Source: Lacipirellula limnantheis
Lineage (GTDB): Bacteria; Planctomycetota; Planctomycetia; Pirellulales; Lacipirellulaceae
Length of the DNA: 64,000 bases
Assembly: GCF_007746075.1 (NCBI RefSeq)
Contig: NZ_CP036339.1
Location: 6,442,028-6,506,027, forward strand
Direction: 5' to 3'
Shown here: positions 1 to 64,000 of the stretch, in pieces
How the letters are laid out: every line of letters starts with the position of its first letter
Position numbering within the stretch: position 1 is the stretch's first letter
The notes under the pieces: generated by a model
Database searches by the model: none
What the model saw: the letters and a program-made list of their open reading frames with translations, nothing else
Told to the model about the DNA's origin: nothing
Program-made: the position numbers and the translations under genes

Positions 1-133
1 AACCACAGAGTTCACAGAGAGCACAAAGGAAATACGGTAGACACGACTGCTCCTTTCACGGAACGCCTGCTCCGTCAGCTCAACAGCTGACAACCATCTC
101 TCTTCTCTGTGTCCTCTGTGTTCTCTGTGGTTA
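1..133. repeat. Palindromic repeat, CACAGAG family (copy 1)
   Basis: The left arm (1-30) is made of imperfect CACAGAG/ACACAGAG units. The right arm (98-132) is its inverted copy, ending CTCTGTGTTCTCTGTGGTT. Further copies lie at 12164-12258 and 34323-34411. The left arm starts at the window edge and may continue outside. Confidence 0.85.
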
Positions 134-164
134 ATGCATTTGATTGAAATCAATAAATTGACGC

Positions 165-854
165 CTACCGAACCGTCGCCGCAGCCGCCTTGCCCGATTC
201 CGTCTTCAAGTTCGGCGAATCCCCCGGCCCTTGCGGCTCTTCCGTCGGCCGCACGCCCGAGGCCATGTCGACGCGATTGGCGTCGCCGGCGAACGCCTTG
301 AGGTACTCCAACACCTGCACGTAGCTGCCGTACATCCGCATCGAGTCTTTCACGTAGATGAACGACGTACGAAAGCGGCTCTCCAGCCGCGTCCAGTTAA
401 CGATCGCGCGATCGATGGCGCCCAGCAGCACCAGCGCGTTTTGGCTCCGAAAGTTCAGCTGACTCCCCAGCGGAATATTGGGGTCCGATCCATCGACCGA
501 CCACGGCAAGTTAACGAGCCCGCCCGGCGCTTCCTGGATCTCGTCGCCGCCGAACGGCGCCGTCGAGCCGAGCAGCGTCTCGTTCGAATTGATGGCTCGC
601 TCAATGAGATCGCCGAGCGGCGTCTTCTCCGGGTTGTACGTCACGCGGCGCCGCATCCGATCGCAGGCGAGCAGATGTTCGACGTAGTGATCTTTCGTCG
701 TCTCATCGAGCCCGCCGCGAACGCCGAACTCGTCGTTAGCGACGACCTCGCTGCGAAAATCAAACAGCGGTCCCAGCGCCGCCAAAATGTGAAGGTTCCG
801 AAACTCCGTGATGATTCTGCGAAACTGCTCTTTTCCAGGGTCGCCGGCAGGCAT
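165..854 (-). CDS. Hypothetical protein, 229 aa
   Basis: I do not recognise this protein. The start is the ATG at 854, because AAAGGAGG sits 5 nt upstream on the minus strand; a longer reading to 899 has no such site. The product is soluble-looking, without a signal peptide or membrane segment, and ends in a Pro/Gly/Ala-rich tail. It lies about 90 bp downstream of, and on the same strand as, the YiiX-like hydrolase/protease cassette, so it may be the last gene of that unit. It has no cysteine cluster or nucleotide-binding motif. Function unknown. Confidence 0.7.
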   Translation of the reverse strand: MPAGDPGKEQFRRIITEFRNLHILAALGPLFDFRSEVVANDEFGVRGGLDETTKDHYVEHLLACDRMRRRVTYNPEKTPLGDLIERAINSNETLLGSTAPFGGDEIQEAPGGLVNLPWSVDGSDPNIPLGSQLNFRSQNALVLLGAIDRAIVNWTRLESRFRTSFIYVKDSMRMYGSYVQVLEYLKAFAGDANRVDMASGVRPTEEPQGPGDSPNLKTESGKAAAATVR

Positions 855-941
855 GGTGGCCTCCTTTGCTGAGTGAAACGGATTTGGAAAACGATGCAAA
901 ACTTGCGATTAAGAATGGGGATGGTCGAATGCTGAATGGGG

Positions 942-1838
942 TCAAAACGCCGAGTGCGAGGTTGTCCCCCCAATCCCTATTCCAAATTCCCCATTGATCT
1001 GAAAGTTTGTGGGCGCGATCTCATTGAACCGCTCGCGCAACTCGCGCCTCAGCCCGTCGGCCCACGCGCTTTGATTTGGATCAGCGTTGCTCTCGGCAAT
1101 CGCGTCCAGTCGGTCGAGCGCAAGGCGTCCTGCAACCGCGTCTTGTAGCGGGTCACGTCCTTCGAGCTGTGAAAGTCGTAGAAGTTCGCGAGCCTCGCGA
1201 TCGTCGCGCTCGATCGGGGATTGCTCGTCGACGACGATTGTCTGGCCGTGCTCGCAGGCGCGGCCGTTCTGAAACGGCGCAGCCGCAGCGGCGGTCGCCT
1301 CCTCAGAAGTTGTGAGTGGCGAGTCATGAGCGGCGAGTTGCGAGGACAAAGATTCAGCTTGTTGAAATGTTGGTTCTTTCTTTCGCAACTCGCGACTCAC
1401 AACTCGCAACTTTCGTCGCTTCAGCCCTCGACCAAACAACCAACCGCCGACGGTCGTCGCGGCGATGATCCCCCAACCGGCAGGCCCGCTGACGCCAAGC
1501 AGCGTGGTCGCCAGCGTCGCGGCAGCGCGAGCGACGCCGCTGACGGTCGCTGGCAGTTCACCGCCGCTCCCCGCCCCACTGGCGGGCGTCGATGGAATTT
1601 GCCGAAACTCCATCGCATCAAGCCGCGCAGCAATCGCCGCCATCGCATCGCCGCACTCGCACGATTGCCCCGGCGATTCAACGACTGGCGGCGTCGCCGG
1701 AGTCGTCACGATGGGCGTTTGAGGTTCCCCGCCAATCACTGGGCAGGTTCCATTAGGACAAACAAGGCCGCCGCGCGGCGCGTTCGCAAATGGTGATGAC
1801 GCTCCGCCATTCGCGCGCCGCCCCAAGACGCGTTCCAA
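942..1838 (-). CDS. Hypothetical TM protein with a palindromic repeat inside the frame
   Basis: The frame stays open for about 300 codons downstream of the trypsin-like gene. The start is uncertain: there is no ATG in a sensible position. TTG at 1838 or TTG at 1826 (with a weak GGA upstream) are the best choices, both within 25 nt of the protease stop. The middle has a hydrophobic glycine-rich stretch (around residues 100-130, with VSGPAGWGIIAATTVGGWLF) that looks like one membrane segment, followed by RGLKRRK. Residues about 142-178 are encoded by an inverted-repeat element of the GAGTTGCGAG type (1309-1410). The C-terminal third is acidic and helical-looking. It may work with the adjacent exported protease. 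Family unknown. Confidence 0.6.
   Translation of the reverse strand: MERVLGRRANGGASSPFANAPRGGLVCPNGTCPVIGGEPQTPIVTTPATPPVVESPGQSCECGDAMAAIAARLDAMEFRQIPSTPASGAGSGGELPATVSGVARAAATLATTLLGVSGPAGWGIIAATTVGGWLFGRGLKRRKLRVVSRELRKKEPTFQQAESLSSQLAAHDSPLTTSEEATAAAAAPFQNGRACEHGQTIVVDEQSPIERDDREARELLRLSQLEGRDPLQDAVAGRLALDRLDAIAESNADPNQSAWADGLRRELRERFNEIAPTNFQINGEFGIGIGGTTSHSAF
1309..1410. repeat. Palindromic repeat, GAGTTGCGAG family, inside a reading frame
   Basis: The left arm (1309-1344) consists of GTTGTGAGT, GGCGAGTCATGAG and CGGCGAGTTGCGAG units. The right arm (1384-1410) is the inverse (CGCAACTCGCGACTCACAAC). The element keeps the surrounding minus-strand frame open and so adds about 35 residues to that protein. 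Confidence 0.8.
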
Positions 1839-1846
1839 GAACCGAC

Positions 1847-2497
1847 CTAACGGCCACCCGTGCTGGCGTAGGTCACGCCGCCGCTTTCGCCCCACACCAC
1901 CGCCACGAGCCGGCCGCGGTTGTCGAAGACGCCGCCCCCCGAGTCGCCCGAACGCACGGCGCCGCCAATTCGCACGCTCGTTTGGCCGGGACTTTCCGAG
2001 TAGCCCAGGACAGGCCCCGCGACGCAGCGGTAGGCGCCTGTTGGCCCGAACCCGCACGCCGTGAGGTTGCCGACGGCAGCCGTCTGTTGATTGACTTCGA
2101 CCGCGAGCGCTGGCGGGCGAGCAATCTCCAGCGCGGCGAGGTCGGCCTGCTGATCGATCGCGACAACGAGCGCACCGTGACATTTGCCGTTGGGAAACTC
2201 CACGACTACTTGGCCTGTTCCCTCGGTGAATAAGTGCGCGCAAGTCAGCACCAATCCGCGTTCGCCGCTCGCCGTGACGTCGATGAGCGTGCCGCTGCCG
2301 ACGTTGGCGCCGCCGGAGAGCTGATTGTGGACGCGGCACGAAGCGGCGTTTGGCGCAGTTTGCACGCTCTGGCAATGCCCCACGGCAGGCCGACCAAGCA
2401 CTTCCAGCGACAAGCCGAGCAGCGACCAAACAAGCGCCGCCACGGCCGCGATTGCCAATTCGCTTTCCAAAAATTGCGTTTGCAGGTTGTTCTTCAT
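1847..2497 (-). CDS. Membrane-anchored trypsin-like serine protease
   Basis: This 216-residue protein has an N-terminal hydrophobic segment (about residues 13-35) that would serve as a signal peptide or anchor. The S1 chymotrypsin/HtrA-type catalytic triad is visible: His88 in LTCAHLF, Asp119 in QQADLAALE, and Ser186 in GDSGGGVFD. No PDZ domain follows, so it is a bare protease domain rather than a DegP-type enzyme. The start ATG at 2497 overlaps the upstream hydrolase stop by one base (TGATG), with GGGAGGGGTG just upstream, so the two genes are translationally coupled. It probably cleaves in the periplasm. The substrate is unknown, and the coupled hydrolase suggests a cell-envelope role. Confidence 0.85.
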   Translation of the reverse strand: MKNNLQTQFLESELAIAAVAALVWSLLGLSLEVLGRPAVGHCQSVQTAPNAASCRVHNQLSGGANVGSGTLIDVTASGERGLVLTCAHLFTEGTGQVVVEFPNGKCHGALVVAIDQQADLAALEIARPPALAVEVNQQTAAVGNLTACGFGPTGAYRCVAGPVLGYSESPGQTSVRIGGAVRSGDSGGGVFDNRGRLVAVVWGESGGVTYASTGGR

Positions 2498-3075
2498 CAC
2501 ACCCCTCCCAACGTGAACCGGTAGCGATAGAACGGACTCCGCGCCAGATCTGCCGGCTCGGTCAGTCGATCGGCCAAGTGCGGCACCGGGTCGACGCCGC
2601 CGCCCAGGCGGTCGGCCATCGCGCATGCCTGAGAACAAAATGGCGGCTGGTCCGCGACCCGACGGTCGTCACTGTCGGCGGCCACCCAAACACGCCACAC
2701 TGGCAGATGGCGCAGGGCCACGAGCCAAACGCCGCGGTAGCCGTAGTCGCAGCCAGCCAGCCGCCGGATGTAGCGCACGGCGCCGCGCCGATCGAACTCG
2801 CGCCAGCGCGCGCTCGGATTAACCTCGAAGACGTCAATCAAGCCCGGATGCTTACTGACCTGGCTCTGAAGCGTCACCGCGCGGCCCCCTTTCAGCTCGC
2901 GCACCTCGCAGCAGAACAGATCGTTCCCCCACCACACCGCCCGACCGGCGTGGGTGTAGTCGCTGCGTCCGGCGACGGCGATCAACCGCGCAATGGCGCC
3001 GCGCCCGCGAAAAAGCAGCAAATCGCCATCTTTGATTTGTCCGGCCACTTCGGACAAATTGACGTGACACCGCAT
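2497..3075 (-). CDS. YiiX/NlpC-P60-like permuted cysteine hydrolase
   Basis: This 192-residue protein resembles the circularly permuted papain-like amidases (YiiX/YebB group of NlpC/P60). The catalytic His comes early (His42 in DYTHAG) and the Cys late (Cys147 in PPFCSQAC), with Glu57 (CCEVRE) as a possible third residue. Such enzymes hydrolyse amide or ester bonds in peptidoglycan peptides or lipids. No signal peptide is evident. The start at 3075 is chosen because AGGGGG lies 8 nt upstream; a longer frame to 3114 lacks a site. It is the first gene of a leftward cassette that continues into the trypsin-like gene. A leftward terminator hairpin lies immediately upstream. Confidence 0.75.
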   Translation of the reverse strand: MRCHVNLSEVAGQIKDGDLLLFRGRGAIARLIAVAGRSDYTHAGRAVWWGNDLFCCEVRELKGGRAVTLQSQVSKHPGLIDVFEVNPSARWREFDRRGAVRYIRRLAGCDYGYRGVWLVALRHLPVWRVWVAADSDDRRVADQPPFCSQACAMADRLGGGVDPVPHLADRLTEPADLARSPFYRYRFTLGGV

Positions 3076-3112
3076 TGGACTTCCCCCTGCCTTCGTTGCA
3101 CTGTGCAAGCGC

Positions 3113-3159
3113 ACAAAAAAAGCCCGCCGCGGATCCGAGTTGGATCAGCGGCGGGCTTT
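3113..3159 (-). terminator. Rho-independent terminator (leftward)
   Basis: A perfect 12-bp stem, AAAGCCCGCCGC / GCGGCGGGCTTT, with a 16-nt loop is followed on the minus strand by seven Ts. It would end the leftward transcript of the DNase I-like gene. It leaves under 40 bp for a separate promoter in front of the hydrolase cassette. Confidence 0.8.
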
Positions 3160-3359
3160 CGCGGATGGTCGATGTGCTCGACCTGCGCTCGATACCGTTT
3201 GACTGTGAACGCGACTCTAGCGGAGTGGGTGGCCCTTTTTCAACACAAAAGTTTCCAGAATTTTTCGGGCGGACAGTTCAGCGAATTTCGCGGCGCGCGG
3301 CCAATTTCTACGGTCTCGCGAAAGAATTCGATGCGGCAAACGAAACGGCGCCGGGAATG

Positions 3360-4433
3360 TTACCGCACCGCCGTCGTGGCGCGGCTCGCGATGCGACCGT
3401 TGTAGTCGCGCTCGTACGCGCTGAACTCGGCCCAAACTGGGAAGTGGTCCGATACCATTTCGGCCTGCGCGACGGACATGTTCAGCGGTTGGGCATAGTT
3501 GTAGACGCCCGAACGTCCCAAGTACTCGGTGGTCGACGGCGTATGAATGAGCAAGTTGTCGTAAAGCTGATTCTGCCGCGTGTTGCTGAAGACGCCGGCG
3601 CCGCGCACCAACGGCTTCAAGTCGGGAATCATCCCGAGACGCGTCTGGCCCATCTTCTGATCATCAGCGTTGAAATCGCCGAGCATGATGACGTCGTCCT
3701 CGTTGCCGCCGGCGCGGCGAACGACGCGATAGACTTCAGCGAGAGCCTGCAGTTCCTGTGCCAGCACCGGAGCGTCGGGGTCGGTGTGGACGTTCACCAG
3801 CGTGAAGGTGAAGGCAACGCTGGCGTCGACCTTGGTACTAAAACTGGCGACCAGCGGCTCGCGATGGAGCAGATTGTCGGGGTCGCCCACCGTATAAACG
3901 CTGACGCGATCGATCATGATCTTGTCGGTATTGAAGACGTATGCATACTGCTCGGTCGACTTGCTGTTGCCGAGGCGAGGGCCAACCACATAGTCGTAGT
4001 GGGCGCCGGCTGAATTCACCAGACGAACGAAGTCTTCCATGTGACGATCGTTCTGCGTGCGAATCTCCTGGATCGCCACCACGTCGAATTGCTGAATGAT
4101 CTTGGCGAGCGTATAGGCGAGGCGCGAGTCGCTCAACTTCTTGTCGCCAAAGACTTGAATGTTGAACGAAGCGATCCGAATCGTCGGCCCGTCGTTCAGC
4201 TGCGGCGCGGCGGCGCCGATGGTCACCGGCATGTTCGCCGTAGTGGCCTGCGGAAACGCGGGGGGATTCGCCGGCGCGTTGGCCCCAGGATTCCATGCGC
4301 CGGCCGTCGGCGCCGCTTGGGTCGGGGGCGCGTTCGCATCGACGGCGAGCTGATCCAGCCCGCCCCCGCTAAGGAACATCCACACGCCGCCCCCCAGGGC
4401 GATCATCGTCGCGAGTGATAATAGACGTTGCAC
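3360..4433 (-). CDS. Exported endonuclease/exonuclease/phosphatase family protein
   Basis: This 357-residue member of the DNase I-like metallo-phosphohydrolase superfamily carries the signature blocks in order: IRIASFNIQVFG, VVAIQEIR (metal-binding Glu), YVVGP, VNVHTDPD, MLGDFNADD, and the C-terminal SDHFPVWAEF (catalytic Asp-His). An N-terminal hydrophobic segment (SLATMIALGGGVWMFLSG) followed by a Pro/Ala-rich linker of about 60 residues indicates export or inner-membrane anchoring. GTG at 4433 is the start because AAGGAG lies 6 nt upstream; the frame continues upstream without support. The substrate may be extracellular DNA or a phosphodiester, and cannot be told from the motifs. Confidence 0.88.
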   Translation of the reverse strand: MQRLLSLATMIALGGGVWMFLSGGGLDQLAVDANAPPTQAAPTAGAWNPGANAPANPPAFPQATTANMPVTIGAAAPQLNDGPTIRIASFNIQVFGDKKLSDSRLAYTLAKIIQQFDVVAIQEIRTQNDRHMEDFVRLVNSAGAHYDYVVGPRLGNSKSTEQYAYVFNTDKIMIDRVSVYTVGDPDNLLHREPLVASFSTKVDASVAFTFTLVNVHTDPDAPVLAQELQALAEVYRVVRRAGGNEDDVIMLGDFNADDQKMGQTRLGMIPDLKPLVRGAGVFSNTRQNQLYDNLLIHTPSTTEYLGRSGVYNYAQPLNMSVAQAEMVSDHFPVWAEFSAYERDYNGRIASRATTAVR

Positions 4434-4527
4434 GGCCCGCTCCTTGGGCGCGAAAGATGAACGCAAATCCGTTTGCCGCGCGCCGCCGCGACACTGACGA
4501 TCCAAAGCAGGTCGTTATCCTGATCGG

Positions 4528-4602
4528 ATCGTCATCCTGAGCGCAGCGAAGGAACTAGCGTCACCAGTAGGACTAGATGCTTTGCTCCGCTCAGAATGAC
4601 AA
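4528..4602. repeat. Palindromic repeat, TCATTCTGAGCG family (copy 1)
   Basis: Left arm GTCATCCTGAGCGCAGCGAA and right arm TTTGCTCCGCTCAGAATGAC are inverted variants. A second copy lies at 8276-8362. It fills part of the 266-bp gap between the nuclease gene and moaB; I see no gene in the rest of that gap. Confidence 0.8.
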
Positions 4603-4699
4603 CGTAGCTGGGTCAACGAGGCGAGAGGCGGTGGAAGAGTACCGCACGCGAAGAATCGAGGCGAGAGAAGTTAGGCAACGTGGTCGAGCTACCGCCTTG

Positions 4700-5221
4700 C
4701 TACGACTTCGCTGCTAGCGTTGCCAGATGTCCCAGCTCAGGCAGGATTAGCCGCTCCATCGCCAGGCGAACGGCCGCGGTCGAACCCGGCATCAGAAAGA
4801 CGGCGGTGCGCTCGATCATTCCAGCGCACGCCCGGCTCAGCATCGCCGCCGAGCCGATCTCGTCGTAGCTGAGCAGTCGAAAGAGCTCGCCAAAGCCAGG
4901 CAGCTGCTTGGTGAACAGGCTGGCGACCGCGTCGGGAGTTTGATCGCGCGGCGCCACGCCCGTCCCGCCGGTCAGCAGGATGACGGCGACGTCGGATCGC
5001 GCCGCCAGCTCTCGCACGGCGTCGGCCACTGGGGTCGGCTCGTCGGCTACAATCCGACGGGCCGCAACGAAATGTCCGCCGACAGCCAGGAGCTCCGCAA
5101 TCACGTCGCCGCTCCGATCGTCGGCCAACGTGCGCGTGTCGCTGACGGTAACGACGCCGCAACCAACCGACTTCGCGCCGGCGGCATGATGCTCGGCGGC
5201 GGGGCTTTCTTGGCGGCTCAT
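4700..5221 (-). CDS. moaB: Molybdenum cofactor biosynthesis protein MoaB/MogA
   Basis: This 173-residue MoaB/MogA-fold protein adenylates molybdopterin before molybdate insertion. It shows the family blocks GVVTVSDTRTLADDRSG, LLTGGTGVAPRDQTPDA (MPT-binding loop), LSYDEIGSAAMLSRACAG and FLMPGSTAAVRLAME. The length matches the stand-alone MoaB family, and there is no MoeA fusion. ATG at 5221 is chosen; a GTG four codons upstream (5233) is equally possible, as neither has a clear Shine-Dalgarno. No other moa/moe genes are nearby, so it sits alone between an exported nuclease and a divergent HEAT-repeat gene. Confidence 0.9.
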   Translation of the reverse strand: MSRQESPAAEHHAAGAKSVGCGVVTVSDTRTLADDRSGDVIAELLAVGGHFVAARRIVADEPTPVADAVRELAARSDVAVILLTGGTGVAPRDQTPDAVASLFTKQLPGFGELFRLLSYDEIGSAAMLSRACAGMIERTAVFLMPGSTAAVRLAMERLILPELGHLATLAAKS

Positions 5222-5362
5222 GACGGGTTGCACCGATTTCGCAGGTCAATCGGGGCCGGTAAGCAGGGGAAAGGTGACTTCAGAATGACAGTCTTATTAT
5301 AATGGAAGCAGTTCCCATCGGGACCTCCCCGCACGCGGCTTCCGAGGAACTCAGGAACAAGA

Positions 5363-6580
5363 ATGCGTATCGCGAATTTTGCCGTGGGCCTGCTGGTCGC
5401 CTGTTCTGCGCCGCCGCTGCGCGCTGACTTATTCGAGCTCAAAGACGGCGGCGAAGTCGCCGGCTCCGTGATCGAGCGAGGCGACGAGGGCGACTACATC
5501 GTCCGCACCAACGACGGCGCTGAGGTTTCGCTCGACCGCAATTCCATCCAGCGTATCGTTCAGCATGACGAAGCGATGGCCGAGTACCGTACCAAGAGTC
5601 GCTCGGCGCCCGATACGGTCGAAGCCCATCGCGAGCTCGCCGAGTGGTGCCGCGCACGCAAGATGCTGCGCGAAGCGGACCATCATCTGGCTCGCGTCGC
5701 GGAACTCGATCCCGACGACGAAGACGCCCGGCGCAGCCTGGGCTATCAGCGCGTCGGCAACCGTTGGCTCACCAGCGACGACGTGATGACCGCTCGCGGG
5801 ATGATTTTTTTCGACGGCAAGTACAGAACTAAGCAAGATGCGGCGCTGCGCGACCGCGAGAAGAAGCAATCGTCGGTAAACGTTGATTGGTTTCAACAAA
5901 TCCGTTTGTGGCGGGGTTTTCTCGACAATCGCCGTCCCGAGCGCGTCGCCGAAGGCCAAGCTCACCTTCGGGCAATCAACGATCCGCAAGCGGCGCCCGC
6001 TTTGATCCGGGTCATGGAAGGGGAACAAGACGACGCCGTCTTCGAATTCTTCCTGCGCGTCCTCGCTCAGTTAGATCATCCCGAGGCGCTGCAGCAACTG
6101 GTGGCCTACACGCTCGATCCGGAGATCAATCCTGAATTTAGAGCCCAAGCCCGCGATTACTTGTTGCGTTGGCCGCGACCCGTGCCGATCGTGCCTTACG
6201 TCAACGCGCTGAAGAGCAAGGACAACAGAGTCGTCAATTTGGCGGGCGTGGCGCTCGGCCAGCTGAACAACCCAGCCGCCATCAGCCCGCTGATCGACGC
6301 GCTCGTCACCACGCACAAATACGTGATCCAACCCGGCGGCAGCGGCGGCGGCGACCAGATTACCGCGGGTTTCGGCACGCCTGGAGCGGGCGGCGGCGGC
6401 CTGAGCGTGGGCGGCAAAGGAGCTCAGGTCATCTCGCGCGATGAGAACAACGAGAAGGTGCTGCAGGCGCTCGTGAAGCTCTCCGGCAAACAAAACTTCG
6501 AGTTCGACGAGCCTGCCTGGCGGGCGTGGTACGTCGACATGCAGATGCGGCAGACGGTGAACGCCCGCCGCGATAAGTAG
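5363..6580 (+). CDS. Exported TPR/HEAT-repeat protein
   Basis: This 405-residue protein has a Sec signal peptide (residues 1-21, ending LRAD). A short beta-rich domain (ELKDGGEVAGSVIERGDEGDY) follows, common at the N-terminus of planctomycete exported proteins, then a TPR-like pair (about 75-130), and HEAT-like helical repeats (about 195-310). A Gly-rich loop (GGSGGGDQ, GAGGGGLSVGG) interrupts the last repeat. ATG 5363 has AGGAAC 5 nt upstream. It probably scaffolds proteins in the periplasm. The function is not known, and neighbours give no hint because moaB is divergent. Confidence 0.8.
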   Translation: MRIANFAVGLLVACSAPPLRADLFELKDGGEVAGSVIERGDEGDYIVRTNDGAEVSLDRNSIQRIVQHDEAMAEYRTKSRSAPDTVEAHRELAEWCRARKMLREADHHLARVAELDPDDEDARRSLGYQRVGNRWLTSDDVMTARGMIFFDGKYRTKQDAALRDREKKQSSVNVDWFQQIRLWRGFLDNRRPERVAEGQAHLRAINDPQAAPALIRVMEGEQDDAVFEFFLRVLAQLDHPEALQQLVAYTLDPEINPEFRAQARDYLLRWPRPVPIVPYVNALKSKDNRVVNLAGVALGQLNNPAAISPLIDALVTTHKYVIQPGGSGGGDQITAGFGTPGAGGGGLSVGGKGAQVISRDENNEKVLQALVKLSGKQNFEFDEPAWRAWYVDMQMRQTVNARRDK

Positions 6581-6623
6581 CGCCATTCGCGAAGATCCGT
6601 TTCGCCAGGATGAGCTTCGCGCC

Positions 6624-6705
6624 TAGCCGGACCGCCACGCGGTCCGGGCGGAAGCGTTGAGCAAGTTGGCGCTTCAAATCCCGGAGGCCGTGGGCCTCCG
6701 GCTAC
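6624..6705. repeat. Two compact GC-rich hairpins between convergent genes
   Basis: CCGGACCGCCACGCGGTCCG and, 40 bp further, GGAGGCCGTGGGCCTCCGG are near-perfect hairpins. They fill the gap between two convergent genes (stops at 6580 and 6739). They could act as terminators but lack T-runs and look like members of the repeat population of this genome. Confidence 0.7.
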
Positions 6706-6738
6706 TCCGTACGCGGTGAAGCGCTAGTGCGGAATGCG

Positions 6739-8118
6739 TTACGCCGCCGCGCGACGCTTCCGCTGTTCCCACCAGCTCTCGCTCACCATCGTCGCGGCGA
6801 TGCGGTCTTCGAGATTCGGCCGGAAGATCGTCAGCAACAGCAGGGGCAGGTACCAGGCGACGTACATCCCCCCTTCGTGCGGTTGCCAGAATTGGGCGCC
6901 CACCATGAGCGCGGCCGTGCAGCTAATCAGCACGCCGAGATTCTTACGACTCGGCCAGGCGACGAAGCTGATCGCCAGCGCCGAGAAGCCGATGATGATC
7001 GGGATGCGATAGACCGGCTCCCAGAATCGCCAGATTCCTTGCAGGTGATCAACCCGCGGCCAACGGATGCCGAGCATCTGCCGCAAATGCCCTAAGAATC
7101 TGTCGGGCCCGGCCGTTACGGCCATGGTGATGATCAGCGCCAGGATGGCGATCGACACGCCGAGGGAGAATCGCTTGACGCCGCGGTCCCAATAGAAACT
7201 GCACCAGAGCGAGAGGAGGAAAATCGGGTAGTAGATCGTCCCGGAAGCCAGCCCGATGAGCAGGCCAGCCACTAGCGGGCGACGATACATCACCACCGCC
7301 CACACCAACAGCGACGCGGGCAGGCAATGCTGCGGATCGCCGCACCACCGGGCCGTATACGGAAGCAGCAAGTACATCACTGCCGCGGCGATGCCGGCCA
7401 CCAGGTTATCGAAGTGCCAAGCCCCGATCAGCACGACCCCGGCCACGATCATCACTTGGGAAATGATCGCGACGACCCGCGCGGTGACGGTGCCGACGAC
7501 CTGTTGCTGCTGCAAGCGTTCCGCAGCGGTTTCGGGCGGAGCTTCGCTTGATTGGTCGATCACCGTTTGCGTCGAAATCCGCGGCAGCAAGTACAGCAGC
7601 CAGTACCCAGGGCCTTCGGTATCGAAGGTGTCAATCGTCTGATTCGCGTCGGAGTCGATCTTCGCCGTCTCGGCTTTGAGCTCGGCCGCGGGCAGCGCCG
7701 GCGACATGGCGGCCGGGCTGGGCCGCCCCGTAACGACGTTGGCCATTAAGAAAAACAGCAGCGAACTGCCCAAGAACGCCAGTCCCGCCGCGTTCAGATT
7801 CGGATCGAGCAGCGGCCGCCTTACCATCGCTGGGTCGATGAGCAACCGCAGCATCAGGATGCCGCTTACCGCGAACAGCCATTGGAAGCCGAGCTTCTGG
7901 ATATCGAGCACGTTCACGTCGCCGCCAAGCCCTTCTTGCTCGTAGCTGTAGAGGACCAGCAGCAGTCCCGGCGCCAACGAAATCAGTATGAAGAGATCGA
8001 CGTTGCGAACGCTAAAGACGCGGTTGAACTTGAAAAAGAGCGCGAGCAGCAGCAGCGACGAGAGGTAGGCCCAACTAGTGGGATTCACCCGCTCGTACTG
8101 AAACAGGATGTCGCTCAT
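6739..8118 (-). CDS. Polytopic membrane protein, about 10 TM segments
   Basis: The predicted product is 459 residues with hydrophobic segments spread from residue 15 to the C-terminus. An extracytoplasmic Pro/Ala/Glu-rich loop lies at about 140-200, and a basic RKRRAAA tail ends the protein. Spacing of the helices and short aromatic loops (WAYLSS, WRFWEPVYRIP) resemble GT-C/DUF2029-type glycosyltransferase-like membrane proteins, but no diagnostic motif was seen. ATG 8118 begins a sensible N-terminus (MSDILFQYERV) before the first helix; no strong ribosome site is visible. It lies 210 bp downstream of the MerR-TPR gene, on the same strand, with a palindromic repeat between. Confidence 0.7.
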   Translation of the reverse strand: MSDILFQYERVNPTSWAYLSSLLLLALFFKFNRVFSVRNVDLFILISLAPGLLLVLYSYEQEGLGGDVNVLDIQKLGFQWLFAVSGILMLRLLIDPAMVRRPLLDPNLNAAGLAFLGSSLLFFLMANVVTGRPSPAAMSPALPAAELKAETAKIDSDANQTIDTFDTEGPGYWLLYLLPRISTQTVIDQSSEAPPETAAERLQQQQVVGTVTARVVAIISQVMIVAGVVLIGAWHFDNLVAGIAAAVMYLLLPYTARWCGDPQHCLPASLLVWAVVMYRRPLVAGLLIGLASGTIYYPIFLLSLWCSFYWDRGVKRFSLGVSIAILALIITMAVTAGPDRFLGHLRQMLGIRWPRVDHLQGIWRFWEPVYRIPIIIGFSALAISFVAWPSRKNLGVLISCTAALMVGAQFWQPHEGGMYVAWYLPLLLLTIFRPNLEDRIAATMVSESWWEQRKRRAAA

Positions 8119-8275
8119 GCCGAGAGAGAAGCGCTGAGGGGGTGGGCGTCGTCGTCGGTCGCCGATTGAATCGTTCAACCGTCCCGAAGTTCGCCGGGAG
8201 GCCGCAGCCCTAGGATAAGCCGCAGGGCGCAAAGTGCAAGGCGGGAATGAGGTTGCGACGCGGGGCCGTCGTCAT

Positions 8276-8362
8276 CGTGAGGGGCCGTCATGCTGAACAC
8301 CTTGCGGTCATTATTGAACGAGCCGCCCTCATTCTGAGCGGAGCGACGAATCTAGCACGCCC
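8276..8362. repeat. Palindromic repeat, TCATTCTGAGCG family, overlapping a stop codon
   Basis: Units GTCATGCTGAAC and CATTCTGAGCGGAGCGACGA match the copy at 4528-4602. The right part (8329-8362) lies inside the MerR-TPR frame and supplies its last residues and stop codon. Confidence 0.7.
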
Positions 8363-9351
8363 AATGAGCTTCCAGACCCTTCGCTGGGTTTTCCCTGATC
8401 AGGATGATGCTCCGCCGCCAATCGATCGCGCGCCGCTTCCGCCCACGGACTCTCCGGCGCGAGTTCCAGAAACTTCTCGAAGTGCCGCACCGCTTCCTCA
8501 GGCATGCCGAGCCGATCGAGCGCGTTCGCCAGATGATAGTGGACGTCGGCGAAGTCGGGATGGTACTGCAGCGCCCCCGTAAACGTCGCCGCCGCCAGTT
8601 CGAGGTCTCCCATCTCGGCGAGCACGCAGCCCAAGCTTGCGCGTGCCTCCACATAGTCCTCATCGACTTCGAGCGCGGCGTAATAGCGTTCCCGCGCGGC
8701 AGCGAGGTCGTTGGCGCGATACAACACGTCGGCCAGCGCGAAGTGCATCTCTGCTCGCGGTCCGGCCGCCATCAACATTGTTCGATAAGCTTCGGCGGCG
8801 CGGTCGAGTTGACCTTCGTCTTCCCAATCGATCGCCTCCTGCTGCAATCGATCGACCAGGGATTCCAATGATTCGTCGGCGCCGTGGCGATGGGCCGCGG
8901 TGATGGCAATCGTGGCGGGAGACTCGCTGGCGTCGTCTTCGAGCTGCCGCTCGTCGAAATCGAACAGGAGCTGCCCGCCCGGTTCGGCGAGCTCATCGCC
9001 CAAGCGCAAGAAGAGCCGGCGGCCCTCTACCACGACGCGCGGATCGGCGAGCGGCCGCTCGACCCCCGGCAGCAGTCGCGAGATCTCGGCCAGTCGGCGA
9101 TCAATCACGTGCAGCGAGCAGCCGGCCCCCAGGAGTTGCTTGAGCCGCTGGGCGACGGCGACCTCTGAGAAATCAAAATGGCTCAGCCGCTGGGTGACCC
9201 GCACCGGTCGCAAGGCGCCTCGTCGCTCCCACCGCCGGATCACCGCCACCGACACGCCGAGCAGTTCTGCCAGCATTGCCGGCGTGTAGAGCCGCTGCAC
9301 CGCTTCATCAGCGGCGTCGGGCGAAGCATCGTCAACGTGGTCGGCGGCCAT
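8329..9351 (-). CDS. MerR-type HTH protein fused to TPR repeats
   Basis: Residues about 20-90 form a MerR winged helix-turn-helix (LYTPAMLAELLGVSVAVIRRWERRGALRP, then the wing and HFDFSEV). This is followed by a middle domain (VVEGRRLFLRLGDEL), then four TPR-like units (about 175-310) with typical W/L/G/Y/A/F/A/P spacing. Classic MerR dimerisation and metal or drug-binding helices are absent, so effector sensing must differ. The last about ten residues (GVLDSSLRSE) are encoded by a TCATTCTGAGCG-family repeat, suggesting the original stop was displaced. Its 340 residues are long for MerR. Target unknown; the YTV-like gene upstream and the membrane gene downstream share its strand. Confidence 0.85.
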   Translation of the reverse strand: MAADHVDDASPDAADEAVQRLYTPAMLAELLGVSVAVIRRWERRGALRPVRVTQRLSHFDFSEVAVAQRLKQLLGAGCSLHVIDRRLAEISRLLPGVERPLADPRVVVEGRRLFLRLGDELAEPGGQLLFDFDERQLEDDASESPATIAITAAHRHGADESLESLVDRLQQEAIDWEDEGQLDRAAEAYRTMLMAAGPRAEMHFALADVLYRANDLAAARERYYAALEVDEDYVEARASLGCVLAEMGDLELAAATFTGALQYHPDFADVHYHLANALDRLGMPEEAVRHFEKFLELAPESPWAEAARDRLAAEHHPDQGKPSEGSGSSLGVLDSSLRSE

Positions 9352-9397
9352 AGAAGGCCAAGTCTCGGCGAGGTGCGCGACACTGTCAACGCATCAA

Positions 9398-9431
9398 CAA
9401 AAACAGCCCCGACCTAACATGGTCGGGGCTG
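9398..9431 (-). terminator. Rho-independent terminator (leftward) after the YTV-like gene
   Basis: Perfect 11-bp stem CAGCCCCGACC / GGTCGGGGCTG with a 6-nt loop, followed on the minus strand by a T-rich TTTTTGTTGA. It separates the YTV-like gene from the MerR-TPR gene. Confidence 0.88.
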
Positions 9432-9466
9432 TGATTGAGTTTCAACGTCGCCAAGCGATCGACAAC

Positions 9467-10627
9467 TTATCCACCGCAGCAGGGTTGCTCGATCGGCACC
9501 TTCATCACCACCGTCCGCGGCACGCGAACGGTGTAAGTGACCGGCACCTTTTTGCAGACCACGCGCGGCTGCTGAACGGTTTCCTGCTGTTCGACGATCT
9601 TGCAAACGCGCACCTGAATTGGTTCGACCCGCTCTTCCTGCACCCATTTGCAGGTCGTCACGGGCACCTGGCGGACATGCTCTTCGGTGACCATCTTGCA
9701 GACCTTCACTTCGACCTGCTTCGGCACCCGCTCGACGACTTGCTTGTAGGTGGTCACCGGCACTTGGCGAACTTGCTCTTCGTTGACGATGCGGCAGACC
9801 TGGACCGGCACCTTGCGCGTGCATGTTTCGGCCACCTGGCGCTGGACCTGCACCGGCACCTGTTCGACCACTTCCTGCGGGCAGAGGGTCGTCACCGGCA
9901 CTTGCTGGGCGACGAGATTCGGCCGCCAGACTTGCTGAACGACTGCCTGCGGGGCGGGCGTTACGGTCGCCCACGTGAATCCCGGCCGCTGCACGAGCAC
10001 CGCGCCGGTCACCGGATCAAGCGTCTGCGACGCCGGCATCCAGGTCAGCCCGCGGCGCGTCGGCGCCGGCTGGAACATCGTCACCTGATTGACCATGCAC
10101 CCCTGGTCGACGACCTGGGTCGTCATCGTCGTCACGGGGCGCATCACGGTCGTGCGGCGCTCTTGTTGAATTGTTTCGACCACCGGACGCATCACGGTGA
10201 ATTGCTCTTCGCGTTCGGAAGTCTCCATCACCTGCTTCTGCACGACGAATCGCTCCTCGCGCGTGCTCGTCTCAGCAACCGTGCGCACGACGTCGTAGCT
10301 GGCGTCGCGCACTTGGGTTTCATAGACGGGCCGCTGTACGGTGAAACGTTCCTCGCGGGTCGTCGTTTCGGTGACCGGCTTCGAGACGATGAAGCGACGT
10401 TCGCGCTGTTCCGTCTCCCAGACCGGCACGCGGCGAGTGACCTGAACCTGGTCGTAGACCGTCTCCTGCTCCATCCGGTAGGCGGTGACCTGCTGTTCGT
10501 CGTAGACCGTCTGGCATTCCAGGCGGAAAGTTTCGCCGCAGCAATTGGCGAGCGCCGCTTGCGGCGTCGACGCCAACGGAACAACGGCGGCCAGCGCTAC
10601 GGCAAGCGCGTCACGATAAGCTTTCAT
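9467..10627 (-). CDS. Exported repeat protein resembling planctomycete YTV-domain wall proteins
   Basis: This 386-residue protein has a Sec signal peptide (about 1-27, ending QAALA). The first half contains six consecutive 16-residue repeats of the form (x)ETxxREERFTVxRPV. The second half is made of longer KVPVQVCRIVNEEQVRQ-type repeats rich in Val, Gln, Cys and Thr, ending EQPCCGG. This pattern resembles the YTV repeat family described from planctomycete cell-wall proteomes; assignment is by pattern only. Regularly spaced Cys residues could cross-link subunits by disulfides. ATG 10627 starts at the signal peptide; the open frame extends 47 codons further without support. A strong terminator follows. 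Confidence 0.82.
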   Translation of the reverse strand: MKAYRDALAVALAAVVPLASTPQAALANCCGETFRLECQTVYDEQQVTAYRMEQETVYDQVQVTRRVPVWETEQRERRFIVSKPVTETTTREERFTVQRPVYETQVRDASYDVVRTVAETSTREERFVVQKQVMETSEREEQFTVMRPVVETIQQERRTTVMRPVTTMTTQVVDQGCMVNQVTMFQPAPTRRGLTWMPASQTLDPVTGAVLVQRPGFTWATVTPAPQAVVQQVWRPNLVAQQVPVTTLCPQEVVEQVPVQVQRQVAETCTRKVPVQVCRIVNEEQVRQVPVTTYKQVVERVPKQVEVKVCKMVTEEHVRQVPVTTCKWVQEERVEPIQVRVCKIVEQQETVQQPRVVCKKVPVTYTVRVPRTVVMKVPIEQPCCGG

Positions 10628-10969
10628 CGGAGTTACCCCAACGAACGACAATGCCCAAAAGAAGATCTTCCGCGGCGTGCGCGATCGTTCCTCGCGCACG
10701 CTCTGCCGACAAGTCTTCCCCTCTACGAGAGTCTTGGCGACAAACCGGCGCAAGGCAAATCGCTGCACATAAAATATTCTGCTAGCAGCGGATTAAGCGT
10801 CACGCGCGGCAGCCCTTAAGCACGGGCTAGCGGCGTGAAGCTACTCCCATCGGAACCGTTGGTCGCGACCCCTTCAATGGGAAAGTCGTGCGCGCGACGA
10901 GGAAAACCGTCGCAGCATGCGCAATAACCGGCACAATCGATAAGCTTTGCCGGCACGAGCGGCGCGACC
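10628..10969. other. 342-bp non-coding gap
   Basis: Upstream region of the YTV-like gene and downstream of the HEAT membrane gene. It holds short GC-rich inverted segments (GCAGCCCTTAAGCACGGGCT near 10810). I see no convincing gene, promoter hexamer pair or RNA. Confidence 0.5.
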
Positions 10970-12106
10970 CTACTTACCGGCCGCCCTCGCTTTGACCCGT
11001 GTCAATGTACGCTCCGCTTCGGCGACGAGTTCGTCGGGTAAGGGTCCGCTTTTCTGCAGTTCTTCCCGTGATCCCAGAAAACCTTCCAGGGCCGACTCCA
11101 GCGGCACAAAGCTCGCCGCTTGCAGCGCCGGCGTTGCCAGCAGCAGGTTCGTTGATTTGAGGGCGCTGCTCAGAATCATGTTCCGCTTGAACGCCTTTTG
11201 CGCCGCGAGCGCTTCCTCCGTTACCTCCGTCGTCAGGGCCTTCTCGCCGGAAAGGCTCGAGGTCAGCGACTCGGGATCGAACATCTCCGCGACGGCCGCC
11301 GGAGCCGCGGGATCGCCCAGCCGAGCGAGCGCCGCAGCCGCATTGAAGCGGGCGTCGGTGTAGGGGTCGTCGGCCAACTCGACGAGTTTGTCGGCTAACT
11401 GCGCATCGGCCTCAGGCGCGGCCGCGACGACGCCCAGCGCAAAAGCCGTCTCAGAACGGATGAGTTCGTCCTGATCGTCCGCCAACTGCAGCAGCGCCGC
11501 GTTCAGTTCGTCGCTGTTCAACGGTTGCGGCGGCTTCAGCGCCGCCATCGACGCCGACAACACCGCGATCGCATTGATCGCCCGCCGCCGTACGTCCCGT
11601 TGCGGATCGTGCAACGCCGCATTGACGAGCGCCGGCATCCCGTCCGCAACGTGAAATTCGCCGAGGGCCGTCACCAGAAAGATCCGCATCGTCACTTCAG
11701 CGTCTTCGGGGCGCCCTGCCGCGACTAATTCATCGACGTACGTCGCGATCTGCTGCGCCAACTCATGGCTCACCTTCATCTCCGGATACCGCTGGGGCAA
11801 CCGCAGCATGTCGGCCAGTTCCTTCGCCTGTTGGAACCGGGCCTGATTATTCGCCTTCAGCGCCGCCACGATCACGGCCGGGTCTTGCTCGCCGCGGCGA
11901 GCCAGCGACTCGATGACGAACCAGAGCGCCACGACCGCCGCCACGATGACGGCCGGGATGACAAACAGTTGAATAATGAATCCGGCGCTCGGCGGCTCGA
12001 CCGGCGGCAGCAATTCATCGGCGCCCGTCCGCGCCCGCGCGTAGCGGTTGTCCCCATCGACCACGCCCTGCGAAAACTCATTCTGCGGCGGTATGCTGGA
12101 GGACAT
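10970..12106 (-). CDS. Membrane-anchored HEAT-repeat protein
   Basis: This 378-residue protein has a cytoplasmic N-terminus of about 40 residues rich in Pro and charged residues. A single TM helix follows (about 43-65, FIIQLFVIPAVIVAAVVALWF), then an extracytoplasmic helical domain with HEAT-like repeats (PALVNAALHDPQRDVRRRAINAIAV; LLQLADDQDELIRSETAFALG; LVELADDPYTDARFNAAAALARLGD). This layout recurs in Pirellulales as a conserved hypothetical. Probable role is protein-protein scaffolding at the membrane. ATG 12106 is the first in frame, with GGATAGG upstream. Confidence 0.8.
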   Translation of the reverse strand: MSSSIPPQNEFSQGVVDGDNRYARARTGADELLPPVEPPSAGFIIQLFVIPAVIVAAVVALWFVIESLARRGEQDPAVIVAALKANNQARFQQAKELADMLRLPQRYPEMKVSHELAQQIATYVDELVAAGRPEDAEVTMRIFLVTALGEFHVADGMPALVNAALHDPQRDVRRRAINAIAVLSASMAALKPPQPLNSDELNAALLQLADDQDELIRSETAFALGVVAAAPEADAQLADKLVELADDPYTDARFNAAAALARLGDPAAPAAVAEMFDPESLTSSLSGEKALTTEVTEEALAAQKAFKRNMILSSALKSTNLLLATPALQAASFVPLESALEGFLGSREELQKSGPLPDELVAEAERTLTRVKARAAGK

Positions 12107-12163
12107 CGCGAACCTATCCGGCTATCGTCGTGGACGACTTAGCTCAAGTTGACTTTAGAAGAG

Positions 12164-12258
12164 TTTTCAACACAGAAAGCACAGAGGACACAGAGAAGAC
12201 GAGTCGCCGCCAACCGGCCAATTTCCTCTGGGCTTTCTGTGTCCTCTGTGTTGAAAAA
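12164..12258. repeat. Palindromic repeat, CACAGAG family (copy 2)
   Basis: Left arm TTTTCAACACAGAAAGCACA... and right arm ending CTGTGTCCTCTGTGTTGAAA are inverted copies of CACAGAG units. It separates two divergent genes, so it lies where their promoters should be. Confidence 0.88.
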
Positions 12259-12279
12259 TGCATTTAAACGCTTCGCCCA

Positions 12280-13005
12280 ATGTACCACCTCGCCCTGACG
12301 CTCGAAACGCCCGCGGCCAACCTCGCCCTTGACGAGGCGCTGCTCGACGCCGCCGTCGAAGGGGAACTACCCGGCGAAGTCCTGCGGCTGTGGGAACCAG
12401 CGCAATTCTTCGTCGTGCTGGGCCGGTCGTCCCAACTCGCTGAAGTCCGCGAGGAAGCCTGCCGTCAAGACAACGTCGCCGTGCTCCGTCGGCCCAGCGG
12501 CGGGGCGACGATCCTCACGGGCCCCGGCTGCCTGATGTACGCCGTGCTGCTCGACGCCGAGCGTCGCCCGGAACTCCATAGCGTCGACCGCGCCCACGAA
12601 CTGGTCCTCGGCACCATCGCGCATGCCCTAGCGCCGCTGGCTCGTGGCATCGCCCGCCACGGCACGAGCGACCTGACGATCCCCGCCGAACGCCCCGGCG
12701 ACCCGCCGATCAAGTTCTCCGGCAACAGCCTGCGACTCAAACGGCGCCGGCTCCTCTATCACGGCACGATCTTGTACGATTTCCCGCTCGATCAGATCGA
12801 AACGTGGCTCGCCAATCCCGCTCGCCGTCCCGCCTACCGCGGCGAACGAGGCCACCGCCAGTTCGTGACCAACCTCCCCGCGGCGCGAGCCGCCCTCGAA
12901 AACGCACTGACCGCTGCTTGGAATGCCAACGAGCCGCTGGTCAACTGGCCCAGCCATCGCACTACGGAATTGGCGGCGACTCGTTACGCCACAGTCGAAT
13001 GGTAG
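12280..13005 (+). CDS. Lipoate-protein ligase A family protein
   Basis: This 241-residue biotin/lipoate A/B protein ligase domain would attach lipoate or octanoate to E2/H-protein lysines in 2-oxoacid dehydrogenases or the glycine cleavage system. Visible family features are the N-terminal NLALDEALLD, the RRPSGGATILTGPGCLMYAV block (variant of RRxxGGGAVxH), and IKFSGNSLRLKRRRLLYHGTILYD with the adenylate-binding Lys. It lacks the C-terminal LplA accessory domain. It could instead be an octanoyltransferase-like amidotransferase; the sequence does not decide. It sits at the start of a rightward run, right after a CACAGAG repeat. Confidence 0.85.
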   Translation: MYHLALTLETPAANLALDEALLDAAVEGELPGEVLRLWEPAQFFVVLGRSSQLAEVREEACRQDNVAVLRRPSGGATILTGPGCLMYAVLLDAERRPELHSVDRAHELVLGTIAHALAPLARGIARHGTSDLTIPAERPGDPPIKFSGNSLRLKRRRLLYHGTILYDFPLDQIETWLANPARRPAYRGERGHRQFVTNLPAARAALENALTAAWNANEPLVNWPSHRTTELAATRYATVEW

Positions 13006-13061
13006 CTGATGTCAAGCGAAGACTGGAGAGGATCACTGGATTTGGCGAACGAACTCCCCGC

Positions 13062-13143
13062 ATTTCCTTTGCGCCTCTGCGCCTTTGCGAGAGACTTCTT
13101 AAGACAGATCTCTCGCAGAGGCGCGGAGACGCAGAGAAACGAA
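13062..13143. repeat. Palindromic repeat, GGCGCAGAG family (copy 1)
   Basis: Left arm (13062-13095) TTGCGCCTCTGCGCCTTTGC... and right arm (13108-13140) CTCTCGCAGAGGCGCGGAGA... are inverted arrays of GGCGCAGAG-like 9-mers. Related copies: 15878-15972, 16185-16285, 62059-62138. Confidence 0.88.
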
Positions 13144-13154
13144 CGAAATAGACG

Positions 13155-13721
13155 ATGCACCGCGAACCGCTCTTAGCTTTGCTCGATCGTTACGACGCCC
13201 GTCATCCGAGCGAGTCGGCGATGACCGCTCGCATCCGCCAGCTTGTCGTCGCCCACGCCGACTGTTTTGAGCGCACCTGCCGCCCAGGGCACATCACGGC
13301 ATCGGCCTGGATCACCACCCCGGCCCGCGATCGTTTTCTGCTCGTCCACCACCGCAAGCTCGATCGCTGGCTCCAACCGGGGGGCCACGCCGACGGCCAG
13401 ACCGACGCCGCCGAAGTCGCGATGCGCGAGGCGACCGAAGAGACCGGCCTGCCCCAACTCCGCCACGCCGCGACGGGCCCCGAGGCGACGCCCCTCGATC
13501 TCGACGTCCATGTCATCCCGGCGCGCTACGACGCCGCCGGCAGCCTCATCGAAGACGCTCACGAACATCACGACATCCGCTTTTTGATCATCGCCGACGG
13601 AGACCTCACCCCGCAGGTGAGCGAAGAGTCCCATGCCGTCCGCTGGTTCACGCCTGCCGAACTCCAAGCGGTTACCGACGAGGAGTCAGTTCTCCGCCTG
13701 TGGCGCAAATCAACTCCCTAG
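13155..13721 (+). CDS. NUDIX hydrolase
   Basis: This 188-residue NUDIX protein would hydrolyse a nucleoside diphosphate linked to another moiety. The box runs GGHADGQTDAAEVAMREATE followed by ETGL, residues 76-99. Gly77 and the REATEETG metal-binding core (Glu92, Glu95, Glu96) are intact. The first Glu of the classical box is replaced by Thr83, common in this HHRKLDRWLQPGGH subfamily. Residues 1-50 form a helical extension with a conserved-looking HITASAWI strand. The start at 13155 follows a palindromic repeat by 12 bp and has no clear ribosome site. Substrate not predictable. Confidence 0.9.
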   Translation: MHREPLLALLDRYDARHPSESAMTARIRQLVVAHADCFERTCRPGHITASAWITTPARDRFLLVHHRKLDRWLQPGGHADGQTDAAEVAMREATEETGLPQLRHAATGPEATPLDLDVHVIPARYDAAGSLIEDAHEHHDIRFLIIADGDLTPQVSEESHAVRWFTPAELQAVTDEESVLRLWRKSTP

Positions 13722-13836
13722 CGAGCCGGGGCGTCCCGCCCCCGGCGAATTCTTAATAGTCCGTTGACCGTTGCTGCTGTCGCCGCGGCTGCCTCCCTCA
13801 GCATCTCTCGGGGGCGAGGACGCCCCGGCTCGCTCC
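13719..13836. repeat. GGGGCGTCCCGCCCCC hairpin repeat pair
   Basis: A segment beginning at the NUDIX stop codon (13719-13747, GAGCCGGGGCGTCCCGCCCC) has an inverted partner at 13808-13836 (GGACGCCCCGGCTCGC). A copy of the first 26 bp is found in inverse orientation at 41344-41369. Confidence 0.8.
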
Positions 13837-13929
13837 AACTACCAACACCTGCCCACTGCCCATTGCCTAGCGACATCTGCTAAATTACCCCCACCCCAAA
13901 CCAAGCTTGCCCTCCGCGAGGCCCACTGC

Positions 13930-14388
13930 ATGTCGTCCCTCCCCGCCGCCACGCCTTTCGGCGCCATTCGTATCAATCGCGAGAACCTGCCCGAGGGCCG
14001 GCATCTCTGTGAATACTGCACGGCCAAATGTTGCCGGTATTTCGCCCTGCCGATGGAGACCCCCGAAACCTTCGAGGAGTTCGAATTCATTCGCTGGTTC
14101 CTCCTCCACGACCGGGCAAGCGTCTTCCAGGAAGAGGGGGACTGGTACATGCTCGTCCACACCACCTGCAAGCATCTCGGCCACGACAATCGCTGCGGCA
14201 TTTATGAAACCCGCCCCCAAATCTGTCGCGACTACACCACCGACAACTGCGAGTACGACGACGACTGGACCTACGATTTTTATCTGGAGACCCCGGAGCA
14301 GGTCTGGGAATACACCGAAGCGATCATCCAGGAACCTGGCAAAAGCATCCGCAGCCGCAAACCGAATCCGCTGGCGGTGCTGAGCTGA
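13930..14388 (+). CDS. YkgJ family cysteine-cluster protein
   Basis: This 152-residue protein has the YkgJ/UPF0153 metal-binding cluster: Cys27, Cys30, Cys34 and Cys35 (CEYCTAKCC), then CKHLG, CGIYETRPQICRDY and NCEYDD, giving a C-rich site for zinc or an Fe-S cluster. The role of the family is not settled. ATG 13930 begins the conserved part; the frame is open 53 codons upstream but that part is repeat DNA. Rightward run lplA-like, NUDIX, ykgJ, hisS, with repeats in each gap, so co-transcription is uncertain. Confidence 0.88.
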   Translation: MSSLPAATPFGAIRINRENLPEGRHLCEYCTAKCCRYFALPMETPETFEEFEFIRWFLLHDRASVFQEEGDWYMLVHTTCKHLGHDNRCGIYETRPQICRDYTTDNCEYDDDWTYDFYLETPEQVWEYTEAIIQEPGKSIRSRKPNPLAVLS

Positions 14389-14390
14389 AG

Positions 14391-14523
14391 GCCAGGAGTC
14401 AGGGGTCAGGAATCAGGAGTCATCAATACCCATGCAACTCCCATCGACGGCCCACTGCCCACTTCCCACTGCCCACTTCCCACTGCCCACTTTCTGACTC
14501 CTGTCCCCTGACTCCTGACTCCT
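14391..14523. repeat. Palindromic repeat, GGAGTCAGG family with CCCACTGCCCACTT core
   Basis: Left arm (14391-14421) GGAGTCAGGGGTCAGGAATC and right arm (14493-14523) CTGTCCCCTGACTCCTGACT enclose a tandem of CCCACTGCCCACTT units (14449-14491). The right arm stops 3 bp before the hisS ATG. Confidence 0.88.
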
Positions 14524-14526
14524 TCC

Positions 14527-15864
14527 ATGGCCTTGATTCAGCCGCGCACATTAAAAGGTTTCCGCGATTATCTCCCCGAGGCGATGATGCCGCGGGAGTG
14601 GATCATCGAGACCGCGCGGCGGGTCTATCGCAGCTACGGCTTTCGCCCGATCGACACCCCCGCTCTCGAGTACCTTGAGATCCTCACCGGCAAGGGGAGC
14701 GACGAGACCGATAAGCAGCTCTACAAATTCCAGGATCACGGCGGCCGCGACGTCGGCCTGCGGTTCGACCTCACCGTGCCGCTCGCCCGCTTCGTCGCCC
14801 AGCACCAGCAGGAACTCGGCCTGCCATTTAAGCGGTATCACATCGCCTCGGTGTGGCGCGGCGAGAATACGCAAACGGGCCGCTATCGTGAGTTCATGCA
14901 GTGCGATTTTGACACGATCGGCGTCACCGACCTCACCGCCGACATTGAGATGACGCTCGTCATCAACGACCTCTTCACGGCCCTCGGCATCGACAAGTTT
15001 TCGATCCGCGTGAACCACCGCGCCGTGCTGAACGGCATGCTCGAAAAGCTCGGCGTCGCCGATCGCTCGGCGGCCGTGCTGCGCTCGCTCGATAAGCTCG
15101 CCAAGATCGGCGAGAAGGGCGTCCGCGAGGAACTTGCCCGCACTGCTGAGACGACCGACGCCCAGTGCGACGCTCTTATTGCGATGGCGTCGCTTACCGG
15201 CAGCAACGAAGCAATCCTCAAACAACTCGCTCCGCTCGTCGCCGGCAATGCCATGGGCGAGCGCGGCGTCGCCGAACTCCGCGACCTAGTCGCCGCCACG
15301 GCCGCCGCCGGCGTTCCCGCCGGCCGGATCCAGCTCGATCCGTCGATCGCCCGCGGCCTCGACTACTACACCGGCGTCGTCGTCGAAACCTTGCTTGAGG
15401 ATCGCCGCGAAATCGGCAGCGTCGCCAGCGGCGGCCGCTACGACAACCTCGCCGGCCTCTATACCAACCAAAAACTCCCCGGCGTCGGCGCCTCGCTCGG
15501 CCTCGACCGACTACTGGCGGCCTTGCAAGAGCTAGGTCGGCTCCCGTCGACCAAGACCCCAGCGCCGGTCCTGATCTGCATGTTCGACGCCGCCCGCCGC
15601 AACGACTACCTCAAGCTTGCCGCCCAATTACGAGCCGCCGGCGTCGGCGTCGAGCTCTATCCCGAACCCAAAAAACTGGGCAAGCAACTCCAGTACGCCG
15701 ACAAGCAGGGCTTCAAGGCAGCGATCATCATCGGCGAAACCGAGTTCGCCGCCGGCGAAGCCCAGATAAAGAACCTGCAAGCCGCCACAGGCGTCACCCT
15801 CCCCTACGACGGCGTCGACGCCGCTCCCCTCCTCGCGGCGCTACAGCCACTCCTGGCCGATTGA
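14527..15864 (+). CDS. hisS: Histidyl-tRNA synthetase
   Basis: This 445-residue class II aminoacyl-tRNA synthetase charges tRNA-His. Motif 1 region (GFRDYLPEAMMPREWIIETA), the FDLTVPLARFVA block, motif 2 (VWRGENTQTGRYREFMQCDF) and the His-specific motifs GLDYYTGVVVE and GGRYDNL, with motif 3 GVGASLGLDRLLAAL, are all present. The C-terminal anticodon-binding domain occupies about residues 345-445. Length is normal. The ATG lies 3 bp after a palindromic repeat, leaving no Shine-Dalgarno; translation must rely on a leaderless or SD-independent mode, or on a start further in. Confidence 0.96.
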   Translation: MALIQPRTLKGFRDYLPEAMMPREWIIETARRVYRSYGFRPIDTPALEYLEILTGKGSDETDKQLYKFQDHGGRDVGLRFDLTVPLARFVAQHQQELGLPFKRYHIASVWRGENTQTGRYREFMQCDFDTIGVTDLTADIEMTLVINDLFTALGIDKFSIRVNHRAVLNGMLEKLGVADRSAAVLRSLDKLAKIGEKGVREELARTAETTDAQCDALIAMASLTGSNEAILKQLAPLVAGNAMGERGVAELRDLVAATAAAGVPAGRIQLDPSIARGLDYYTGVVVETLLEDRREIGSVASGGRYDNLAGLYTNQKLPGVGASLGLDRLLAALQELGRLPSTKTPAPVLICMFDAARRNDYLKLAAQLRAAGVGVELYPEPKKLGKQLQYADKQGFKAAIIIGETEFAAGEAQIKNLQAATGVTLPYDGVDAAPLLAALQPLLAD

Positions 15865-15877
15865 TCATTTTCTAGCT

Positions 15878-16285
15878 TTGGCTTCTCTGCGTCTCCGCGC
15901 CTCTGCGAGAGTCCTTGGCTTGAGAAATGTCTCTCGCAAAGGCGCAGAGGCGCAAAGCAATGCGCAAAGAAATCCGGAGAAGAAATAGGACGCGGATCTT
16001 CGCGGATTCAAGGGATTGGCACGGATGGGAAAATTAGTACCGCACGGCTGCAAGCAACAAACCAGCAGGAATTGATTGCTGTTGGAACCAACTGAAGGTT
16101 ATTTATGTCCCTTCGTTGTATTTCATCCGCGACGATCCGCCAAATCTGCGACAATCCGCGTCCCATTCGTCGCCTTTCTTGTAGAATCTCTCGCGGAGGC
16201 GCGGAGACGCAGAGGTAACGCAGAAGGATGACAAATACTTCTTCTTTGCGTATTTCTTTGCGCCTCTGCGTCTTTGCGAGAGACA
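15878..16285. repeat. Nested palindromic repeat island
   Basis: Three layers in 400 bp. GGCGCAGAG-family palindromes lie at 15878-15972 and 16185-16285. Between them sits an ATCCGCG-family inverted pair (15989-16028 and 16127-16166, units GCGGATCTTCGCGGATT / GATCCGCCAAATCTGCGAC). No gene is seen in the 430-bp gap between hisS and the next start. Confidence 0.85.
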
Positions 16286-16294
16286 TGTATTGAA

Positions 16295-16828
16295 ATGGCC
16301 AAGCGCGACAACCACTACGAGGCCGCTTTCGAGGCCTACCTGCAATCGCGGCAGGTCGCCTACGTCGCCGTCGACGAGGCGCGCCGCAGCAGGATCGCCG
16401 CCGGGTCGCTGAAGAACGTCGACTTCCTCGTCTCCCCCGCCGACGGGGTGACGCTACTCGTCGACGTCAAGGGACGCCGCTTCCCCAGCGGCGTGAGCCA
16501 TCCCCAGTACTGGCGCAACTGGTCGACCTGGGAGGATCTCCGCTGCCTGGCTCGCTGGCAGGAGCAACTCGGCCCAGGGAGCCTGGCCCTCTTCGGCTTC
16601 ATCTTTCACATTGTCGGCGACCGTTCGCCGGTGCCGCCGGACGACCTCTTCTGGTTCCGCGGCGAGCGCTACGCGCTGCTCGCCGTCCGCGCCGCCGACT
16701 ACATCCGCTTCGCCCGGCCGCTGTCGGCCAAGTGGGAAACCGTCTCGATGCCCGTCGCTCTCTTCCGTCAAGCCGCGGCGCCGTTTGACGACCTGCTGCC
16801 CCGTCCCGTCGAAATCGCCACGGCATAA
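16295..16828 (+). CDS. PD-(D/E)XK nuclease-like protein
   Basis: This 177-residue protein starts MAKRDNHYEAAFEAYL. The pattern Glu9/Glu13, Asp43 (KNVDFLV) and Asp57-x-Lys59 (LLVDVKGRRF) fits the PD-(D/E)XK fold of restriction-type endonucleases and Holliday-junction resolvases. The rest is Trp- and Phe-rich (QYWRNWSTWEDLRCLARWQ). The family is a conserved hypothetical, and nuclease activity is inferred only from the motif. ATG 16295 lies right at the end of a GGCGCAGAG repeat. No methylase or helicase neighbour suggests a restriction system. Confidence 0.7.
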   Translation: MAKRDNHYEAAFEAYLQSRQVAYVAVDEARRSRIAAGSLKNVDFLVSPADGVTLLVDVKGRRFPSGVSHPQYWRNWSTWEDLRCLARWQEQLGPGSLALFGFIFHIVGDRSPVPPDDLFWFRGERYALLAVRAADYIRFARPLSAKWETVSMPVALFRQAAAPFDDLLPRPVEIATA

Positions 16829-16997
16829 GTTCGATGCGGCGAGGATTCAAGAAGGGACTGATGAACCGCTCTCAACCGGAAAAGTGGGGCCGATTGCCCC
16901 TCCGCGGGTTTCCGATTAACCTGAAAAGGGCTGAGTTCACCGCCAACAACCAGCCTCGAGCGCCCCGCCCTCACACCAACAACTCCGGATCACTCCC

Positions 16998-17102
16998 ATG
17001 GCCTGGGCCCTGCTCCTGCTTTGCGTCGTCCTCGGCTGCCTTGGCACGCTTCGCCCCAGCGGCCGCGCCGCCGACTTCAAGCGGCTGAAAGAAGCCGACT
17101 AG
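16998..17102 (+). CDS. 34-residue single-pass membrane peptide
   Basis: The frame MAWALLLLCVVLGCLGTLRP continues for 14 more residues (SGRAADFKRL ending EAD). It is one TM helix (residues 2-17) followed by a basic, hydrophilic tail. I believe peptides of this form recur in Pirellulales genomes, from memory only. The ribosome site is weak. It stands alone between the nuclease-like gene and a repeat, just after a GC-rich 170-bp gap without other features. Confidence 0.55.
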   Translation: MAWALLLLCVVLGCLGTLRPSGRAADFKRLKEAD

Positions 17103-17104
17103 CG

Positions 17105-17191
17105 GAATGACGAACGCATCGATGAAAAATGACGAATGAGAGCTGCCCGCAGGCATTCCCATTCGTCATTCGAATTTCGTCACTCGTAATG
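17105..17191. repeat. Palindromic repeat, CATTCGT family (copy 1)
   Basis: Left arm GAATGACGAACGCATC...AAAATGACGAATGAG and right arm CATTCGTCATTCGAATTTCG are inverted. Other copies are at 53917-53950 (simple tandem) and 57844-57876. Confidence 0.85.
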
Positions 17192-17198
17192 ATCGACG

Positions 17199-18371
17199 CT
17201 ACGCCGCGCGCTTCACCGAGCCCCCCGCGACGCCGCAGAATTCGGCGATGGCCCCGATGACCCGGTCCTGTTCCTCGCGGGTCATCTCAGGGAAGATCGG
17301 CAGGCTCAGGACTTCCTCGGCCGCCCGCTCACTCTCCGGCAGGCTTCCGCGCTGGCAGCCGAGTGGTTCAAAACACTTCTGCAAATGGAGCGGTATCGGG
17401 TAGTAAATTGCCGAGCCGATCTTCCGCTCGTTGAGGTATTGCTGCAGTGCGTCGCGACGCCCGCCTGGGACGCGAATGGTGAACTGATTCCAAACGGTGG
17501 CGCATCCCTCGGCGACCTGTGGCAGGCCGAGCTGACGGTCGATGCCCAACCGCGCAAACTGGGCCGCATAACGCCGCGCATTTTGCTCGCGTCCGGCCGC
17601 CCAATCGTCGAGGTGCGCGAGTTTTACATGCAGCACAGCCGCCTGAATCGAATCGAGGCGGCTGCAAACGCCGACGAGGCTGTGGTGGTAACGCGGGTTC
17701 TGTCCATGGTCGCGCAACACCCGCAGCTTCGCGGCCAGCGTCGCGTCGCTCGTCGTGATGAGTCCCCCGTCGCCCCACCCCCCCAAGTTTTTCGTCGGGT
17801 AGAACGAGACGCACCCGAGCAGGCCCATCGAGCCCGCTTTCTCGCCGCGATACTCGGCGCCAATCGCTTGGGCCGCATCCTCGATGATCGGTATGCCTGG
17901 CGCGGCGGCGCGAATGCCTTCCATATCGGCGCACTGCCCGAAGAGGTGGACGGGAATGATCGCCTTCGTCCGCGTCGTCACTTTGCGGGCGACGTCGGCC
18001 GGATCGATGTTGAACGTCTCGGGAATGAGATCCGCAAAGACCGGTTTGGCGCCAAGCCGCCAGACGGCGCTCGCCGTGGCGAAGAACGTAAAGCTGGGCA
18101 CAATCACCTCGTCGCCGGCGCCAATGTCGAGCGCCATGAGCGACAACAGCAGTGCGTCGCTTCCCGAGGCGCAGCCGATCGCGTGCTCAACATGGCAGTA
18201 CTTGGCGATCGCTTCTTCAAACGACTTGCAAGCAGGCCCATGGAGGAAGGCGCCGCTGCGACCGATCTCGGCGATCGCCCGTTCCATCTCGGCCAAGAGC
18301 GGGCCGTTCTGGCGATTGATGTCGAGCATCGGGACGGGCGAGGCAACGGACGGCTGGGCGGCGGTGGTCAT
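17199..18371 (-). CDS. DegT/DnrJ/EryC1/StrS aminotransferase
   Basis: This 390-residue PLP-dependent sugar aminotransferase probably makes an amino-sugar for surface polysaccharide or lipid decoration. It shows GCASGSDALLLSLMAL (phosphate-binding), EVIVPSFTFFATA, Asp165 in IIEDAAQAIGAEY, Lys194 in SFYPTKNLGGWGDGG (Schiff base), YHHSLVGVCSRLDSIQAAVL, and IYYPIPLHLQKCF near the C-terminus. Length is typical. It is isolated: no nucleotide-sugar dehydratase or glycosyltransferase lies in the window, so the exact substrate cannot be given. ATG 18371 is the first in frame. Confidence 0.93.
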   Translation of the reverse strand: MTTAAQPSVASPVPMLDINRQNGPLLAEMERAIAEIGRSGAFLHGPACKSFEEAIAKYCHVEHAIGCASGSDALLLSLMALDIGAGDEVIVPSFTFFATASAVWRLGAKPVFADLIPETFNIDPADVARKVTTRTKAIIPVHLFGQCADMEGIRAAAPGIPIIEDAAQAIGAEYRGEKAGSMGLLGCVSFYPTKNLGGWGDGGLITTSDATLAAKLRVLRDHGQNPRYHHSLVGVCSRLDSIQAAVLHVKLAHLDDWAAGREQNARRYAAQFARLGIDRQLGLPQVAEGCATVWNQFTIRVPGGRRDALQQYLNERKIGSAIYYPIPLHLQKCFEPLGCQRGSLPESERAAEEVLSLPIFPEMTREEQDRVIGAIAEFCGVAGGSVKRAA

Positions 18372-18674
18372 CGGCGTGCTGCTTCCTGCAGTAGGATGTC
18401 AGTTGGGGATGCTAGCGAGCGCGGCTCTTCCGGAGCCCGCGCGGCGACGAGAATAGAAATCGCCTGAGAAAACGTCAATCCCGCCGACCCGCGGCGCCAG
18501 CAGCGCGACTTCGCACGGTCCAGCATGATTCTGGGGCCGGAGATGCGGCGCCCCCGGCATTCTTCACGCTTTCTGCACACGAGTCCTGAGAATGATTGTC
18601 TCGTCGCCGTAAAGACGCGATAATCGCTCCTCGCTTTTCCACCGACGGTCACCTCACCACCCGGAGTTCCGATC
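18372..18674. other. 303-bp divergent intergenic region
   Basis: Lies between the divergent aminotransferase and DUF1579 genes. Apart from the promoter listed at 18596-18624, I see no gene or structured element. Confidence 0.5.
18596..18624 (+). promoter_or_regulatory. Sigma-70-like promoter of the DUF1579 gene
   Basis: TTGTCT, a 17-bp spacer and GATAAT lie 50 bp before the ATG of the DUF1579 gene. Prediction from hexamers and spacing only. Confidence 0.6.
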
Positions 18675-19232
18675 ATGCATTCTTCCTTCGCCCGCCTCGC
18701 CCTCGGCGTCGCGCTGCTGGCCGCCTCCTTCCCGGCCCTCACGGCCCAGGCCCAGATGCCCCCGACCGCCGAGCACAAATCGCTCGAATCCGATGTCGGC
18801 GTCTGGGATGCCGAGGTGAAAATGTGGCCCGCCGCCGACGCCGAACCGGTGGCCAGCAAAGCCGTCGAAACGAACAAGATGCTCGGCAAGCTCTGGCTGC
18901 TGAGCGACTTTGAAGGCGACTTCGGCGGCATGAAGTTCACCGGCCATATGCAACTCGGCTACGACCCGCTCAAGAAGAAGTACGTCGGCACCTGGATCGA
19001 CACGATCAGTCCCTTCCTCCAAACGATGGAAGGAACCTACGACGAGAAGACGAAAACCTCGACGATGATGGCCACCGGCGTCGACATGGCCACCGGCAAG
19101 CCCTCCACCAGCAAGATGATCACCCGCCATGTGAGCGACGACAAGCGCGTCTTCGAAATGATGTCGCCCGTCGAAGGCAAAGAGGGCGAGTGGTGGAAGA
19201 TGATGGAAGTCACCTACACGCGCCGCAAGTAG
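18675..19232 (+). CDS. Exported DUF1579 family protein
   Basis: This 185-residue protein has a Sec signal peptide (1-26, ending AQAQ). The DUF1579 domain follows: HKSLESDVGVWDAEVKMWPA, FEGDFGGMKFTGHMQLGYDPLKKKYVGTWID, and the C-terminal MMEVTYTRR. This family forms a small calycin-like beta barrel of unknown ligand and is abundant in Planctomycetes. The ribosome site GGAG is 8 nt before ATG 18675, and a good promoter is in place. It is monocistronic: the next rightward gene is more than 1 kb away. Confidence 0.9.
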   Translation: MHSSFARLALGVALLAASFPALTAQAQMPPTAEHKSLESDVGVWDAEVKMWPAADAEPVASKAVETNKMLGKLWLLSDFEGDFGGMKFTGHMQLGYDPLKKKYVGTWIDTISPFLQTMEGTYDEKTKTSTMMATGVDMATGKPSTSKMITRHVSDDKRVFEMMSPVEGKEGEWWKMMEVTYTRRK

Positions 19233-19264
19233 TCTCGCCGCCATTGTGTTTAATAAGAAGTCAA

Positions 19265-19326
19265 CCGCGGATGACGCGGATGACGCGGGGCCATGCATCC
19301 GCGTCATCTGCGAAGTCCGCGTCTCT
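19265..19326. repeat. Palindromic repeat, GATGACGCG (ATCCGCG) family
   Basis: GCGGATGACGCGGATGACGC followed by the inverted CATCCGCGTCATCTGCGAAG. Related to the ATCCGCG arms at 15989-16166. It sits between convergent genes. Confidence 0.8.
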
Positions 19327-19345
19327 TGTGACGCGTCGCCGACAC

Positions 19346-20014
19346 TTAACGCAGCGGGAACATTGGCACGTCGCCAATATTGTCCGCGATCACCTTCCGG
19401 ATCGCCGTTTCTTGGTTCGCGAGCGTCCGCTCGACCGACGCCAGCACCCGCCGATCCGCGATTCCATGCGCAAACCATGGTGCGTTCGTCAAGATTTCCT
19501 GCGTCAGCGACAAGTCAACGATGGTATTGTTCGACTTCAAATCGCGAAAAAATCGCGTCGTCATGTCGTACTTCTTCAGTCGGGCCGTCGGTTCTTTGAG
19601 ATGGACCTCCGACACCAGCGAATCGGGCGTAATGACGACCCGCTGATCGAGCGCAATCTCATGCTCGCCGATGTAGTCGTCCTTGGTCATGACCTTGAGC
19701 GTGCCGCGCAACTCCAAGCGCCAGTTGGGATCGTCGATCAGTTCCCGCAGCGACGAGCCGACGTCGCCGCCCACCGTCTGCCAGTCTTGGCTGACGAATG
19801 TGCTGCCGCCGCCCATCGTGACGATCTGCTTGGCCGCGTCGGTGCGCACCAGCACCTTGCGAACGCCGGTGAAATCGTCGGCGATCGTGAACGACCGAGT
19901 TGCTCCCTGCGTCGTCGCGTATTCGCCGCGAAACAGCAGCCCGGCGAGGACTGCCAGCGCCGCCACCCCCAAAATCGCTCCGACGGCCCACTTGGTAGTT
20001 CGACTTATCGTCAT
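19346..20014 (-). CDS. Hypothetical protein with one N-terminal TM helix
   Basis: This 222-residue protein starts MTISRTTKWAVGAILGVAAL, one TM helix or uncleaved signal, followed by an extracytoplasmic alpha/beta domain without recognised motifs. The region VRKVLVRTDAAKQIVTMGGG then FVSQDW looks beta-rich. ATG 20014 has TTGAGG 4 nt upstream, so it is preferred over a start 15 codons upstream. Convergent with the DUF1579 gene and divergent from the large channel gene. Function unknown. Confidence 0.75.
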   Translation of the reverse strand: MTISRTTKWAVGAILGVAALAVLAGLLFRGEYATTQGATRSFTIADDFTGVRKVLVRTDAAKQIVTMGGGSTFVSQDWQTVGGDVGSSLRELIDDPNWRLELRGTLKVMTKDDYIGEHEIALDQRVVITPDSLVSEVHLKEPTARLKKYDMTTRFFRDLKSNNTIVDLSLTQEILTNAPWFAHGIADRRVLASVERTLANQETAIRKVIADNIGDVPMFPLR

Positions 20015-20299
20015 CTGCCTCAACCCTCGCGCGCGGCGCGAACGACCGATCCGCGCCATTCCTAACTATAGGTCACGCTCCTGCCCCGGCAGCGTCGGCT
20101 CGCCACGGGCCAGTAGCGTCGCTCCTCAGCGGAGCGGCGGAGCATTCCCGGGACCAAATAGCGACGCTAGCACGGCTTTCGATTGCCAGCGAGGTTTGTC
20201 GTTTGCCCCGCAGCGACTATAACAACGTCCCGCCGCGCGCAGGATGCCGCGCTCTCGACCCGCAGGGCCTCGCGCCCGAGACGCCAAGGATGGCTCGCC

Positions 20300-23200
20300 A
20301 TGGTTCGCTTTGCCCGCACGCTTGTCGTTCTCTCGACGCTCGCCTGGCCGCTCGCTTCCGCCGGCCTCGCTGTAGCCCAACCAAACGCCGCGGCGCCAAG
20401 CGCAACAAAGCCAACGACCTCTCCGTCCGTGAAGTCCGTAAAGGTCGACGGCGCCCCGGCAGCCGCGCCGTCGGCGCCGGCGACGCCCTCCGCGACAGTT
20501 CCGCCGCCCCCCACTGCCGCGGCGGCCGCTGCCGATCCTGCCGTCGTTCCGGAGACTTCGACGACGGAACCAACCGCCCAGACCACTCCATCGGAGCCGT
20601 CCCCGCCCCCTGCGACCGAAGCGAGCGACGAAGAAAAAAAGGCCCCCGAGGATCAACTTCTCACGCTTGATCCCAAAATCAAAGAAGACCTTGAGCAACG
20701 CCTCAAGTCGCTCGACGCCGCCGGACTCAGCGAAGACGACAAAGCCAAGGCCGTCGCCTTCTATCAACAAGCGATCGAGTCCTTCGACGTCGCTCTCCAG
20801 CAAATCACCGCCGCTCAGGGCTACCAGAAGCAACTCGACGCACTGCCTGTCGAGACGGAAAGCTACGCCGCCCGTCTCGCGAAGCCGCTCCCCCCGTACG
20901 AAGACGTCTCCGGCGAGCCATTGGCCAAGGTCGAAGGCCGCGCGACGACCACCGAAACGGCGCTCAGCAAGTATCGCGTCGAACTCGCCGCGATGATCGC
21001 CGAGCCCAAGCGTCGCGCCCAACGCATGTCGGAACTTCCGAAGCAAATCGCCGACACGCAGCAGCGCCTCAAGCAAGTTGACGGCGAGATCGAATCGCTC
21101 GGCGGCGAGGAAGTCAGCGACATTGTCACCATTGCCCGCCGCGCTGCCCTAACGCAGGCTAAGGCGGCGCTCGTCGCCACCGGTCAGGCCCTCAATCGCG
21201 AGCAACAGCTCTATCAGGATGGCGCCCAGCTGATCAAGCTCCGCCGCGACTATTTCGCCCGCTATGTTCCACACAAGGAGAAGCGGTTGGCGATGCTCAC
21301 CGAGGAGATCAATCGCCGCCGCGAGGAGGAGGCCGCCAGCCAGGCCGCGGTCGCCGTCGCCGTCGCTGAGGCCGCCACTGCCAAAGCCCGCCCCCAGGCG
21401 ATCAGCATGCTCGCCACCGAGAACAAAGAATTGGCCGAGCTGCGCACCAAAGTCGTCGCTGACATGAACGCCGCCAGCAAGCAGGCGAAATCGGTCGAGT
21501 CGGAACTACGCGCACTGGAAACGCAATTCAACAAAGCAGAGGAACAAGACAAAGTCGACGAACTCTCGGCAGTCAACGGACAACTCCTCCGCGAGCAGCA
21601 GTCAAAGCTCCCGAGCCGCCGCGCGCTGCGCCGGAACAGCGCGCTGCGCGAGGCCGAGCGCGCCTCGGTTCTTCTGCAGATCTACGCCCTCAGCGACCAG
21701 CAATCGGAGCTGGCCAACATCAATGAATTGGCCGACCAAATGGCCGCTCAGTCGGGCGACCTGAGCGACGAGACGCGCGCCGAAATTCGCAAGCTGCTGG
21801 AGGCCAAGCGCGATATCCTTAACCAGCTCGTCAACAACTATACCGACTACTCGACCAGCCTGGCGACGCTTCACAGCAGCGAATCACAGCTCATTAGCGC
21901 AACCGAGCGCTACGCCGCGTTCATCGCCGAGCGCGTCCTCTGGATTCGCAGTTGCCCGCCGCTGTCACGCGACGATTTCTCTCCGGCGCTCGACGCCGCG
22001 GCCTGGAGTCTCGCCCCCGCCCATTGGAGCGAAGCGGGTCATGCCATCATCCAATCCGCCCAGCAGAAACCCGGACAGTTCGCTTGCTTCGTCCTCGGCA
22101 TCGTCTTGCTGCTCGCGGCGCAACGTCCGACGCGCTATCGCTTGCGCGATCTCGGCGAAGAGGCCGCCAAGCGGGGCTGCGTTCGCCTCCGTCCCACCTT
22201 CGACGCCCTGTGGCTTACCATCGTCCTGGCCCTCCCCTGGCCGACGCTCCTCGCCTTCCTCGGCTGGACGATGGACAGCCTCAACTCCTCCGAATTCGTC
22301 CGTTCACTGAGCGTGGCGCTCCGCTTCACCGCCGTCTGTCTGCTGCTGATCGAGCTCACGCGCCACCTGTGCCGCCGCGGCGGCCTCGCCGACGCCCACT
22401 TCGATTGGTCGGAAAGCTGCACGCATCACCTCCGTCGCCGCATGCAGTGGCTGGCGGTGCTGGGTCTGCCGCTCGTCCTTTGGCTAGTGGGGCTCGAAAC
22501 GCAGCAACAAGAGCCGACGACCACCTCATCGCATTGGAGCCCGTCGCTCGGCCGGGCGCTGTTCATCGTGGTGATGCTGCTACTTGCTAAGTTTCTCCAC
22601 CGCATCCTTCTGGCGAAGAACACGCCGTTCCGCCAGATCGTTCTGATCGGCGGCGGCTGGCTGCGACCGCTGCAGGTCACTTGGCGCCCCATCGTGACGG
22701 CGCTGCCCGCGATCCTCGCTGTGCTCGCGGCCGTCGGCTACTACTACACCGCCCAACAGTCGGCCCTCCGCATTCTGCAAACGGTGGCGATGATGCTGGC
22801 GGTCCTGACGCTCGGCGGCATCACTCGGCGCTGGCTACTGGTTAACCGTCGCCGCCTCGCGCGTGAACAGGCCAAGCAGCGTCGCGCGATCATTCTCGCC
22901 GCGGTCGAAACCGACGCCGCCGCGCCCCCGACGCCGGAGCTCGCCGACGACACGGTCGACCTTGCCGCCCTCAGCGAGCAAACGCAAACCCTCGTCCGCA
23001 CGTTCCTCGGCTTCACCACCGCCGTCGGCCTGGTGCTGATCTGGGGCGCCATTCTCCCGGCCCTCGCCTACCCGGCCGGCCACAAGCTTCCTGGCGCCGA
23101 CGAGCTCACCTGGGGCCATCTGGCGTCGTTCTTCATCACGCTCGCCGTCACCTACGTGTCGGTTCGCGACATCCCCGCCCTGCTTGAACTGGTGATCCTG

Positions 23201-23980
23201 CAACACCTCCCACTCGACGGCGGCGCCCGCTACGCCTTCACCAGCATTTCGCGTTACTTGCTCACCGCGGTCGGCCTGATCGTCGCCTTCAAATGCCTCA
23301 ACGGCGACTGGAGCAAGGTCCAGTGGCTCGTCGCCGCGATGAGCGTCGGGCTCGGCTTCGGCTTGCAGGAAATCTTCGCCAACTTCGTCTCCGGCATTAT
23401 CCTCCTCTTCGAACGCCCGATCCGCGTCGGCGACATTGTCACCCTCGGCGACAAAAGCGGCGTCGTCAACCGCATTCGGATGCGGGCGACCACGATCATC
23501 GACTGGGACCGCAAGGAGTACATCGTCCCCAACAAGGATCTCGTCACCGAGCGCCTGCTTAACTGGACCCTCAGCGACCAAATGAATCGCATCGAGATTA
23601 TCCTGTTTCTCTCGCACGGCGCCGACACGGATCGCGCCTGCGAACTACTGCTCGAAGCTGCCCGCGAGCAGCAACATCTCCTGTCAGAACCCGCGCCAAG
23701 CGCCGCCTTCGAAGGGATCACCGACGCGGGCCTCAAGCTCGCCCTGCGCTGCTTCCTGCCGACGCTCGAACATCGCGGCTTGACGATCCACCAGCTTTAC
23801 TCAACCATCGACCGCAAGTTCCGCACAAGCGGGATTGAGGTTTCTTCGCCGCCGCGCGAGATGAAGATTCGCTTCATGCGCGACCAGCACGGCAATCCCG
23901 TCGCGACGCCCCACGCCCAGTTCGCGGCCAAGGCGGAGTCGGTCGCCGGAATGAAGAATAACAAACACAGCGCCGCGTAA
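20300..23980 (+). CDS. Large mechanosensitive channel (MscK/MscM-like)
   Basis: This 1226-residue protein opens with a signal peptide (about 1-27). A Pro/Ala/Thr-rich linker follows, then a long periplasmic coiled-coil region (about 130-590, Lys/Glu/Gln-rich heptads), and about ten TM helices from residue 600. The C-terminal MscS core reads VAAMSVGLGFGLQEIFANFV, then SGIILLFERPIRVGDIVTLGD and the beta domain (IVPNKDLVTERLLNWTLSD). It should release solutes under hypo-osmotic stress. Size and order match the MscK/MscM (YjeP) group. ATG 20300 begins the signal peptide; the frame is open 39 codons upstream. Confidence 0.92.
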   Translation: MVRFARTLVVLSTLAWPLASAGLAVAQPNAAAPSATKPTTSPSVKSVKVDGAPAAAPSAPATPSATVPPPPTAAAAAADPAVVPETSTTEPTAQTTPSEPSPPPATEASDEEKKAPEDQLLTLDPKIKEDLEQRLKSLDAAGLSEDDKAKAVAFYQQAIESFDVALQQITAAQGYQKQLDALPVETESYAARLAKPLPPYEDVSGEPLAKVEGRATTTETALSKYRVELAAMIAEPKRRAQRMSELPKQIADTQQRLKQVDGEIESLGGEEVSDIVTIARRAALTQAKAALVATGQALNREQQLYQDGAQLIKLRRDYFARYVPHKEKRLAMLTEEINRRREEEAASQAAVAVAVAEAATAKARPQAISMLATENKELAELRTKVVADMNAASKQAKSVESELRALETQFNKAEEQDKVDELSAVNGQLLREQQSKLPSRRALRRNSALREAERASVLLQIYALSDQQSELANINELADQMAAQSGDLSDETRAEIRKLLEAKRDILNQLVNNYTDYSTSLATLHSSESQLISATERYAAFIAERVLWIRSCPPLSRDDFSPALDAAAWSLAPAHWSEAGHAIIQSAQQKPGQFACFVLGIVLLLAAQRPTRYRLRDLGEEAAKRGCVRLRPTFDALWLTIVLALPWPTLLAFLGWTMDSLNSSEFVRSLSVALRFTAVCLLLIELTRHLCRRGGLADAHFDWSESCTHHLRRRMQWLAVLGLPLVLWLVGLETQQQEPTTTSSHWSPSLGRALFIVVMLLLAKFLHRILLAKNTPFRQIVLIGGGWLRPLQVTWRPIVTALPAILAVLAAVGYYYTAQQSALRILQTVAMMLAVLTLGGITRRWLLVNRRRLAREQAKQRRAIILAAVETDAAAPPTPELADDTVDLAALSEQTQTLVRTFLGFTTAVGLVLIWGAILPALAYPAGHKLPGADELTWGHLASFFITLAVTYVSVRDIPALLELVILQHLPLDGGARYAFTSISRYLLTAVGLIVAFKCLNGDWSKVQWLVAAMSVGLGFGLQEIFANFVSGIILLFERPIRVGDIVTLGDKSGVVNRIRMRATTIIDWDRKEYIVPNKDLVTERLLNWTLSDQMNRIEIILFLSHGADTDRACELLLEAAREQQHLLSEPAPSAAFEGITDAGLKLALRCFLPTLEHRGLTIHQLYSTIDRKFRTSGIEVSSPPREMKIRFMRDQHGNPVATPHAQFAAKAESVAGMKNNKHSAA

Positions 23981-24234
23981 AGTAGACGCTCAGACCGACG
24001 GAAACGGTTAGCGTCTCCCAAGGCGTGAAAACGCCCGGGGCTATCGCGGTGCGGCCCTTCAGGCCTCCTGCCGCTGGCGTGTGACGCCAGGCGCGCTCGC
24101 CCCCGTAATCGCCGTCGCTGGACCGCATGCAGAGCCGCGCCCGTTCCGATACAATGCGGCCAGCGTCGCCGGCGCCATCGTCGACGCAGACCTACCTGTT
24201 CTTCTGCTTCTTCATCCGACGAGGTCCGCCGACC

Positions 24235-25035
24235 ATGCAACGCCGCGATTTTCTCCAAGCCTCGCTCCAAACCTCCGCCGCCGCCTCCATAGCCGCTTGC
24301 GGCTTAGCGACATCGTCCTCCCCAGCCCACGCCGCCGCCGCCACGGCCGACCGCGAGCTCTACGAATGGCGCACCTACCGCCTCAAAGACAAAGCCAGCC
24401 AGCCCGCCGTCCACGACTATCTCAAGACAGCCGCCCTCCCCGCTTGGAAGAAGCTCGGCCTCGGCCCCGTCGGCGTCTTCACCGAGATCGGGCCCGATGC
24501 CGGCCCGTCGATTCACGTCCTGTTGGTCTACCCCGATGCGGCGACGTTCGTCGCCGCGCGCGAAGCGCTTGACGCCGACGCCGACTACGCGAAGTCCGCC
24601 GCCGACTACCGCACGGCCAAACGCGAATCGCCCGCCTACGATCGCATCGACAGCTCGCTCCTGCTCGCCTTCAGCGCCGCGCCCAAGATCACGCCGCCCG
24701 CCCAGAAGCCGCGCATCCTGGAGCTCCGGACCTACAAAAATCACAACGACGACCGCGCTCGCGCCAAGGTCGCCATGTTCAACGACGGCGAGTGCAACAT
24801 CTTCCCCAAGTGCGGCTTCGAAAACGTTTTCTTCGGCGAAACTCTGATCGGCGACAACCAACCGAACCTCACCTATATGCTCGCCTCTCCCGACATGGCG
24901 GCCAATGAAAAGGGGTGGAAGACGTTCATCGACTCGCCGGACTTCATCCAGATGCGCGACGACCCGAAATACGCCGACACGATGCCGACAATCACGAAGC
25001 TGTTCCTCGAGCCGACCGACTACTCGCAAGTGTGA
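24235..25035 (+). CDS. Tat-exported NIPSNAP family protein
   Basis: This 266-residue protein has a Tat signal (RRDFLQASLQTSAAASIAAC, residues 3-22) and two dimeric alpha/beta-barrel NIPSNAP domains, beginning YEWRTYRLKDKA and LELRTYKNHNDD. Each carries the typical (Y/L)E(L/W)RTY motif and ends with hydrophobic strands. The role of NIPSNAP proteins in bacteria is unknown. Tat export suggests folding or cofactor loading in the cytoplasm. ATG 24235 coincides with the Tat signal. The 254 bp upstream, after the channel gene, contain nothing I recognise. A GGCTCCGCC hairpin repeat follows the stop. Confidence 0.9.
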   Translation: MQRRDFLQASLQTSAAASIAACGLATSSSPAHAAAATADRELYEWRTYRLKDKASQPAVHDYLKTAALPAWKKLGLGPVGVFTEIGPDAGPSIHVLLVYPDAATFVAAREALDADADYAKSAADYRTAKRESPAYDRIDSSLLLAFSAAPKITPPAQKPRILELRTYKNHNDDRARAKVAMFNDGECNIFPKCGFENVFFGETLIGDNQPNLTYMLASPDMAANEKGWKTFIDSPDFIQMRDDPKYADTMPTITKLFLEPTDYSQV

Positions 25036-25054
25036 GCACTGGCGGCCCCACTCT

Positions 25055-25141
25055 AGCCCCCGGCTCCGCCGGGGGGCCGGCCACCATCTCGGCACGGCAA
25101 GTCCCGCGATGCGCAACCCCCGGGCGGAGCCCGGGGCTACG
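25055..25141. repeat. GGCTCCGCC double-hairpin repeat (copy 1)
   Basis: First hairpin GCCCCCGGCTCCGCCGGGGG, second ACCCCCGGGCGGAGCCCGGG about 45 bp later. The second ends in the CTA that is the minus-strand stop of the methyltransferase gene. Other copies: 53801-53890, 59784-59872, part at 30704-30739. Confidence 0.85.
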
Positions 25142-25880
25142 GCTTGCGCGCCACAAACACCGCCCACAGATCGCGGCTCCAAGTCACCTCGACCGGGTCA
25201 AACCCCGCCGCGCGCAGATAGCCGACTTGCGTCTCGCTCGTTTCCAGACAATCATCGCCGCTTTTGCGCGGGCGGCCGAACTCGGCAATGTTCCGCTTCT
25301 TCCAGGCGTCAATCACGGCGCCGAAAGACTCCGGGATCGCCCCGCTCGCGTGCGCCGCTTCCATGTGCTGGCCCCACTGCTCCAACAGCGCGAGATAGTC
25401 GGCGTCGCTCGCCGGCCGATGTTCGTCGCCGTTGATGAAGACGCCGCCGCCAGTGAGCGTCGCGAAGATCTTGGCGAACAGCTGTTGCTTCTCGGTCGGC
25501 TCAAGATGGTGGATCGCCGAACTGCTCACCGCCGCGTCGACCGGCCCCACCGCCGCCGGCCAATCGTCCTGCAACCGCTGCTTGACGAACGAGGCGCGCG
25601 TACCGAATCGTGCGAGCCGCTGCTGCGCGACGCCCAAAAACGGCTCCGACTGGTCCATCACCATCGCCGTCGCCTGCGGAAATTCCTCCAGCACGCGCTC
25701 GACCAACCGCCCCGAGCCGCCGCCGACGTCAACCAGCCGAAATGGCTGATCGGCGGCAAACGGCAGCGCCGCCAGCACCTCTTCTTGAACCGTCAAATAT
25801 TGCGGATGGATCACGGGGGCGGCCGTATCGTAATCTGCGGCTGCCTGGGTCTGGTTCCAGCGATATTCGGTGGTGCTCAT
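25137..25880 (-). CDS. SAM-dependent methyltransferase (class I)
   Basis: This 247-residue Rossmann-fold methyltransferase has motif I LVDVGGGSGRLVERVL (SAM-binding glycines), an acidic residue after the second strand (MVMDQSEP), AAVSSSAIHHLEP (motif IV region) and GGGVFINGDEH. It belongs with small-molecule or UbiE-like enzymes; the substrate is not evident. ATG 25880 (MSTTEYRWNQTQ) is preferred; the open frame runs further upstream only through a repeat. Its TAG stop is the terminal CTA of a GGCTCCGCC repeat, so the final codons border repeat DNA. Confidence 0.9.
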   Translation of the reverse strand: MSTTEYRWNQTQAAADYDTAAPVIHPQYLTVQEEVLAALPFAADQPFRLVDVGGGSGRLVERVLEEFPQATAMVMDQSEPFLGVAQQRLARFGTRASFVKQRLQDDWPAAVGPVDAAVSSSAIHHLEPTEKQQLFAKIFATLTGGGVFINGDEHRPASDADYLALLEQWGQHMEAAHASGAIPESFGAVIDAWKKRNIAEFGRPRKSGDDCLETSETQVGYLRAAGFDPVEVTWSRDLWAVFVARKP

Positions 25881-25940
25881 GCGGGGAAAGAATCTCGTCA
25901 GGGCCAACAGGTTCGCCGCGGCTTGCCGCAACGGCTTCAA

Positions 25941-26040
25941 TGCTGTCAGTGGTCCGTTATCCGTTGTCAGTTGCGAATACGAGGGGCGCTTGCTCATGCG
26001 ACAGCAACAACTGACCACGGACCACTGACAACGGACCAGT
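25941..26040. repeat. Palindromic repeat, CAACTGAC/GGACCACTGAC family (copy 1)
   Basis: Left arm (25941-25974) TGTCAGTGGTCCGTTATCCG and right arm (26001-26039) CAACTGACCACGGACCACTG are inverted. The second copy, at 58669-58789, has a longer tandem right arm. Confidence 0.88.
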
Positions 26041-26559
26041 TCAATGCACCTCCATCCACACAATTTTCACCCCTGGCAGGGCTGCTTGTAGCATTGCCAA
26101 GTCGTCGCGATCGTAAAGCTCGACAACTTCTCCCAACGGCGCCCCACGCACCGACGCATCGATCAACACCTCGCGCAGTGCGGGATGCCGACGCCAGGCG
26201 TCAATCACCGCGTCTGATTCGCCGCGCTGAATGGCCGCCGCATGCGGCAAAATCTGCCGCCCCAACGCCTGCACCGAGGCGACCGCCGACAGCTCACCGA
26301 GCCGCGAAGCCGCGGCATCAAAGTCCACAGCCTCATCGAACCACAGATGAACCGCGCGCCGGCCTCCGCCGCTCCAAGCCGACGCCTCGCTTCGCCGCGC
26401 AACGACGCCTCGCATCTCCCGTCCGGCCAGCGCCGCTTCATCCGCCCGCTGCGGCGCGATTTTCACCTCATACCAAACGCGAGCCCCGCCCGCCGCGAGG
26501 GCCGCGACGGCGATCGTCCCCAGCAGCGTCATCAAGCGAAATTGGCGAGGGACGTGCAT
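26041..26559 (-). CDS. Hypothetical membrane-anchored protein, 172 aa
   Basis: The N-terminus MHVPRQFRLMTLLGTIAVAAL is the RFxLxTLLxxxAxxA anchor often seen in planctomycete proteins, giving one TM helix. The rest is a soluble domain with LWFDEAVDFDAAASRLGELSA and a C-terminal LREVLIDASVRG segment, which resembles a degenerate leucine-rich or comparison domain. The stop is followed at once by a palindromic repeat. The gene is 45 bp upstream-adjacent to the lipoprotein gene stop and shares its strand. Function unknown. Confidence 0.75.
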   Translation of the reverse strand: MHVPRQFRLMTLLGTIAVAALAAGGARVWYEVKIAPQRADEAALAGREMRGVVARRSEASAWSGGGRRAVHLWFDEAVDFDAAASRLGELSAVASVQALGRQILPHAAAIQRGESDAVIDAWRRHPALREVLIDASVRGAPLGEVVELYDRDDLAMLQAALPGVKIVWMEVH

Positions 26560-26603
26560 GACCTACTTCAAGCTTGTCGAACAGTGTGACAGCGCACCGC
26601 CCG

Positions 26604-27467
26604 CTATAACTGGTTCAAAATTGCGGCGCTCTCCGACGCCACATCCTCCAGACTGAGCTCTGGAATCGTCGTCTGATGATGCGTCGGCGGCAATACGGTC
26701 GGTTGCAGCGTAACCGGCAGTGCGCTCGAATCCGCGGCGGTCTGCGATTCTTCCGGGACGAACGCCCAGCCCCCTTCATCAGCCGGCCCGCTCTTCGGAG
26801 GGGACTTCTGCCCTTTCGCCAAAACAGCAAGACTTACGCCGTAGAACAGCGAATCGTTCCCGCGCCCGTCGCTGGTAAGTCGATAGTCCGCGCTCCCGGT
26901 GAGCCGCACGCGCGACGTGAGCCAGTAATGGACACCCAACTCCGGCGCAATCGCTTCCACGAAGTTCACTTCATCCTCGCCAAACTCGTCGACGACGCCG
27001 TCGCTGTTGTTGTCGACGCCATCCTTGTCGGCGCTCCGCGAGCCCGCGTACCCGACATATCCGTTGACGCCCGCGAACGGCGCCAGGCGAGTCGGCGTCT
27101 GCACGCGAGCGCCAACGATGCCTCCGCCCGAGAGCTCATGCTCTCCCTGATGAGCGAGCACAGCCCCGCCGATCCGAGCCTCCAGCCACGACCGCGGATA
27201 GACGAACAACCCCGCCTCGGCGCCTGCCCCCGCTGGCTCGTCGCTGCCCGCAAAGCCAACATAAGCCCCGCGCTTGCCGATCACATGCCGCGCATCTATC
27301 GCCTGCTTCGCTACCTTCGCCACGTCGTCGGTATGGCGAGGATACTTCTGGGCATAGTCACGATCCTCCTTCGCCCAGCGCGAACCGCTACACCCCGCCG
27401 CCATGGCAAGCAGCGCAAGCGCGATCAGGCATCGGCGCCACGAACGCATCACAGACCGGTTCGCCAT
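26604..27467 (-). CDS. Outer-membrane-type lipoprotein with a Ca-binding-like loop
   Basis: This 287-residue protein has a lipobox (LALLAMAAGC, Cys26). The mature part has alternating beta strands with aromatic ends (GAYVGFAG, AGLFVYPRSWLEARIGG, APFAGVNGYVGYAG, APELGVHYWLTSRVRLTGSADYRL), suggesting a small barrel. A loop ADKDGVDNNSDGVVDEFGED resembles thrombospondin type-3/EF-type calcium ligands. The C-terminal 70 residues are Pro/Ser/Thr-rich and disordered. ATG 27467 is chosen at the lipoprotein signal; GTG/ATG a few codons later is possible. The open frame upstream has no coding character. Confidence 0.8.
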   Translation of the reverse strand: MANRSVMRSWRRCLIALALLAMAAGCSGSRWAKEDRDYAQKYPRHTDDVAKVAKQAIDARHVIGKRGAYVGFAGSDEPAGAGAEAGLFVYPRSWLEARIGGAVLAHQGEHELSGGGIVGARVQTPTRLAPFAGVNGYVGYAGSRSADKDGVDNNSDGVVDEFGEDEVNFVEAIAPELGVHYWLTSRVRLTGSADYRLTSDGRGNDSLFYGVSLAVLAKGQKSPPKSGPADEGGWAFVPEESQTAADSSALPVTLQPTVLPPTHHQTTIPELSLEDVASESAAILNQL

Positions 27468-27796
27468 GTAGTGGCAAGGAGAAGTCGACTGGGGCGACAG
27501 GGCAAACGGCGCGTAGCGTATCGCCCCCTCCCCGCTGTCGCGAGAGCACCGGGTAAATTGGCAGAGTTGGTGGTTTGCGCACCCCAGGTAAGCCTCTCTC
27601 GGTTTAGCTCCACATAATTGTCGGTCGCTCTCCGCAAATCGGCCGTCGCCGTCAGCTTTCCACCCAGTTTTCCGCAACCGCCAAGCGTATAATGGGTTAC
27701 ACGCCTTCACATTCCCTTCACGGGGCCTCCGCCCCAGCTTCACACAAGCCACAACCCATTGTGTGATAGCACCTTAGGAAAACCACCAACTGTTGT

Positions 27797-27824
27797 TTGA
27801 CGGCAACCGCCAACGGTGTAAGAT
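27797..27824 (+). promoter_or_regulatory. Sigma-70-like promoter of nrdJ
   Basis: TTGACG, 16-bp spacer, TAAGAT. The expected start of transcription (about 27831) lies just before the two NrdR-like boxes. Confidence 0.65.
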
Positions 27825-27837
27825 CGGGCCCTCCACT

Positions 27838-27884
27838 CCGCTGGATATGGTGTCCAATCGGGCATCGAACACCATATATAGTGG
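27838..27884 (+). promoter_or_regulatory. Tandem NrdR-like boxes upstream of nrdJ
   Basis: Box 2 (27869-27884) reads ACACCATATATAGTGG and matches the NrdR consensus acaCwAtATaTwGwgt at 14 of 16 positions. Box 1 (27838-27853) reads CCGCTGGATATGGTGT, with a well-matched right half (ATATGGTGT). Start-to-start spacing is 31 bp, the usual helical-phase spacing of NrdR box pairs. They lie just downstream of the promoter, a repressing position. Confidence 0.75.
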
Positions 27885-28045
27885 AATTTGATGATCCTCC
27901 CCGGCCTTTTGCGGGGTTTATCATAGCAACTCCCCAAAATGTAGTACGGTCGGCGAAAAGACGTGCCGATCAATTGCTGGGGCGTGTACTTCTGTACACA
28001 ATGGATTGGATGCCCTTCTGACCGCTTTGAAACAGGAGGTTTGTT

Positions 28046-31000
28046 ATGGCGATGGCCGACGCTTCGCTCGCTGCTCGTTCCCAAACTCGTTCCGCTGGCC
28101 CCGCTCGCGGCGGCGCCAAGCGCTTCCACGGCCGGCTCAAGGTCGACTCGCAATTCTGCCCGGTCGACGTCGCCGACGTCTTCGACACCGTCCAGTGGGA
28201 AGTCCGTAGCGCCGCCATCAAGGGCGAAAACGGCGAAGTCCTCTTCGAGCAGACCAACTGCGAGGTTCCCTCGTTCTGGTCGCAGCTCGCCACCAACGTC
28301 ATCTGCAGCAAGTACTTCTACGGCGAAGTCGGCACCGACCAGCGCGAATACAGCGTCCGCCAACTGATCCACCGCGTCGTCCGCACCATTGCCGACTGGG
28401 GCCTCGACGACGGCTACTTCGCCACCGCCGAAGACGGCGAGCGCTTCTACCGCGACCTGTCGTGGCTCTGCCTCCACCAGCATGGCGCCTTCAACTCTCC
28501 CGTCTGGTTCAACGTCGGCCTCTACCACCAGTACGGCGTCAGCGGCGCCAAATGCAACTGGCGTTGGGACGCACAGACGCGCACCGTCGTCCAGCCCGAG
28601 AATCCCTACGAGTATCCCCAAGGCTCGGCCTGCTTCATCCAGCACGTCGACGACAACATGGAAGACATCATGGAGCTCGCCCGCAGCGAGGCCATGTTGT
28701 TCAAGTTCGGCAGCGGCACCGGCACCGACCTCTCGACCCTTCGCTCGCACCGCGAGAAGCTCGCCGGCGGCGGCAAGCCCTCGGGCCCCCTCTCCTTCAT
28801 GCGGGTCTACGACCAGGTCGCCGCCGTGGTGAAGTCGGGCGGCAAGACCCGTCGCGCCGCCAAGATGCAGTCGATCAAGGTCTGGCATCCAGACGTGATG
28901 GAATTCATCGAATGCAAGTGGAAGGAAGAGCAAAAGGCCCGCGTCCTCATTGAGAAGGGGGGCTACGAGTCGAACTTCAACGGCGAAGCCTACAGCTCGA
29001 TCATGTTCCAGAACGCGAACCTCTCCGTTCGCCTCACCGACGACTTCATGCAAGCCGTCGAGAAGAACGCCGACTGGACCACCCGCTGGGTCACCGACCC
29101 CAAGCAGGCCGGCCCCACCTATCAGGCTCGCGACGTCCTCAACCGCATGGCCGATTGTGCCTGGCACTGCGGCGATCCCGGCGTCCAGTACGACACCACG
29201 ATCAACACGTGGCACACCTGCCCCAACAACGGCCGCATCAACGCCAGCAATCCGTGCAGCGAGTACATGTTCCTCGACGACACGGCCTGCAACCTGGCCA
29301 GCATCAACCTGATGAAGTTCCGTCAGCCCGACGGCACGTTCGATGCGAACGGCTTCCGCGCCGCCTGTCGGCTGTTCTTCATCGCCCAGGAAATCTTGGT
29401 CGATCACGCCAGCTACCCGACGCAAGACATCGCTCGCAACAGCCACATGTTCCGTCCGCTCGGCCTGGGCTATTCGAACCTCGGCAGCCTGCTGATGGCC
29501 AGCGGTCTCGCCTACGATAGCGAAGCCGGCCGCGGCGTCTGCGGCGCCATGACCGCCCTGCTGCACGGCGCCGCCAACCTCACCAGCGCCGAGCTGGCCG
29601 AGGCCGTCGGTCCGTTCGAAGGCTTCGAGCTCAATCGCGAACCGATGCTCCGCGTCATGGAGATGCACCGCGCCGCGACCGAGCACATCAAGCCCGAGTG
29701 CCCCGAGTACCTCCGCGACGCCTCGCGGCAGGTCTGGGACGAGGTCGTCGCCGCTGGCGCCGTCCACGGCTTCCGCAACGCCCAGGCCACCGTGCTCGCC
29801 CCCACCGGCACCATCAGCTTCATGATGGACTGCGACACCACCGGCATCGAACCCGATATCGCCCTGGTGAAGTACAAGCAGCTTGCCGGCGGCGGCATGC
29901 TGAAGATCGTCAACCAAACCGTCCCCGCCGCCCTCGGCACGCTCGGCTACGAGCAACCCGAGATCGACTCGATCCTTGATTACATCAACAAGGAAGACAC
30001 GATCGAAGGCGCCGCCGACCTGAAGCCCGAGCACCTCTCGATCTTCGACTGTGCGTTCACGCCGCGCAACGGCACGCGCAGCATCGCCTGGCAAGCTCAC
30101 GTCACGATGATGGCCGCCGCGCAGCCCTTCCTGTCTGGCGCCATCAGCAAGACGGTCAACATGCCCCGCGACACGACCACCGAAGACATCGCTCAGGCCT
30201 ACTTCGACGGTTGGCGTCTCGGCCTCAAAGCCCTCGCCATCTACCGCGACGGTTCGAAGGAAAGCCAACCGCTGAACACCGGCACCGAAGCCGACAAGCA
30301 AAAGAGCAAAGACGCCGCCGCGGCCGCCAAGCCTCGGCGCGAACGCCTGCCCGACACCCGTCAGTCGGTCACGCACAAGTTCAACGTGGCTGGTCACGAA
30401 GGCTACATCACCGTCGGCCTCTACCCCGACGGCCGCCCCGGCGAGCTGTTCATCACGATGGCCAAAGAAGGCAGCACCATCGGCGGTCTGATGGACGCCT
30501 TCGGCACGGCCGTCTCGATGAGCCTGCAGTACGGCGTGCCGATGGAGGATTACGTTCGCAAGTTCAGCCACATGCGGTTCGAACCGCAAGGCCACACGAA
30601 GAACCCCGACATCCGCATCGCCAAGAGCCTGATCGACTACATCTTCCGCTGGATGGGGATCGAGTTCCTCCCCGGCTACAAAGAAGCCAGCCTAGGCCTC
30701 CCGCTAGATTCAGCCCCCGGCTCCGCCGGGGGGTCCGACGACGAGCTGTCAGAAACACAGCTCAAGCCCGCCGCCATGAAGGCTGGCGGGCAGAAGACCA
30801 GCTCGGAAGCATCGGCCGGCAGCCAAAAGCTCCCGGCGCAAAGCCCCAAGCCCAAGGCCGAGTCGTCGCCATCCGAGCGAGCCGGGTCGTTCCCGACCCC
30901 GGCCCCGAACGGTAATGGCCACGGCCACACCAACGGCCACGGCAAGGCAAACGGCAATGGCCACGGCAACACCCCGAAGGCCGCCACCAGCAGCGCCTCG

Positions 31001-31195
31001 TTCTACAGCGCCAAGCTGCTCGAACGAGCCGGCGTCCTCACCAAGACCGACGCCGCCGGCCCCAACATCCGCAGCGAACAGTTCGCGCAGTTCCAAATCG
31101 ACGCCCCGGCGTGCGACGGCTGCGGCGCGATCACCGTCCGCAACGGCAACTGCTACCTCTGCCACAACTGCGGCAACAGCATGGGCTGCAGCTAG
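28046..31195 (+). CDS. nrdJ: Adenosylcobalamin-dependent (class II) ribonucleotide reductase
   Basis: This 1049-residue enzyme reduces ribonucleotides to deoxyribonucleotides using B12 to make a thiyl radical. The finger-loop NPCSEY carries radical Cys404; Cys196 (QGSACF) and Cys415 (TACNLASINL) are the redox pair. APTGTISFMMDCDTTGIEPD is the phosphate-binding motif. A TSCPD domain (GYITVGLYPDGRPGELFI) follows. A low-complexity linker of about 130 residues comes next, partly encoded by a GGCTCCGCC repeat and rich in GNGHGHTNGHG. A C-terminal zinc ribbon CDGCGAITVRNGNCYLCHNC ends the protein. AGGAGG lies 6 nt before ATG 28046. Monocistronic, with its own terminator. Confidence 0.97.
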   Translation: MAMADASLAARSQTRSAGPARGGAKRFHGRLKVDSQFCPVDVADVFDTVQWEVRSAAIKGENGEVLFEQTNCEVPSFWSQLATNVICSKYFYGEVGTDQREYSVRQLIHRVVRTIADWGLDDGYFATAEDGERFYRDLSWLCLHQHGAFNSPVWFNVGLYHQYGVSGAKCNWRWDAQTRTVVQPENPYEYPQGSACFIQHVDDNMEDIMELARSEAMLFKFGSGTGTDLSTLRSHREKLAGGGKPSGPLSFMRVYDQVAAVVKSGGKTRRAAKMQSIKVWHPDVMEFIECKWKEEQKARVLIEKGGYESNFNGEAYSSIMFQNANLSVRLTDDFMQAVEKNADWTTRWVTDPKQAGPTYQARDVLNRMADCAWHCGDPGVQYDTTINTWHTCPNNGRINASNPCSEYMFLDDTACNLASINLMKFRQPDGTFDANGFRAACRLFFIAQEILVDHASYPTQDIARNSHMFRPLGLGYSNLGSLLMASGLAYDSEAGRGVCGAMTALLHGAANLTSAELAEAVGPFEGFELNREPMLRVMEMHRAATEHIKPECPEYLRDASRQVWDEVVAAGAVHGFRNAQATVLAPTGTISFMMDCDTTGIEPDIALVKYKQLAGGGMLKIVNQTVPAALGTLGYEQPEIDSILDYINKEDTIEGAADLKPEHLSIFDCAFTPRNGTRSIAWQAHVTMMAAAQPFLSGAISKTVNMPRDTTTEDIAQAYFDGWRLGLKALAIYRDGSKESQPLNTGTEADKQKSKDAAAAAKPRRERLPDTRQSVTHKFNVAGHEGYITVGLYPDGRPGELFITMAKEGSTIGGLMDAFGTAVSMSLQYGVPMEDYVRKFSHMRFEPQGHTKNPDIRIAKSLIDYIFRWMGIEFLPGYKEASLGLPLDSAPGSAGGSDDELSETQLKPAAMKAGGQKTSSEASAGSQKLPAQSPKPKAESSPSERAGSFPTPAPNGNGHGHTNGHGKANGNGHGNTPKAATSSASFYSAKLLERAGVLTKTDAAGPNIRSEQFAQFQIDAPACDGCGAITVRNGNCYLCHNCGNSMGCS
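30704..30739. repeat. GGCTCCGCC hairpin inside the nrdJ linker
   Basis: GCCCCCGGCTCCGCCGGGGG lies in frame in nrdJ and encodes about residues 889-897 (APGSAGGSD). It is the first half of the intergenic double hairpin seen at 25055, 53801 and 59784. A second stem GCCCGCC/GGCGGGC follows at 30769-30791. Confidence 0.8.
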
Positions 31196-31325
31196 AAGAA
31201 GAGGTGAACTGCCAGAGCCCTGTCACCCCGAGGTACCCCGAGGGGTCCGGCATGGGTAACGCCAATCTGGCTGTGAGCTGAAAGCCGACCGCTGACCGCT
31301 CTTATAAAACCGGGTGACAACCGCA

Positions 31326-31368
31326 ACGGGCGTCGAACAAGCCACAAGCTCGTTCGACGCCCGTTTTT
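31326..31368 (+). terminator. Rho-independent terminator of nrdJ
   Basis: Perfect 13-bp stem ACGGGCGTCGAAC / GTTCGACGCCCGT with a short loop, followed by TTTTT. Confidence 0.92.
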
Positions 31369-31419
31369 CAGTTGCATTTACATTTCAAACCGGTCGTGGC
31401 TCAGCGGAAGGAGGCATTC

Positions 31420-32481
31420 ATGGTTTCCATCAATTGCATCTATTGCGCAAAGCCTTTCGATCCAACACGTGGCGAAGGGGACCACGTACTCTCTTCTGCT
31501 CTATTCGGTGAGTTCAGATACGATGTTCGATTCCGCGGATGCTGCAGTGCTTGCAACAACATATTCGGCACGCATGAACAAATCCTGGCCCAGGCAACTC
31601 CACCTGGGCACCTAAGAGCAATTGTCAAGCCCGTCCAAACACGTCGAAATTCCACCCGCATTCAACGCGGCGCGAAAGACAGTAAACCACCACGCTTTAT
31701 TGCTTTCGCTGAAGATCATGGTGAATTAGTAGAACCGCTGGTCGACGATCCTCGCAAAGTGCAACCGATCGACCGACTAACGATTCAAGCTGAAGACGGT
31801 ACAGAACACTATCTCAGACTCTACAGGGGGATGAGCGTCGAACGTCTCCGCACGGACATCGAGCGCACTGGGTGCAATAACGCCAAGCAGATATTTTGCT
31901 CGTGCGAACTCGAAAATACGGAGTTCTATAAGCAACTCGTGCGACAACTCTACCCCAATCACAAATGGGAAGACCGCCCGGACACTGAAGCAGGTACAAG
32001 ACAAGTGCGGGGTCGCACCGAGTTTGTTTTCTCCACCGATGCATTTCGCGCTCTCGCAAAGATAGCTTTTCACTACTATCTGGTTCATAACCAGCGCAGC
32101 TACAGTGGCCATGAACCAGAATTTGACGCTATCCGCCAGTACATCAGAGATGGCATTGGCGACTACGATCAATTCTTTGAACGCCCGGGGCCAACGTTCG
32201 CCGTGCCGTTCGGCGAAACCAGTCCAGAGAAAGAAACAACTCCGGGCAATTGGTGTCATATCCTTTCTGCTCACGAGGTTAACGGAAGTATCACAGTAAA
32301 TTTGCGACTATACGCGGGACCTGGCTTTGAAGGAGAAACACACCAAGTAACTCTAGGAGAGATTCGGAGCCAGATCGTCTTGCCCGGTGGTTTTTGGGGG
32401 CACGTCTATCACTACGATTTACCAAGTGATAGTCGCTATTCGGGTTTCGTAGAGCAAGCGAGGATCCAACGGCTTGCGTAG
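31420..32481 (+). CDS. HNH-type endonuclease-like protein
   Basis: This 353-residue protein opens with an HNH-like zinc-finger module: CIYCAKPFDPTRGEGDHVLS, then CCSACNNIFG, with CxxC pairs at residues 5-8 and about 41-44 and the DH in place of the first HNH histidine. The remaining 300 residues show no family I can name. AGGAGG lies 6 nt before ATG 31420. Codon use is clearly more AT-rich than in neighbours, suggesting recent transfer. It stands next to a toxin-antitoxin pair and could be a defence nuclease or a homing-type remnant; no partner gene shows which. Confidence 0.75.
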   Translation: MVSINCIYCAKPFDPTRGEGDHVLSSALFGEFRYDVRFRGCCSACNNIFGTHEQILAQATPPGHLRAIVKPVQTRRNSTRIQRGAKDSKPPRFIAFAEDHGELVEPLVDDPRKVQPIDRLTIQAEDGTEHYLRLYRGMSVERLRTDIERTGCNNAKQIFCSCELENTEFYKQLVRQLYPNHKWEDRPDTEAGTRQVRGRTEFVFSTDAFRALAKIAFHYYLVHNQRSYSGHEPEFDAIRQYIRDGIGDYDQFFERPGPTFAVPFGETSPEKETTPGNWCHILSAHEVNGSITVNLRLYAGPGFEGETHQVTLGEIRSQIVLPGGFWGHVYHYDLPSDSRYSGFVEQARIQRLA

Positions 32482-32498
32482 AGGAATACGGCGGGTGG

Positions 32499-32560
32499 CA
32501 CCGACACTCTGGCGAAACCACTCTCCCATTCCTAACCGCTCAGCCGCCAGCGTGTCGGTG
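32499..32560. repeat. 16-bp-stem hairpin after the HNH gene
   Basis: CACCGACACTCTGGCG (32499-32514) pairs with CGCCAGCGTGTCGGTG (32545-32560) with one mismatch and a 30-nt loop. It may act as a terminator but lacks a T-run. Confidence 0.75.
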
Positions 32561-32676
32561 TTGCGTTAGCAACAAGAGGTAATCTCAGGCCCAACGGGCC
32601 TCTGCAATCAACCGACGCTACGCATTGGCTGCAACTCGCGTGTCGACAGTGCAGAGGCGTGTGCACAGCCACAATC

Positions 32677-32706
32677 CCGACAGTTCCCAATCCACCGTGG
32701 TATAGT
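32677..32706 (+). promoter_or_regulatory. Candidate promoter of the toxin-antitoxin pair
   Basis: CCGACA, 18-bp spacer, TATAGT, about 48 bp before the antitoxin ATG, which itself has AAGGGG upstream. Confidence 0.45.
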
Positions 32707-32753
32707 AGAAACAGCGTGCATACTCATGCCGTCAATCACCAAGGGGCAAACCC

Positions 32754-33002
32754 ATGAGCCCGCAACTCGACGCCATTTGGCAGCAAATCCAGCGTCTCGA
32801 CGAAGCCGAACGTCTCGCGCTTGAACTGCGTCTCCACGAACTCACCGAGGCACAATCCTCGGACAAGCCTGACGCCAACGGGAAACAGCCAATCGCCGGC
32901 TGGCGAGCCGTCTATGGCGCCGCCGATCCGAGCGAAGTCGCCGAACTGCAACAAATCATCGACCAAGAGTTCTCCGCGATCGACTCGGAGGGCTGGGATT
33001 GA
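32754..33002 (+). CDS. Antitoxin of a VapBC-type pair
   Basis: This small acidic 82-residue protein begins MSPQLDAIWQQIQRLDEAER, like the helical antitoxins of the addiction-module/unstable-antitoxin group, and ends IDQEFSAIDSEGWD, a likely toxin-wrapping tail. No clear DNA-binding fold was seen. Its TGA overlaps the toxin start by four bases (TTGA), the standard coupled arrangement. It should neutralise the adjacent PIN-domain RNase and probably co-represses the operon. Identification rests mainly on position and size. Confidence 0.78.
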   Translation: MSPQLDAIWQQIQRLDEAERLALELRLHELTEAQSSDKPDANGKQPIAGWRAVYGAADPSEVAELQQIIDQEFSAIDSEGWD

Positions 33003-33379
33003 TTCTCGACACCAACGCCGTCTCGGCGCTGCTCGCTGGGCAGAACGGGTCTCTACATCGAATTCTCGACGGCGCCGATCAACACCACCTGCCCCTGCCT
33101 GTCATTGCCGAGTACCAATACGGCCTGCTTCGGCTACCGCGGCCCCAACGCCTGCAATCGCTTTTCCGTCGCTTAGAAGCCGACTCAATTGTTCTTCTGC
33201 CAGACCGCACGACGGCCGACGTCTACGCGACCGTTCGACAAGAACTAAAAACCAAAGGTCAACCCATCTCCGAAAACGACGTCTGGATCGCCGCACTCTC
33301 ACGGCAATTCGACCTGGAAGTCGTCAGCCAGGACGCCCATTTCGACCACGTTCCAAGAATCCGCCGCATCAGTTGGTGA
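32999..33379 (+). CDS. PIN-domain ribonuclease toxin (VapC-like)
   Basis: This 126-residue PIN-domain protein shows the four acidic positions: Asp4 (MILDTNAVSALL), Glu in VIAEYQYGLL, Asp in SENDVWIAALS and Asp in VVSQDAHF. As a VapC-type toxin it would cleave tRNA or rRNA and stop translation when the antitoxin decays. The start is TTG at 32999, within the antitoxin stop. Its own stop runs straight into a GAGAGTAAC inverted repeat shared with the convergent hydrolase gene. Confidence 0.88.
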   Translation: MILDTNAVSALLAGQNGSLHRILDGADQHHLPLPVIAEYQYGLLRLPRPQRLQSLFRRLEADSIVLLPDRTTADVYATVRQELKTKGQPISENDVWIAALSRQFDLEVVSQDAHFDHVPRIRRISW

Positions 33380-33424
33380 GAGAGTAACGGGGAGTAACTT
33401 TTTGCCACTGGCAGCGTTACTCTC
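33380..33424. repeat. Inverted repeat with TTTTTGCCACTGGC loop, at converging stops
   Basis: GAGAGTAAC (33380-33388) pairs with GTTACTCTC (33416-33424). The loop carries CTTTTTGCCACTGGCAGCG, related to the large hairpin at 34494-34568. The right arm contains the minus-strand TAA stop of the hydrolase gene. Confidence 0.75.
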
Positions 33425-34199
33425 CTCCCCCCAACCGCTTCCCCTCCAAAAACTCCCACACCCGTTCATTCTCCGCGCGGGGCCACCCATGCCCGAACCC
33501 GTCAATCACCCGAAACTCCACCAGGTGCCCGGCGCGTTCAAACGCATCACGCCCCTCGCGCACCATCTCCGGCGGCACTTGCCGATCGCGTGAGCCGACG
33601 AGGAACAGCATCGGGCACTTGTTCGCCGTCGCCAGCGGCGCGTCGCCCAGCGGTTCCGGCAGCCAGCCGCAGCCGACCACCGTCGCCGCGATCCGCTCGC
33701 TGCACATCGCCGTCAGCAGGTTGGCCGCCGCTCCGCCCTGCGACACGCCGATCAAATAGATCCGCCGCCGATCGCCGCCGTGCTCGCTCGTTACCCGATC
33801 ACACATCGCGCGGAAGAACGCCGCGTCCGGCTCCATCAGCGTCGGATTCTCCGGTGGAATGAACGGCGGCCAATTGAGATGCCTCCCTTGCAAATAGACG
33901 AGCAGAAACTCCTGCTCGATGGCGAGCTCATCAAGCCCCGTATGCGCGGCCATCTCGTCAACGGTGTCGATCGCCCCATGCAGCGCGAACACCACCGGCA
34001 CGTCACGCTTCCCCGCCACCGAGCGCGGCACAACGAGCCGATACTCCCGTCGCATGCCATCGACGTCGATCGTCTCATGCACAATCTCCGCCCGCGGCCG
34101 CAGCAAGAACACGATGCCCCCCAGCGACACAGCGAGCACGCCGACGACCAGCAAACTCCCCGAACGACGCCACGCGAGCAATTGCGAACCGAATTCCAT
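33417..34199 (-). CDS. Membrane-anchored alpha/beta hydrolase (esterase/PHB depolymerase-like)
   Basis: This 260-residue protein has an N-terminal TM helix (GSLLVVGVLAVSLGGIVFLL), then an alpha/beta-hydrolase fold close to LpqC/feruloyl-esterase-type enzymes. Visible are the oxyanion region VVFALHGAID, nucleophile Ser in YLIGVSQGGAAANL, acid Asp in FLVGSRDRQVPPEM and His in GFGHGWP. It should hydrolyse an ester in the periplasm. ATG 34199 is preferred; the frame continues to a TTG at 34253 without a hydrophobic start. It converges on the toxin gene with only 37 bp between stops. Confidence 0.85.
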   Translation of the reverse strand: MEFGSQLLAWRRSGSLLVVGVLAVSLGGIVFLLRPRAEIVHETIDVDGMRREYRLVVPRSVAGKRDVPVVFALHGAIDTVDEMAAHTGLDELAIEQEFLLVYLQGRHLNWPPFIPPENPTLMEPDAAFFRAMCDRVTSEHGGDRRRIYLIGVSQGGAAANLLTAMCSERIAATVVGCGWLPEPLGDAPLATANKCPMLFLVGSRDRQVPPEMVREGRDAFERAGHLVEFRVIDGFGHGWPRAENERVWEFLEGKRLGGGE

Positions 34200-34322
34200 T
34201 CGCGACACAAGAAATGAGAGGGATAAAAGAAAAGTCGCCAAGCTCCCCTTCAATATACCAACGTCACCCGCTTAACCCCCGGTTCTTCAGAAGCATATTC
34301 AATTGCCATCATCCATCGCATT

Positions 34323-34411
34323 TGCCACAGAGCACACAGAGGCCACAGAGAAGACGGGTAAGAGCGAATGCCCTAAATCTTCCTCTGTGCTCTCTGTGTG
34401 CTCTGTGGTGA
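34323..34411. repeat. Palindromic repeat, CACAGAG family (copy 3)
   Basis: Left arm GCCACAGAGCACACAGAGGC and right arm CTCTGTGCTCTCTGTGTGCT are inverted. Confidence 0.88.
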
Positions 34412-34493
34412 AGGCGTTAAGCGTGAAGTACTTCGAGAAGGATGGCGGTTGAATAAGCTTCCTTCAAACCGGGGGCGCCACGGCACGCACCAC

Positions 34494-34568
34494 GGGGTCG
34501 GAGGCCTTTTGCCACTGGCGGCGTTCCACTCAAAGTAATCCTCCCAGTGGCAAAAGGCCCCCGACCCC
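34494..34568. repeat. Large hairpin with 25-bp stem
   Basis: Left arm 34494-34518 and right arm 34544-34568 pair at 24 of 25 positions around CCTTTTGCCACTGG / CCAGTGGCAAAAGG, with a 25-nt loop. It lies in the 780-bp gap (34200-34979) that holds only repeats. Confidence 0.85.
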
Positions 34569-34769
34569 TTCCGCGCACCATCCCGTACCCGGCCAAACTT
34601 TTGTGTAGAAATTGGCCACCCAAGTCGCTAGCGTGAACATACGAATACATACACGTCCGGGCGCCGCTGCGCGCTCAACTCCCAAGTTCATTCCATGCAC
34701 GCCAGCCACGACCAGCGACGCCACTCCTCAAAGCAGCGCGGATGCTCCGTCAGCGCCCAGCGACTCGCC

Positions 34770-35007
34770 GCGACAGCTGTCGCCTCGTCTGTCGCGACAG
34801 TGAAATGGACGCGACAGCCGCAACTGCCGTTTCCCACAAGACTTCCGACGCCTCAGCCGGCGACTGTCGCTAAAAATGCAAAAGGCGACAGCTCTCGCCA
34901 TGCGACACGTCGTCGCAAACGCCGCGGCGCGCAAACCGAAGCAACAGAACCACTTCAGGCTGTTGTCGCGAAAAACGCGTCAGGCGACAGAAGGAGCCGT
35001 CGCGACA
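34770..35007. repeat. Cluster of TGTCGC/GCGACA motifs with two equal hairpins
   Basis: Ten TGTCGC or GCGACA hexamers occur in 238 bp, including the perfect palindromes GCGACAGCTGTCGC (34770-34783) and CTGTCGCGACAG. Two hairpins of identical length, CTGTCGC-14 nt-GCGACAG (34864-34891) and TTGTCGC-14 nt-GCGACAG (34963-34990), lie 99 bp apart; both loops start with a run of As. The right end overlaps the last codons of the PEP-CTERM gene. Confidence 0.8.
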
Positions 35008-37109
35008 GCAAGACGACGTCGCACGACAGCCACCCCCGCCACGGCAATCGCCACGAGCACCGCCCCCGTCGGCTCGGGCACCACAATCTCCGCCAACCGC
35101 AGCGACGCCTGATTGGGGAAGTAGTCGACGACCCAGTGATACGTCGTGCCGCCAAACTGCGAGACGGGGTCGTTGTCGAACGTCCCCACGACGCCCCCCA
35201 GCGCCGTGATGATCGGAAACACGTCCCCCACCTGCGGTGCGAACGGCGTCCCGTCGGCGTCGAACAAGAGCACCTCCAGCAACCCATCGAGCGAAGCCGT
35301 CCCGCCAGTCACCAGCAGGTGGTCGTACGCCTCGCCCAGCACGTAGCCGCCGACGCGCACCCGCATCGTGCCGTCGTCGTCGTTCACGAATCGATCGACG
35401 GCGACCAGCGCGGCAAGGTCGAGTTCGAAGTCTCGCCCAAACGCCAGCACGCCGTGATTTTCCAACCCGGCATCGTCGAGGGCCGTCGTATGGTGCAACC
35501 ACATCTCGCCCCCCAAGCCGTTGATGAGCGTGCCCGCGCCGGTGACCTCCATCCCTTCGCGAAGGTGAGTCTCCCCTCGCATCCTCAATTGCGATGCGGC
35601 CGCCGCAAAGTTCAGCGACGAGCCCGGCCAGAAATAGACGTCGGCCCCGATCTCCACCTTGGTGGCGTCAATGTTCGTCTCGCCGCCCATCGCGAGGTGA
35701 GCGCCATCGAGTCGGTTAACGAACAGCACGGCATTGCCGGAGAGATTCATTTCGCCGTTCATCGACCAACCGGCCTGCGACCCTCCCTCCAAATTGACCG
35801 TCAGCCGTCCCAAGAAGCCGCCGCTGATGTTCAGTTCCCCTTCGAAGAAATCGTACGGCTCGGTTTTCGTCGTCACCGCGTTGATCACCAGCGGCGCTTC
35901 AACGTTCCAAGTCGTCTGGTCGTCGTCGCCGCTCCAGTCGAACAACCCGGCGTTGATGACCGTCGGCGCCGTCACGGTCGCCTCGCCGTTCTGCTGCGGC
36001 CGGCCATTGATCGTCACGTTTCCGGCCCACTCGGTCGGCCCGTCAAAGTTCACCTGCCCGCCGTTGTCGCCCATGCCGTTGGTGTTGAACGTTCCCCCCT
36101 GGACGAGCGTCTCGCCTTCCAAGACGAACCGATCGTCCTCGCCGATGACGACGTTGGCCGTCGACGCGAGGGTCGCGTCGGCCGCGACCGTCAACTTCGC
36201 CGTCCCGCCGTTGACGTCGATCCCGCCGGCGAGCGTCACATGGTCGCCGGAGATCACCGCCTGCTCATCCGGCCCCTGGTTTCCCAGCTGGCCAAACAAA
36301 TCGATGAAGCTCGATGCATCGGCGACCCAAGGGCCGACGTCCATGTTGAGCCTCGCGTAGGGCCCCAAAGTGATCAAGCCGCTGAACGCATCCGTCAGCC
36401 CGCCCCCCGTGAAGGTGAGCGTCGCCACGTCGACGCCCGAGATCAGCAATTCTCCGTCGCCTGTCTGGCCGTCGAGATCGAACTCGCCGTCGTTGACCTG
36501 TACGTAAGTGATCGAACCCGTCCCCGCGCTGATGAGTCCGTTGTTCGTGAGCGTCGTCCCAACGTCCCACAACTGGACGTTCGCCAGATCGTTGAAGAGT
36601 CCGCGAAGCTCGCCGTTCACGAGCAGGTGATCGTTGATCCGCACGGTGCTGTCGATCAGCCACACATTCGAGTCAGCGCCGATCACCAGATCGTCGGTAA
36701 CGTAGTCGACGCCGGCCACGGCGTTCTCGATGTTCAGCCGCGCACTGTCGTTCAGGATCGTGTCGCCGTTGACGACCATCGTGCGACCTTCGGTTTGCAG
36801 CGCCATGTCGTTGGTGATATGCAGGCCCGCAATTGTCGCATTCTGATTGAGGAAAACGGTATGCCCAGTCACCCAGGGCAGGTCGCCAATGCGCACGACG
36901 TCGCCCGCTCCCGGCACGCCCGCCGGCGTCCAGAGCGCCGCGTTCGACCACGGATCGCTGACCGCCGTGTTCCACGACTTGTCGACGGCGCGAGCCGAAC
37001 TCGCGGCAAGCGCGGCCGCCGACAATCCGACCGCCGCGATCAACCAACCACGTTCGGCGACGCCCGCCGCTTTCGAAAGGACGCCGCTCTTGCCGCTCTT
37101 CACTGTCAT
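34980..37109 (-). CDS. Large exported PEP-CTERM protein, beta-helix/adhesin-like
   Basis: This 709-residue surface protein has an N-terminal signal (about 1-42, ending SSARA). A long array of beta-strand repeats rich in Gly, Asn, Asp and Thr follows, typical of right-handed beta-helix or autotransporter-like passengers (LDGQTGDGELLISGVDVATL, WNVEAPLVINAVTT). The C-terminal sorting tail is VVPEPTGAVLVAIAVAGVAV followed by RRR, where exosortase-type processing would occur. GAGG lies 9 nt before ATG 37109. It probably forms part of the extracellular matrix. It carries no recognisable catalytic motif. The stop overlaps the TGTCGC motif cluster. Confidence 0.88.
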   Translation of the reverse strand: MTVKSGKSGVLSKAAGVAERGWLIAAVGLSAAALAASSARAVDKSWNTAVSDPWSNAALWTPAGVPGAGDVVRIGDLPWVTGHTVFLNQNATIAGLHITNDMALQTEGRTMVVNGDTILNDSARLNIENAVAGVDYVTDDLVIGADSNVWLIDSTVRINDHLLVNGELRGLFNDLANVQLWDVGTTLTNNGLISAGTGSITYVQVNDGEFDLDGQTGDGELLISGVDVATLTFTGGGLTDAFSGLITLGPYARLNMDVGPWVADASSFIDLFGQLGNQGPDEQAVISGDHVTLAGGIDVNGGTAKLTVAADATLASTANVVIGEDDRFVLEGETLVQGGTFNTNGMGDNGGQVNFDGPTEWAGNVTINGRPQQNGEATVTAPTVINAGLFDWSGDDDQTTWNVEAPLVINAVTTKTEPYDFFEGELNISGGFLGRLTVNLEGGSQAGWSMNGEMNLSGNAVLFVNRLDGAHLAMGGETNIDATKVEIGADVYFWPGSSLNFAAAASQLRMRGETHLREGMEVTGAGTLINGLGGEMWLHHTTALDDAGLENHGVLAFGRDFELDLAALVAVDRFVNDDDGTMRVRVGGYVLGEAYDHLLVTGGTASLDGLLEVLLFDADGTPFAPQVGDVFPIITALGGVVGTFDNDPVSQFGGTTYHWVVDYFPNQASLRLAEIVVPEPTGAVLVAIAVAGVAVVRRRLAVATAPSVA

Positions 37110-37593
37110 GAGTTTTCCCTCGGTCTCCGCAAACGCACCGCCGCCCCCGAAGTCGCGCGTGTCGCTGCACAGAAGAACAACGCCAAACGCGAGAGTTGGC
37201 GACAGAGTTCGTCGAGAAGTCCGAGTTCACGCCGAAGAATTGCCAGCAGACTAATGGCAACGAAATGGCCCGTGTGCGGTCAGTCGAGCGGGCGTTCGAA
37301 GTACGTACTGTTCAGTCTGGATGGGTTAAACGCCCCAGGTTACGGGACGTCCTGGCGTCTTTCATCGATTTCCCCGATCCGCCGCCGCTCGCGATTCGTA
37401 GACGCTCGTATGCCTAAAAGAGCACGAGAAATTCCGCCACTTGCCCCGGCCGATGTTGCCAACCATAATCGCCATAGCAGCCCAAATTGGGCTCTCTGCC
37501 GAGTTGGACCGCACTCTTTCCTCGGCGACTGGGGTTTCAAGGAAACCCTCCCTCCACAGATTGACGCCACTGTTTTGCATTCGGAGTACGCTA
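37110..37593. other. 484-bp divergent region between two PEP-CTERM genes
   Basis: Apart from ribosome sites at each end I see a few short AT-rich stretches but no gene, promoter pair I would defend, or repeat of the families found elsewhere. Confidence 0.45.
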
Positions 37594-38535
37594 ATGCGCC
37601 TGTCCTACCTCTGCGCGATGGCCGCGGCCATCGTCCTGACGTTCGGCCTGTCGGTCGACGCCCGCGCCGCCAATCTTGGCGCCGCTAACGCCTTTAACGG
37701 CTTCATCTTCGGCAACCTCACGTCGGCGGGCCAAGACACCGAGGGTCGCCTCGCGGTCGGCGGCAACTTCACGGCCAGCAACTACGGCGTCGGCTCCGGC
37801 GGCATCGGACCGGCCGTGCCGATCACCAATCCCCGCACCGACGTCCTCGTGGTCGGCGGCGATATGAACGCCCAAGGGGGTTGGCAAGTTTTCAACGGCA
37901 ATGCCGTCTGGGGAACGAGCCTTACGGCCGCGCCCACCACGCCGAGCGGCGTCACCTATCAGGGCAATCCCGTCAACTTTGCGGCCGCCCAAGCCGACCT
38001 CACTGCCAAGAGCACGGCCTGGGGAGCCCTCTCCACCAACGCCTCGGTCGTCTTCGACGGCTTCTCAACGCTGACCCTCACCGCGACTAGCGCCGGCCTC
38101 AACGTCTTTAACGTCAGCGAATCGGTTTGGGAGTCGACAAGCAACAAGCAGATCGTCAACGCCTTCCCGATGGCGACGCTGCTCATCAACATCCTGGGCA
38201 CGAACGTCACGCAGTTCGGCGGCATGTCGTACAACGGCAGCAGTTCGCCGAGCGCGGCCCACGGCGGCGTCTTGTTCAACTATCCGCAGGCGACCGTGGT
38301 CCAGACCAACAACATCGCCATGCTCGGCAGCGTGCTAGCTCCGTACGCGGCGCTCACCATCAACGGCGGCGGCATCAACGGGGTCGGCGTCGCGGCGAGC
38401 GCCCACCAGCAGAATGGCGGCGAGTTCCACAACTTCACCTTCACCGGCGACATACCCGTCGTGCCCGAACCGACGTCGCTGGCGCTCGCCGGACTCGGCT
38501 TGGCGGCGATCGCCGTCAAGCGCCGCCGGGCGTAG
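37594..38535 (+). CDS. Choice-of-anchor A domain, PEP-CTERM protein
   Basis: This 313-residue exported protein has a signal peptide (1-26, ending DARA). A choice-of-anchor A family domain follows (NAFNGFIFGNLTSAGQDTEG, RLAVGGNFTASNYGVG, ending LGSVLAPYAALTINGGG). The PEP-CTERM tail is VPEPTSLALAGLGLAAIAV plus KRRRA. Such domains occur on surface proteins with different sorting signals and are thought to be adhesive. GGAG precedes ATG 37594. It is transcribed away from the 709-residue PEP-CTERM gene and ends in a strong terminator. Confidence 0.92.
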   Translation: MRLSYLCAMAAAIVLTFGLSVDARAANLGAANAFNGFIFGNLTSAGQDTEGRLAVGGNFTASNYGVGSGGIGPAVPITNPRTDVLVVGGDMNAQGGWQVFNGNAVWGTSLTAAPTTPSGVTYQGNPVNFAAAQADLTAKSTAWGALSTNASVVFDGFSTLTLTATSAGLNVFNVSESVWESTSNKQIVNAFPMATLLINILGTNVTQFGGMSYNGSSSPSAAHGGVLFNYPQATVVQTNNIAMLGSVLAPYAALTINGGGINGVGVAASAHQQNGGEFHNFTFTGDIPVVPEPTSLALAGLGLAAIAVKRRRA

Positions 38536-38558
38536 ATCCGAAGGGGAAACAGACGATT

Positions 38559-38594
38559 AGGCCTTCGCGATTCACGGGTCGCGAAGGCCTTTTT
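38559..38594 (+). terminator. Rho-independent terminator after the choice-of-anchor A gene
   Basis: Stem AGGCCTTCGCGA / TCGCGAAGGCCT with an 8-nt loop and T5. It lies between convergent genes. Confidence 0.93.
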
Positions 38595-38600
38595 AACGCG

Positions 38601-39602
38601 CTAGCTTGCTTCCGTGGCATGCCGCGACGGGTCGCTCGCTTCCAGCTCGATGGCCAGCGGCAATGCCGCGTCCCCCGGCAGTTCCTCGGTGAGCGCTGCC
38701 CGTTCCTCGGGCGTATCGGCCGCGCGCACCGCCGGCGATCGCAGCGGACCGCTGAGGGCCAAGAGGTTCCCGCCCACAATGCACGCCCCGCCGGCAACCA
38801 TCGCGAGGGTCATCTCCTCGCCAATGAGGACGTAGTTCAGCAGCAGCGACGCCGGCAGCTGGAGGTACCCCAAGACGCTCGTTAGCTGCAGCGGCAGATC
38901 AGTCGACACCTGCACCCACAAATAGTGTCCGATGAGCGTGACCACCACCCCGAGGTGAAAGACGAGCCACGCATCGCGCGCCGTCATCGACCATTCGGCC
39001 GCCGGCGCCGCTGCCAGAAAGACCGGCAGCGCGAAGAGGAACATCCCCCACGTCCGCAGTTCGTTGTCGAGATGCGCGTGGCGCTGATGGAGCATCGGCA
39101 GTCCGGCGTAGCAGGTTCCGCTGAGGATGCCGATCAATAGCCCTACAAGTTGCCCGTCGTGCCCCGGCTCCTGCACGGGCAGGCAGAGCCAGCTCCCCGC
39201 CATCGCCAGCGCCACTCCCAGCATCGCCGTGATTCGCGGCCGCCCGAAGCCAAACAACCAACCCAACAGCGGCAGTTGCACTCCGGTCGTTGAGAAGCCG
39301 ATCGCCCCGATCGATGCGCTCGCGAGCTTGATGCTTTGGAAATAGGTGAGCCAGTGGAGCCCGAAGCAGACGCCCACCGCCAGCAGCAGCTTCCAATGAC
39401 GTCGTAGCTCGCCGCCGATCGCACTGAAGCCCTTCCCGCGCTGCACGGCGAGAATTACCGTCATGCCGATGGTCGAGAGGCTCAGACGCCAGATGCCGAG
39501 CGCATACGAGTCGATCTGCACCGCGCGAATCGCAGCCGGCGCGCTGCCGAACAAGATCGTGGCGATGGCCACCTTCAGCAGCGACGAGCGATACCCAGAC
39601 AA
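38601..39602 (-). CDS. EamA/DMT-superfamily permease
   Basis: This 333-residue protein has ten predicted TM helices in two EamA halves. The first half contains FGSAPAAIRAVQIDSYALGIWR and the second GLLIGILSGTCYAGLP and LTSVLGYLQLPASLLLNYVLIGE. This is the usual drug/metabolite exporter layout. The C-terminal 45 residues are hydrophilic and acidic. The start is a TTG at 39602 with GGAA 8 nt upstream. It is 24 bp downstream of the dockerin-like PEP-CTERM gene, so the two are probably co-transcribed. Substrate unknown. Confidence 0.9.
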   Translation of the reverse strand: MSGYRSSLLKVAIATILFGSAPAAIRAVQIDSYALGIWRLSLSTIGMTVILAVQRGKGFSAIGGELRRHWKLLLAVGVCFGLHWLTYFQSIKLASASIGAIGFSTTGVQLPLLGWLFGFGRPRITAMLGVALAMAGSWLCLPVQEPGHDGQLVGLLIGILSGTCYAGLPMLHQRHAHLDNELRTWGMFLFALPVFLAAAPAAEWSMTARDAWLVFHLGVVVTLIGHYLWVQVSTDLPLQLTSVLGYLQLPASLLLNYVLIGEEMTLAMVAGGACIVGGNLLALSGPLRSPAVRAADTPEERAALTEELPGDAALPLAIELEASDPSRHATEAS

Positions 39603-39626
39603 TGGCGGCTTCCGTGCAAGGCGAAC

Positions 39627-40430
39627 TCAGGCCCGGCGACGACGCCACGCGGCGTAGCCCGCGAGCGAGCCAAGCGCCAACAGCGCTCCAGCCGGTTCCG
39701 GCACAGCATGCGCTGCCGCAGAGGCGGCCGTCAATCCGGCGTTTCGCTGCCACACTAGCATGTCGGTCCCGTTGCTCAGGCCGTCGTCGTTGGCATCCCC
39801 GGCGTCCGTCGCGCCGAACGCGCCTTTCCACACGCCCAAATCGACGTTATTCACGGTGAGGTCGCCGTTGAAGTCTCCCGGCAGCGAGCCTCCCGCAGAC
39901 GAGACGCTGAAGTTGAGCCCGAATGAAATCTCGCTGCTCGCCGTTTGAAACAGAAACGTGTAGACGCCGCTCGGCAGGGGCGGCGCGAACCCCGTCGAGC
40001 CAGCGCCGAGGCCGATGTCATCGAGAACATCTTCGCCCGTATGCGCGCCGTGGTGCGGGTTGCTCGGAAAATTCGCCCACCCGAGCAACTGCGCTGGGTC
40101 GATCTCCTCACCCGAGCCGGCGGTCCAGGCCGGGCCCGCTTGCAACCCGGCATAGACCTGATTGATGTCTTCGTGAAACGTGACGACGATCGCATCCAGC
40201 GTGTGATTGGCCGGCACGATGACGCGCAGGAAATCGAAGTCGACGCTGCTCGTTCGCCCGATCAGCGAGTTATCGCCGAGCGTTAGAGCAAACGGCGTCG
40301 GCTGCGATCCGACGCTCGAAAAATCGGCGCCCGCGATCATAAACTCATTGAGATCGGTCGCCCTGGCCAGCGGCGACCACAGCACCGTTGAGAACGCCAA
40401 CAGATAGACGCTAAGAATTCGAAGGTGCAT
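39627..40430 (-). CDS. Exported dockerin-like PEP-CTERM protein
   Basis: This 267-residue protein has a signal peptide (about 1-24, ending LARA). A beta-rich domain of about 150 residues follows, with DFDFLRVIVPANHTLDAIVVTF. Then comes a dockerin type I-like calcium pair (GDFNGDLTVNNVDLGVWKGA and GDANDDGLSNGTDMLVWQR), and a PEP-CTERM tail (AVPEPAGALLALGSLAGYAA followed by WRRRRA). The dockerin-plus-PEP arrangement is common in Planctomycetes. ATG 40430 is at the signal peptide. The first domain may bind a ligand at the surface. Confidence 0.88.
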   Translation of the reverse strand: MHLRILSVYLLAFSTVLWSPLARATDLNEFMIAGADFSSVGSQPTPFALTLGDNSLIGRTSSVDFDFLRVIVPANHTLDAIVVTFHEDINQVYAGLQAGPAWTAGSGEEIDPAQLLGWANFPSNPHHGAHTGEDVLDDIGLGAGSTGFAPPLPSGVYTFLFQTASSEISFGLNFSVSSAGGSLPGDFNGDLTVNNVDLGVWKGAFGATDAGDANDDGLSNGTDMLVWQRNAGLTAASAAAHAVPEPAGALLALGSLAGYAAWRRRRA

Positions 40431-40616
40431 TGCAAGGGGCCTCGCCGAAAGCCAGCAACATTGCCGGGTCAGGAGAACTCTATGCAGCGACGCCGCGAGC
40501 GGCAGGCACGTTGCGGAAAACCGAGCCCCCTGCACGGACGACGTTGCGCATTGGCCAACGCATCCAAGCAACTCGAGGGCGACCGTCCGTGCCGCTCAAG
40601 ATCTATCGACTCGAAC

Positions 40617-40931
40617 TCAGCCGGTGATCGAGCTGATTCGCACCTTGGTGCAAACCGAGCGATGGCCCGTCTTCTTCCGGAAGTTCTTCCGGCGGCGCAT
40701 CTTCTGCACCACGAGCTTCGGGCCCTTCTCCGGACCGATGACTTCGGCGACCACGCTGGCGCCGCTCACGAGCGGCGAACCCAGCTTCAACGAGCCGGAA
40801 CCGTCGCTCACAGCCAGGACGCGATCGAACGTCAGCTTCGCGCCCGCGGCCAAATCACGGTAATCGACCAGCAGTTCCTGTCCCTGCTCTACCTTCAACT
40901 GCTTACCGCTGTCTGCAATGATCGCGTACAT
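40617..40931 (-). CDS. rplU: 50S ribosomal protein L21 (bL21)
   Basis: This 104-residue protein has the L21 signature MYAIIADSGKQLKVEQGQEL, FDRVLAVSDG, ASVVAEVIGPEKGPKLVVQK and the basic C-terminal tail RRRKNFRKKTGHRS. It binds 23S rRNA domain I. The usual downstream partner rpmA (L27) is not here: the next leftward gene is a PEP-CTERM protein. The conserved L21-L27 pair is therefore split in this genome. The 182 bp upstream show no clear promoter. Confidence 0.96.
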   Translation of the reverse strand: MYAIIADSGKQLKVEQGQELLVDYRDLAAGAKLTFDRVLAVSDGSGSLKLGSPLVSGASVVAEVIGPEKGPKLVVQKMRRRKNFRKKTGHRSVCTKVRISSITG

Positions 40932-41113
40932 GTGACTCGTCCGAAAAAAGCGTGAATCCAAGGGCGGGCCCGAAAATGGCCCAATCGAGCCCTGTAAATT
41001 ACCTGAATTGCCGGCGGTCGTCGAGGGGCAATTCGGGGAGCTGGAAGCTCCAGCAATCCGTCCGCCGGGGCTCGGAATCACAAAAACCTGTGAAAAACGC
41101 TGCCTGCGCCATA

Positions 41114-41419
41114 TCACGGCTTCCTCAGCCCAAACGCCGCCGGCTCCGCCCGGCGGATTTCGTCGACTCGCCGGGAAATCATCGGCATCGCGGGGAGCTC
41201 GCTGTAGAACTTTGCGCTGGGGTCGACGCCGTGGGCTTCGTGGCGATCGATCATCGCCCGGACGGCGGACACTTGGGCGAGTGCCGGGAGTACTACCAAC
41301 CAGATTGTGGCGATCGCGGCAAGGCAAACCGCCAGACGAACGCCGGGGGCGGGACGCCCCGGCTCGCTGATCGGCGCGCTTCCGCTCACCGCGTTACTGA
41401 TTGAGAGAGGCTGCTGCAT
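41114..41419 (-). CDS. Small hypothetical membrane protein, 101 aa
   Basis: One TM helix ([20 protein letters not shown], about 28-47) is followed by a short soluble tail ([20 protein letters not shown]). The start overlaps the end of the upstream exporter by 26 bp, suggesting translational coupling. Residues about 17-27 ([11 protein letters not shown]) are encoded by an inverse copy of the GGGGCGTCCCGCCCCC repeat. I would not call a function; it could be an accessory subunit of the exporter. Confidence 0.6.
41338..41370. repeat. GGGGCGTCCCGCCCCC repeat inside a small ORF
   Basis: Twenty-six bases (41344-41369) are the exact reverse complement of 13722-13747. Here the copy sits in the N-terminal part of the 101-residue membrane ORF. 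Confidence 0.85.
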
Positions 41420-42785
41420 CGGGGAAGACCTTGGTGAACATCAGCCACGCCATCGCCAGCGTGAGCGCTAGATTGAGCGTCTGTCCGCAGACGTAAAGCA
41501 CTAGCGGCTTGCCGCCGGCAAGATACTGCTTCAACTCGCGGAAGTTCGTCTCTAGGCCAATGCTGACGAACGCCAAACAGAAGCACCAGCCGCGGAGCGT
41601 CTTCGACGTAACCGTCGCCGCAGCCACAAGCGCCTCGCCAGAATCGCCGCTCTTGGCCAGCAGCGAGAAAACGATCGACGCCGCAATGAATCCGAGCACA
41701 AACTTCGGAAACCTCCGCCAGATCTCCATGAGGCTCGGCCGAGCGCCATCGGAAGAATTCTCGACGCACGTGACCCAATACACCGCCACGCCGAACGCCA
41801 CTGCGCCGATGAGAATGTTCTGAATCATCTTCACTGTCGTGGCAACGAGCAGCCCCGTCTCGCCAAGCGCATCGCCCGCCGCCGCCACGGCGCCGGTCGA
41901 GTCGATCGTCCCGCCGATCCAGGCGCCGCCGAGCACCGGCCCGAGTTCGAGCCATTCGATCACCGGCGGCATCACCACCATCATGATCACGGTGAACGCC
42001 AGCGAGATGCCGATCGCCAGCGACAATTCTTCTTTCTTCGCCTTGCACGCCGCGGCAGTCGCGATCGCGGCCGAGACGCCGCAGACCGACATGTCGGCGC
42101 TGATCACCATGTTGAGCGACTTCGACTCGATCTTCAGGACATACTGCCCGAAGAGGTAGGTGAGAATCAGCGTCGTCGGCGTCGCTACCCACGCGATAAA
42201 CACGCCGGGCGGACCGAGCTTCAGCAGCAGGTGAAACAGCACCTCGGCGCCGAACATCACCAGGCCGGTCTTGATGTAGAACTCCGCCCGCACCGCCGGC
42301 CGCAGCCACCGCGGCGTGCCGACGGTGTTGCTGATGACGAGGCCGACCACGAGCGCCCAGAGGGCATACTCCAGGTTGTAGTGCTTCACCACCTTTTGAC
42401 CGGAGAGGAGGTAGGCGAAGATCGTCACCCCGAAGAGCGCGGTAAACGCGAGCGGAAACCCGCGCATCCGTTCGCGCATCCCGGCGAGCCCGACGCTAAA
42501 GAGGACCAGCAGCGACGCGAAGACGCCGACGAGGCCCGGCAGCACGCTCGCACCGTTCTTATCGCGCAGGGCATCGAACGGATTCGACACCCACCCGCCA
42601 AGATCGGCCAACATCCCCGCGAGCGGATTGACGGCCTTCTCAGCGCCCGTTGAGGCGACCATGGTCGCCCCCAGCGCCACGGCGAGCACCGTCCAGCCGA
42701 GCCAAATCGACCAGACATCCTCACTCCGCCACGGGGAGACAGTTTTTTCTATGCTCGTTACGCCTTCTCCACGTTGCCCGCCCAA
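41394..42785 (-). CDS. YeiH/UPF0324 family putative sulfate exporter
   Basis: This 463-residue protein has about 11 TM helices and the UPF0324 (YeiH) blocks [37 protein letters not shown] (family-typical CGxSA), [30 protein letters not shown] and [20 protein letters not shown]. An additional N-terminal TM pair precedes the core. Members are described as putative sulfate exporters; the activity is not firmly established. The start is uncertain: TTG 42785 with GGAGG upstream fits best, and overlaps the 128-residue gene by 28 bp. Confidence 0.88.
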
Positions 42786-43144
42786 AACAATGTTTCCTCC
42801 ATCCCGTCGCAGTACCTCAAACACACTTCGAGTGCACGCGGAGCCTCATGCTGAACGAGGTACTTATTTTGCACGACTATTTCGGCATCGCCCGAGGGCG
42901 CTAAAAATGGAAAACTCACCAGTTCAACGCCACGAAAGCGGATGGCTGTCTGCTCAGCTGAATCGCGATGTTGGAAGACAACATCAATAGAGCAAGCCGG
43001 CTGTCGATCCGTACCCGCTCTTTCGTAACTGAACCTGACGACTTCGTACTCAGGGTTTTCTTGATGACACAAAACCAACGGCTCGATGGCTTGCATCATC
43101 TCATCGTGAGTTGGAAGCTTCGATGAACGTTTCCTATTAGCCAT
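42758..43144 (-). CDS. Hypothetical protein, 128 aa
   Basis: It begins [20 protein letters not shown] and shows an alpha/beta pattern with [13 protein letters not shown] and [21 protein letters not shown] and codon use are lower than in neighbours, suggesting recent acquisition. It sits 6 bp after the RNase E/G stop on the same strand (the gene is upstream of the exporter and downstream of nothing else). No family recognised. Confidence 0.7.
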
Positions 43145-43150
43145 CGAATC

Positions 43151-44845
43151 TTACATCCCTTCGATACGCACCTCACGCCCGCTCGCGTCTTCGCAATCGA
43201 ACTTCAGGAACTCCGGCGACAGGTCTTCGCGGCTAATCACCAGCACCTGCACCGAGTGCTCGTCTTCCATTCGCGTCAGTTCGCGACGCTTCCGGTTGTT
43301 GATGTAGCTCGCCACTTCTTCTTCGACCGTCACGGCGATCCGCGCGACGCTCGCGTGTTGGGCGCACATGATCAACTTGCGGATCACTTCGATCGCCATG
43401 CTCTCGGCGCTCTTCACGAGGCCCGAGCCGGTGCATGCCGGGCATTCCTTGTAGACGCTCCGCTTCAGACTCGGCCGAATCCGCTGCCGCGTCATTTCGA
43501 TGAGGCCGAACGGGCTGATCCGCAGAATCTTCGTGCGGGCCCGATCGCGCCGCACGGCGTCGCGCAGCGTCCGCTCGACAATCCGGCGATGGCGATCCTT
43601 ACGCATGTCGATGAAGTCGTTCACGACGACGCCGCCCAGGTCGCGCAGTCGCAGCTGCCGGGCGATCTCGCGGGCCGCGATCTGATTGAGGGCGAACGCC
43701 GACTCCTCGGCCCCGCCGTCGGTGCGGAAGCTGCCGCTGTTGACGTCGATCGCCACCAAGGCTTCGGTCTGGTCGATCACCAGCGAACCCCCGCCTCGCA
43801 GCGGGACCTTCCGCTGATTGATCCGGGCGATCTCGTCGTCGAGCTTGTACTTGTGGAACAGCGGTTCCTTCCCTTCGTACAACTTGAGCCGATTCACATA
43901 TCGCGGCATGACGAACTGCAAGAACTCTTTAGCTCGCTCGTACGCCTCCGGCTGATCGATAAAGATTCCGTCGACCTCGCTCGTAAAGATGTCGCGGATC
44001 GTCCGGATGATCATGTCGCTTTCTTGGTAAATATCGCACGGCGCCGGAGCTTTTTTGATCCGGCGGACGATCACCTTCCAGAGGCGCACCAGGTACGCCA
44101 AGTCTCGCGACAGTTCTTTCTTCGTCCGGTCGGTGCCGGCGGTGCGCACGATGAAGCCAAGCCCCTTCGGCGGGTTCAGCTCGCGCAAGATGTCTCGCAG
44201 TCGGCGGCGGGCGTCGTCGTCCTCGATCTTGCGCGACACGCCGATGCGCCCCAGCGCCGGCATCAGCACCAGGTAGCGCCCCGGGATGCTGATGTAGGTC
44301 GACAGCGTGGGGCCCTTCGTCCCCATGCCTTCCTTGATCACCTGGACCAGGATCTCATCGCCGCGACGGAAGATCTCTTGGATCGGAGGCTTGATCCGGG
44401 GGCGCACGCCGGGACGCATCCGCTTCTGAGCGGTCCGTCCCCCGCCCGGCGAACTGCGGCGGGTAGCGCGACCATTGTCGCCCACCTCCTCCAGGTCCGA
44501 ATCTTCCTCATCGTCGTCGCCAAACTCGTCGTCATGCGAGTCGTGTTCGTCGCGCCGTGGCGGACCGTTCGGCATGATCTCCATGTCGGGATCGTAGCCC
44601 CCTTGGCGGAAGTACTGCGGCTCGACGTCGCTGATGTGGAGAAATCCGTTGCGACCTACGCCAAAGTCGACGAATGCCGCCTGGATGCTCGGCTCCAGGT
44701 TGACGATCTTTCCTTTGTAAATGTTGCCGACGTAGTTGTCCTGGCTGCTCCGCTCGATGTACAGCTCTTCCAAAATCCCGTCTTCGCAAATCGCAATCCG
44801 GCACTCTTCCGGCTGCGCGACGTTAATCAGCATCTCCTGCTTCAT
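43151..44845 (-). CDS. rng: Ribonuclease E/G
   Basis: This 564-residue endoribonuclease processes rRNA and mRNA 5' ends. The S1 domain (NYVGNIYKGKIVNLEPSIQA) is interrupted at about residues 95-150 by an acidic then basic insert (DEHDSHDDEFGDDDEEDSD). Then follow IQEIFRRGDEILVQVIKE, the 5'-sensor/RNase H region, catalytic Asp367 (VAIDVNSGSF) and Asp410 (VVVNDFIDM), and the Zn-link Cys468/Cys471 (CPACTGSG). No long C-terminal degradosome scaffold follows, so it is RNase G-sized. ATG 44845 is preferred over an open upstream frame. A 400-bp leader precedes it. Confidence 0.95.
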   Translation of the reverse strand: MKQEMLINVAQPEECRIAICEDGILEELYIERSSQDNYVGNIYKGKIVNLEPSIQAAFVDFGVGRNGFLHISDVEPQYFRQGGYDPDMEIMPNGPPRRDEHDSHDDEFGDDDEEDSDLEEVGDNGRATRRSSPGGGRTAQKRMRPGVRPRIKPPIQEIFRRGDEILVQVIKEGMGTKGPTLSTYISIPGRYLVLMPALGRIGVSRKIEDDDARRRLRDILRELNPPKGLGFIVRTAGTDRTKKELSRDLAYLVRLWKVIVRRIKKAPAPCDIYQESDMIIRTIRDIFTSEVDGIFIDQPEAYERAKEFLQFVMPRYVNRLKLYEGKEPLFHKYKLDDEIARINQRKVPLRGGGSLVIDQTEALVAIDVNSGSFRTDGGAEESAFALNQIAAREIARQLRLRDLGGVVVNDFIDMRKDRHRRIVERTLRDAVRRDRARTKILRISPFGLIEMTRQRIRPSLKRSVYKECPACTGSGLVKSAESMAIEVIRKLIMCAQHASVARIAVTVEEEVASYINNRKRRELTRMEDEHSVQVLVISREDLSPEFLKFDCEDASGREVRIEGM

Positions 44846-45247
44846 GGATACTCTTTCTGAGGTTGAATCGCGCCGCGCGACGCCCGACCGGGTTCGCGCA
44901 GCGCCATGGCTGAAGGGCCTCGCGGCGTTGATGAGAAGCGCGCAGCGCGTCGCCTGGGCCAACGACGCGCCGCGTCAAGCGCCGGCTCCGTCGATTGTGG
45001 CCTACTGGTGCGATGGTGCTCAGCAAGGTCGCTCTCATTTCGCCTGAGGCGTAAAAATCAGAAATAAATCGGTAATTCGTGATCCGTAGCCATTCGGCCC
45101 GGCATGGTTGCTTTCTCGTAACTGAAATCAGGGAACGCAAATCTGCACTAATGGGAACTTATTGGCGACGATCGGCGTTCTACTCACACGCTCTGCAACT
45201 CGTCTCTCTTGGCGCTATATTCGTGACTTCGCGTGTTGGCTATTTCT
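44846..45247 (-). other. 402-bp leader region of the RNase E/G gene
   Basis: This gap between ptsI and rng is unusually AT-rich for the window in its right half. Long leaders of RNase E genes often mediate autoregulation. I could not fold a specific structure by eye and see no gene. Confidence 0.45.
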
Positions 45248-46990
45248 TCAAACCGGAAACTCAGGAAACACCTTCGACAATTCCTCTTTCAAGAATGTCT
45301 TCACGTCGCGCGCCGTCTCCAACCCGCGCACCTGATCCGCCACTCGCTCGCACTGTTCGATGGAGACGCTACGGCAGACTCGCTTGACTTCCGGGATGGC
45401 CGACGGGGTGACGCTCAACGTCCGCAATCCGATCCCGAGGAGCAGCATCGTGTAGAGCGGATTGCCGCACATCTGCCCGCACATGCTGATCGGCCGATCA
45501 AATCGCTTTGCCGTCTGCACGGCCATGTCGATCAACCGGATCACCGCCGGATCGGCCGCCGTGTAAAGACTCGCCACGTCCTTGTTGCTCCGGTCGACCG
45601 CGAGGCAGTACTGAATCAGATCGTTCGTGCCGATGCTAAAGAAGTCGGCCTCCTCGGCGAATCGATCCATCATGATCACCGCCGACGGCACCTCGACCAT
45701 CATCCCCACCGGCATGTTGCGATCGAATGGAATTCCCGCCTCTTCGAGATCTTCCATCGCGTCGGCCAGCACCATTTTGGCCTGCCGTAGTTCCAGCATC
45801 GTGCTGATCAACGGAAACATGAGCTTGATCTGGCCGTGGGCGCTCGCGCGCAATATCGCGCGCAACTGCACGCGGAACATGTCGCGATTCTTCAGCGCGA
45901 GCCGAATGCTCCTCAGACCCAAAAACGGATTGCGCTCGTCCTCGGGATCGGGAAGGGTGCGCATCTTGTCGGCGCCCAGATCGAGCGTACGCATCACCAC
46001 CGGCTTGCCGTGCATTTCCCGGGCGACTTCGCTGTAGGCGGCAAAGTGCGCCTCTTCCGGCGGATCGTCGTCTCGGCCGAGATACAGGAACTCGGTGCGA
46101 TAGAGTCCGATGCCGTCGGCCCCGCGCTCGTCGCACTGTTGCACCTCGGCGGGGAACTCGATGTTGCCGAGCATCGTGATGCGGACGCCGTCGGTGGTCT
46201 CCGCGGGCAGATCGCGCAGCGTCTCCAGCTTCACCGCCAGCGAGCGCTGCTCTTCGACCTCGTGCCGATAACGGGCAAGCGTCTCCTCATCAGGATGAAG
46301 AAAAATGAGCCCCTGATCGCCGTCGATGATCACCGTCTCGCCGCCGGAGACGTCGGTCAAAAAGTTGCCGACGCCGACCACGGCCGGAATGCCAAGCCCT
46401 TCGGCGACGATCGCCGTGTGACTTCCCGGACCGCCGACTTCGGTGACGAGGCCCATCACGAACTGCGGATTCAGGTTCGCGGTTTCGCTCGGCGTGAGAT
46501 TGTGGGCCAGCACGAGCACGGGCGACGTGACGTGAGCCAATTCCTGGCGGGCTGTGCCGAGCAAATGACGCAGGAGCCGCTTCTGGATATCGAAGATGTC
46601 ATTGGCCCGCTCGGCCATGTACTCGCCGTCGAGCGACTGGAACACCTTGGCGTACTTTCCCAGCGCCCGACTAACCGAGTATTCGGGCGAATAGTGCCGA
46701 GTGCGGATCATCTCCTCCAGCTCTTGCCGCAGCCGCCGATCGTTCAGCATCTGCAGATGGGCCGAGAAGATGGCGGCCACTTCGTCGCCCAATTCCTTGG
46801 CGACGCGGCCGCGATTGCGATCGACCTCGGCGGTGGCCGCTTCGATGGCTCGATTAAGGCGCGCAAGCTCTTCGCCGACGGCGTCGCGTCCGACGAACCG
46901 CCGCGGAATGCGGAATCCCTCGTTATCTAAAATCAGGGCTTCGCCAATCGCCACGCCGGGCGAGACCGCGATCCCTTGCAGGCGTTCCAT
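45248..46990 (-). CDS. ptsI: PTS Enzyme I (phosphoenolpyruvate-protein phosphotransferase)
   Basis: This 580-residue Enzyme I transfers phosphate from PEP to HPr. It has MERLQGIAVSPGVAIGEALI at the N-terminus, active His191 in EVGGPGSHTAIVAEGLGIPA, the LYRTEFLYLGR and TLDLGADKM blocks, and FFSIGTNDLIQYCLAVDR and ISMCGQMCGNPLY with the catalytic Cys in the PEP-binding domain. GAGGGCGCT is just before ATG 46990; the open frame upstream is not coding. It follows ptsH by 355 bp containing a GGTTCGCCGAG hairpin. No sugar permease is in the window, so this is probably a regulatory PTS. Confidence 0.96.
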   Translation of the reverse strand: MERLQGIAVSPGVAIGEALILDNEGFRIPRRFVGRDAVGEELARLNRAIEAATAEVDRNRGRVAKELGDEVAAIFSAHLQMLNDRRLRQELEEMIRTRHYSPEYSVSRALGKYAKVFQSLDGEYMAERANDIFDIQKRLLRHLLGTARQELAHVTSPVLVLAHNLTPSETANLNPQFVMGLVTEVGGPGSHTAIVAEGLGIPAVVGVGNFLTDVSGGETVIIDGDQGLIFLHPDEETLARYRHEVEEQRSLAVKLETLRDLPAETTDGVRITMLGNIEFPAEVQQCDERGADGIGLYRTEFLYLGRDDDPPEEAHFAAYSEVAREMHGKPVVMRTLDLGADKMRTLPDPEDERNPFLGLRSIRLALKNRDMFRVQLRAILRASAHGQIKLMFPLISTMLELRQAKMVLADAMEDLEEAGIPFDRNMPVGMMVEVPSAVIMMDRFAEEADFFSIGTNDLIQYCLAVDRSNKDVASLYTAADPAVIRLIDMAVQTAKRFDRPISMCGQMCGNPLYTMLLLGIGLRTLSVTPSAIPEVKRVCRSVSIEQCERVADQVRGLETARDVKTFLKEELSKVFPEFPV

Positions 46991-47253
46991 AGCGCCCTCG
47001 TTACTGGGCGCGCCGGCCGTCCGCTGCCGCAACAAGCATCCTGCCGCTGGGGCCCGCAATAGGCCCCGCCGCGCTAAATCTGCGAGCGGCGCGGTCTGGC
47101 GCGCCGGTCCGCGTTCTCTCGGGGAGGCAACGAGGACGCTCTCTCGATCTTCAGTGTATGCTTGTCGCGCCGGCAGCCATCGGCCTGCGCGCTTCATCAA
47201 TTCGGTCCGCCAGCATCCCCAACGGATGGCGACGGTGTTCGGTGGTTCATTTT

Positions 47254-47306
47254 CATCACCCCGAGGTTCGCCGAGCACCCAGCCTGCTCGGCGAACCTCG
47301 ACATGA
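47254..47306. repeat. CGAGGTTCGCCGAGCA hairpin between ptsH and ptsI
   Basis: A 16-bp perfect stem, CGAGGTTCGCCGAGCA (47262-47277) / TGCTCGGCGAACCTCG (47285-47300), with a 7-nt loop and flanking TCACCC/GACATGA. A degenerate relative (CACCCCGAGGTACCCCGAGG) follows nrdJ near 31225. Confidence 0.82.
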
Positions 47307-47345
47307 CGAACCCTCAGGCCGGGCGATCCTCCGCCGGCCTCCACC

Positions 47346-47669
47346 TCAACCGCCCCCTGCGTCCGCCGGAGGCTGACCTTCTGTCTGGTCCAATACGAAG
47401 CCGTTCTCGATGAACCGCGCCAAGGCGTCGAGCGCCTGCTCAGCCTCTTCGCCGCGCGCTTCCAGCCGCAACTGAGCGCCCGGCTCGGCTCCCAGCGTGA
47501 GCATATGCATGATGCTCTTGCCGTCGGCCCGAACGCTCTCGCGAACGACCTCAATCTCACAAGGAAACTTCATCGCCAGTCGCACAAACTGCTCTGCCGG
47601 CCGAATATGGAGGCCTAACGGGTCCTTGTCGCTGATGACGACGACGCGTTGTGCCGCGGGCGATGACAT
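47346..47669 (-). CDS. ptsH: HPr family phosphocarrier protein
   Basis: This 107-residue HPr has active His21 in GLHIRPAEQFVRLA (usual GLHARPA) and a Ser52 site in GKSIMHMLTLGA equivalent to the regulatory Ser46, so HPr-kinase control is possible. The C-terminal tail after residue 90 is a Gly-rich extension. No ribosome site is visible. It lies between ptsN and ptsI in a leftward cluster. A CTGACAGCTGA repeat separates it from ptsN. Confidence 0.9.
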   Translation of the reverse strand: MSSPAAQRVVVISDKDPLGLHIRPAEQFVRLAMKFPCEIEVVRESVRADGKSIMHMLTLGAEPGAQLRLEARGEEAEQALDALARFIENGFVLDQTEGQPPADAGGG

Positions 47670-47682
47670 GAATCAAATAGCG

Positions 47683-47804
47683 GTTAGCTTTCAGCAATCA
47701 GCTTTCAGCCAAACCTTTCTCCACAATCCTCAGCCCGCTCGCTAGACGACGGCGGACCTGTTCACTTTCTGGCTGACAGCTGACAGCTGATCGCTGACAG
47801 CTCC
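47683..47804. repeat. Palindromic repeat, CAGCTGACAGCT family
   Basis: Left arm GGTTAGCTTTCAGCAATCAG, right arm (47769-47804) GCTGACAGCTGACAGCTGAT. A single arm (GTGAGCTGAAAGCCGACCGC) also occurs near 31272 after nrdJ. Confidence 0.82.
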
Positions 47805-48280
47805 TAAGAACCGAACTGATTGTTGTCGGCCTCCTCCAACAGCTGCCACACGTCGGCCGGCTCCTTACTCTGCTTGAGGAACCGGCAAAACGTGTCGTCG
47901 CGCAGCTGGCGCGAGATGTTCTCCAAGGCTCGCAAGTGATCGCCGGGACGATCGGGCGGAGAAATCAACAAAAACAGCAAGTGGACTTTCTCGCCGTCGA
48001 GGCTGTCGAAGTCGACTCCCTCGTCGCTCACGGCCACGGCGCCGATCAACTCGTGGACGCTCGGGTGCTTGGTGTGGGGAACCGCCACCCCGCGGCCAAT
48101 GCCCGTGCTGCCTAGCTCTTCGCGCTTCAAAATCGCTTCCACAATGCCATCGTACTGGTCTTGGGCGATCTTGCCCGCTTCCAACAATGACGACGCCATG
48201 GCGCGGATCACATCTTCTTTCGTGTCCGCTTCCACGTTCGTGCGGATCGCGTTGCGATTGACGAAATCAACAAACTTCAT
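47804..48280 (-). CDS. ptsN: PTS EIIA (PtsN/fructose-type) protein
   Basis: This 158-residue EIIA-2 domain has phospho-accepting His69 in [13 protein letters not shown] and the [24 protein letters not shown] block. It stands alone without EIIB/EIIC, as in nitrogen-related PTS. Its neighbours hpf upstream and ptsH-ptsI downstream form the hpf-ptsN-ptsH-ptsI order found in many bacteria, here without rpoN. AAGGAT lies upstream of ATG 48280. Probable role: phosphorylation-dependent regulation rather than sugar uptake. Confidence 0.93.
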
Positions 48281-48354
48281 ACTCCGGGTATCCTTCGCTC
48301 AATTGGTCGTTCTATCGAATGCAGACGCGCTCGGCGGCTAGCTTTCGTGTTTTG

Positions 48355-48452
48355 GGGTGAGTAGGTGAGTAAGTGCATCAGTGAGTAGGTAATTAAGGCA
48401 TTTACTTATTCGCTTAAACGCCTGGCAACCGACTCACTTCCTCCTACTCCTC
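48355..48452. repeat. Palindromic repeat, GTGAGTAGG family, touching the hpf stop
   Basis: Left arm GGTGAGTAGGTGAGTAAGTG... and right arm CGACTCACTTCCTCCTACTC are inverted. The right arm includes the minus-strand TAG stop of hpf (48444-48446). Confidence 0.8.
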
Positions 48453-48809
48453 GGCGTCTTCCGCGCCATCGCCGCCAACCACCGGGGCCTCTTGCCGCCG
48501 GGCGTCGGGATTTCGATGACGATCGACGACCCGCTCCTTGTAGCGCCGCAACTGCTCCTCGACCTTGCCGATCGCCGCCTCGAGGGCGCCCAACAGGTTC
48601 TCGCCCTGCTCGTGAGCCACGAAGTCGTGCTTATGCTCGGCGGAAACTTGCAAATCGACCTTGGGTTTGGCCTCGTCCTTCAAGTCCACGACGATCTCGA
48701 TCGACATCAGACGGTCGAAAATCCTGACGAGCTTCTCGGCCTTGGCCCGCAGCTTCTCTTGCGTCGCCTCGGACAAATGCCCATGTCGCGTCGATACACT
48801 GATCTGCAC
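48444..48809 (-). CDS. hpf: Ribosome hibernation promoting factor (short form)
   Basis: This 121-residue HPF/RaiA-type protein stabilises inactive ribosomes. It contains VQISVSTRHGHLSEATQEKL, VRIFDRLMSIEIVVDL, KVDLQVSAEHKHDFVAHEQG and the helix NLLGALEAAIGKVEEQLRRY. It lacks the long-HPF C-terminal dimerisation domain and ends in an acidic tail GGDGAEDAEE. GTG 48809 starts the conserved domain, with GAGGA upstream. It heads the leftward PTS cluster. Confidence 0.92.
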   Translation of the reverse strand: MQISVSTRHGHLSEATQEKLRAKAEKLVRIFDRLMSIEIVVDLKDEAKPKVDLQVSAEHKHDFVAHEQGENLLGALEAAIGKVEEQLRRYKERVVDRHRNPDARRQEAPVVGGDGAEDAEE

Positions 48810-48896
48810 GGTTCGCAGTCCTCTGGTCTGGTAGTGGCGCGGGCCATTCGGCCCAGGCCGCCTCGGCAACGATGGCTACCGGCCGTCTAGTTCGCT

Positions 48897-48916
48897 GCCG
48901 GGGGTCGCCCCCCGGC
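48897..48916. repeat. GCCGGGGGTCGCCCCCCGGC hairpin
   Basis: A compact perfect-stem hairpin in the divergent gap between hpf and the DinB gene. The rest of this 300-bp gap shows nothing I can name. Confidence 0.7.
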
Positions 48917-49117
48917 ATTCGCCCGGTTAGGTCCCGCGGCGCGGCCAGCACCCCATTCTAGCGGCTCTTTCCCAAGCCCACAAACGCACCTAAACCCGCA
49001 GAATCACGCAAGTTGGGCGAACCAGACCACTCGTTATCTCCTCTGGATAGGCGAATCGACGCCAGCTAGAACGCCGGCATCTTCCCCACTTACCCGTCCT
49101 CCTTCCCCCTGTAGCTC

Positions 49118-49615
49118 ATGTCTCTCTCCATCGCCATCACCCAGATCAACGCCGCTCGCGACTACACCCTTGGCCTCCTGGCCGACCTCCCGGCCGACGC
49201 CTGGTTCTTCATGCCGAACCCGCCGGTCACCCATATCGCCTGGCAGGTCGGGCATCTGTCGATCGCCCAATACCGCATCGGCGTCGCGTTCCAACGTGAT
49301 CCAAAGCCCGAGGACGCGTCATGGCTCCCCGCCAACTATCGCGAGCTTTTTGGTCGCGATAGCATCCCGCAGGCCGACCCGACGCTCTACCCAACGCCCG
49401 ACGAGTTGCTCGCCAACCTCCACGCCATCCATCAGCAGGTGATGGCCGAAGTCGCGGCGTTCACCGATGCCGACCTGACTCGGCCAATTATCCAACCCCA
49501 CCGATTCTTGAAAACGTACGGCGAGTCGCTCTTCTGGTGCTCGCGACACGAATCGGTTCACGCCGGCCAAATCGCGCTGCTCCGCCGGCTGCATGGCCTG
49601 AGCCCGCAGTGGTGA
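49118..49615 (+). CDS. DinB family protein
   Basis: This 165-residue four-helix DinB/YfiT-like protein has the metal-binding His triad suggested by THIAWQVGHLS (His in helix 2) and RHESVHAGQIALLRR (two His in the last helix). Such proteins act as thiol-dependent S-transferases or have unknown roles. Length is standard. A CTCATG start at 49118 follows CCTCCTTCCCC on the plus strand, so no Shine-Dalgarno is visible. Divergent from hpf. Confidence 0.9.
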   Translation: MSLSIAITQINAARDYTLGLLADLPADAWFFMPNPPVTHIAWQVGHLSIAQYRIGVAFQRDPKPEDASWLPANYRELFGRDSIPQADPTLYPTPDELLANLHAIHQQVMAEVAAFTDADLTRPIIQPHRFLKTYGESLFWCSRHESVHAGQIALLRRLHGLSPQW

Positions 49616-49658
49616 CAAGCAGCCGCGGGTCAACGACCCGACGGAGCGGAGACAAAAA

Positions 49659-49763
49659 ATGTATGATTTAAGATTTTTGATATATGATTTGCCTAGCGGA
49701 AGCGACGCCCCCTTCCCCACACCTGCAATCATCAATCCTAAATCATCAATCCCCCGCTCTGTC
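49659..49763. repeat. Palindromic repeat, ATGATTTAAG/AATCATCAATCC family
   Basis: AT-rich left arm GTATGATTTAAGATTTTTGA and right arm CAATCATCAATCCTAAATCA are inverted. It ends right at the ATG of the AAA/TPR gene. Confidence 0.7.
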
Positions 49764-51119
49764 ATGCCTCCTTTCGACGACGCCATCAACGCCTTGCGCG
49801 AAGCCCTCCGCTTCTCGCCCACCAACATTCCGCTCCACAAGCATCTCGCCGAGTCGCTCCTCAAGCTCGGCCGCTTTGACGAAGCGGAAGTCGCTTACCG
49901 CGAAGCCCTCAACGTCGTCCCCCACCAGGTCGATCTCAAGCTCGGCCTCGCCAACGCGTACTATCAGCAAACGAAGAACTCCGCCGCGCTGGTGATCGTC
50001 GAAGACCTCATCAAGCAAAACGATCCCCCCGCCGGCGCCTACATCCTGCACGCGAAGCTCCTCCTCCGCGCCGGCGAGCCGCAACGCGCCGCCCACCAAT
50101 ACCGCGAAGCCATCGACATCGACGCCGACGCCGCCGATCCGGAACTCGCCCGCGAACTCGGACTTGATCGCGACTCGTCGAACTCCTTCGACACCGCCGA
50201 TGAGGAAGGCCGCTATCGCGAGCCGGCCGGCGAACTTCCCCCCGGCACGCCCGAGTTCGATATCGAGCGCCCGAAGATCAACTTCGACCAGGTCGGCGGC
50301 ATGGACGCGGTGAAGGAAGAGATCCGCATGAAGATCATCTTGCCGCTCGAGCAGCCCGAGCTGTTCGCTGCCTACGGCAAGACAGTCGGCGGCGGCATCC
50401 TGATGTACGGCCCCCCCGGCTGCGGCAAAACGTTCCTCGCTCGCGCCACTGCCGGCCAAGTGAAAGCCGGCTTTCTCGCGATCGGCATTAGCGACGTCCT
50501 CGACATGTGGATCGGCAACAGCGAGAAGAATCTCCACGAGCTCTTCCAACAGGCCCGCCGCAACCGCCCCTGCGTCCTCTTCTTCGACGAAGTCGACGCC
50601 CTCGGCGCCAGCCGCGCCGACATGCGTCATAGCGGCGGCCGCCACCTGATCAACCAGTTCCTCTCCGAACTCGACGGCGTCGAATCATCGAACGAAGGCC
50701 TGCTGATCCTCGCCGCCACGAACGCCCCCTGGCATCTCGACAACGCCTTCCGCCGCCCGGGCCGCTTCGACCGCATCCTCTTCGTCCCGCCGCCGGATCG
50801 CGAAGCCCGCGCCTCGATCCTGCAACTGATGCTCGCCGGCAAACCGGCCGATGGCGTCGACTTCGACGCGGTCGCGAAAAAGACCGACCACTTCTCCGGC
50901 GCCGACATGAAGGCGGTCGTCGACGTCGCCGTGGAAGCGAAGCTCCGCGACGCGATGAAGAGCGGCAAGCTCGAACCGCTGCGGACGAAAGACCTGCTCG
51001 CCGCGGCGGGGACGGTGAAGCCGTCGACGCGAGAATGGTTTGCGACGGCGCGGAACTATGCGCTCTATTCGAACCAGGGAGGCGTTTACGACGACATTTT
51101 GAAGCATTTGAAGATGTAA
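49764..51119 (+). CDS. AAA+ ATPase with N-terminal TPR repeats
   Basis: This 451-residue protein has two to three TPR units at about residues 5-125 (LHKHLAESLLKLGRFDEAEV). A Glu-rich linker follows, then an AAA module of the FtsH/spastin type: Walker A GPPGCGKT (216-223), Walker B VLFFDEVDAL (271-280), sensor 1 LILAATNAPW, arginine finger RRPGRFDRIL and C-terminal lid DHFSGADMKAVVDVAVEAKL. No protease domain follows. It may be a substrate-remodelling ATPase whose TPRs bind partners. Two TPR-membrane genes lie directly downstream. Confidence 0.93.
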   Translation: MPPFDDAINALREALRFSPTNIPLHKHLAESLLKLGRFDEAEVAYREALNVVPHQVDLKLGLANAYYQQTKNSAALVIVEDLIKQNDPPAGAYILHAKLLLRAGEPQRAAHQYREAIDIDADAADPELARELGLDRDSSNSFDTADEEGRYREPAGELPPGTPEFDIERPKINFDQVGGMDAVKEEIRMKIILPLEQPELFAAYGKTVGGGILMYGPPGCGKTFLARATAGQVKAGFLAIGISDVLDMWIGNSEKNLHELFQQARRNRPCVLFFDEVDALGASRADMRHSGGRHLINQFLSELDGVESSNEGLLILAATNAPWHLDNAFRRPGRFDRILFVPPPDREARASILQLMLAGKPADGVDFDAVAKKTDHFSGADMKAVVDVAVEAKLRDAMKSGKLEPLRTKDLLAAAGTVKPSTREWFATARNYALYSNQGGVYDDILKHLKM

Positions 51120-51125
51120 TCTTAT

Positions 51126-51159
51126 TCCCCTCCCTCGAAGGGAGGGGCTAGGGGAGGGA
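51126..51159. repeat. CCCTCCCTCGAAGGGAGGGG hairpin repeat
   Basis: CCCCTCCCTCGAAGGGAGGG followed by GCTAGGGGAGGG. It lies 6 bp after the AAA/TPR stop and could terminate transcription, but has no T-run. Confidence 0.75.
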
Positions 51160-51230
51160 TTCTCGACGCCGCAACTCCCCGATCGCTGCAACGACCGTCC
51201 GCGACCTCGATTCGAGCATCACCGCATCTC

Positions 51231-52463
51231 ATGGGCGACCACTTCCAACGCGGGCAGGCACTATTCGCCTTGTCGCGATTTGACGAAGCTGTCAAATGCT
51301 ATCGCAATGAATTAGCGGAACACCCAGACTCCGCAATAGTTCATGCATTGATGTCGGCAGCGCTAGTGAACCTCCGTCGCATCCACGAGGCAGATCAGTC
51401 AATCCGACGTGCTATCGAACTTGACCCCAATTGCGCATATGCCCATTACGTTAAGAGTTATGTGCGACAACGCCAGGGATTAACAGTGGCTGCTGAAAGA
51501 GCGATTGAGGCGGCTATCCGTCTCGATAGTTCTCCACGTTTTCTTAGCCGCTGGGCAGAGTTTAGCTTCCAGCGACGCCACTACAAAGAGTGCTTAAAGC
51601 GCACTGATGAATCACTCGCGCTAGATCCATGCGACCCTGACGCGCTTCTACTGCGCGCCAAAGCGTTGGCAGCAATAGGGCGCCTGCCCGAAGCGAAGGA
51701 GGCAGCTCACCAAGTCCTGAAAAGCAACCCGATGTCACCTGCAGCGCACCATCAGGTAGGGTCGCTTAACCTACGCGGCGGCTCGACTTCCCAAGCGCTA
51801 GGCCCGCTCCTAGAGGCTCGGCGACTCAACCCGATGTCGTACAACGACCGCGACGCGATCGCCGGAACCTACGGCCGACTCCTGTGGCCGTTTAGAGTTA
51901 TCGATAGTCATCTATTGCGATTTGGTTCATGGCCTCCCATGCGGCGATGGCTATTCCTTTCGACTATTTCAACTGTCCTGCTGATCATCGCTTACCTGCG
52001 ACTGCCACCTGCTCGATTGGCAATGCCGGCCTTTCTGTTGGCATTCAATATCTTGGCGCTTCCCTTGAGCAACGACTTGCTATCAATCGCATTCGGCAAG
52101 TTTGTGTTCCGCAAAGATCTCGATCTCGCTTGGTATCGGGTTATTCCCGAGCTGATTCGCGTTGTATTCCCCATCATGATTCATGCATTGATCTCGGCTG
52201 TCGCAATCGTCGCTGCCGGCAACCCATATGTCGCGACGTTTACGCTGGCGCTAATCCCAAACTTCGAACTGTTTGTCCAACTAGTACGTGACCGAGACGA
52301 GTTGATCACGGTTTTGCTATGGATGCTGATGACGGTCGGAGTGTTCACCCCGATCATTGTGGCGATGACATTTCTGGAAGACGGCTTCCAGATTCAATAT
52401 GCAATTCTGTGCTGGAGCATTTCTCTTCTCTCATCGTTCCTGATCTCTCTACACCGCCGTTAG
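51231..52463 (+). CDS. TPR-membrane protein A
   Basis: This 410-residue protein has five to six TPR units in residues 1-215 (GQALFALSRFDEAVKCYRNE and HALMSAALVNLRRIHEADQS), then five to six TM helices in residues 235-405. It resembles the next gene in order of parts (about 200 residues of TPR, then membrane helices). Its codon use is far more AT-rich, so it is not a simple recent duplicate. ATG 51231 is in frame at the first helix, but no good ribosome site is seen. Function unknown; likely a membrane-anchored scaffold. Confidence 0.82.
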   Translation: MGDHFQRGQALFALSRFDEAVKCYRNELAEHPDSAIVHALMSAALVNLRRIHEADQSIRRAIELDPNCAYAHYVKSYVRQRQGLTVAAERAIEAAIRLDSSPRFLSRWAEFSFQRRHYKECLKRTDESLALDPCDPDALLLRAKALAAIGRLPEAKEAAHQVLKSNPMSPAAHHQVGSLNLRGGSTSQALGPLLEARRLNPMSYNDRDAIAGTYGRLLWPFRVIDSHLLRFGSWPPMRRWLFLSTISTVLLIIAYLRLPPARLAMPAFLLAFNILALPLSNDLLSIAFGKFVFRKDLDLAWYRVIPELIRVVFPIMIHALISAVAIVAAGNPYVATFTLALIPNFELFVQLVRDRDELITVLLWMLMTVGVFTPIIVAMTFLEDGFQIQYAILCWSISLLSSFLISLHRR

Positions 52464-52526
52464 ACCAAACTTGCTTTACAATTCGACTTCCATCTGGATA
52501 TTCGCAGCACTCGACGACGACGCTCA

Positions 52527-53783
52527 ATGGCCCAACCCCTCAACCGCGCCATCCACCTCTACCAAATCTCGCGTTACGCCGACGCCGAGCTTGAACTCCG
52601 CCGCGCCCTCGCTGAGAAGCCGCACGATCCCCACGCCCACGCGCTACTCGGCCTGTGCCTAGTGAGGCAGGAGAAGCTCCAGGAAGCGCAAGCCGAAGTG
52701 GAGCAGGCGATCACGCTCGCCCCCGATTGGGATTACGCCCACTTCTGCCGCGCGATCGTGCTTGAGGAACGACATCGCTTCGAGGAAGCCGAGGCGGCCG
52801 CGCGTGAGGCGGTGCGACTCAACCCGAGCAACCCCAACAATTACGCCCGATTGGCTACATCGCTTTACAGTCAACGCAAGTGGCGCCCCGCCCTCGACGC
52901 CACAACCGAAGGGCTACAGTACGACGCCGAGCACGCCGCCTGCACGAATCTTCGCGCAATGGCCCTCTCGATGCTCGGCATGCAAACCGAAGCCATCGCC
53001 AGCGTCGATCAATCGCTTGCCCGCAACCCTGACGACTCCTATGCCCATGTCAATAAGGCCTGGGCGCTCCTCCACGATGGCAAGCCCCGCCTTGCTCTCG
53101 AGCATTTCCGCGAAGCCCTCCGCCTCGACCCAACAAACGATTACGCCAAACACGGCATGGTCGAAGCCCTCAAGGCCCGCAATCCGCTCTACCGCTGGAT
53201 GCTCGCCTATTTCCTCTGGATGGCGCGACTCGACGACCGAACGCGCTGGGGAGTCATCCTCGGCGGCTACTTCCTCTCGAGGCTATTACGCAATATGTCG
53301 CGTAAAAATCCCGAACTCCAAACCTGGGCGAATCCAATCCTGTTTCTCTACTTCGGCTTCGTCCTGCTCACTTGGTTCGCGACGCCGCTCTTCAACCTCC
53401 TTCTTCGTCTCAGTCGCTTCGGCCGATACGCGCTCTCGCGCGACCAGCGCATGGCGTCAAACTGGTTCGGCGGCTGCGTAGCAGTCGTCGCGGCCGGCGC
53501 CGTCGGCTTCTTCGCGTTCGGACTCGAACCAGCCGGCCTCGCGGCGCTCGTCGCCGCCGCCCTCGCGCTGCCGCTGGTGACGATCTATCAAGTTGAGGAA
53601 GGCTGGCCGCGCCAGGCTCTCGGCCTCTTGGCCGGCGGTATCGCGCTTACGGGGATCGCCGGCATCATCGGCTTTAGTTACGAACAAGAGTGGGCCAGCT
53701 TTTGCTTCGGCGCCCTTGCGCTGGCCGCCTTCGCCACCCCCTGGCTCGCCAACTACCTCGCCACCGTCACCGTCCGCCGTTAG
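52527..53783 (+). CDS. TPR-membrane protein B
   Basis: This 418-residue protein has six TPR units in residues 1-205 (LYQISRYADAELELRRALAE, LLGLCLVRQEKLQEAQAEVE, LATSLYSQRKWRPALDATTE), a loop, then five to six TM helices in residues 235-415. The domain plan equals that of TPR-membrane protein A. GC-rich codon use fits the genome. 63 bp separate it from A, so they may share a transcript with the AAA/TPR gene. A GGCTCCGCC double hairpin and a CATTCGT tandem follow the stop. Confidence 0.85.
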   Translation: MAQPLNRAIHLYQISRYADAELELRRALAEKPHDPHAHALLGLCLVRQEKLQEAQAEVEQAITLAPDWDYAHFCRAIVLEERHRFEEAEAAAREAVRLNPSNPNNYARLATSLYSQRKWRPALDATTEGLQYDAEHAACTNLRAMALSMLGMQTEAIASVDQSLARNPDDSYAHVNKAWALLHDGKPRLALEHFREALRLDPTNDYAKHGMVEALKARNPLYRWMLAYFLWMARLDDRTRWGVILGGYFLSRLLRNMSRKNPELQTWANPILFLYFGFVLLTWFATPLFNLLLRLSRFGRYALSRDQRMASNWFGGCVAVVAAGAVGFFAFGLEPAGLAALVAAALALPLVTIYQVEEGWPRQALGLLAGGIALTGIAGIIGFSYEQEWASFCFGALALAAFATPWLANYLATVTVRR

Positions 53784-53800
53784 CGCGCCTCACACATCGT

Positions 53801-53950
53801 TTTAAGCCCCTGGCTCCGCCAGGGGGTCGGCAACCCTACCGGCAGGCGCCGTCCCACATAACGCTACCCCCCGGCGGAGCCGGGGGGTAAAAACGCGGAT
53901 CAACGCCCGCCTGCCCCATTCGTCATTCGTCATTCGTCATTCGTCATTCA
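53801..53950. repeat. GGCTCCGCC double hairpin (copy 2) plus CATTCGT tandem
   Basis: CCCCTGGCTCCGCCAGGGGG (53807-53826) and ACCCCCCGGCGGAGCCGGGG (53866-53885) match the copies at 25055 and 59784. It is followed by four to five CATTCGT heptamers (53917-53950) that end over the stop of the cytochrome gene. Confidence 0.9.
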
Positions 53951-56900
53951 ATCCCAACGCCCCGCCGCTCCTTCAGCGTCGACAAATACTCCACTAGATC
54001 AACCAGCTCCGCCGCGGTCAGCAACTTCTGAATATCGGCCGGCATCAGCGACGCCTCCGACTTCGACTTCTCCTCAATCGTCGCCGTCGGAATCGACCGC
54101 ACGATTCCCTTCTCATCCTTGAGCTTCAGTTCGTCAGCCGTCTCACTCACCAGCAGACCGCCATGCACGAGCCCGTCGTCGGTCAGCACGACCCAGTTCT
54201 CAAAGTTATGGCTGATCGCCGCCGACGGATAAAGAATCGATTCGAACATCGCCGGCCGCGCGAGCTTCTTGCCGATCTCCGACAAGTCGGGTCCCACTTC
54301 CGTCCCGTCGCCGTTCACTTGGTGACAATTGCGGCACGTTCCCGTCGCGTTGAACACGACCTTCCCGCGCTCCGCGTCGCCGGTCGAATCCACCAGTTCT
54401 GCCAGTGAGGGCAACGGCGTGCTGTCCTTCGTCGGCGGCGCTGGAAAGATCGCCGCCGCTTGCGTGCGAATCTCAGGCGAGGGAGCCGCCGCCAGCGCCG
54501 CCGCCCACGCCTCTTTCAATTGTTCAGGGAACTCCTGGCGCTGTGCGAGTTGCAATAGTTGCTCGGCCCCGCCCGCGTTGGCGCCGAGCGCCTTCACCGC
54601 CCCCCGCCGCGCCGCGAGCGGTCGATCGGCGTCGAGCGCCAGCGCCAGCAGCAGTTCGTTGCCGCGCGGATCGGCCGCCGTCGCCATCGCAGCCAGCGTC
54701 TGCGATACCAACTCGGCGTCATCGCTCCGCAAAGCGAGGTCGAACAATCCCTCCGGCCGGCACTGTTCGCTCGCATACAACACCGCGAGCGCATCAACCG
54801 CCAACTGCGACGCCGCCTGCCCCTGCGCGAGCGTCAACAGTTCCGCCAAACGATGCGACGCGCGAAACTTGTCGGTCAGCCGCACAAACTGTTCCGTCCC
54901 CCGACAGGCATCGAGCGCCTGGTCGAGCGCCGCTAACCGCGCGGCATCTTGCGAAAGATCGCACCCTTCCAACCGGTTGAGCGCCTCCGCCCGCACGAGC
55001 GTCGCCTGCTCAGGTGAGAGTCCTGCGAGGTCGTCAAAGGCCAACCCTTCCACCGCGGCCTGCATCGCTTCTCGCGACTGGAAATCAAGTGCGCGAAAGT
55101 AACGCGGCAGTTCCGCCAGCGGCGTCTGCGGATCGGCGATGATCGCCGCAAGCCGCGCGCTCGTCTCCGCCCCGCGCGAACGCCACCAAATATCACGCGC
55201 CGCGGCTGACGCTTGCCACTCGACGTCGCTCAGTTGCTCCAGGCGCTTCAAACATTCATCCCAGTGACCCTCAGCCGCAATTCCGAGCGCCTCCAGATAC
55301 CAGCGATCCTTCCCGTCGTATTGCAGCGCCAGTTGCGCCCAGCGACTGGCCATCGATTCGCGTTCATCCGGCGCATGCCACTTCCACTCTTGCTTGGCGT
55401 CGTGCATCCACAACAGCATCTCGCGGCGAACGGCAGGCGACGGTTCTTCAATATTGGCGACCGCGAATAGCGCCAAACCTTGCAATTCTCCCGTCACCAT
55501 TTCACGGGCCAGACGTATCCCAGCGACTCGCACGTTCGCGTCGCGATCTTTGAGGGCTTCATGCACAACCAACGCCGCGTGAGGTGAAAGCGAATTGAGG
55601 CGCCCCAGCGCCCACATTGCCCGCGCCCGCATCGCCGGATTCTCCGACGCGAACATCTCCCGCAGCGCCGGCTCCGCCTTCGCGCCCATCGCCTGCAGCG
55701 CCGTCCAAGCCACGTACCGCGTCGCCATATTCGGCGACTGCAGCGCGCTCACCGCTCCCGCCGGCGTCGAGACGTCGACCGCCGCCACATTATATTCCTT
55801 CGCCGCCGCGCCCTTGGGCGTCACCCGATACAACCGCCCCCGCCCCACATCCTGCATCCGATGTCCGCCGACGCCCGGGTCGTACCAGTCGGCGACGATC
55901 AACGACCCGTCGGGCGCCACGCAGACGTCGCTCGGCCGAAACCACTGGTTTCGCGAGCCGTCGATAATGTCGACGACCTCCGCCGTGTACCCCGCGCCGT
56001 CCGGCTTCGTTCGATACGCGCGACAAATGTTCGGCCCCGCATCGGTATGAATGAGCGCTCCGCGAAACGCCTTCGGCAGCAAGTTCCCTTCGTAGACGCA
56101 AATTCCCGTCGGCGCCCCGGCGCCCGTCTGCAGCAGATTCGGAATCACCCCCGGGTCGTTCAGATGCCAATGCCGCCGCGGAATTTCCGCCTCGATGTTG
56201 GTCCGCGGCTCGCCCCACGCGGCGCCGGTCAACTCGTCGTTGTAGCCATAGTTGCCGTAGTCCATCACATAGTTGATCCGCACCCCCTGGTTGCCATCGT
56301 CGTCGTTATCCGACTGCCACATCGTGCCGAACGAATCGACGCAGACCTCCCAGTTGTTGCGAAAGTTCCACGCCAGCGTCTCGAAGCCGCTCCCATCCAG
56401 ATTGCAGCGAAAGACCATCCCCTGCTGGTACGGCTGCCGCGAATCGTTCACTTCATGACCCATCCGATCGACGATCGGTCGACCCTCTTTGTCCTTAATC
56501 TGCTCCCCTGCGTTCCCCATGTTGAAGTACAACTTGCCGTCAGGTCCGAAGTGGAACGCATGCACCCCATGATCATGCTGCGCCCCGCCGATGCCGGTGA
56601 AGAGCACGTCCTTGCGATCGGCTTTGAGGTCGCCGTCGTCGTCGATCAAAAAGAAAACGCTATCGAGCGCCGAGACGAGCGCGCGAGTTTCCTGGCCATC
56701 GCCGCGCGCCAGCACAAGGATTCCATGCGCCGAATCAACATCGTGCCCCTGATAAAACACCGTCGACGAGTCGGCCTCCGCATCGCCGTCCGTGTCTTCG
56801 AGCACCAGAATGCGATCCCCCTCCTGCCGATCGCCAATGACGTCGGCGTTCGCAAACGCCCGGTAGTTGATCGCCTCGCAGACCCAGACGCGGCCCAGAT

Positions 56901-57087
56901 GATCGACGTCGATCGACGCCGGATTGGTCAACATCGGCTCCGACGCGAAGAGTTTCACCTCCAGATCGGGGTGAACCTCGAGCTGCTCCACAGACTGCGC
57001 CGCGACATGCTCGTCTCCCGTCGCATCATCCCCGCAAGCGATTAGCGGTAGGCAAACCAGCAACAACGCAACCAACAGCAGCTTCAT
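53944..57087 (-). CDS. PVC-type cytochrome c/HEAT membrane-bound dehydrogenase-like lipoprotein
   Basis: This 1047-residue lipoprotein has a lipobox (LVCLPLIAC, Cys18). Its N-terminal beta-propeller domain (about 40-410) contains LFASEPMLTNPASIDVDHLG, GVHAFHFGPDGKLYFNMGN and RPSDVCVAPDGSLIVADWYD. HEAT-like repeats run from about 430 to 890, and a C-terminal cytochrome c domain has the heme motif GTCRNCHQVNGDGTEVGPDL. It is the planctomycete/verrucomicrobial membrane-bound dehydrogenase plus CxxCH family, thought to oxidise sugars or other carbohydrates in the periplasm. Substrate unknown. The stop is overlapped by CATTCGT repeats. Confidence 0.95.
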   Translation of the reverse strand: MKLLLVALLLVCLPLIACGDDATGDEHVAAQSVEQLEVHPDLEVKLFASEPMLTNPASIDVDHLGRVWVCEAINYRAFANADVIGDRQEGDRILVLEDTDGDAEADSSTVFYQGHDVDSAHGILVLARGDGQETRALVSALDSVFFLIDDDGDLKADRKDVLFTGIGGAQHDHGVHAFHFGPDGKLYFNMGNAGEQIKDKEGRPIVDRMGHEVNDSRQPYQQGMVFRCNLDGSGFETLAWNFRNNWEVCVDSFGTMWQSDNDDDGNQGVRINYVMDYGNYGYNDELTGAAWGEPRTNIEAEIPRRHWHLNDPGVIPNLLQTGAGAPTGICVYEGNLLPKAFRGALIHTDAGPNICRAYRTKPDGAGYTAEVVDIIDGSRNQWFRPSDVCVAPDGSLIVADWYDPGVGGHRMQDVGRGRLYRVTPKGAAAKEYNVAAVDVSTPAGAVSALQSPNMATRYVAWTALQAMGAKAEPALREMFASENPAMRARAMWALGRLNSLSPHAALVVHEALKDRDANVRVAGIRLAREMVTGELQGLALFAVANIEEPSPAVRREMLLWMHDAKQEWKWHAPDERESMASRWAQLALQYDGKDRWYLEALGIAAEGHWDECLKRLEQLSDVEWQASAAARDIWWRSRGAETSARLAAIIADPQTPLAELPRYFRALDFQSREAMQAAVEGLAFDDLAGLSPEQATLVRAEALNRLEGCDLSQDAARLAALDQALDACRGTEQFVRLTDKFRASHRLAELLTLAQGQAASQLAVDALAVLYASEQCRPEGLFDLALRSDDAELVSQTLAAMATAADPRGNELLLALALDADRPLAARRGAVKALGANAGGAEQLLQLAQRQEFPEQLKEAWAAALAAAPSPEIRTQAAAIFPAPPTKDSTPLPSLAELVDSTGDAERGKVVFNATGTCRNCHQVNGDGTEVGPDLSEIGKKLARPAMFESILYPSAAISHNFENWVVLTDDGLVHGGLLVSETADELKLKDEKGIVRSIPTATIEEKSKSEASLMPADIQKLLTAAELVDLVEYLSTLKERRGVGIE

Positions 57088-57217
57088 AGGACACGGCCCG
57101 AACGGTGCAATGCGGGGAAAAGAACCGACCGGGCCAAACCGCAGCCCGCCGGCGCCGCTTTACCATAACTTGCCCCCGCGCCCCGCCGCCAGTCATTTCC
57201 TCACGCGCTACCCGCGC

Positions 57218-57255
57218 ATTTCCTTAGCGTTCTTGGCGTCCTTGGCGGTTAAATT
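57218..57255. repeat. AACCGCCAAGGACGCCAAG arm, left of doxX
   Basis: TTAGCGTTCTTGGCGTCCTT followed by GGCGGTTAAATT. Its inverse partner (57738-57766) lies on the other side of the doxX gene. Confidence 0.75.
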
Positions 57256-57260
57256 CTTGC

Positions 57261-57695
57261 CTACGCCGTCGTCGTTTCAGCCGCGCTCCGCCGATTATCC
57301 AAACTCCAAGCCCCCGCCCCATTCGCCATGATGAACAGCATCGCCCCCACGAGCGACGCATTCTTCATAAATTGAATCGTCTGCTGCTGCCGCTCGGCGG
57401 GGTCGTCGAACGTCCAGAAGTCGTGAAAGAAGTAAGTCGCCGCGACGAGAAACACCAGCAGCAGCGCCGCTCCGACCCGGGCCTGATAACCGACGGCGAT
57501 CAAGACGGAGCCGACGATCAGGAACGCAATCGCCCCCGTCAACATCACCGTCGGCGCCGGCACCCCCTCGCTCGCCATGTAGCCAGCGATCTGAGAGAAG
57601 TTAGGAATCTTATTCCCCACGGCGCTCATGAAAAAGATGCCGACGAGCAGTACGCGCCCTGCCACGCTCGTCAAACCGATCAGTGGATTACTCAC
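57261..57695 (-). CDS. DoxX family membrane protein
   Basis: This 144-residue protein has four TM helices with the DoxX blocks AGRVLLVGIFFMSAVGNKIP and YMASEGVPAPTVMLTGAIAF, and LGYQARVGA-like VGYQARVGAALLLVFLVAA. DoxX proteins are linked to redox and thiol stress. GTG 57695 is preceded by GCAGGAGAG. It is last in the leftward marR-pirin-doxX series. An inverted repeat pair brackets the gene. Confidence 0.9.
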   Translation of the reverse strand: MSNPLIGLTSVAGRVLLVGIFFMSAVGNKIPNFSQIAGYMASEGVPAPTVMLTGAIAFLIVGSVLIAVGYQARVGAALLLVFLVAATYFFHDFWTFDDPAERQQQTIQFMKNASLVGAMLFIMANGAGAWSLDNRRSAAETTTA

Positions 57696-57737
57696 GACAG
57701 TCTCTCCTGCGAATTTGAATAACTAATAAATTTCGAT

Positions 57738-57766
57738 GTTGAACCGCCAGGGACGCCAAGGAAATT
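57738..57766. repeat. AACCGCCAGGGACGCCAAGG arm, right of doxX
   Basis: TTGAACCGCCAGGGACGCCA followed by AGGAAATTC, the inverse of 57218-57255. Confidence 0.75.
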
Positions 57767-57776
57767 CGCTCAGAAT

Positions 57777-57911
57777 TGAACCACGACGACACGAAGGACA
57801 CGACGACGAACTAAACGAACTGGATCTCACGCGACGAACGACTCATTCGTCATTCGGATTTCGTCACTCGTCATTTCCCCCCGTCGTGCTCGTCGGGTCG
57901 TCGTGTTTCAC
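57777..57911. repeat. Palindromic repeat, CCACGACGACACGAAGG family, with CATTCGT insert
   Basis: Left arm (57777-57811) AACCACGACGACACGAAGGA and right arm (57880-57911) GTCGTGCTCGTCGGGTCGTC are inverted. Between them lies a CATTCGT-family stretch (57844-57876, TCATTCGTCATTCGGATTTC). Confidence 0.82.
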
Positions 57912-57916
57912 ATTTT

Positions 57917-58615
57917 TCAACCCAAATCGAACACCATCACCTCAGCTGCTTCTTCAGCCCGGATCGCCACGGCAGCCTCTTCGCTTACCGCCGCCGCATC
58001 GCCGGCAGTCAGCTTCTCGCCATTCACCGTCGCAGCGCCGCGCAGGACCTGCACCCAGGCGTGCCGACCCGAATCCAACGGCAACGACGCTTCCTTCCCC
58101 GCTTCCAAATCGCCGAGGTAGATCGCCGCGTCTTGGTGAATCGTCAACGAATCGTCGCGCCCGTCGGGCGAAGCGACCAACCGCAGCCGATTCCGCTTCT
58201 CCGCCGTCGGCACGTCGAGTTCCTCGTAGCTCGGCGTCACATTCTTCTGATTCGGCTCGATCCAGATCTGATAGAAGTGGGCCGTGTTCTCCGGCGAAGG
58301 ATTGAACTCGCTGTGCGTCACGCCGGTTCCCGCGCTCATCCGCTGGAACCGTCCCGGCGTCAACGTCGAGCCGTTGCCCATGCTGTCGCGATGAGCCAAC
58401 TCGCCGTCGAGCACATAGGAGATGATTTCCATGTTGTCATGCGGATGCGTGCCAAAGCCCTTGCCCGGCGCGACGCGGTCTTCATTCATCACCCGCAGCG
58501 ACCGGAAACCCATCTGCTGCGGGTCGTAGTACTGCCCAAACGAAAACGTATGCCGGCTCCGCAACCAACCATGATCCCCCAAGCCGCGCTCGTTGCTCTT
58601 CCGTACGCGAATCAT
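57917..58615 (-). CDS. Pirin family protein (YhhW-like quercetin dioxygenase)
   Basis: This 232-residue bicupin pirin carries metal ligands His57, His59, His101 and Glu103 (GFGTHPHDNMEIISY and TGVTHSEFN), the same residues as YhhW, a quercetin 2,3-dioxygenase. The C-terminal half (IYLGDLEAGKEASLPLDSGR, VLRGAATVNGEKLTAGDAAA) is the second cupin. It is preceded by a palindromic repeat and an operator-like palindrome (58801-58828), and lies between marR and doxX. A MarR-controlled oxidative-stress role is likely. Confidence 0.95.
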   Translation of the reverse strand: MIRVRKSNERGLGDHGWLRSRHTFSFGQYYDPQQMGFRSLRVMNEDRVAPGKGFGTHPHDNMEIISYVLDGELAHRDSMGNGSTLTPGRFQRMSAGTGVTHSEFNPSPENTAHFYQIWIEPNQKNVTPSYEELDVPTAEKRNRLRLVASPDGRDDSLTIHQDAAIYLGDLEAGKEASLPLDSGRHAWVQVLRGAATVNGEKLTAGDAAAVSEEAAVAIRAEEAAEVMVFDLG

Positions 58616-58668
58616 TCTCAGCCTTCCTTTCTTTGGACCTGTTCTGAATTGACAACGACTCTTTTGGC

Positions 58669-58789
58669 GCTGTCAGTGGTCCGTCGTCCGTGGTCAGTTG
58701 CTAGGAAGAAGTCACTCCCCCGACGCAACTGACAACGGACCACTGACAACGGACCACTGACAACTGACAACTGACAACTGACAACTGAC
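58669..58789. repeat. Palindromic repeat, CAACTGAC family (copy 2)
   Basis: Left arm (58669-58701) CTGTCAGTGGTCCGTCGTCC and right arm (58725-58789) with at least four tandem CAACTGA heptamers. It is inserted between the operator at 58801-58828 and the pirin start at 58615. Confidence 0.9.
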
Positions 58790-58800
58790 CGCCCCATCGC

Positions 58801-58828
58801 CACAATCCCTTACATGTAAGATATTGTG
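58801..58828. promoter_or_regulatory. MarR operator-like palindrome upstream of the pirin gene
   Basis: CACAAT, 2 nt, the perfect palindrome CTTACATGTAAG, 2 nt, ATTGTG. This is a 28-bp dyad. The same core occurs in the marR promoter at 59379-59390. Confidence 0.78.
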
Positions 58829-58844
58829 GCGAAAAAAACGCTAC

Positions 58845-59324
58845 TCACTCACACCCGCGCATCTTCCCCGCGAGCTTTTCTATCAGCCCGACCAACTGCT
58901 TCACTTCGCTCTTCGACAACCCCGTCATGAGTTTCTCGTGCAGTTCCACCACCGGCTTATCAAGTTTCTTCAGCACGGCCTCCCCCTTCTTCGTCAGCGA
59001 GACATGAATCACCCGCCGGTCATCGGCAATCCGCCGCCGCTCCACCAGCAGTGCTTTTTCGAGTCGATCGACCAACCCAGTCATGGCCGGCACGGGCTGA
59101 ATCATCCGTCCAGCCACCTCCTGCACCGGCAACGGCTCCCCCGCCCCCCGCAAAATCCGCAACACGTTGTACTGCGACGACGTCAGTTCGTAGTCGCGAA
59201 AGAGCGCCCCGAACCGATTCATCGACCAGTCGCTCACCCGCCACAAGCCGATCATCGCCTCTTGCTCCGCGCAAACGAACGGCTCGCGTTTCTTCAGCTC
59301 AGCTTGTAGCGAACCGCCCGACAT
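58845..59324 (-). CDS. MarR family transcriptional regulator
   Basis: This 159-residue winged-helix repressor has ELTSSQYNVLRILRGAG, PVQEVAGRMIQPVPAMTGLV (recognition helix) and LVERRRIADDRRVIHVSLTKKG (wing with the DxR motif), flanked by dimerisation helices. Cys18 and Cys158 near the ends could sense oxidants. ATG 59324 is chosen because GGAGGG lies 8 nt upstream. It probably represses itself and the pirin-doxX genes through the CTTACATGTAAG-type sites. Confidence 0.95.
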   Translation of the reverse strand: MSGGSLQAELKKREPFVCAEQEAMIGLWRVSDWSMNRFGALFRDYELTSSQYNVLRILRGAGEPLPVQEVAGRMIQPVPAMTGLVDRLEKALLVERRRIADDRRVIHVSLTKKGEAVLKKLDKPVVELHEKLMTGLSKSEVKQLVGLIEKLAGKMRGCE

Positions 59325-59376
59325 GAAACTTCCCTCCGTCACGAATAACTATCGGCGATTTAATCGCCATGCCATT

Positions 59377-59405
59377 ATCTTACATGTGAAATACATGCCT
59401 GTCAA
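59377..59405 (-). promoter_or_regulatory. marR promoter with operator in the spacer
   Basis: On the minus strand TTGACA (59405-59400), a 17-bp spacer and TAAGAT (59382-59377). The operator-like TTCACATGTAAG (59390-59379) spans the end of the spacer and the -10 box, the expected place for repression. Confidence 0.8.
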
Positions 59406-59630
59406 GCGACTCGCTGGGAATCCGTAGGGTGCGGTGCTTGCACCCGCCTCTACCCGCCCTCAACTACAACCGCACCCCCTCCAACGCTGAAAGCGTCGCA
59501 TCGTTCCGCCCGAGGTTGATCGCGCAACGACCTGCTCCGGGACACGCCCCACCCGCGAACCTGCCGGCCGTGCCAATTGTCCAACTCCCCGTCGGCCATT
59601 CTTTGCAGCCCTCAACATAAGGAGCCCGTC

Positions 59631-59681
59631 ATGCGCACCTTCATCCTCACTACTGCCCTCGTGAGCCTGTCGCTCCGCTAA
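59631..59681 (+). pseudogene. Truncated signal-peptide ORF, 16 codons
   Basis: MRTFILTTALVSLSLR with a strong AGGAG 6 nt upstream of the ATG. It looks like the first half of a Sec signal peptide and stops abruptly at TAA. It may be the remnant of an exported protein gene lost by deletion or repeat insertion, or a short peptide. No continuation was found downstream. Confidence 0.4.
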
Positions 59682-59783
59682 GCCTCATGCGTCCTTCTCG
59701 ACGCCCGCTGGCCCCGCGGGCCAGGCTCTCGCTCATCGCTGATTCCCAATCGATCAGTCGCCTGCGCACTCATTACGCCCATT

Positions 59784-59872
59784 TCAGCCCCTGGCTCCGC
59801 CAGGGGGTCGGCCGCCATGCCGGTAGTCGTCGCCCTGCGTGACGCTACCCCCCGGCGAAGCCGGGGGCTGAA
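59784..59872. repeat. GGCTCCGCC double hairpin (copy 3)
   Basis: CCCCTGGCTCCGCCAGGGGG (59788-59807) is identical to 53807-53826. The second hairpin ACCCCCCGGCGAAGCCGGGG (59847-59866) differs by one base in the loop. Confidence 0.92.
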
Positions 59873-59925
59873 CTCGGGACGACCTGCAACGCGCGGCTCA
59901 CATTCCTCCCAGCGAGAGAGTTTCC

Positions 59926-60378
59926 ATGTCGCTCGACAAGCGCACGCGCGAGCAAATGCTTGCGCACTGCGACGCTATCCACGAAGACGATGGCGTCGAC
60001 CCCCGTGAATTCTTCAAGCTCCGTTCGCACCGCGATAAGCCCGATCGCAAGGCCCAGCAGCTCTGCCGTCAAGTTGGCGAGACGATCGATCAGATCCTCG
60101 CCGGCGAACTTGGCGACGCGGCGCTCAACGCGCTGCGCGTCGCATCGGTCGTCCCCGCGCCCGACGCGTCGCGCATGCTGGTCACGCTCGTGGCGACCAG
60201 CGACGACGGATCGTTCGACCGTGCCGCCATCGAACACAAACTAGCTGCAGTGACCGGACTGCTCCGCTCTGCGGTCGCCGCCGCCATCACGCGTCGCAAG
60301 GCGCCGAACCTCAGCTTCGTCGTCATTGGCCCGAACGACGGCGAAGCGACAACTCAAGCGACAGGAGGCGACGCATGA
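59926..60378 (+). CDS. RbfA-like ribosome-binding factor
   Basis: This 150-residue protein has the KH-type RbfA pattern: RSHRDKPDRKAQQLCRQVGE, LGDAALNALRVASVVPAPDA followed by SRMLVTLV, LLRSAVAAAITRRKAPNLSF. RbfA matures 16S rRNA of the 30S subunit. An extra 30 residues at the N-terminus and an acidic C-tail are present. GAGAG lies 8 nt before ATG 59926. It overlaps rtcB by four bases (ATGA), not the usual infB/truB neighbours. It may be the only rbfA or a paralogue. Confidence 0.85.
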   Translation: MSLDKRTREQMLAHCDAIHEDDGVDPREFFKLRSHRDKPDRKAQQLCRQVGETIDQILAGELGDAALNALRVASVVPAPDASRMLVTLVATSDDGSFDRAAIEHKLAAVTGLLRSAVAAAITRRKAPNLSFVVIGPNDGEATTQATGGDA

Positions 60379-61526
60379 ACGATTCCACGCCAACGGATGA
60401 TTCCCCTCTGCCGCCGATCCGCGCCTGGCTGACCGAACCAATCGATCGCCAAGTCGCCCTGTCAATCGAGCGCCTCCGCTCCAGCGACGACGTCGCCGCG
60501 GTGGCGATCATGCCCGACGTGCATCTCGCCAAGGAGGTCTGCGTCGGCGCCGTCGTTGCCACCCGCGAGTTGATCTACCCCGCCGCCGTCGGCAGCGACA
60601 TCGGCTGCGGCATGGCGGCCCTCGCACTCGATGCCGACGCCTCGCTGCTTGACAACGAACTCGCCGCCGGCCGCCTGCTGTCGCAACTCTACGCCCACGT
60701 CCCGGCCAACAAACACCCCAAGGCCCGCGCGAATCCCCCCGCCATCGACGAACTCCACCTCAGCGACGACCGCCTCAAACGGATTGCCGCCCGCGACGGC
60801 CGCGTCCAACTCGGCACCCTCGGGCGCGGCAACCACTTCTTCGAACTGCAGGCCGACGAGCAAGGCCGGCTCTGGGCGATGCTTCACAGCGGCTCCCGCG
60901 CCGTCGGCCAGGCGATCGCGCTCTGGCACATGGAGCGCGCCACCCCGTCAGGCAGCGGCCTCGCCTATCTCGACGCCGCGACCGCCGCCGGCCAGGCCTA
61001 CCTCGCCGACGCCGAGTGGGCCCGCCGTTACGCCAGCGCGAATCGCCTCGCGATGCTCCACGCCCTCGCCGAGATGATGCAACATCTCTTCGCTGTGGAA
61101 GCCGATTGGTCAACCCTCATCCACAGCGATCACAACCACGTCCAGCGCGAGCGCCATGGCGACGAACATTACTGGATCCACCGCAAGGGCGCCCAATCCG
61201 CCGCCGTCGACGAACCGGGCGTCATCCCCGGCTCGATGGGTTCGCCGAGCTACCACACCGCCGGCCGTGGCTGTTCCACCGCCCTCGCCTCCTGCTCCCA
61301 CGGCGCCGGCCGCCGCCTCAGCCGCACCGAAGCGAGCCGTAAGTTCAACGGCGCCGACCTCCGCCGCCAAGTCGGCAAGCTTTGGTTCGACCAACGTCGT
61401 GCGAGCTATCTCCGTGAAGAAGCCCCCGCGGCATACAAGGATATTCGGCAAGTGATGCAAGCGCAGCGGGAACTCACGAAGGTTATCCGCACGTTGCGAC
61501 CGCTACTAACTTATAAGGGTCTCTGA
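60375..61526 (+). CDS. rtcB: RNA ligase RtcB family protein
   Basis: This 383-residue GTP/Mn-dependent RNA ligase joins 2',3'-cyclic phosphate or 3'-phosphate ends to 5'-OH RNA. Motifs are complete: MPDVHLAKEVCVGAV (Asp48), GSDIGCGM (Cys79), LGTLGRGNHFFEL (His154), HSGSR, SDHNHVQRE, IHRKGAQSA, IPGSMGSPSY, and the guanylated His309 in SCSHGAGRRLSR, ending TYKGL. It is somewhat short but nothing catalytic is missing. No archease or RtcA is nearby. Translationally coupled to the RbfA-like gene, suggesting a ribosomal RNA or tRNA repair role. Confidence 0.96.
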   Translation: MNDSTPTDDSPLPPIRAWLTEPIDRQVALSIERLRSSDDVAAVAIMPDVHLAKEVCVGAVVATRELIYPAAVGSDIGCGMAALALDADASLLDNELAAGRLLSQLYAHVPANKHPKARANPPAIDELHLSDDRLKRIAARDGRVQLGTLGRGNHFFELQADEQGRLWAMLHSGSRAVGQAIALWHMERATPSGSGLAYLDAATAAGQAYLADAEWARRYASANRLAMLHALAEMMQHLFAVEADWSTLIHSDHNHVQRERHGDEHYWIHRKGAQSAAVDEPGVIPGSMGSPSYHTAGRGCSTALASCSHGAGRRLSRTEASRKFNGADLRRQVGKLWFDQRRASYLREEAPAAYKDIRQVMQAQRELTKVIRTLRPLLTYKGL

Positions 61527-61640
61527 AACGATTCAGCTGCGACAATTGTCAACAACTGGCTATACTTTGTCCAAGCCGCGCATTTGTCAAAGCCGCGCCG
61601 GCGCCCCATCTCTTGACTCTTCATCTGCATTGGGAAAGCA

Positions 61641-62042
61641 ATGGACAAATACCAGCCCCTCCGCGACGCCGACACCAACGGCGCGAACTACGACCTCGAC
61701 GCCGATCAAATCATCGCCCAACTCCAAACTTGGGACGCCAAGTACGGCGTCACGCTGAGCGACGTTGCGCACGACGCCGTCACGGTGACGTTCAATGCGA
61801 TTCCCGTCGACGACGTACCGGCGCTAGCGGCGGAGATTTACGAGTTCTGCCCCGATACGATCGATCAGCACTTCGGCTGCTTCGCCGAGATGATCGAAAT
61901 GGCCGACGAAACGGGCGAGGAACTCCCGCCGGAACTGTTGGAACTGACGACAGGAGTCGACTTCGAAGACGAGCAATACGGACTCGAACTCTTGCAACGC
62001 TCACTGGCCAAGCACCGGCAGGTCGCCCTCTGGTGGGACTGA
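61641..62042 (+). CDS. DUF4253-like hypothetical protein
   Basis: This 133-residue acidic cytoplasmic protein starts MDKYQPLRDADTNGANYDLD and has AKYGVTLSDVAHDAVTVTFN, EIYEFCPDTIDQHFGCFAEM and ends QVALWWD. The IYEFCPD and terminal LWWD features match my memory of the DUF4253 family, whose role is unknown. ATG 61641 lies in an A-rich context (GGGAAAGCA upstream). A GGCGCAGAG-family repeat follows the stop by about 15 bp. Confidence 0.75.
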   Translation: MDKYQPLRDADTNGANYDLDADQIIAQLQTWDAKYGVTLSDVAHDAVTVTFNAIPVDDVPALAAEIYEFCPDTIDQHFGCFAEMIEMADETGEELPPELLELTTGVDFEDEQYGLELLQRSLAKHRQVALWWD

Positions 62043-62058
62043 TTTTATTCCGAACTAT

Positions 62059-62138
62059 TTCACGCATAGGCGCGAAGGCGCAAAAAGAGAATGCCTATCC
62101 GTTGTTTCCCTTTGCGCCTTCGCGCCTTTGCGTGAGAC
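62059..62138. repeat. Palindromic repeat, GGCGCGAAGG (GGCGCAGAG) family (copy 4)
   Basis: Left arm TTCACGCATAGGCGCGAAGG and right arm TTGCGCCTTCGCGCCTTTGC are inverted. Confidence 0.88.
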
Positions 62139-62286
62139 CTGCTTTTTCCCCGCACGACACACAAATTGGACGCCGCCCCGCCCCCTAATCATACTAACGG
62201 GCTCCCCAATCAACCGGCGGCCCGCACGCTGCCAGGCGCGATTCGTCGCAACGAATTCTTTCGCAATTCCACGCCTGGAGAAACGT

Positions 62287-63672
62287 ATGCCTCGCCGTCT
62301 GACCTCGCGCTTCTTCTCAGTCTGCGCGACCGCAGTCTTCTGCCTGTCGCTCGCCCCCGCCCACGCCGCCCCGCTGGCGATCAAGTTCAAAAATACCTCC
62401 GGCCTCCCCGACGCGCAGGTTTACATCGGCTTCGTCGGCGCTGAAGCCCTCACCGCTACCAACAAAGCCACCAGCGCCCCGCTCGCCAAAAGCGAGTTCG
62501 GCAGCGAGCACTGGTACACGCTCGATACCCTCGCCCAGGGCGTCGACCTCACTTCGTTCAGCGGCCGCATCTACGTCGGCTACGGCTCGCCCTGGAACTT
62601 CACCCACGCCGGCTACGAACCCTCGCCCGTCAATCCGAGCGATCCCAACGCTCACAAACGGTACGACAAGGTCGAAATTACCTACCACGGCAACCCCGCC
62701 GACGTCGCCAACGCGACGTCGTTTGACTACTTCAGCATCCCCGTCGGCCTGAACGTCTACCACGGCGGCACGGGCGGCACGCTCGTGAAGTCGCTCAAGG
62801 CATCGCCCACCAGCGTCACGCTCGCCGCGATGGAGTCGATCGCCACGCCCCACGCCGCCGCGGTCGTGCGCGACGGATCGAACAACTTCGTCCGCGTCAT
62901 CGGCCCCAGCGTCTACCCGCCGCCGCCGGGCCTCCCCGCCTCGCCGTACGACAATTTCGACGGCTACCTCGACTACCTCCACGCGTACGGCCAAAGCCAC
63001 GGCGGCACGATCGCCCGCATCAAGGGCCACTTCAACGGCACCGGCGGCGGCCCCGCGCCCCATCAAGCCCAGGACTACGACTTCACCGCCACGATCGACG
63101 CCCAGCAAAATATCACGCTCACCGGCCACGGCGCCGCCGTCGGCAACCACACCCTCACGTTCCATCACGACGAACTGAACAACCCGGCCGCCATCTACGG
63201 CGCCAACCCCCACTTCCAACTCGACGGCGCCCCCATGACGCCGCAGAACGATCTCTTCGGCTGGATCATCGCGGACCTCTTCGCCGGCCTGAACATCGGC
63301 GCCCTCGGCAGCACCGTCGAAGTCGGCGGCCAGCAAGTCGGCCAGATGGAGAGCCAGCAATGGTTCGCCCTCACCCAGCGCTTCGCCGCGCTGCAGCCGA
63401 GCCACCCCTACTACAACCAGTGGGCCGCGAAGATGAGCGAGCTCTCCGACGCCTACAACTTCGCCTACACCGACCGCTTCGCCCACGTCGTCGCGCCGCT
63501 CAACCCCGCGGAGGTCGACACGCTCGAGCTCGTCTTTCTCCGCGAAACGGGCGCCGGCGCCGGCAATCCGGATCTCCCTGAACCAGCAAGCGCCGCGATC
63601 CTAGCCCTCGGCGCCGCCATAACGCTGGTCGCCCGACGACGACGTGTGACACTGGCATCCTGCCGGTGCTAA
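62287..63672 (+). CDS. Exported GH64-like (beta-1,3-glucanase) PEP-CTERM protein
   Basis: This 461-residue protein has a signal peptide (1-28, ending AHAA). The catalytic-type domain resembles GH64: IKFKNTSGLPDAQVYIGFVG, SGRIYVGYGSPWNF, KRYDKVEITYHGNPADVANA followed by TSFDYFSIPVGLNVY, a pattern close to the laminaripentaose-producing glucanases. The PEP-CTERM tail reads LPEPASAAILALGAAITLVA then RRRR. The C-terminus extends ten residues past the usual basic end. It would cleave or bind beta-1,3-glucan from algae at the cell surface. GGAG precedes ATG 62287. Confidence 0.75.
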   Translation: MPRRLTSRFFSVCATAVFCLSLAPAHAAPLAIKFKNTSGLPDAQVYIGFVGAEALTATNKATSAPLAKSEFGSEHWYTLDTLAQGVDLTSFSGRIYVGYGSPWNFTHAGYEPSPVNPSDPNAHKRYDKVEITYHGNPADVANATSFDYFSIPVGLNVYHGGTGGTLVKSLKASPTSVTLAAMESIATPHAAAVVRDGSNNFVRVIGPSVYPPPPGLPASPYDNFDGYLDYLHAYGQSHGGTIARIKGHFNGTGGGPAPHQAQDYDFTATIDAQQNITLTGHGAAVGNHTLTFHHDELNNPAAIYGANPHFQLDGAPMTPQNDLFGWIIADLFAGLNIGALGSTVEVGGQQVGQMESQQWFALTQRFAALQPSHPYYNQWAAKMSELSDAYNFAYTDRFAHVVAPLNPAEVDTLELVFLRETGAGAGNPDLPEPASAAILALGAAITLVARRRRVTLASCRC

Positions 63673-63808
63673 AGCGGGTACGCGCTCCCTCTACTGTTCC
63701 CATGCTGTGCTAGCAAGGGCTGCGCAACTTCCAGCGCCGCCCCCCCGAACCGGCATTGCCCAAACTACGAAAGAATTAGTAAAACAGTCGCATCAGCACG
63801 GAGGCTGG

Positions 63809-64000
63809 ATGCAACGCATGGATGGCAAGCACCGCAATCAACGCTCTCGCGCCCCCCAGTGCGCAACTGCGGAACGCGCGACGCCCGTGCCCGGCTTCAC
63901 CGTCCTCGAATTGCTCGTCGCCATTGGCGTCGTCAGCCTGCTTGCCGCGCTGCTGCTACCCGCGCTGATGGCCGCGCGCGAAGCCGCCCGCCGCACCACC
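63809..64000 (+). CDS. Type IV pilin-like/DUF1559-type protein, 5' part
   Basis: The frame runs off the window after 64 codons. GGAGG lies 5 nt before ATG 63809. A 28-residue hydrophilic leader is followed by a prepilin cleavage site and helix: G|FTVLELLVAIGVVSLLAA LLPALMAAREAARRTT (Glu at +5). This is the standard start of planctomycete DUF1559 proteins (major pseudopilin-like). The rest, including the C-terminal H-x9-DG motif, lies outside. Confidence 0.88.
   Translation, partial: MQRMDGKHRNQRSRAPQCATAERATPVPGFTVLELLVAIGVVSLLAALLLPALMAAREAARRTT

Follow-up and report, generated by a model that had tools for sequence, protein, structure and literature searches.

NrdR boxes downstream of the nrdJ promoter probably also encode a leader hairpin in Pirellulales

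The two NrdR boxes directly downstream of the nrdJ promoter are best explained as a repressor operator and an RNA hairpin carried by the same bases, a reading to which we give a probability of about 0.7. In Pirellulales the operator probably encodes, in addition to its DNA signal, a hairpin in the 5′ leader of the nrdJ transcript, transcription being predicted from the position of the promoter. The window referred to throughout is the whole 64 kb stretch of DNA that was analysed. It belongs to an order which we take to be Pirellulales, and the order that served as a control is presumably Planctomycetales; these names, as well as that of Pirellulaceae, come from general knowledge of gene content, and the computed result is one of kinship only.

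The operator and its target gene

Box 2, ACACCATATATAGTGG (27869-27884, forward strand), agrees with the NrdR consensus ACACWATATATWGTGT at 14 of 16 positions, that is with two mismatches, as had been stated in the original prediction. No other site in the 6.83 Mb genome comes within two mismatches of the consensus, and in the window it is the sole match at three or fewer, where shuffling of the 64 kb gives an expectation of 0.03. One further genomic site was found at three mismatches, which is the control level (the control gives 5). Box 1, CCGCTGGATATGGTGT (27838-27853, forward strand), starts exactly 31 bp 5′ of the start of box 2 and matches at 11 of 16 positions, with a degenerate left half in which C4 is kept, as is G13 further on. 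A second, half-conserved box had been described at this distance, and the pair that it forms with box 2 scores 25 out of 32, the top score of all pairs spaced by 15 or 16 bp in the window (runner-up, 20). The 15 bp spacer between them, CCAATCGGGCATCGA (27854-27868, forward strand), includes GGGCATC at 27860-27866 and would supply the top of the stem and the conserved loop of the hairpin described below.

Both boxes are preceded by the proposed promoter TTGACG-16-TAAGAT, which was recovered as described and is conserved across the family. The -35 hexamer TTGACG occupies 27797-27802, with TTGAC invariant in 14 family sequences, and the -10 hexamer TAAGAT occupies 27819-27824 at a spacing of 16 (both on the forward strand), which places the predicted transcription start 7 nt 3′ of the -10, at about 27831-27833 on the same strand.

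The gene downstream, nrdJ (28046-31195, forward strand), has a Shine-Dalgarno sequence at about 28034-28039 on that strand and encodes an adenosylcobalamin-dependent class II ribonucleotide reductase (RNR) of 1049 aa. This identity, proposed earlier from the sequence, is backed by matches to NF005122 (1410.7 bits; cut-off 859) and to TIGR02504 NrdJ_Z (594 bits). NrdJ appears to be the only RNR of the genome, since the NrdA/E model matches nrdJ and nothing else in the genome and the NrdD model gives zero matches there. The regulator, on whose presence the prediction depended, is encoded once: the genome scan found a single nrdR gene (TIGR00244, 189.7 bits against a cut-off of 124.65). Its 154-aa product (P0001) carries the canonical motifs CPFC/CLSC, IDSR (D15 and R17) and IRRRR and matches PDB 7p37 at 7e-32, solved NrdR structures being matched over its length; profile, motifs and PDB match together identify a protein with a Zn-ribbon and an ATP-cone.

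The NrdR reading is supported by the uniqueness of the site, the presence of nrdR, the detection of NrdJ as sole RNR and the conservation of the element upstream of nrdJ, all of which point to a genuine NrdR operator just 3′ of the nrdJ promoter. Taken alone, however, such an operator is ordinary, as class II control and extra boxes are already known elsewhere. The earlier suggestion that NrdR would control a class II enzyme likewise gains support from the conserved operator and the presence of nrdR, although it was incomplete in that the hairpin and the extra boxes had been missed.

Some additional features of RNR genes and of the leader were observed. A small contig (G000:C2:38500-38865) holds a frame of about 150 aa that shares 60% identity with NrdJ residues 755-876 and represents a stand-alone copy of this NrdJ domain; similar copies occur in several relatives. 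A relative of the same genus has an additional class I NrdA-like gene (G034:C1:728713-730047) which is absent from the window's genome. In the nrdJ leader, a perfect inverted repeat, GTGTAC-TTCT-GTACAC, is located at 27984-27999, about 35 nt 5′ of the Shine-Dalgarno sequence; it has a likeness to some LexA boxes, and the leader of the closest relative has the same repeat.

Conservation of the operator

When searched with a sequence-only model of promoter and boxes, the element was found upstream of nrdJ, once per genome, in 40 of the 43 family members and in 88 of the 396 sampled genomes of the order. In the 343 sampled genomes of the phylum, matches beyond the order were weak, NrdR-like and without GGGCAT. 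The gene downstream is nrdJ in 87 of the 88 loci, and the remaining contig ends before it. C4 is kept in 84 of 87 box 1s and G13 in all 87, while both are kept in every one of the 87 box 2s; the original prediction would have been refuted by poorly conserved boxes in relatives, and the boxes proved well conserved. The constraint falls exactly on the NrdR-specific positions C4, G13, A6 and T11 in both boxes, and published mutagenesis has shown that C4 and G13 are needed by NrdR (PMC9110341). The spacing, which had been described as the standard helical one, is indeed 31 bp from start to start, or three turns, with a spacer of 15 or 16 bp in 84 of the 87 loci; 15 bp is the spacer length preferred by NrdR (PMC12051234).

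Judging from its occurrence in other genomes, the box-pair element follows RNR genes whatever their class, since a similar pair lies ahead of class I nrdA in a relative from within the order (family f15, L157) and pairs are also found before nrdJ in another order. In that control order, a qualifying box pair was found at 51 of the 66 nrdJ loci sampled, in most cases directly behind a TTGAC promoter; the scan was weighted towards C4 and G13, whose conservation there is partly selected for. The NrdR box pairs before class I nrdA in family f15 (L157, which was checked, and also L158, L168 and L170-L173) were observed to lack GGGCAT.

Additional boxes in the family

Box 3, the NrdR-like CCCCAAAATGTAGTAC (27932-27947, forward strand), lies 63 bp from box 2, which corresponds to six helical turns. 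The best downstream NrdR-like match is found at +61 to +64 from box 2 in 38 of the 40 family genomes, against 1.9 expected, and box 3 is absent in the other families of the order. On the upstream side, the NrdR-like palindrome U1, CCACAACCCATTGTGT (27749-27764, forward strand), has NrdR half-sites around a CCTG-type centre and is the best upstream match, at about -119 (-118 to -131), in 39 of the 40 family genomes. A centre of the CCTG type may be tolerated in NrdR boxes, as the same centre is present in box 2 of a Planctomycetales pair (L182). A weaker NrdR-like box, U2, CCACCAACTGTTGTTT (27783-27798, forward strand), overlaps the -35 hexamer; in many genomes of the family the upstream match that ranks second falls at this place, about -84 to -88.

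A second hairpin, CCCCGGCCTTTTGCGGGG followed by TTT (27899-27916, forward strand), lies between boxes 2 and 3, with its centre in phase with the 31-bp spacing of the boxes. In most genomes of the family it recurs at about +32 to +48 from box 2, with a stem sequence that varies, and it is possibly a weak terminator or a degenerate box slot.

A hairpin in the same bases as the operator

The core of hairpin 1 (27845-27877, forward strand) consists of 27845-27853 paired with 27869-27877, and it can be extended outward into the left half of box 1 and the right half of box 2; the segment from box 1 to box 2 folds at -19.8 kcal/mol. GGGCATC, in the predicted loop, is present in 48 of the 87 Pirellulales spacers, with GGGCAT in 8 more, and it starts 9 nt before box 2 in 54 of these 56; about 22 of the 87 spacers lack both GGGCAT and any close variant of it, and GGGCAT is absent from all 51 spacers of the control order.

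Covariation links the inner half-boxes and the ends of the spacer as opposite arms of an RNA stem. In alignment A2, 94.7% of cells are paired compared with 89.3% after shuffling and 17-63% in slid registers, and 24 double changes were counted against 8.1 expected. The shuffled baseline is high because NrdR boxes are palindromic, which already lets their inner halves pair to some degree. Among 820 column pairs, the six variable stem pairs hold ranks 2, 3, 9, 17, 21 and 39, two of them being in the spacer and outside the boxes, and the summed covariation of the stem pairs is 49.5 in register compared with -6.6 to 2.1 when shifted. When each of 37 clusters was represented by one sequence, pairing between own arms reached 9.70 of 11 positions, whereas permuted arms reached 8.84 ± 0.14 (0 of 5000 permutations). 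Given 130-nt leaders and no hint, RNAalifold predicted hairpin 1 and nothing else. A tree-based null gave P of about 0.002, which carries little weight given the large variance and drifting composition of that null. The covariation is strong in the window's family (z 7.2) and weaker elsewhere in the order (z 2.5). A cis-regulatory RNA leader is marked by base pairs that covary in a transcribed leader, and such pairs were found here in a leader predicted to be transcribed. Swapped-arm folding with a fixed linker separated target from control poorly and was replaced by the permutation and register-sum tests.

It could be argued that the operator functions only as DNA, so that the covariation arises at the DNA level, by template-switch correction of quasi-palindromes or because the NrdR-DNA complex has some unrecognised need for it, while the hairpin in the RNA would be without function. 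This is considered unlikely, although palindromic boxes do pair by default, as the shuffled baseline of 89% makes clear, and the strand asymmetry is modest. In a strand test corrected for composition, A-C mismatches fall short of expectation (16 counted, 25.1 expected; z -2.5) and G-U pairs are at expectation and not enriched; the sense-strand signal from this weak test is no more than suggestive. The raw excess of G-U over A-C (115 against 18) was rejected as proof of the sense strand, being mostly a matter of base composition; after correction only the A-C depletion is left. On the other hand, spacer positions outside the boxes covary too, and palindrome correction does not explain the conserved GGGCATC loop. 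The spacer is not reported to be read by NrdR in the known structure. Complementary ends are also kept in spacers of 16-18 bp, for example AGC...GCT in L082.

The control order, which has the same operator, argues further against a signal made by DNA alone. Its box pairs provide a measure of the default pairing due to box palindromes, and their pairing is near expectation at every position, with an in-register score of 3.8. Permutation in the fixed register was not significant (P 0.15), and the free-register duplex energy gave a weak excess (P 0.006). These Planctomycetales pairs, located at the same place, thus show no in-register covariation and no GGGCAT in their 51 spacers.

A further possibility, which is compatible with the operator and constitutes a functional sub-reading of the best explanation, is that the leader is an attenuator in which hairpin 1 senses a ligand, a protein or the state of RNAP and so directs termination at hairpin 2 (27899-27919). 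The position of hairpin 2, near +32 to +48 in most family genomes and often followed by three to five T, would suit such a device. Its existence is nevertheless doubtful, as many members have no T run after hairpin 2 (e.g. CTCG...CGAGTCAAGG), the strength of hairpin 2 is mildly above that of shuffles (14.4 against 10.8, SD 3.5), the loop finds no downstream partner (complementarity 6.58 against 6.64 shuffled) and no comparable excess occurs in other families. The converse of a DNA-only operator, an RNA element whose resemblance to NrdR boxes is accidental, is highly improbable: box 1 matches poorly (11/16) and the segment from box 1 to box 2 can fold in its entirety as a single hairpin, but the constraint is exactly on the NrdR-specific C4, G13, A6 and T11 of both boxes, box 3 and U1 carry the motif outside the stem, and the pair is found ahead of class I nrdA too, as well as in an order that lacks the hairpin.

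Three other candidates for the leader were tried and rejected. Neither an AdoCbl riboswitch nor any other Rfam family gave a match at E 1 in 27500-28200. For a pseudoknot between the GGGCATC loop and the leader, the complementary GATGCC was found in the window's own genus only and the overall complementarity equals that of shuffles. A leader peptide, ATGGTGTCCAATCGG..., is open in L036, and by eye it is interrupted by stops or lost in relatives.

Proposed mechanism

According to the preferred reading of operator and hairpin in the same bases, NrdR tetramers loaded with dATP/ATP would bind boxes 1 and 2, at about +6 to +53 of the predicted transcript, and in the family box 3 and U1 would join to form a larger repressing complex. 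Plentiful dATP would then lower the transcription of the sole RNR, as we infer from NrdR of S. coelicolor and E. coli. In Pirellulales, boxes 1 and 2 would base-pair with each other once transcribed, and the resulting hairpin, close to the 5′ terminus of nrdJ mRNA, would display the GGGCAUC loop. The hairpin may act as a cis-acting 5′ leader element which sets the lifetime of nrdJ mRNA or binds a factor through its loop; these two roles are favoured, with roughly even odds between them and attenuation. More tentatively, and with the odds against it, the same 47 bases may combine the operator with a functional, sensing mRNA hairpin, such that NrdR on the DNA and a loop-binding ligand or protein on the RNA jointly set the level of the sole RNR; in the window's family, a phased NrdR complex spanning several boxes would be part of this scheme.

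Since NrdJ is the only RNR detected in the genome, the leader would set the whole dNTP supply of the cell. If the preferred reading is true, one sequence would be under constraint both in its DNA, as an operator for a repressor, and in its RNA, through folding, which would be an unusual dual code.

Comparison with known systems

A class II RNR under NrdR control has a precedent in Streptomyces coelicolor nrdRJ, where two 16-bp boxes are similarly placed about three helical turns apart at the promoter (PMC9110341). The two systems also share conserved C4 and G13 and a homologous NrdR. The present locus differs in the position of its boxes, both 3′ of the predicted start, in the conservation of its spacer and in the covariation of its arms as an RNA hairpin. 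RNR promoters that carry more than two boxes have been described for E. coli nrdAB (boxes 0, 1 and 2, with a functional box in the downstream promoter region; PMC12176259) and for the double pair of Listeria nrdAB (PMC12051234). In this respect the loci are alike; here, in contrast, a single extra NrdR-like box 62-63 bp downstream and a palindrome about 119 bp upstream are kept at fixed distances family-wide. The fixed third box at 62-63 bp provides a natural test of how NrdR oligomers use three or more boxes.

The nrdJ RNA motif (Rfam RF03034) is comparable as a structured RNA in an nrdJ leader, whereas the present structure is a single hairpin overlapping NrdR boxes. RF03034 had no match at E 1 in 27500-28200 and none in the genome, a weak result given that the positive control was also silent. 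In the NrdR literature consulted, no NrdR operator was found described in which the pair of boxes doubles as a conserved mRNA hairpin.

Other sites in the order

One genome (G119) has three more NrdR-like box pairs away from nrdJ (L162, L163 and L165), one of which is just 5′ of a frame resembling sugar phosphate isomerase/epimerase; these extra pairs may be mobile repeats or belong to a larger NrdR regulon. In many genomes of the order the palindrome TGCTAGCA, presumably a binding site, is found 5′ of nrdJ, often in repeated copies. Within the window it occurs at 10780 and 63708 only. It was observed 100-200 bp upstream of nrdJ in L109, L111, L113, L099, L067 and others, and in family members it is located at about -135 to -160 from box 2.
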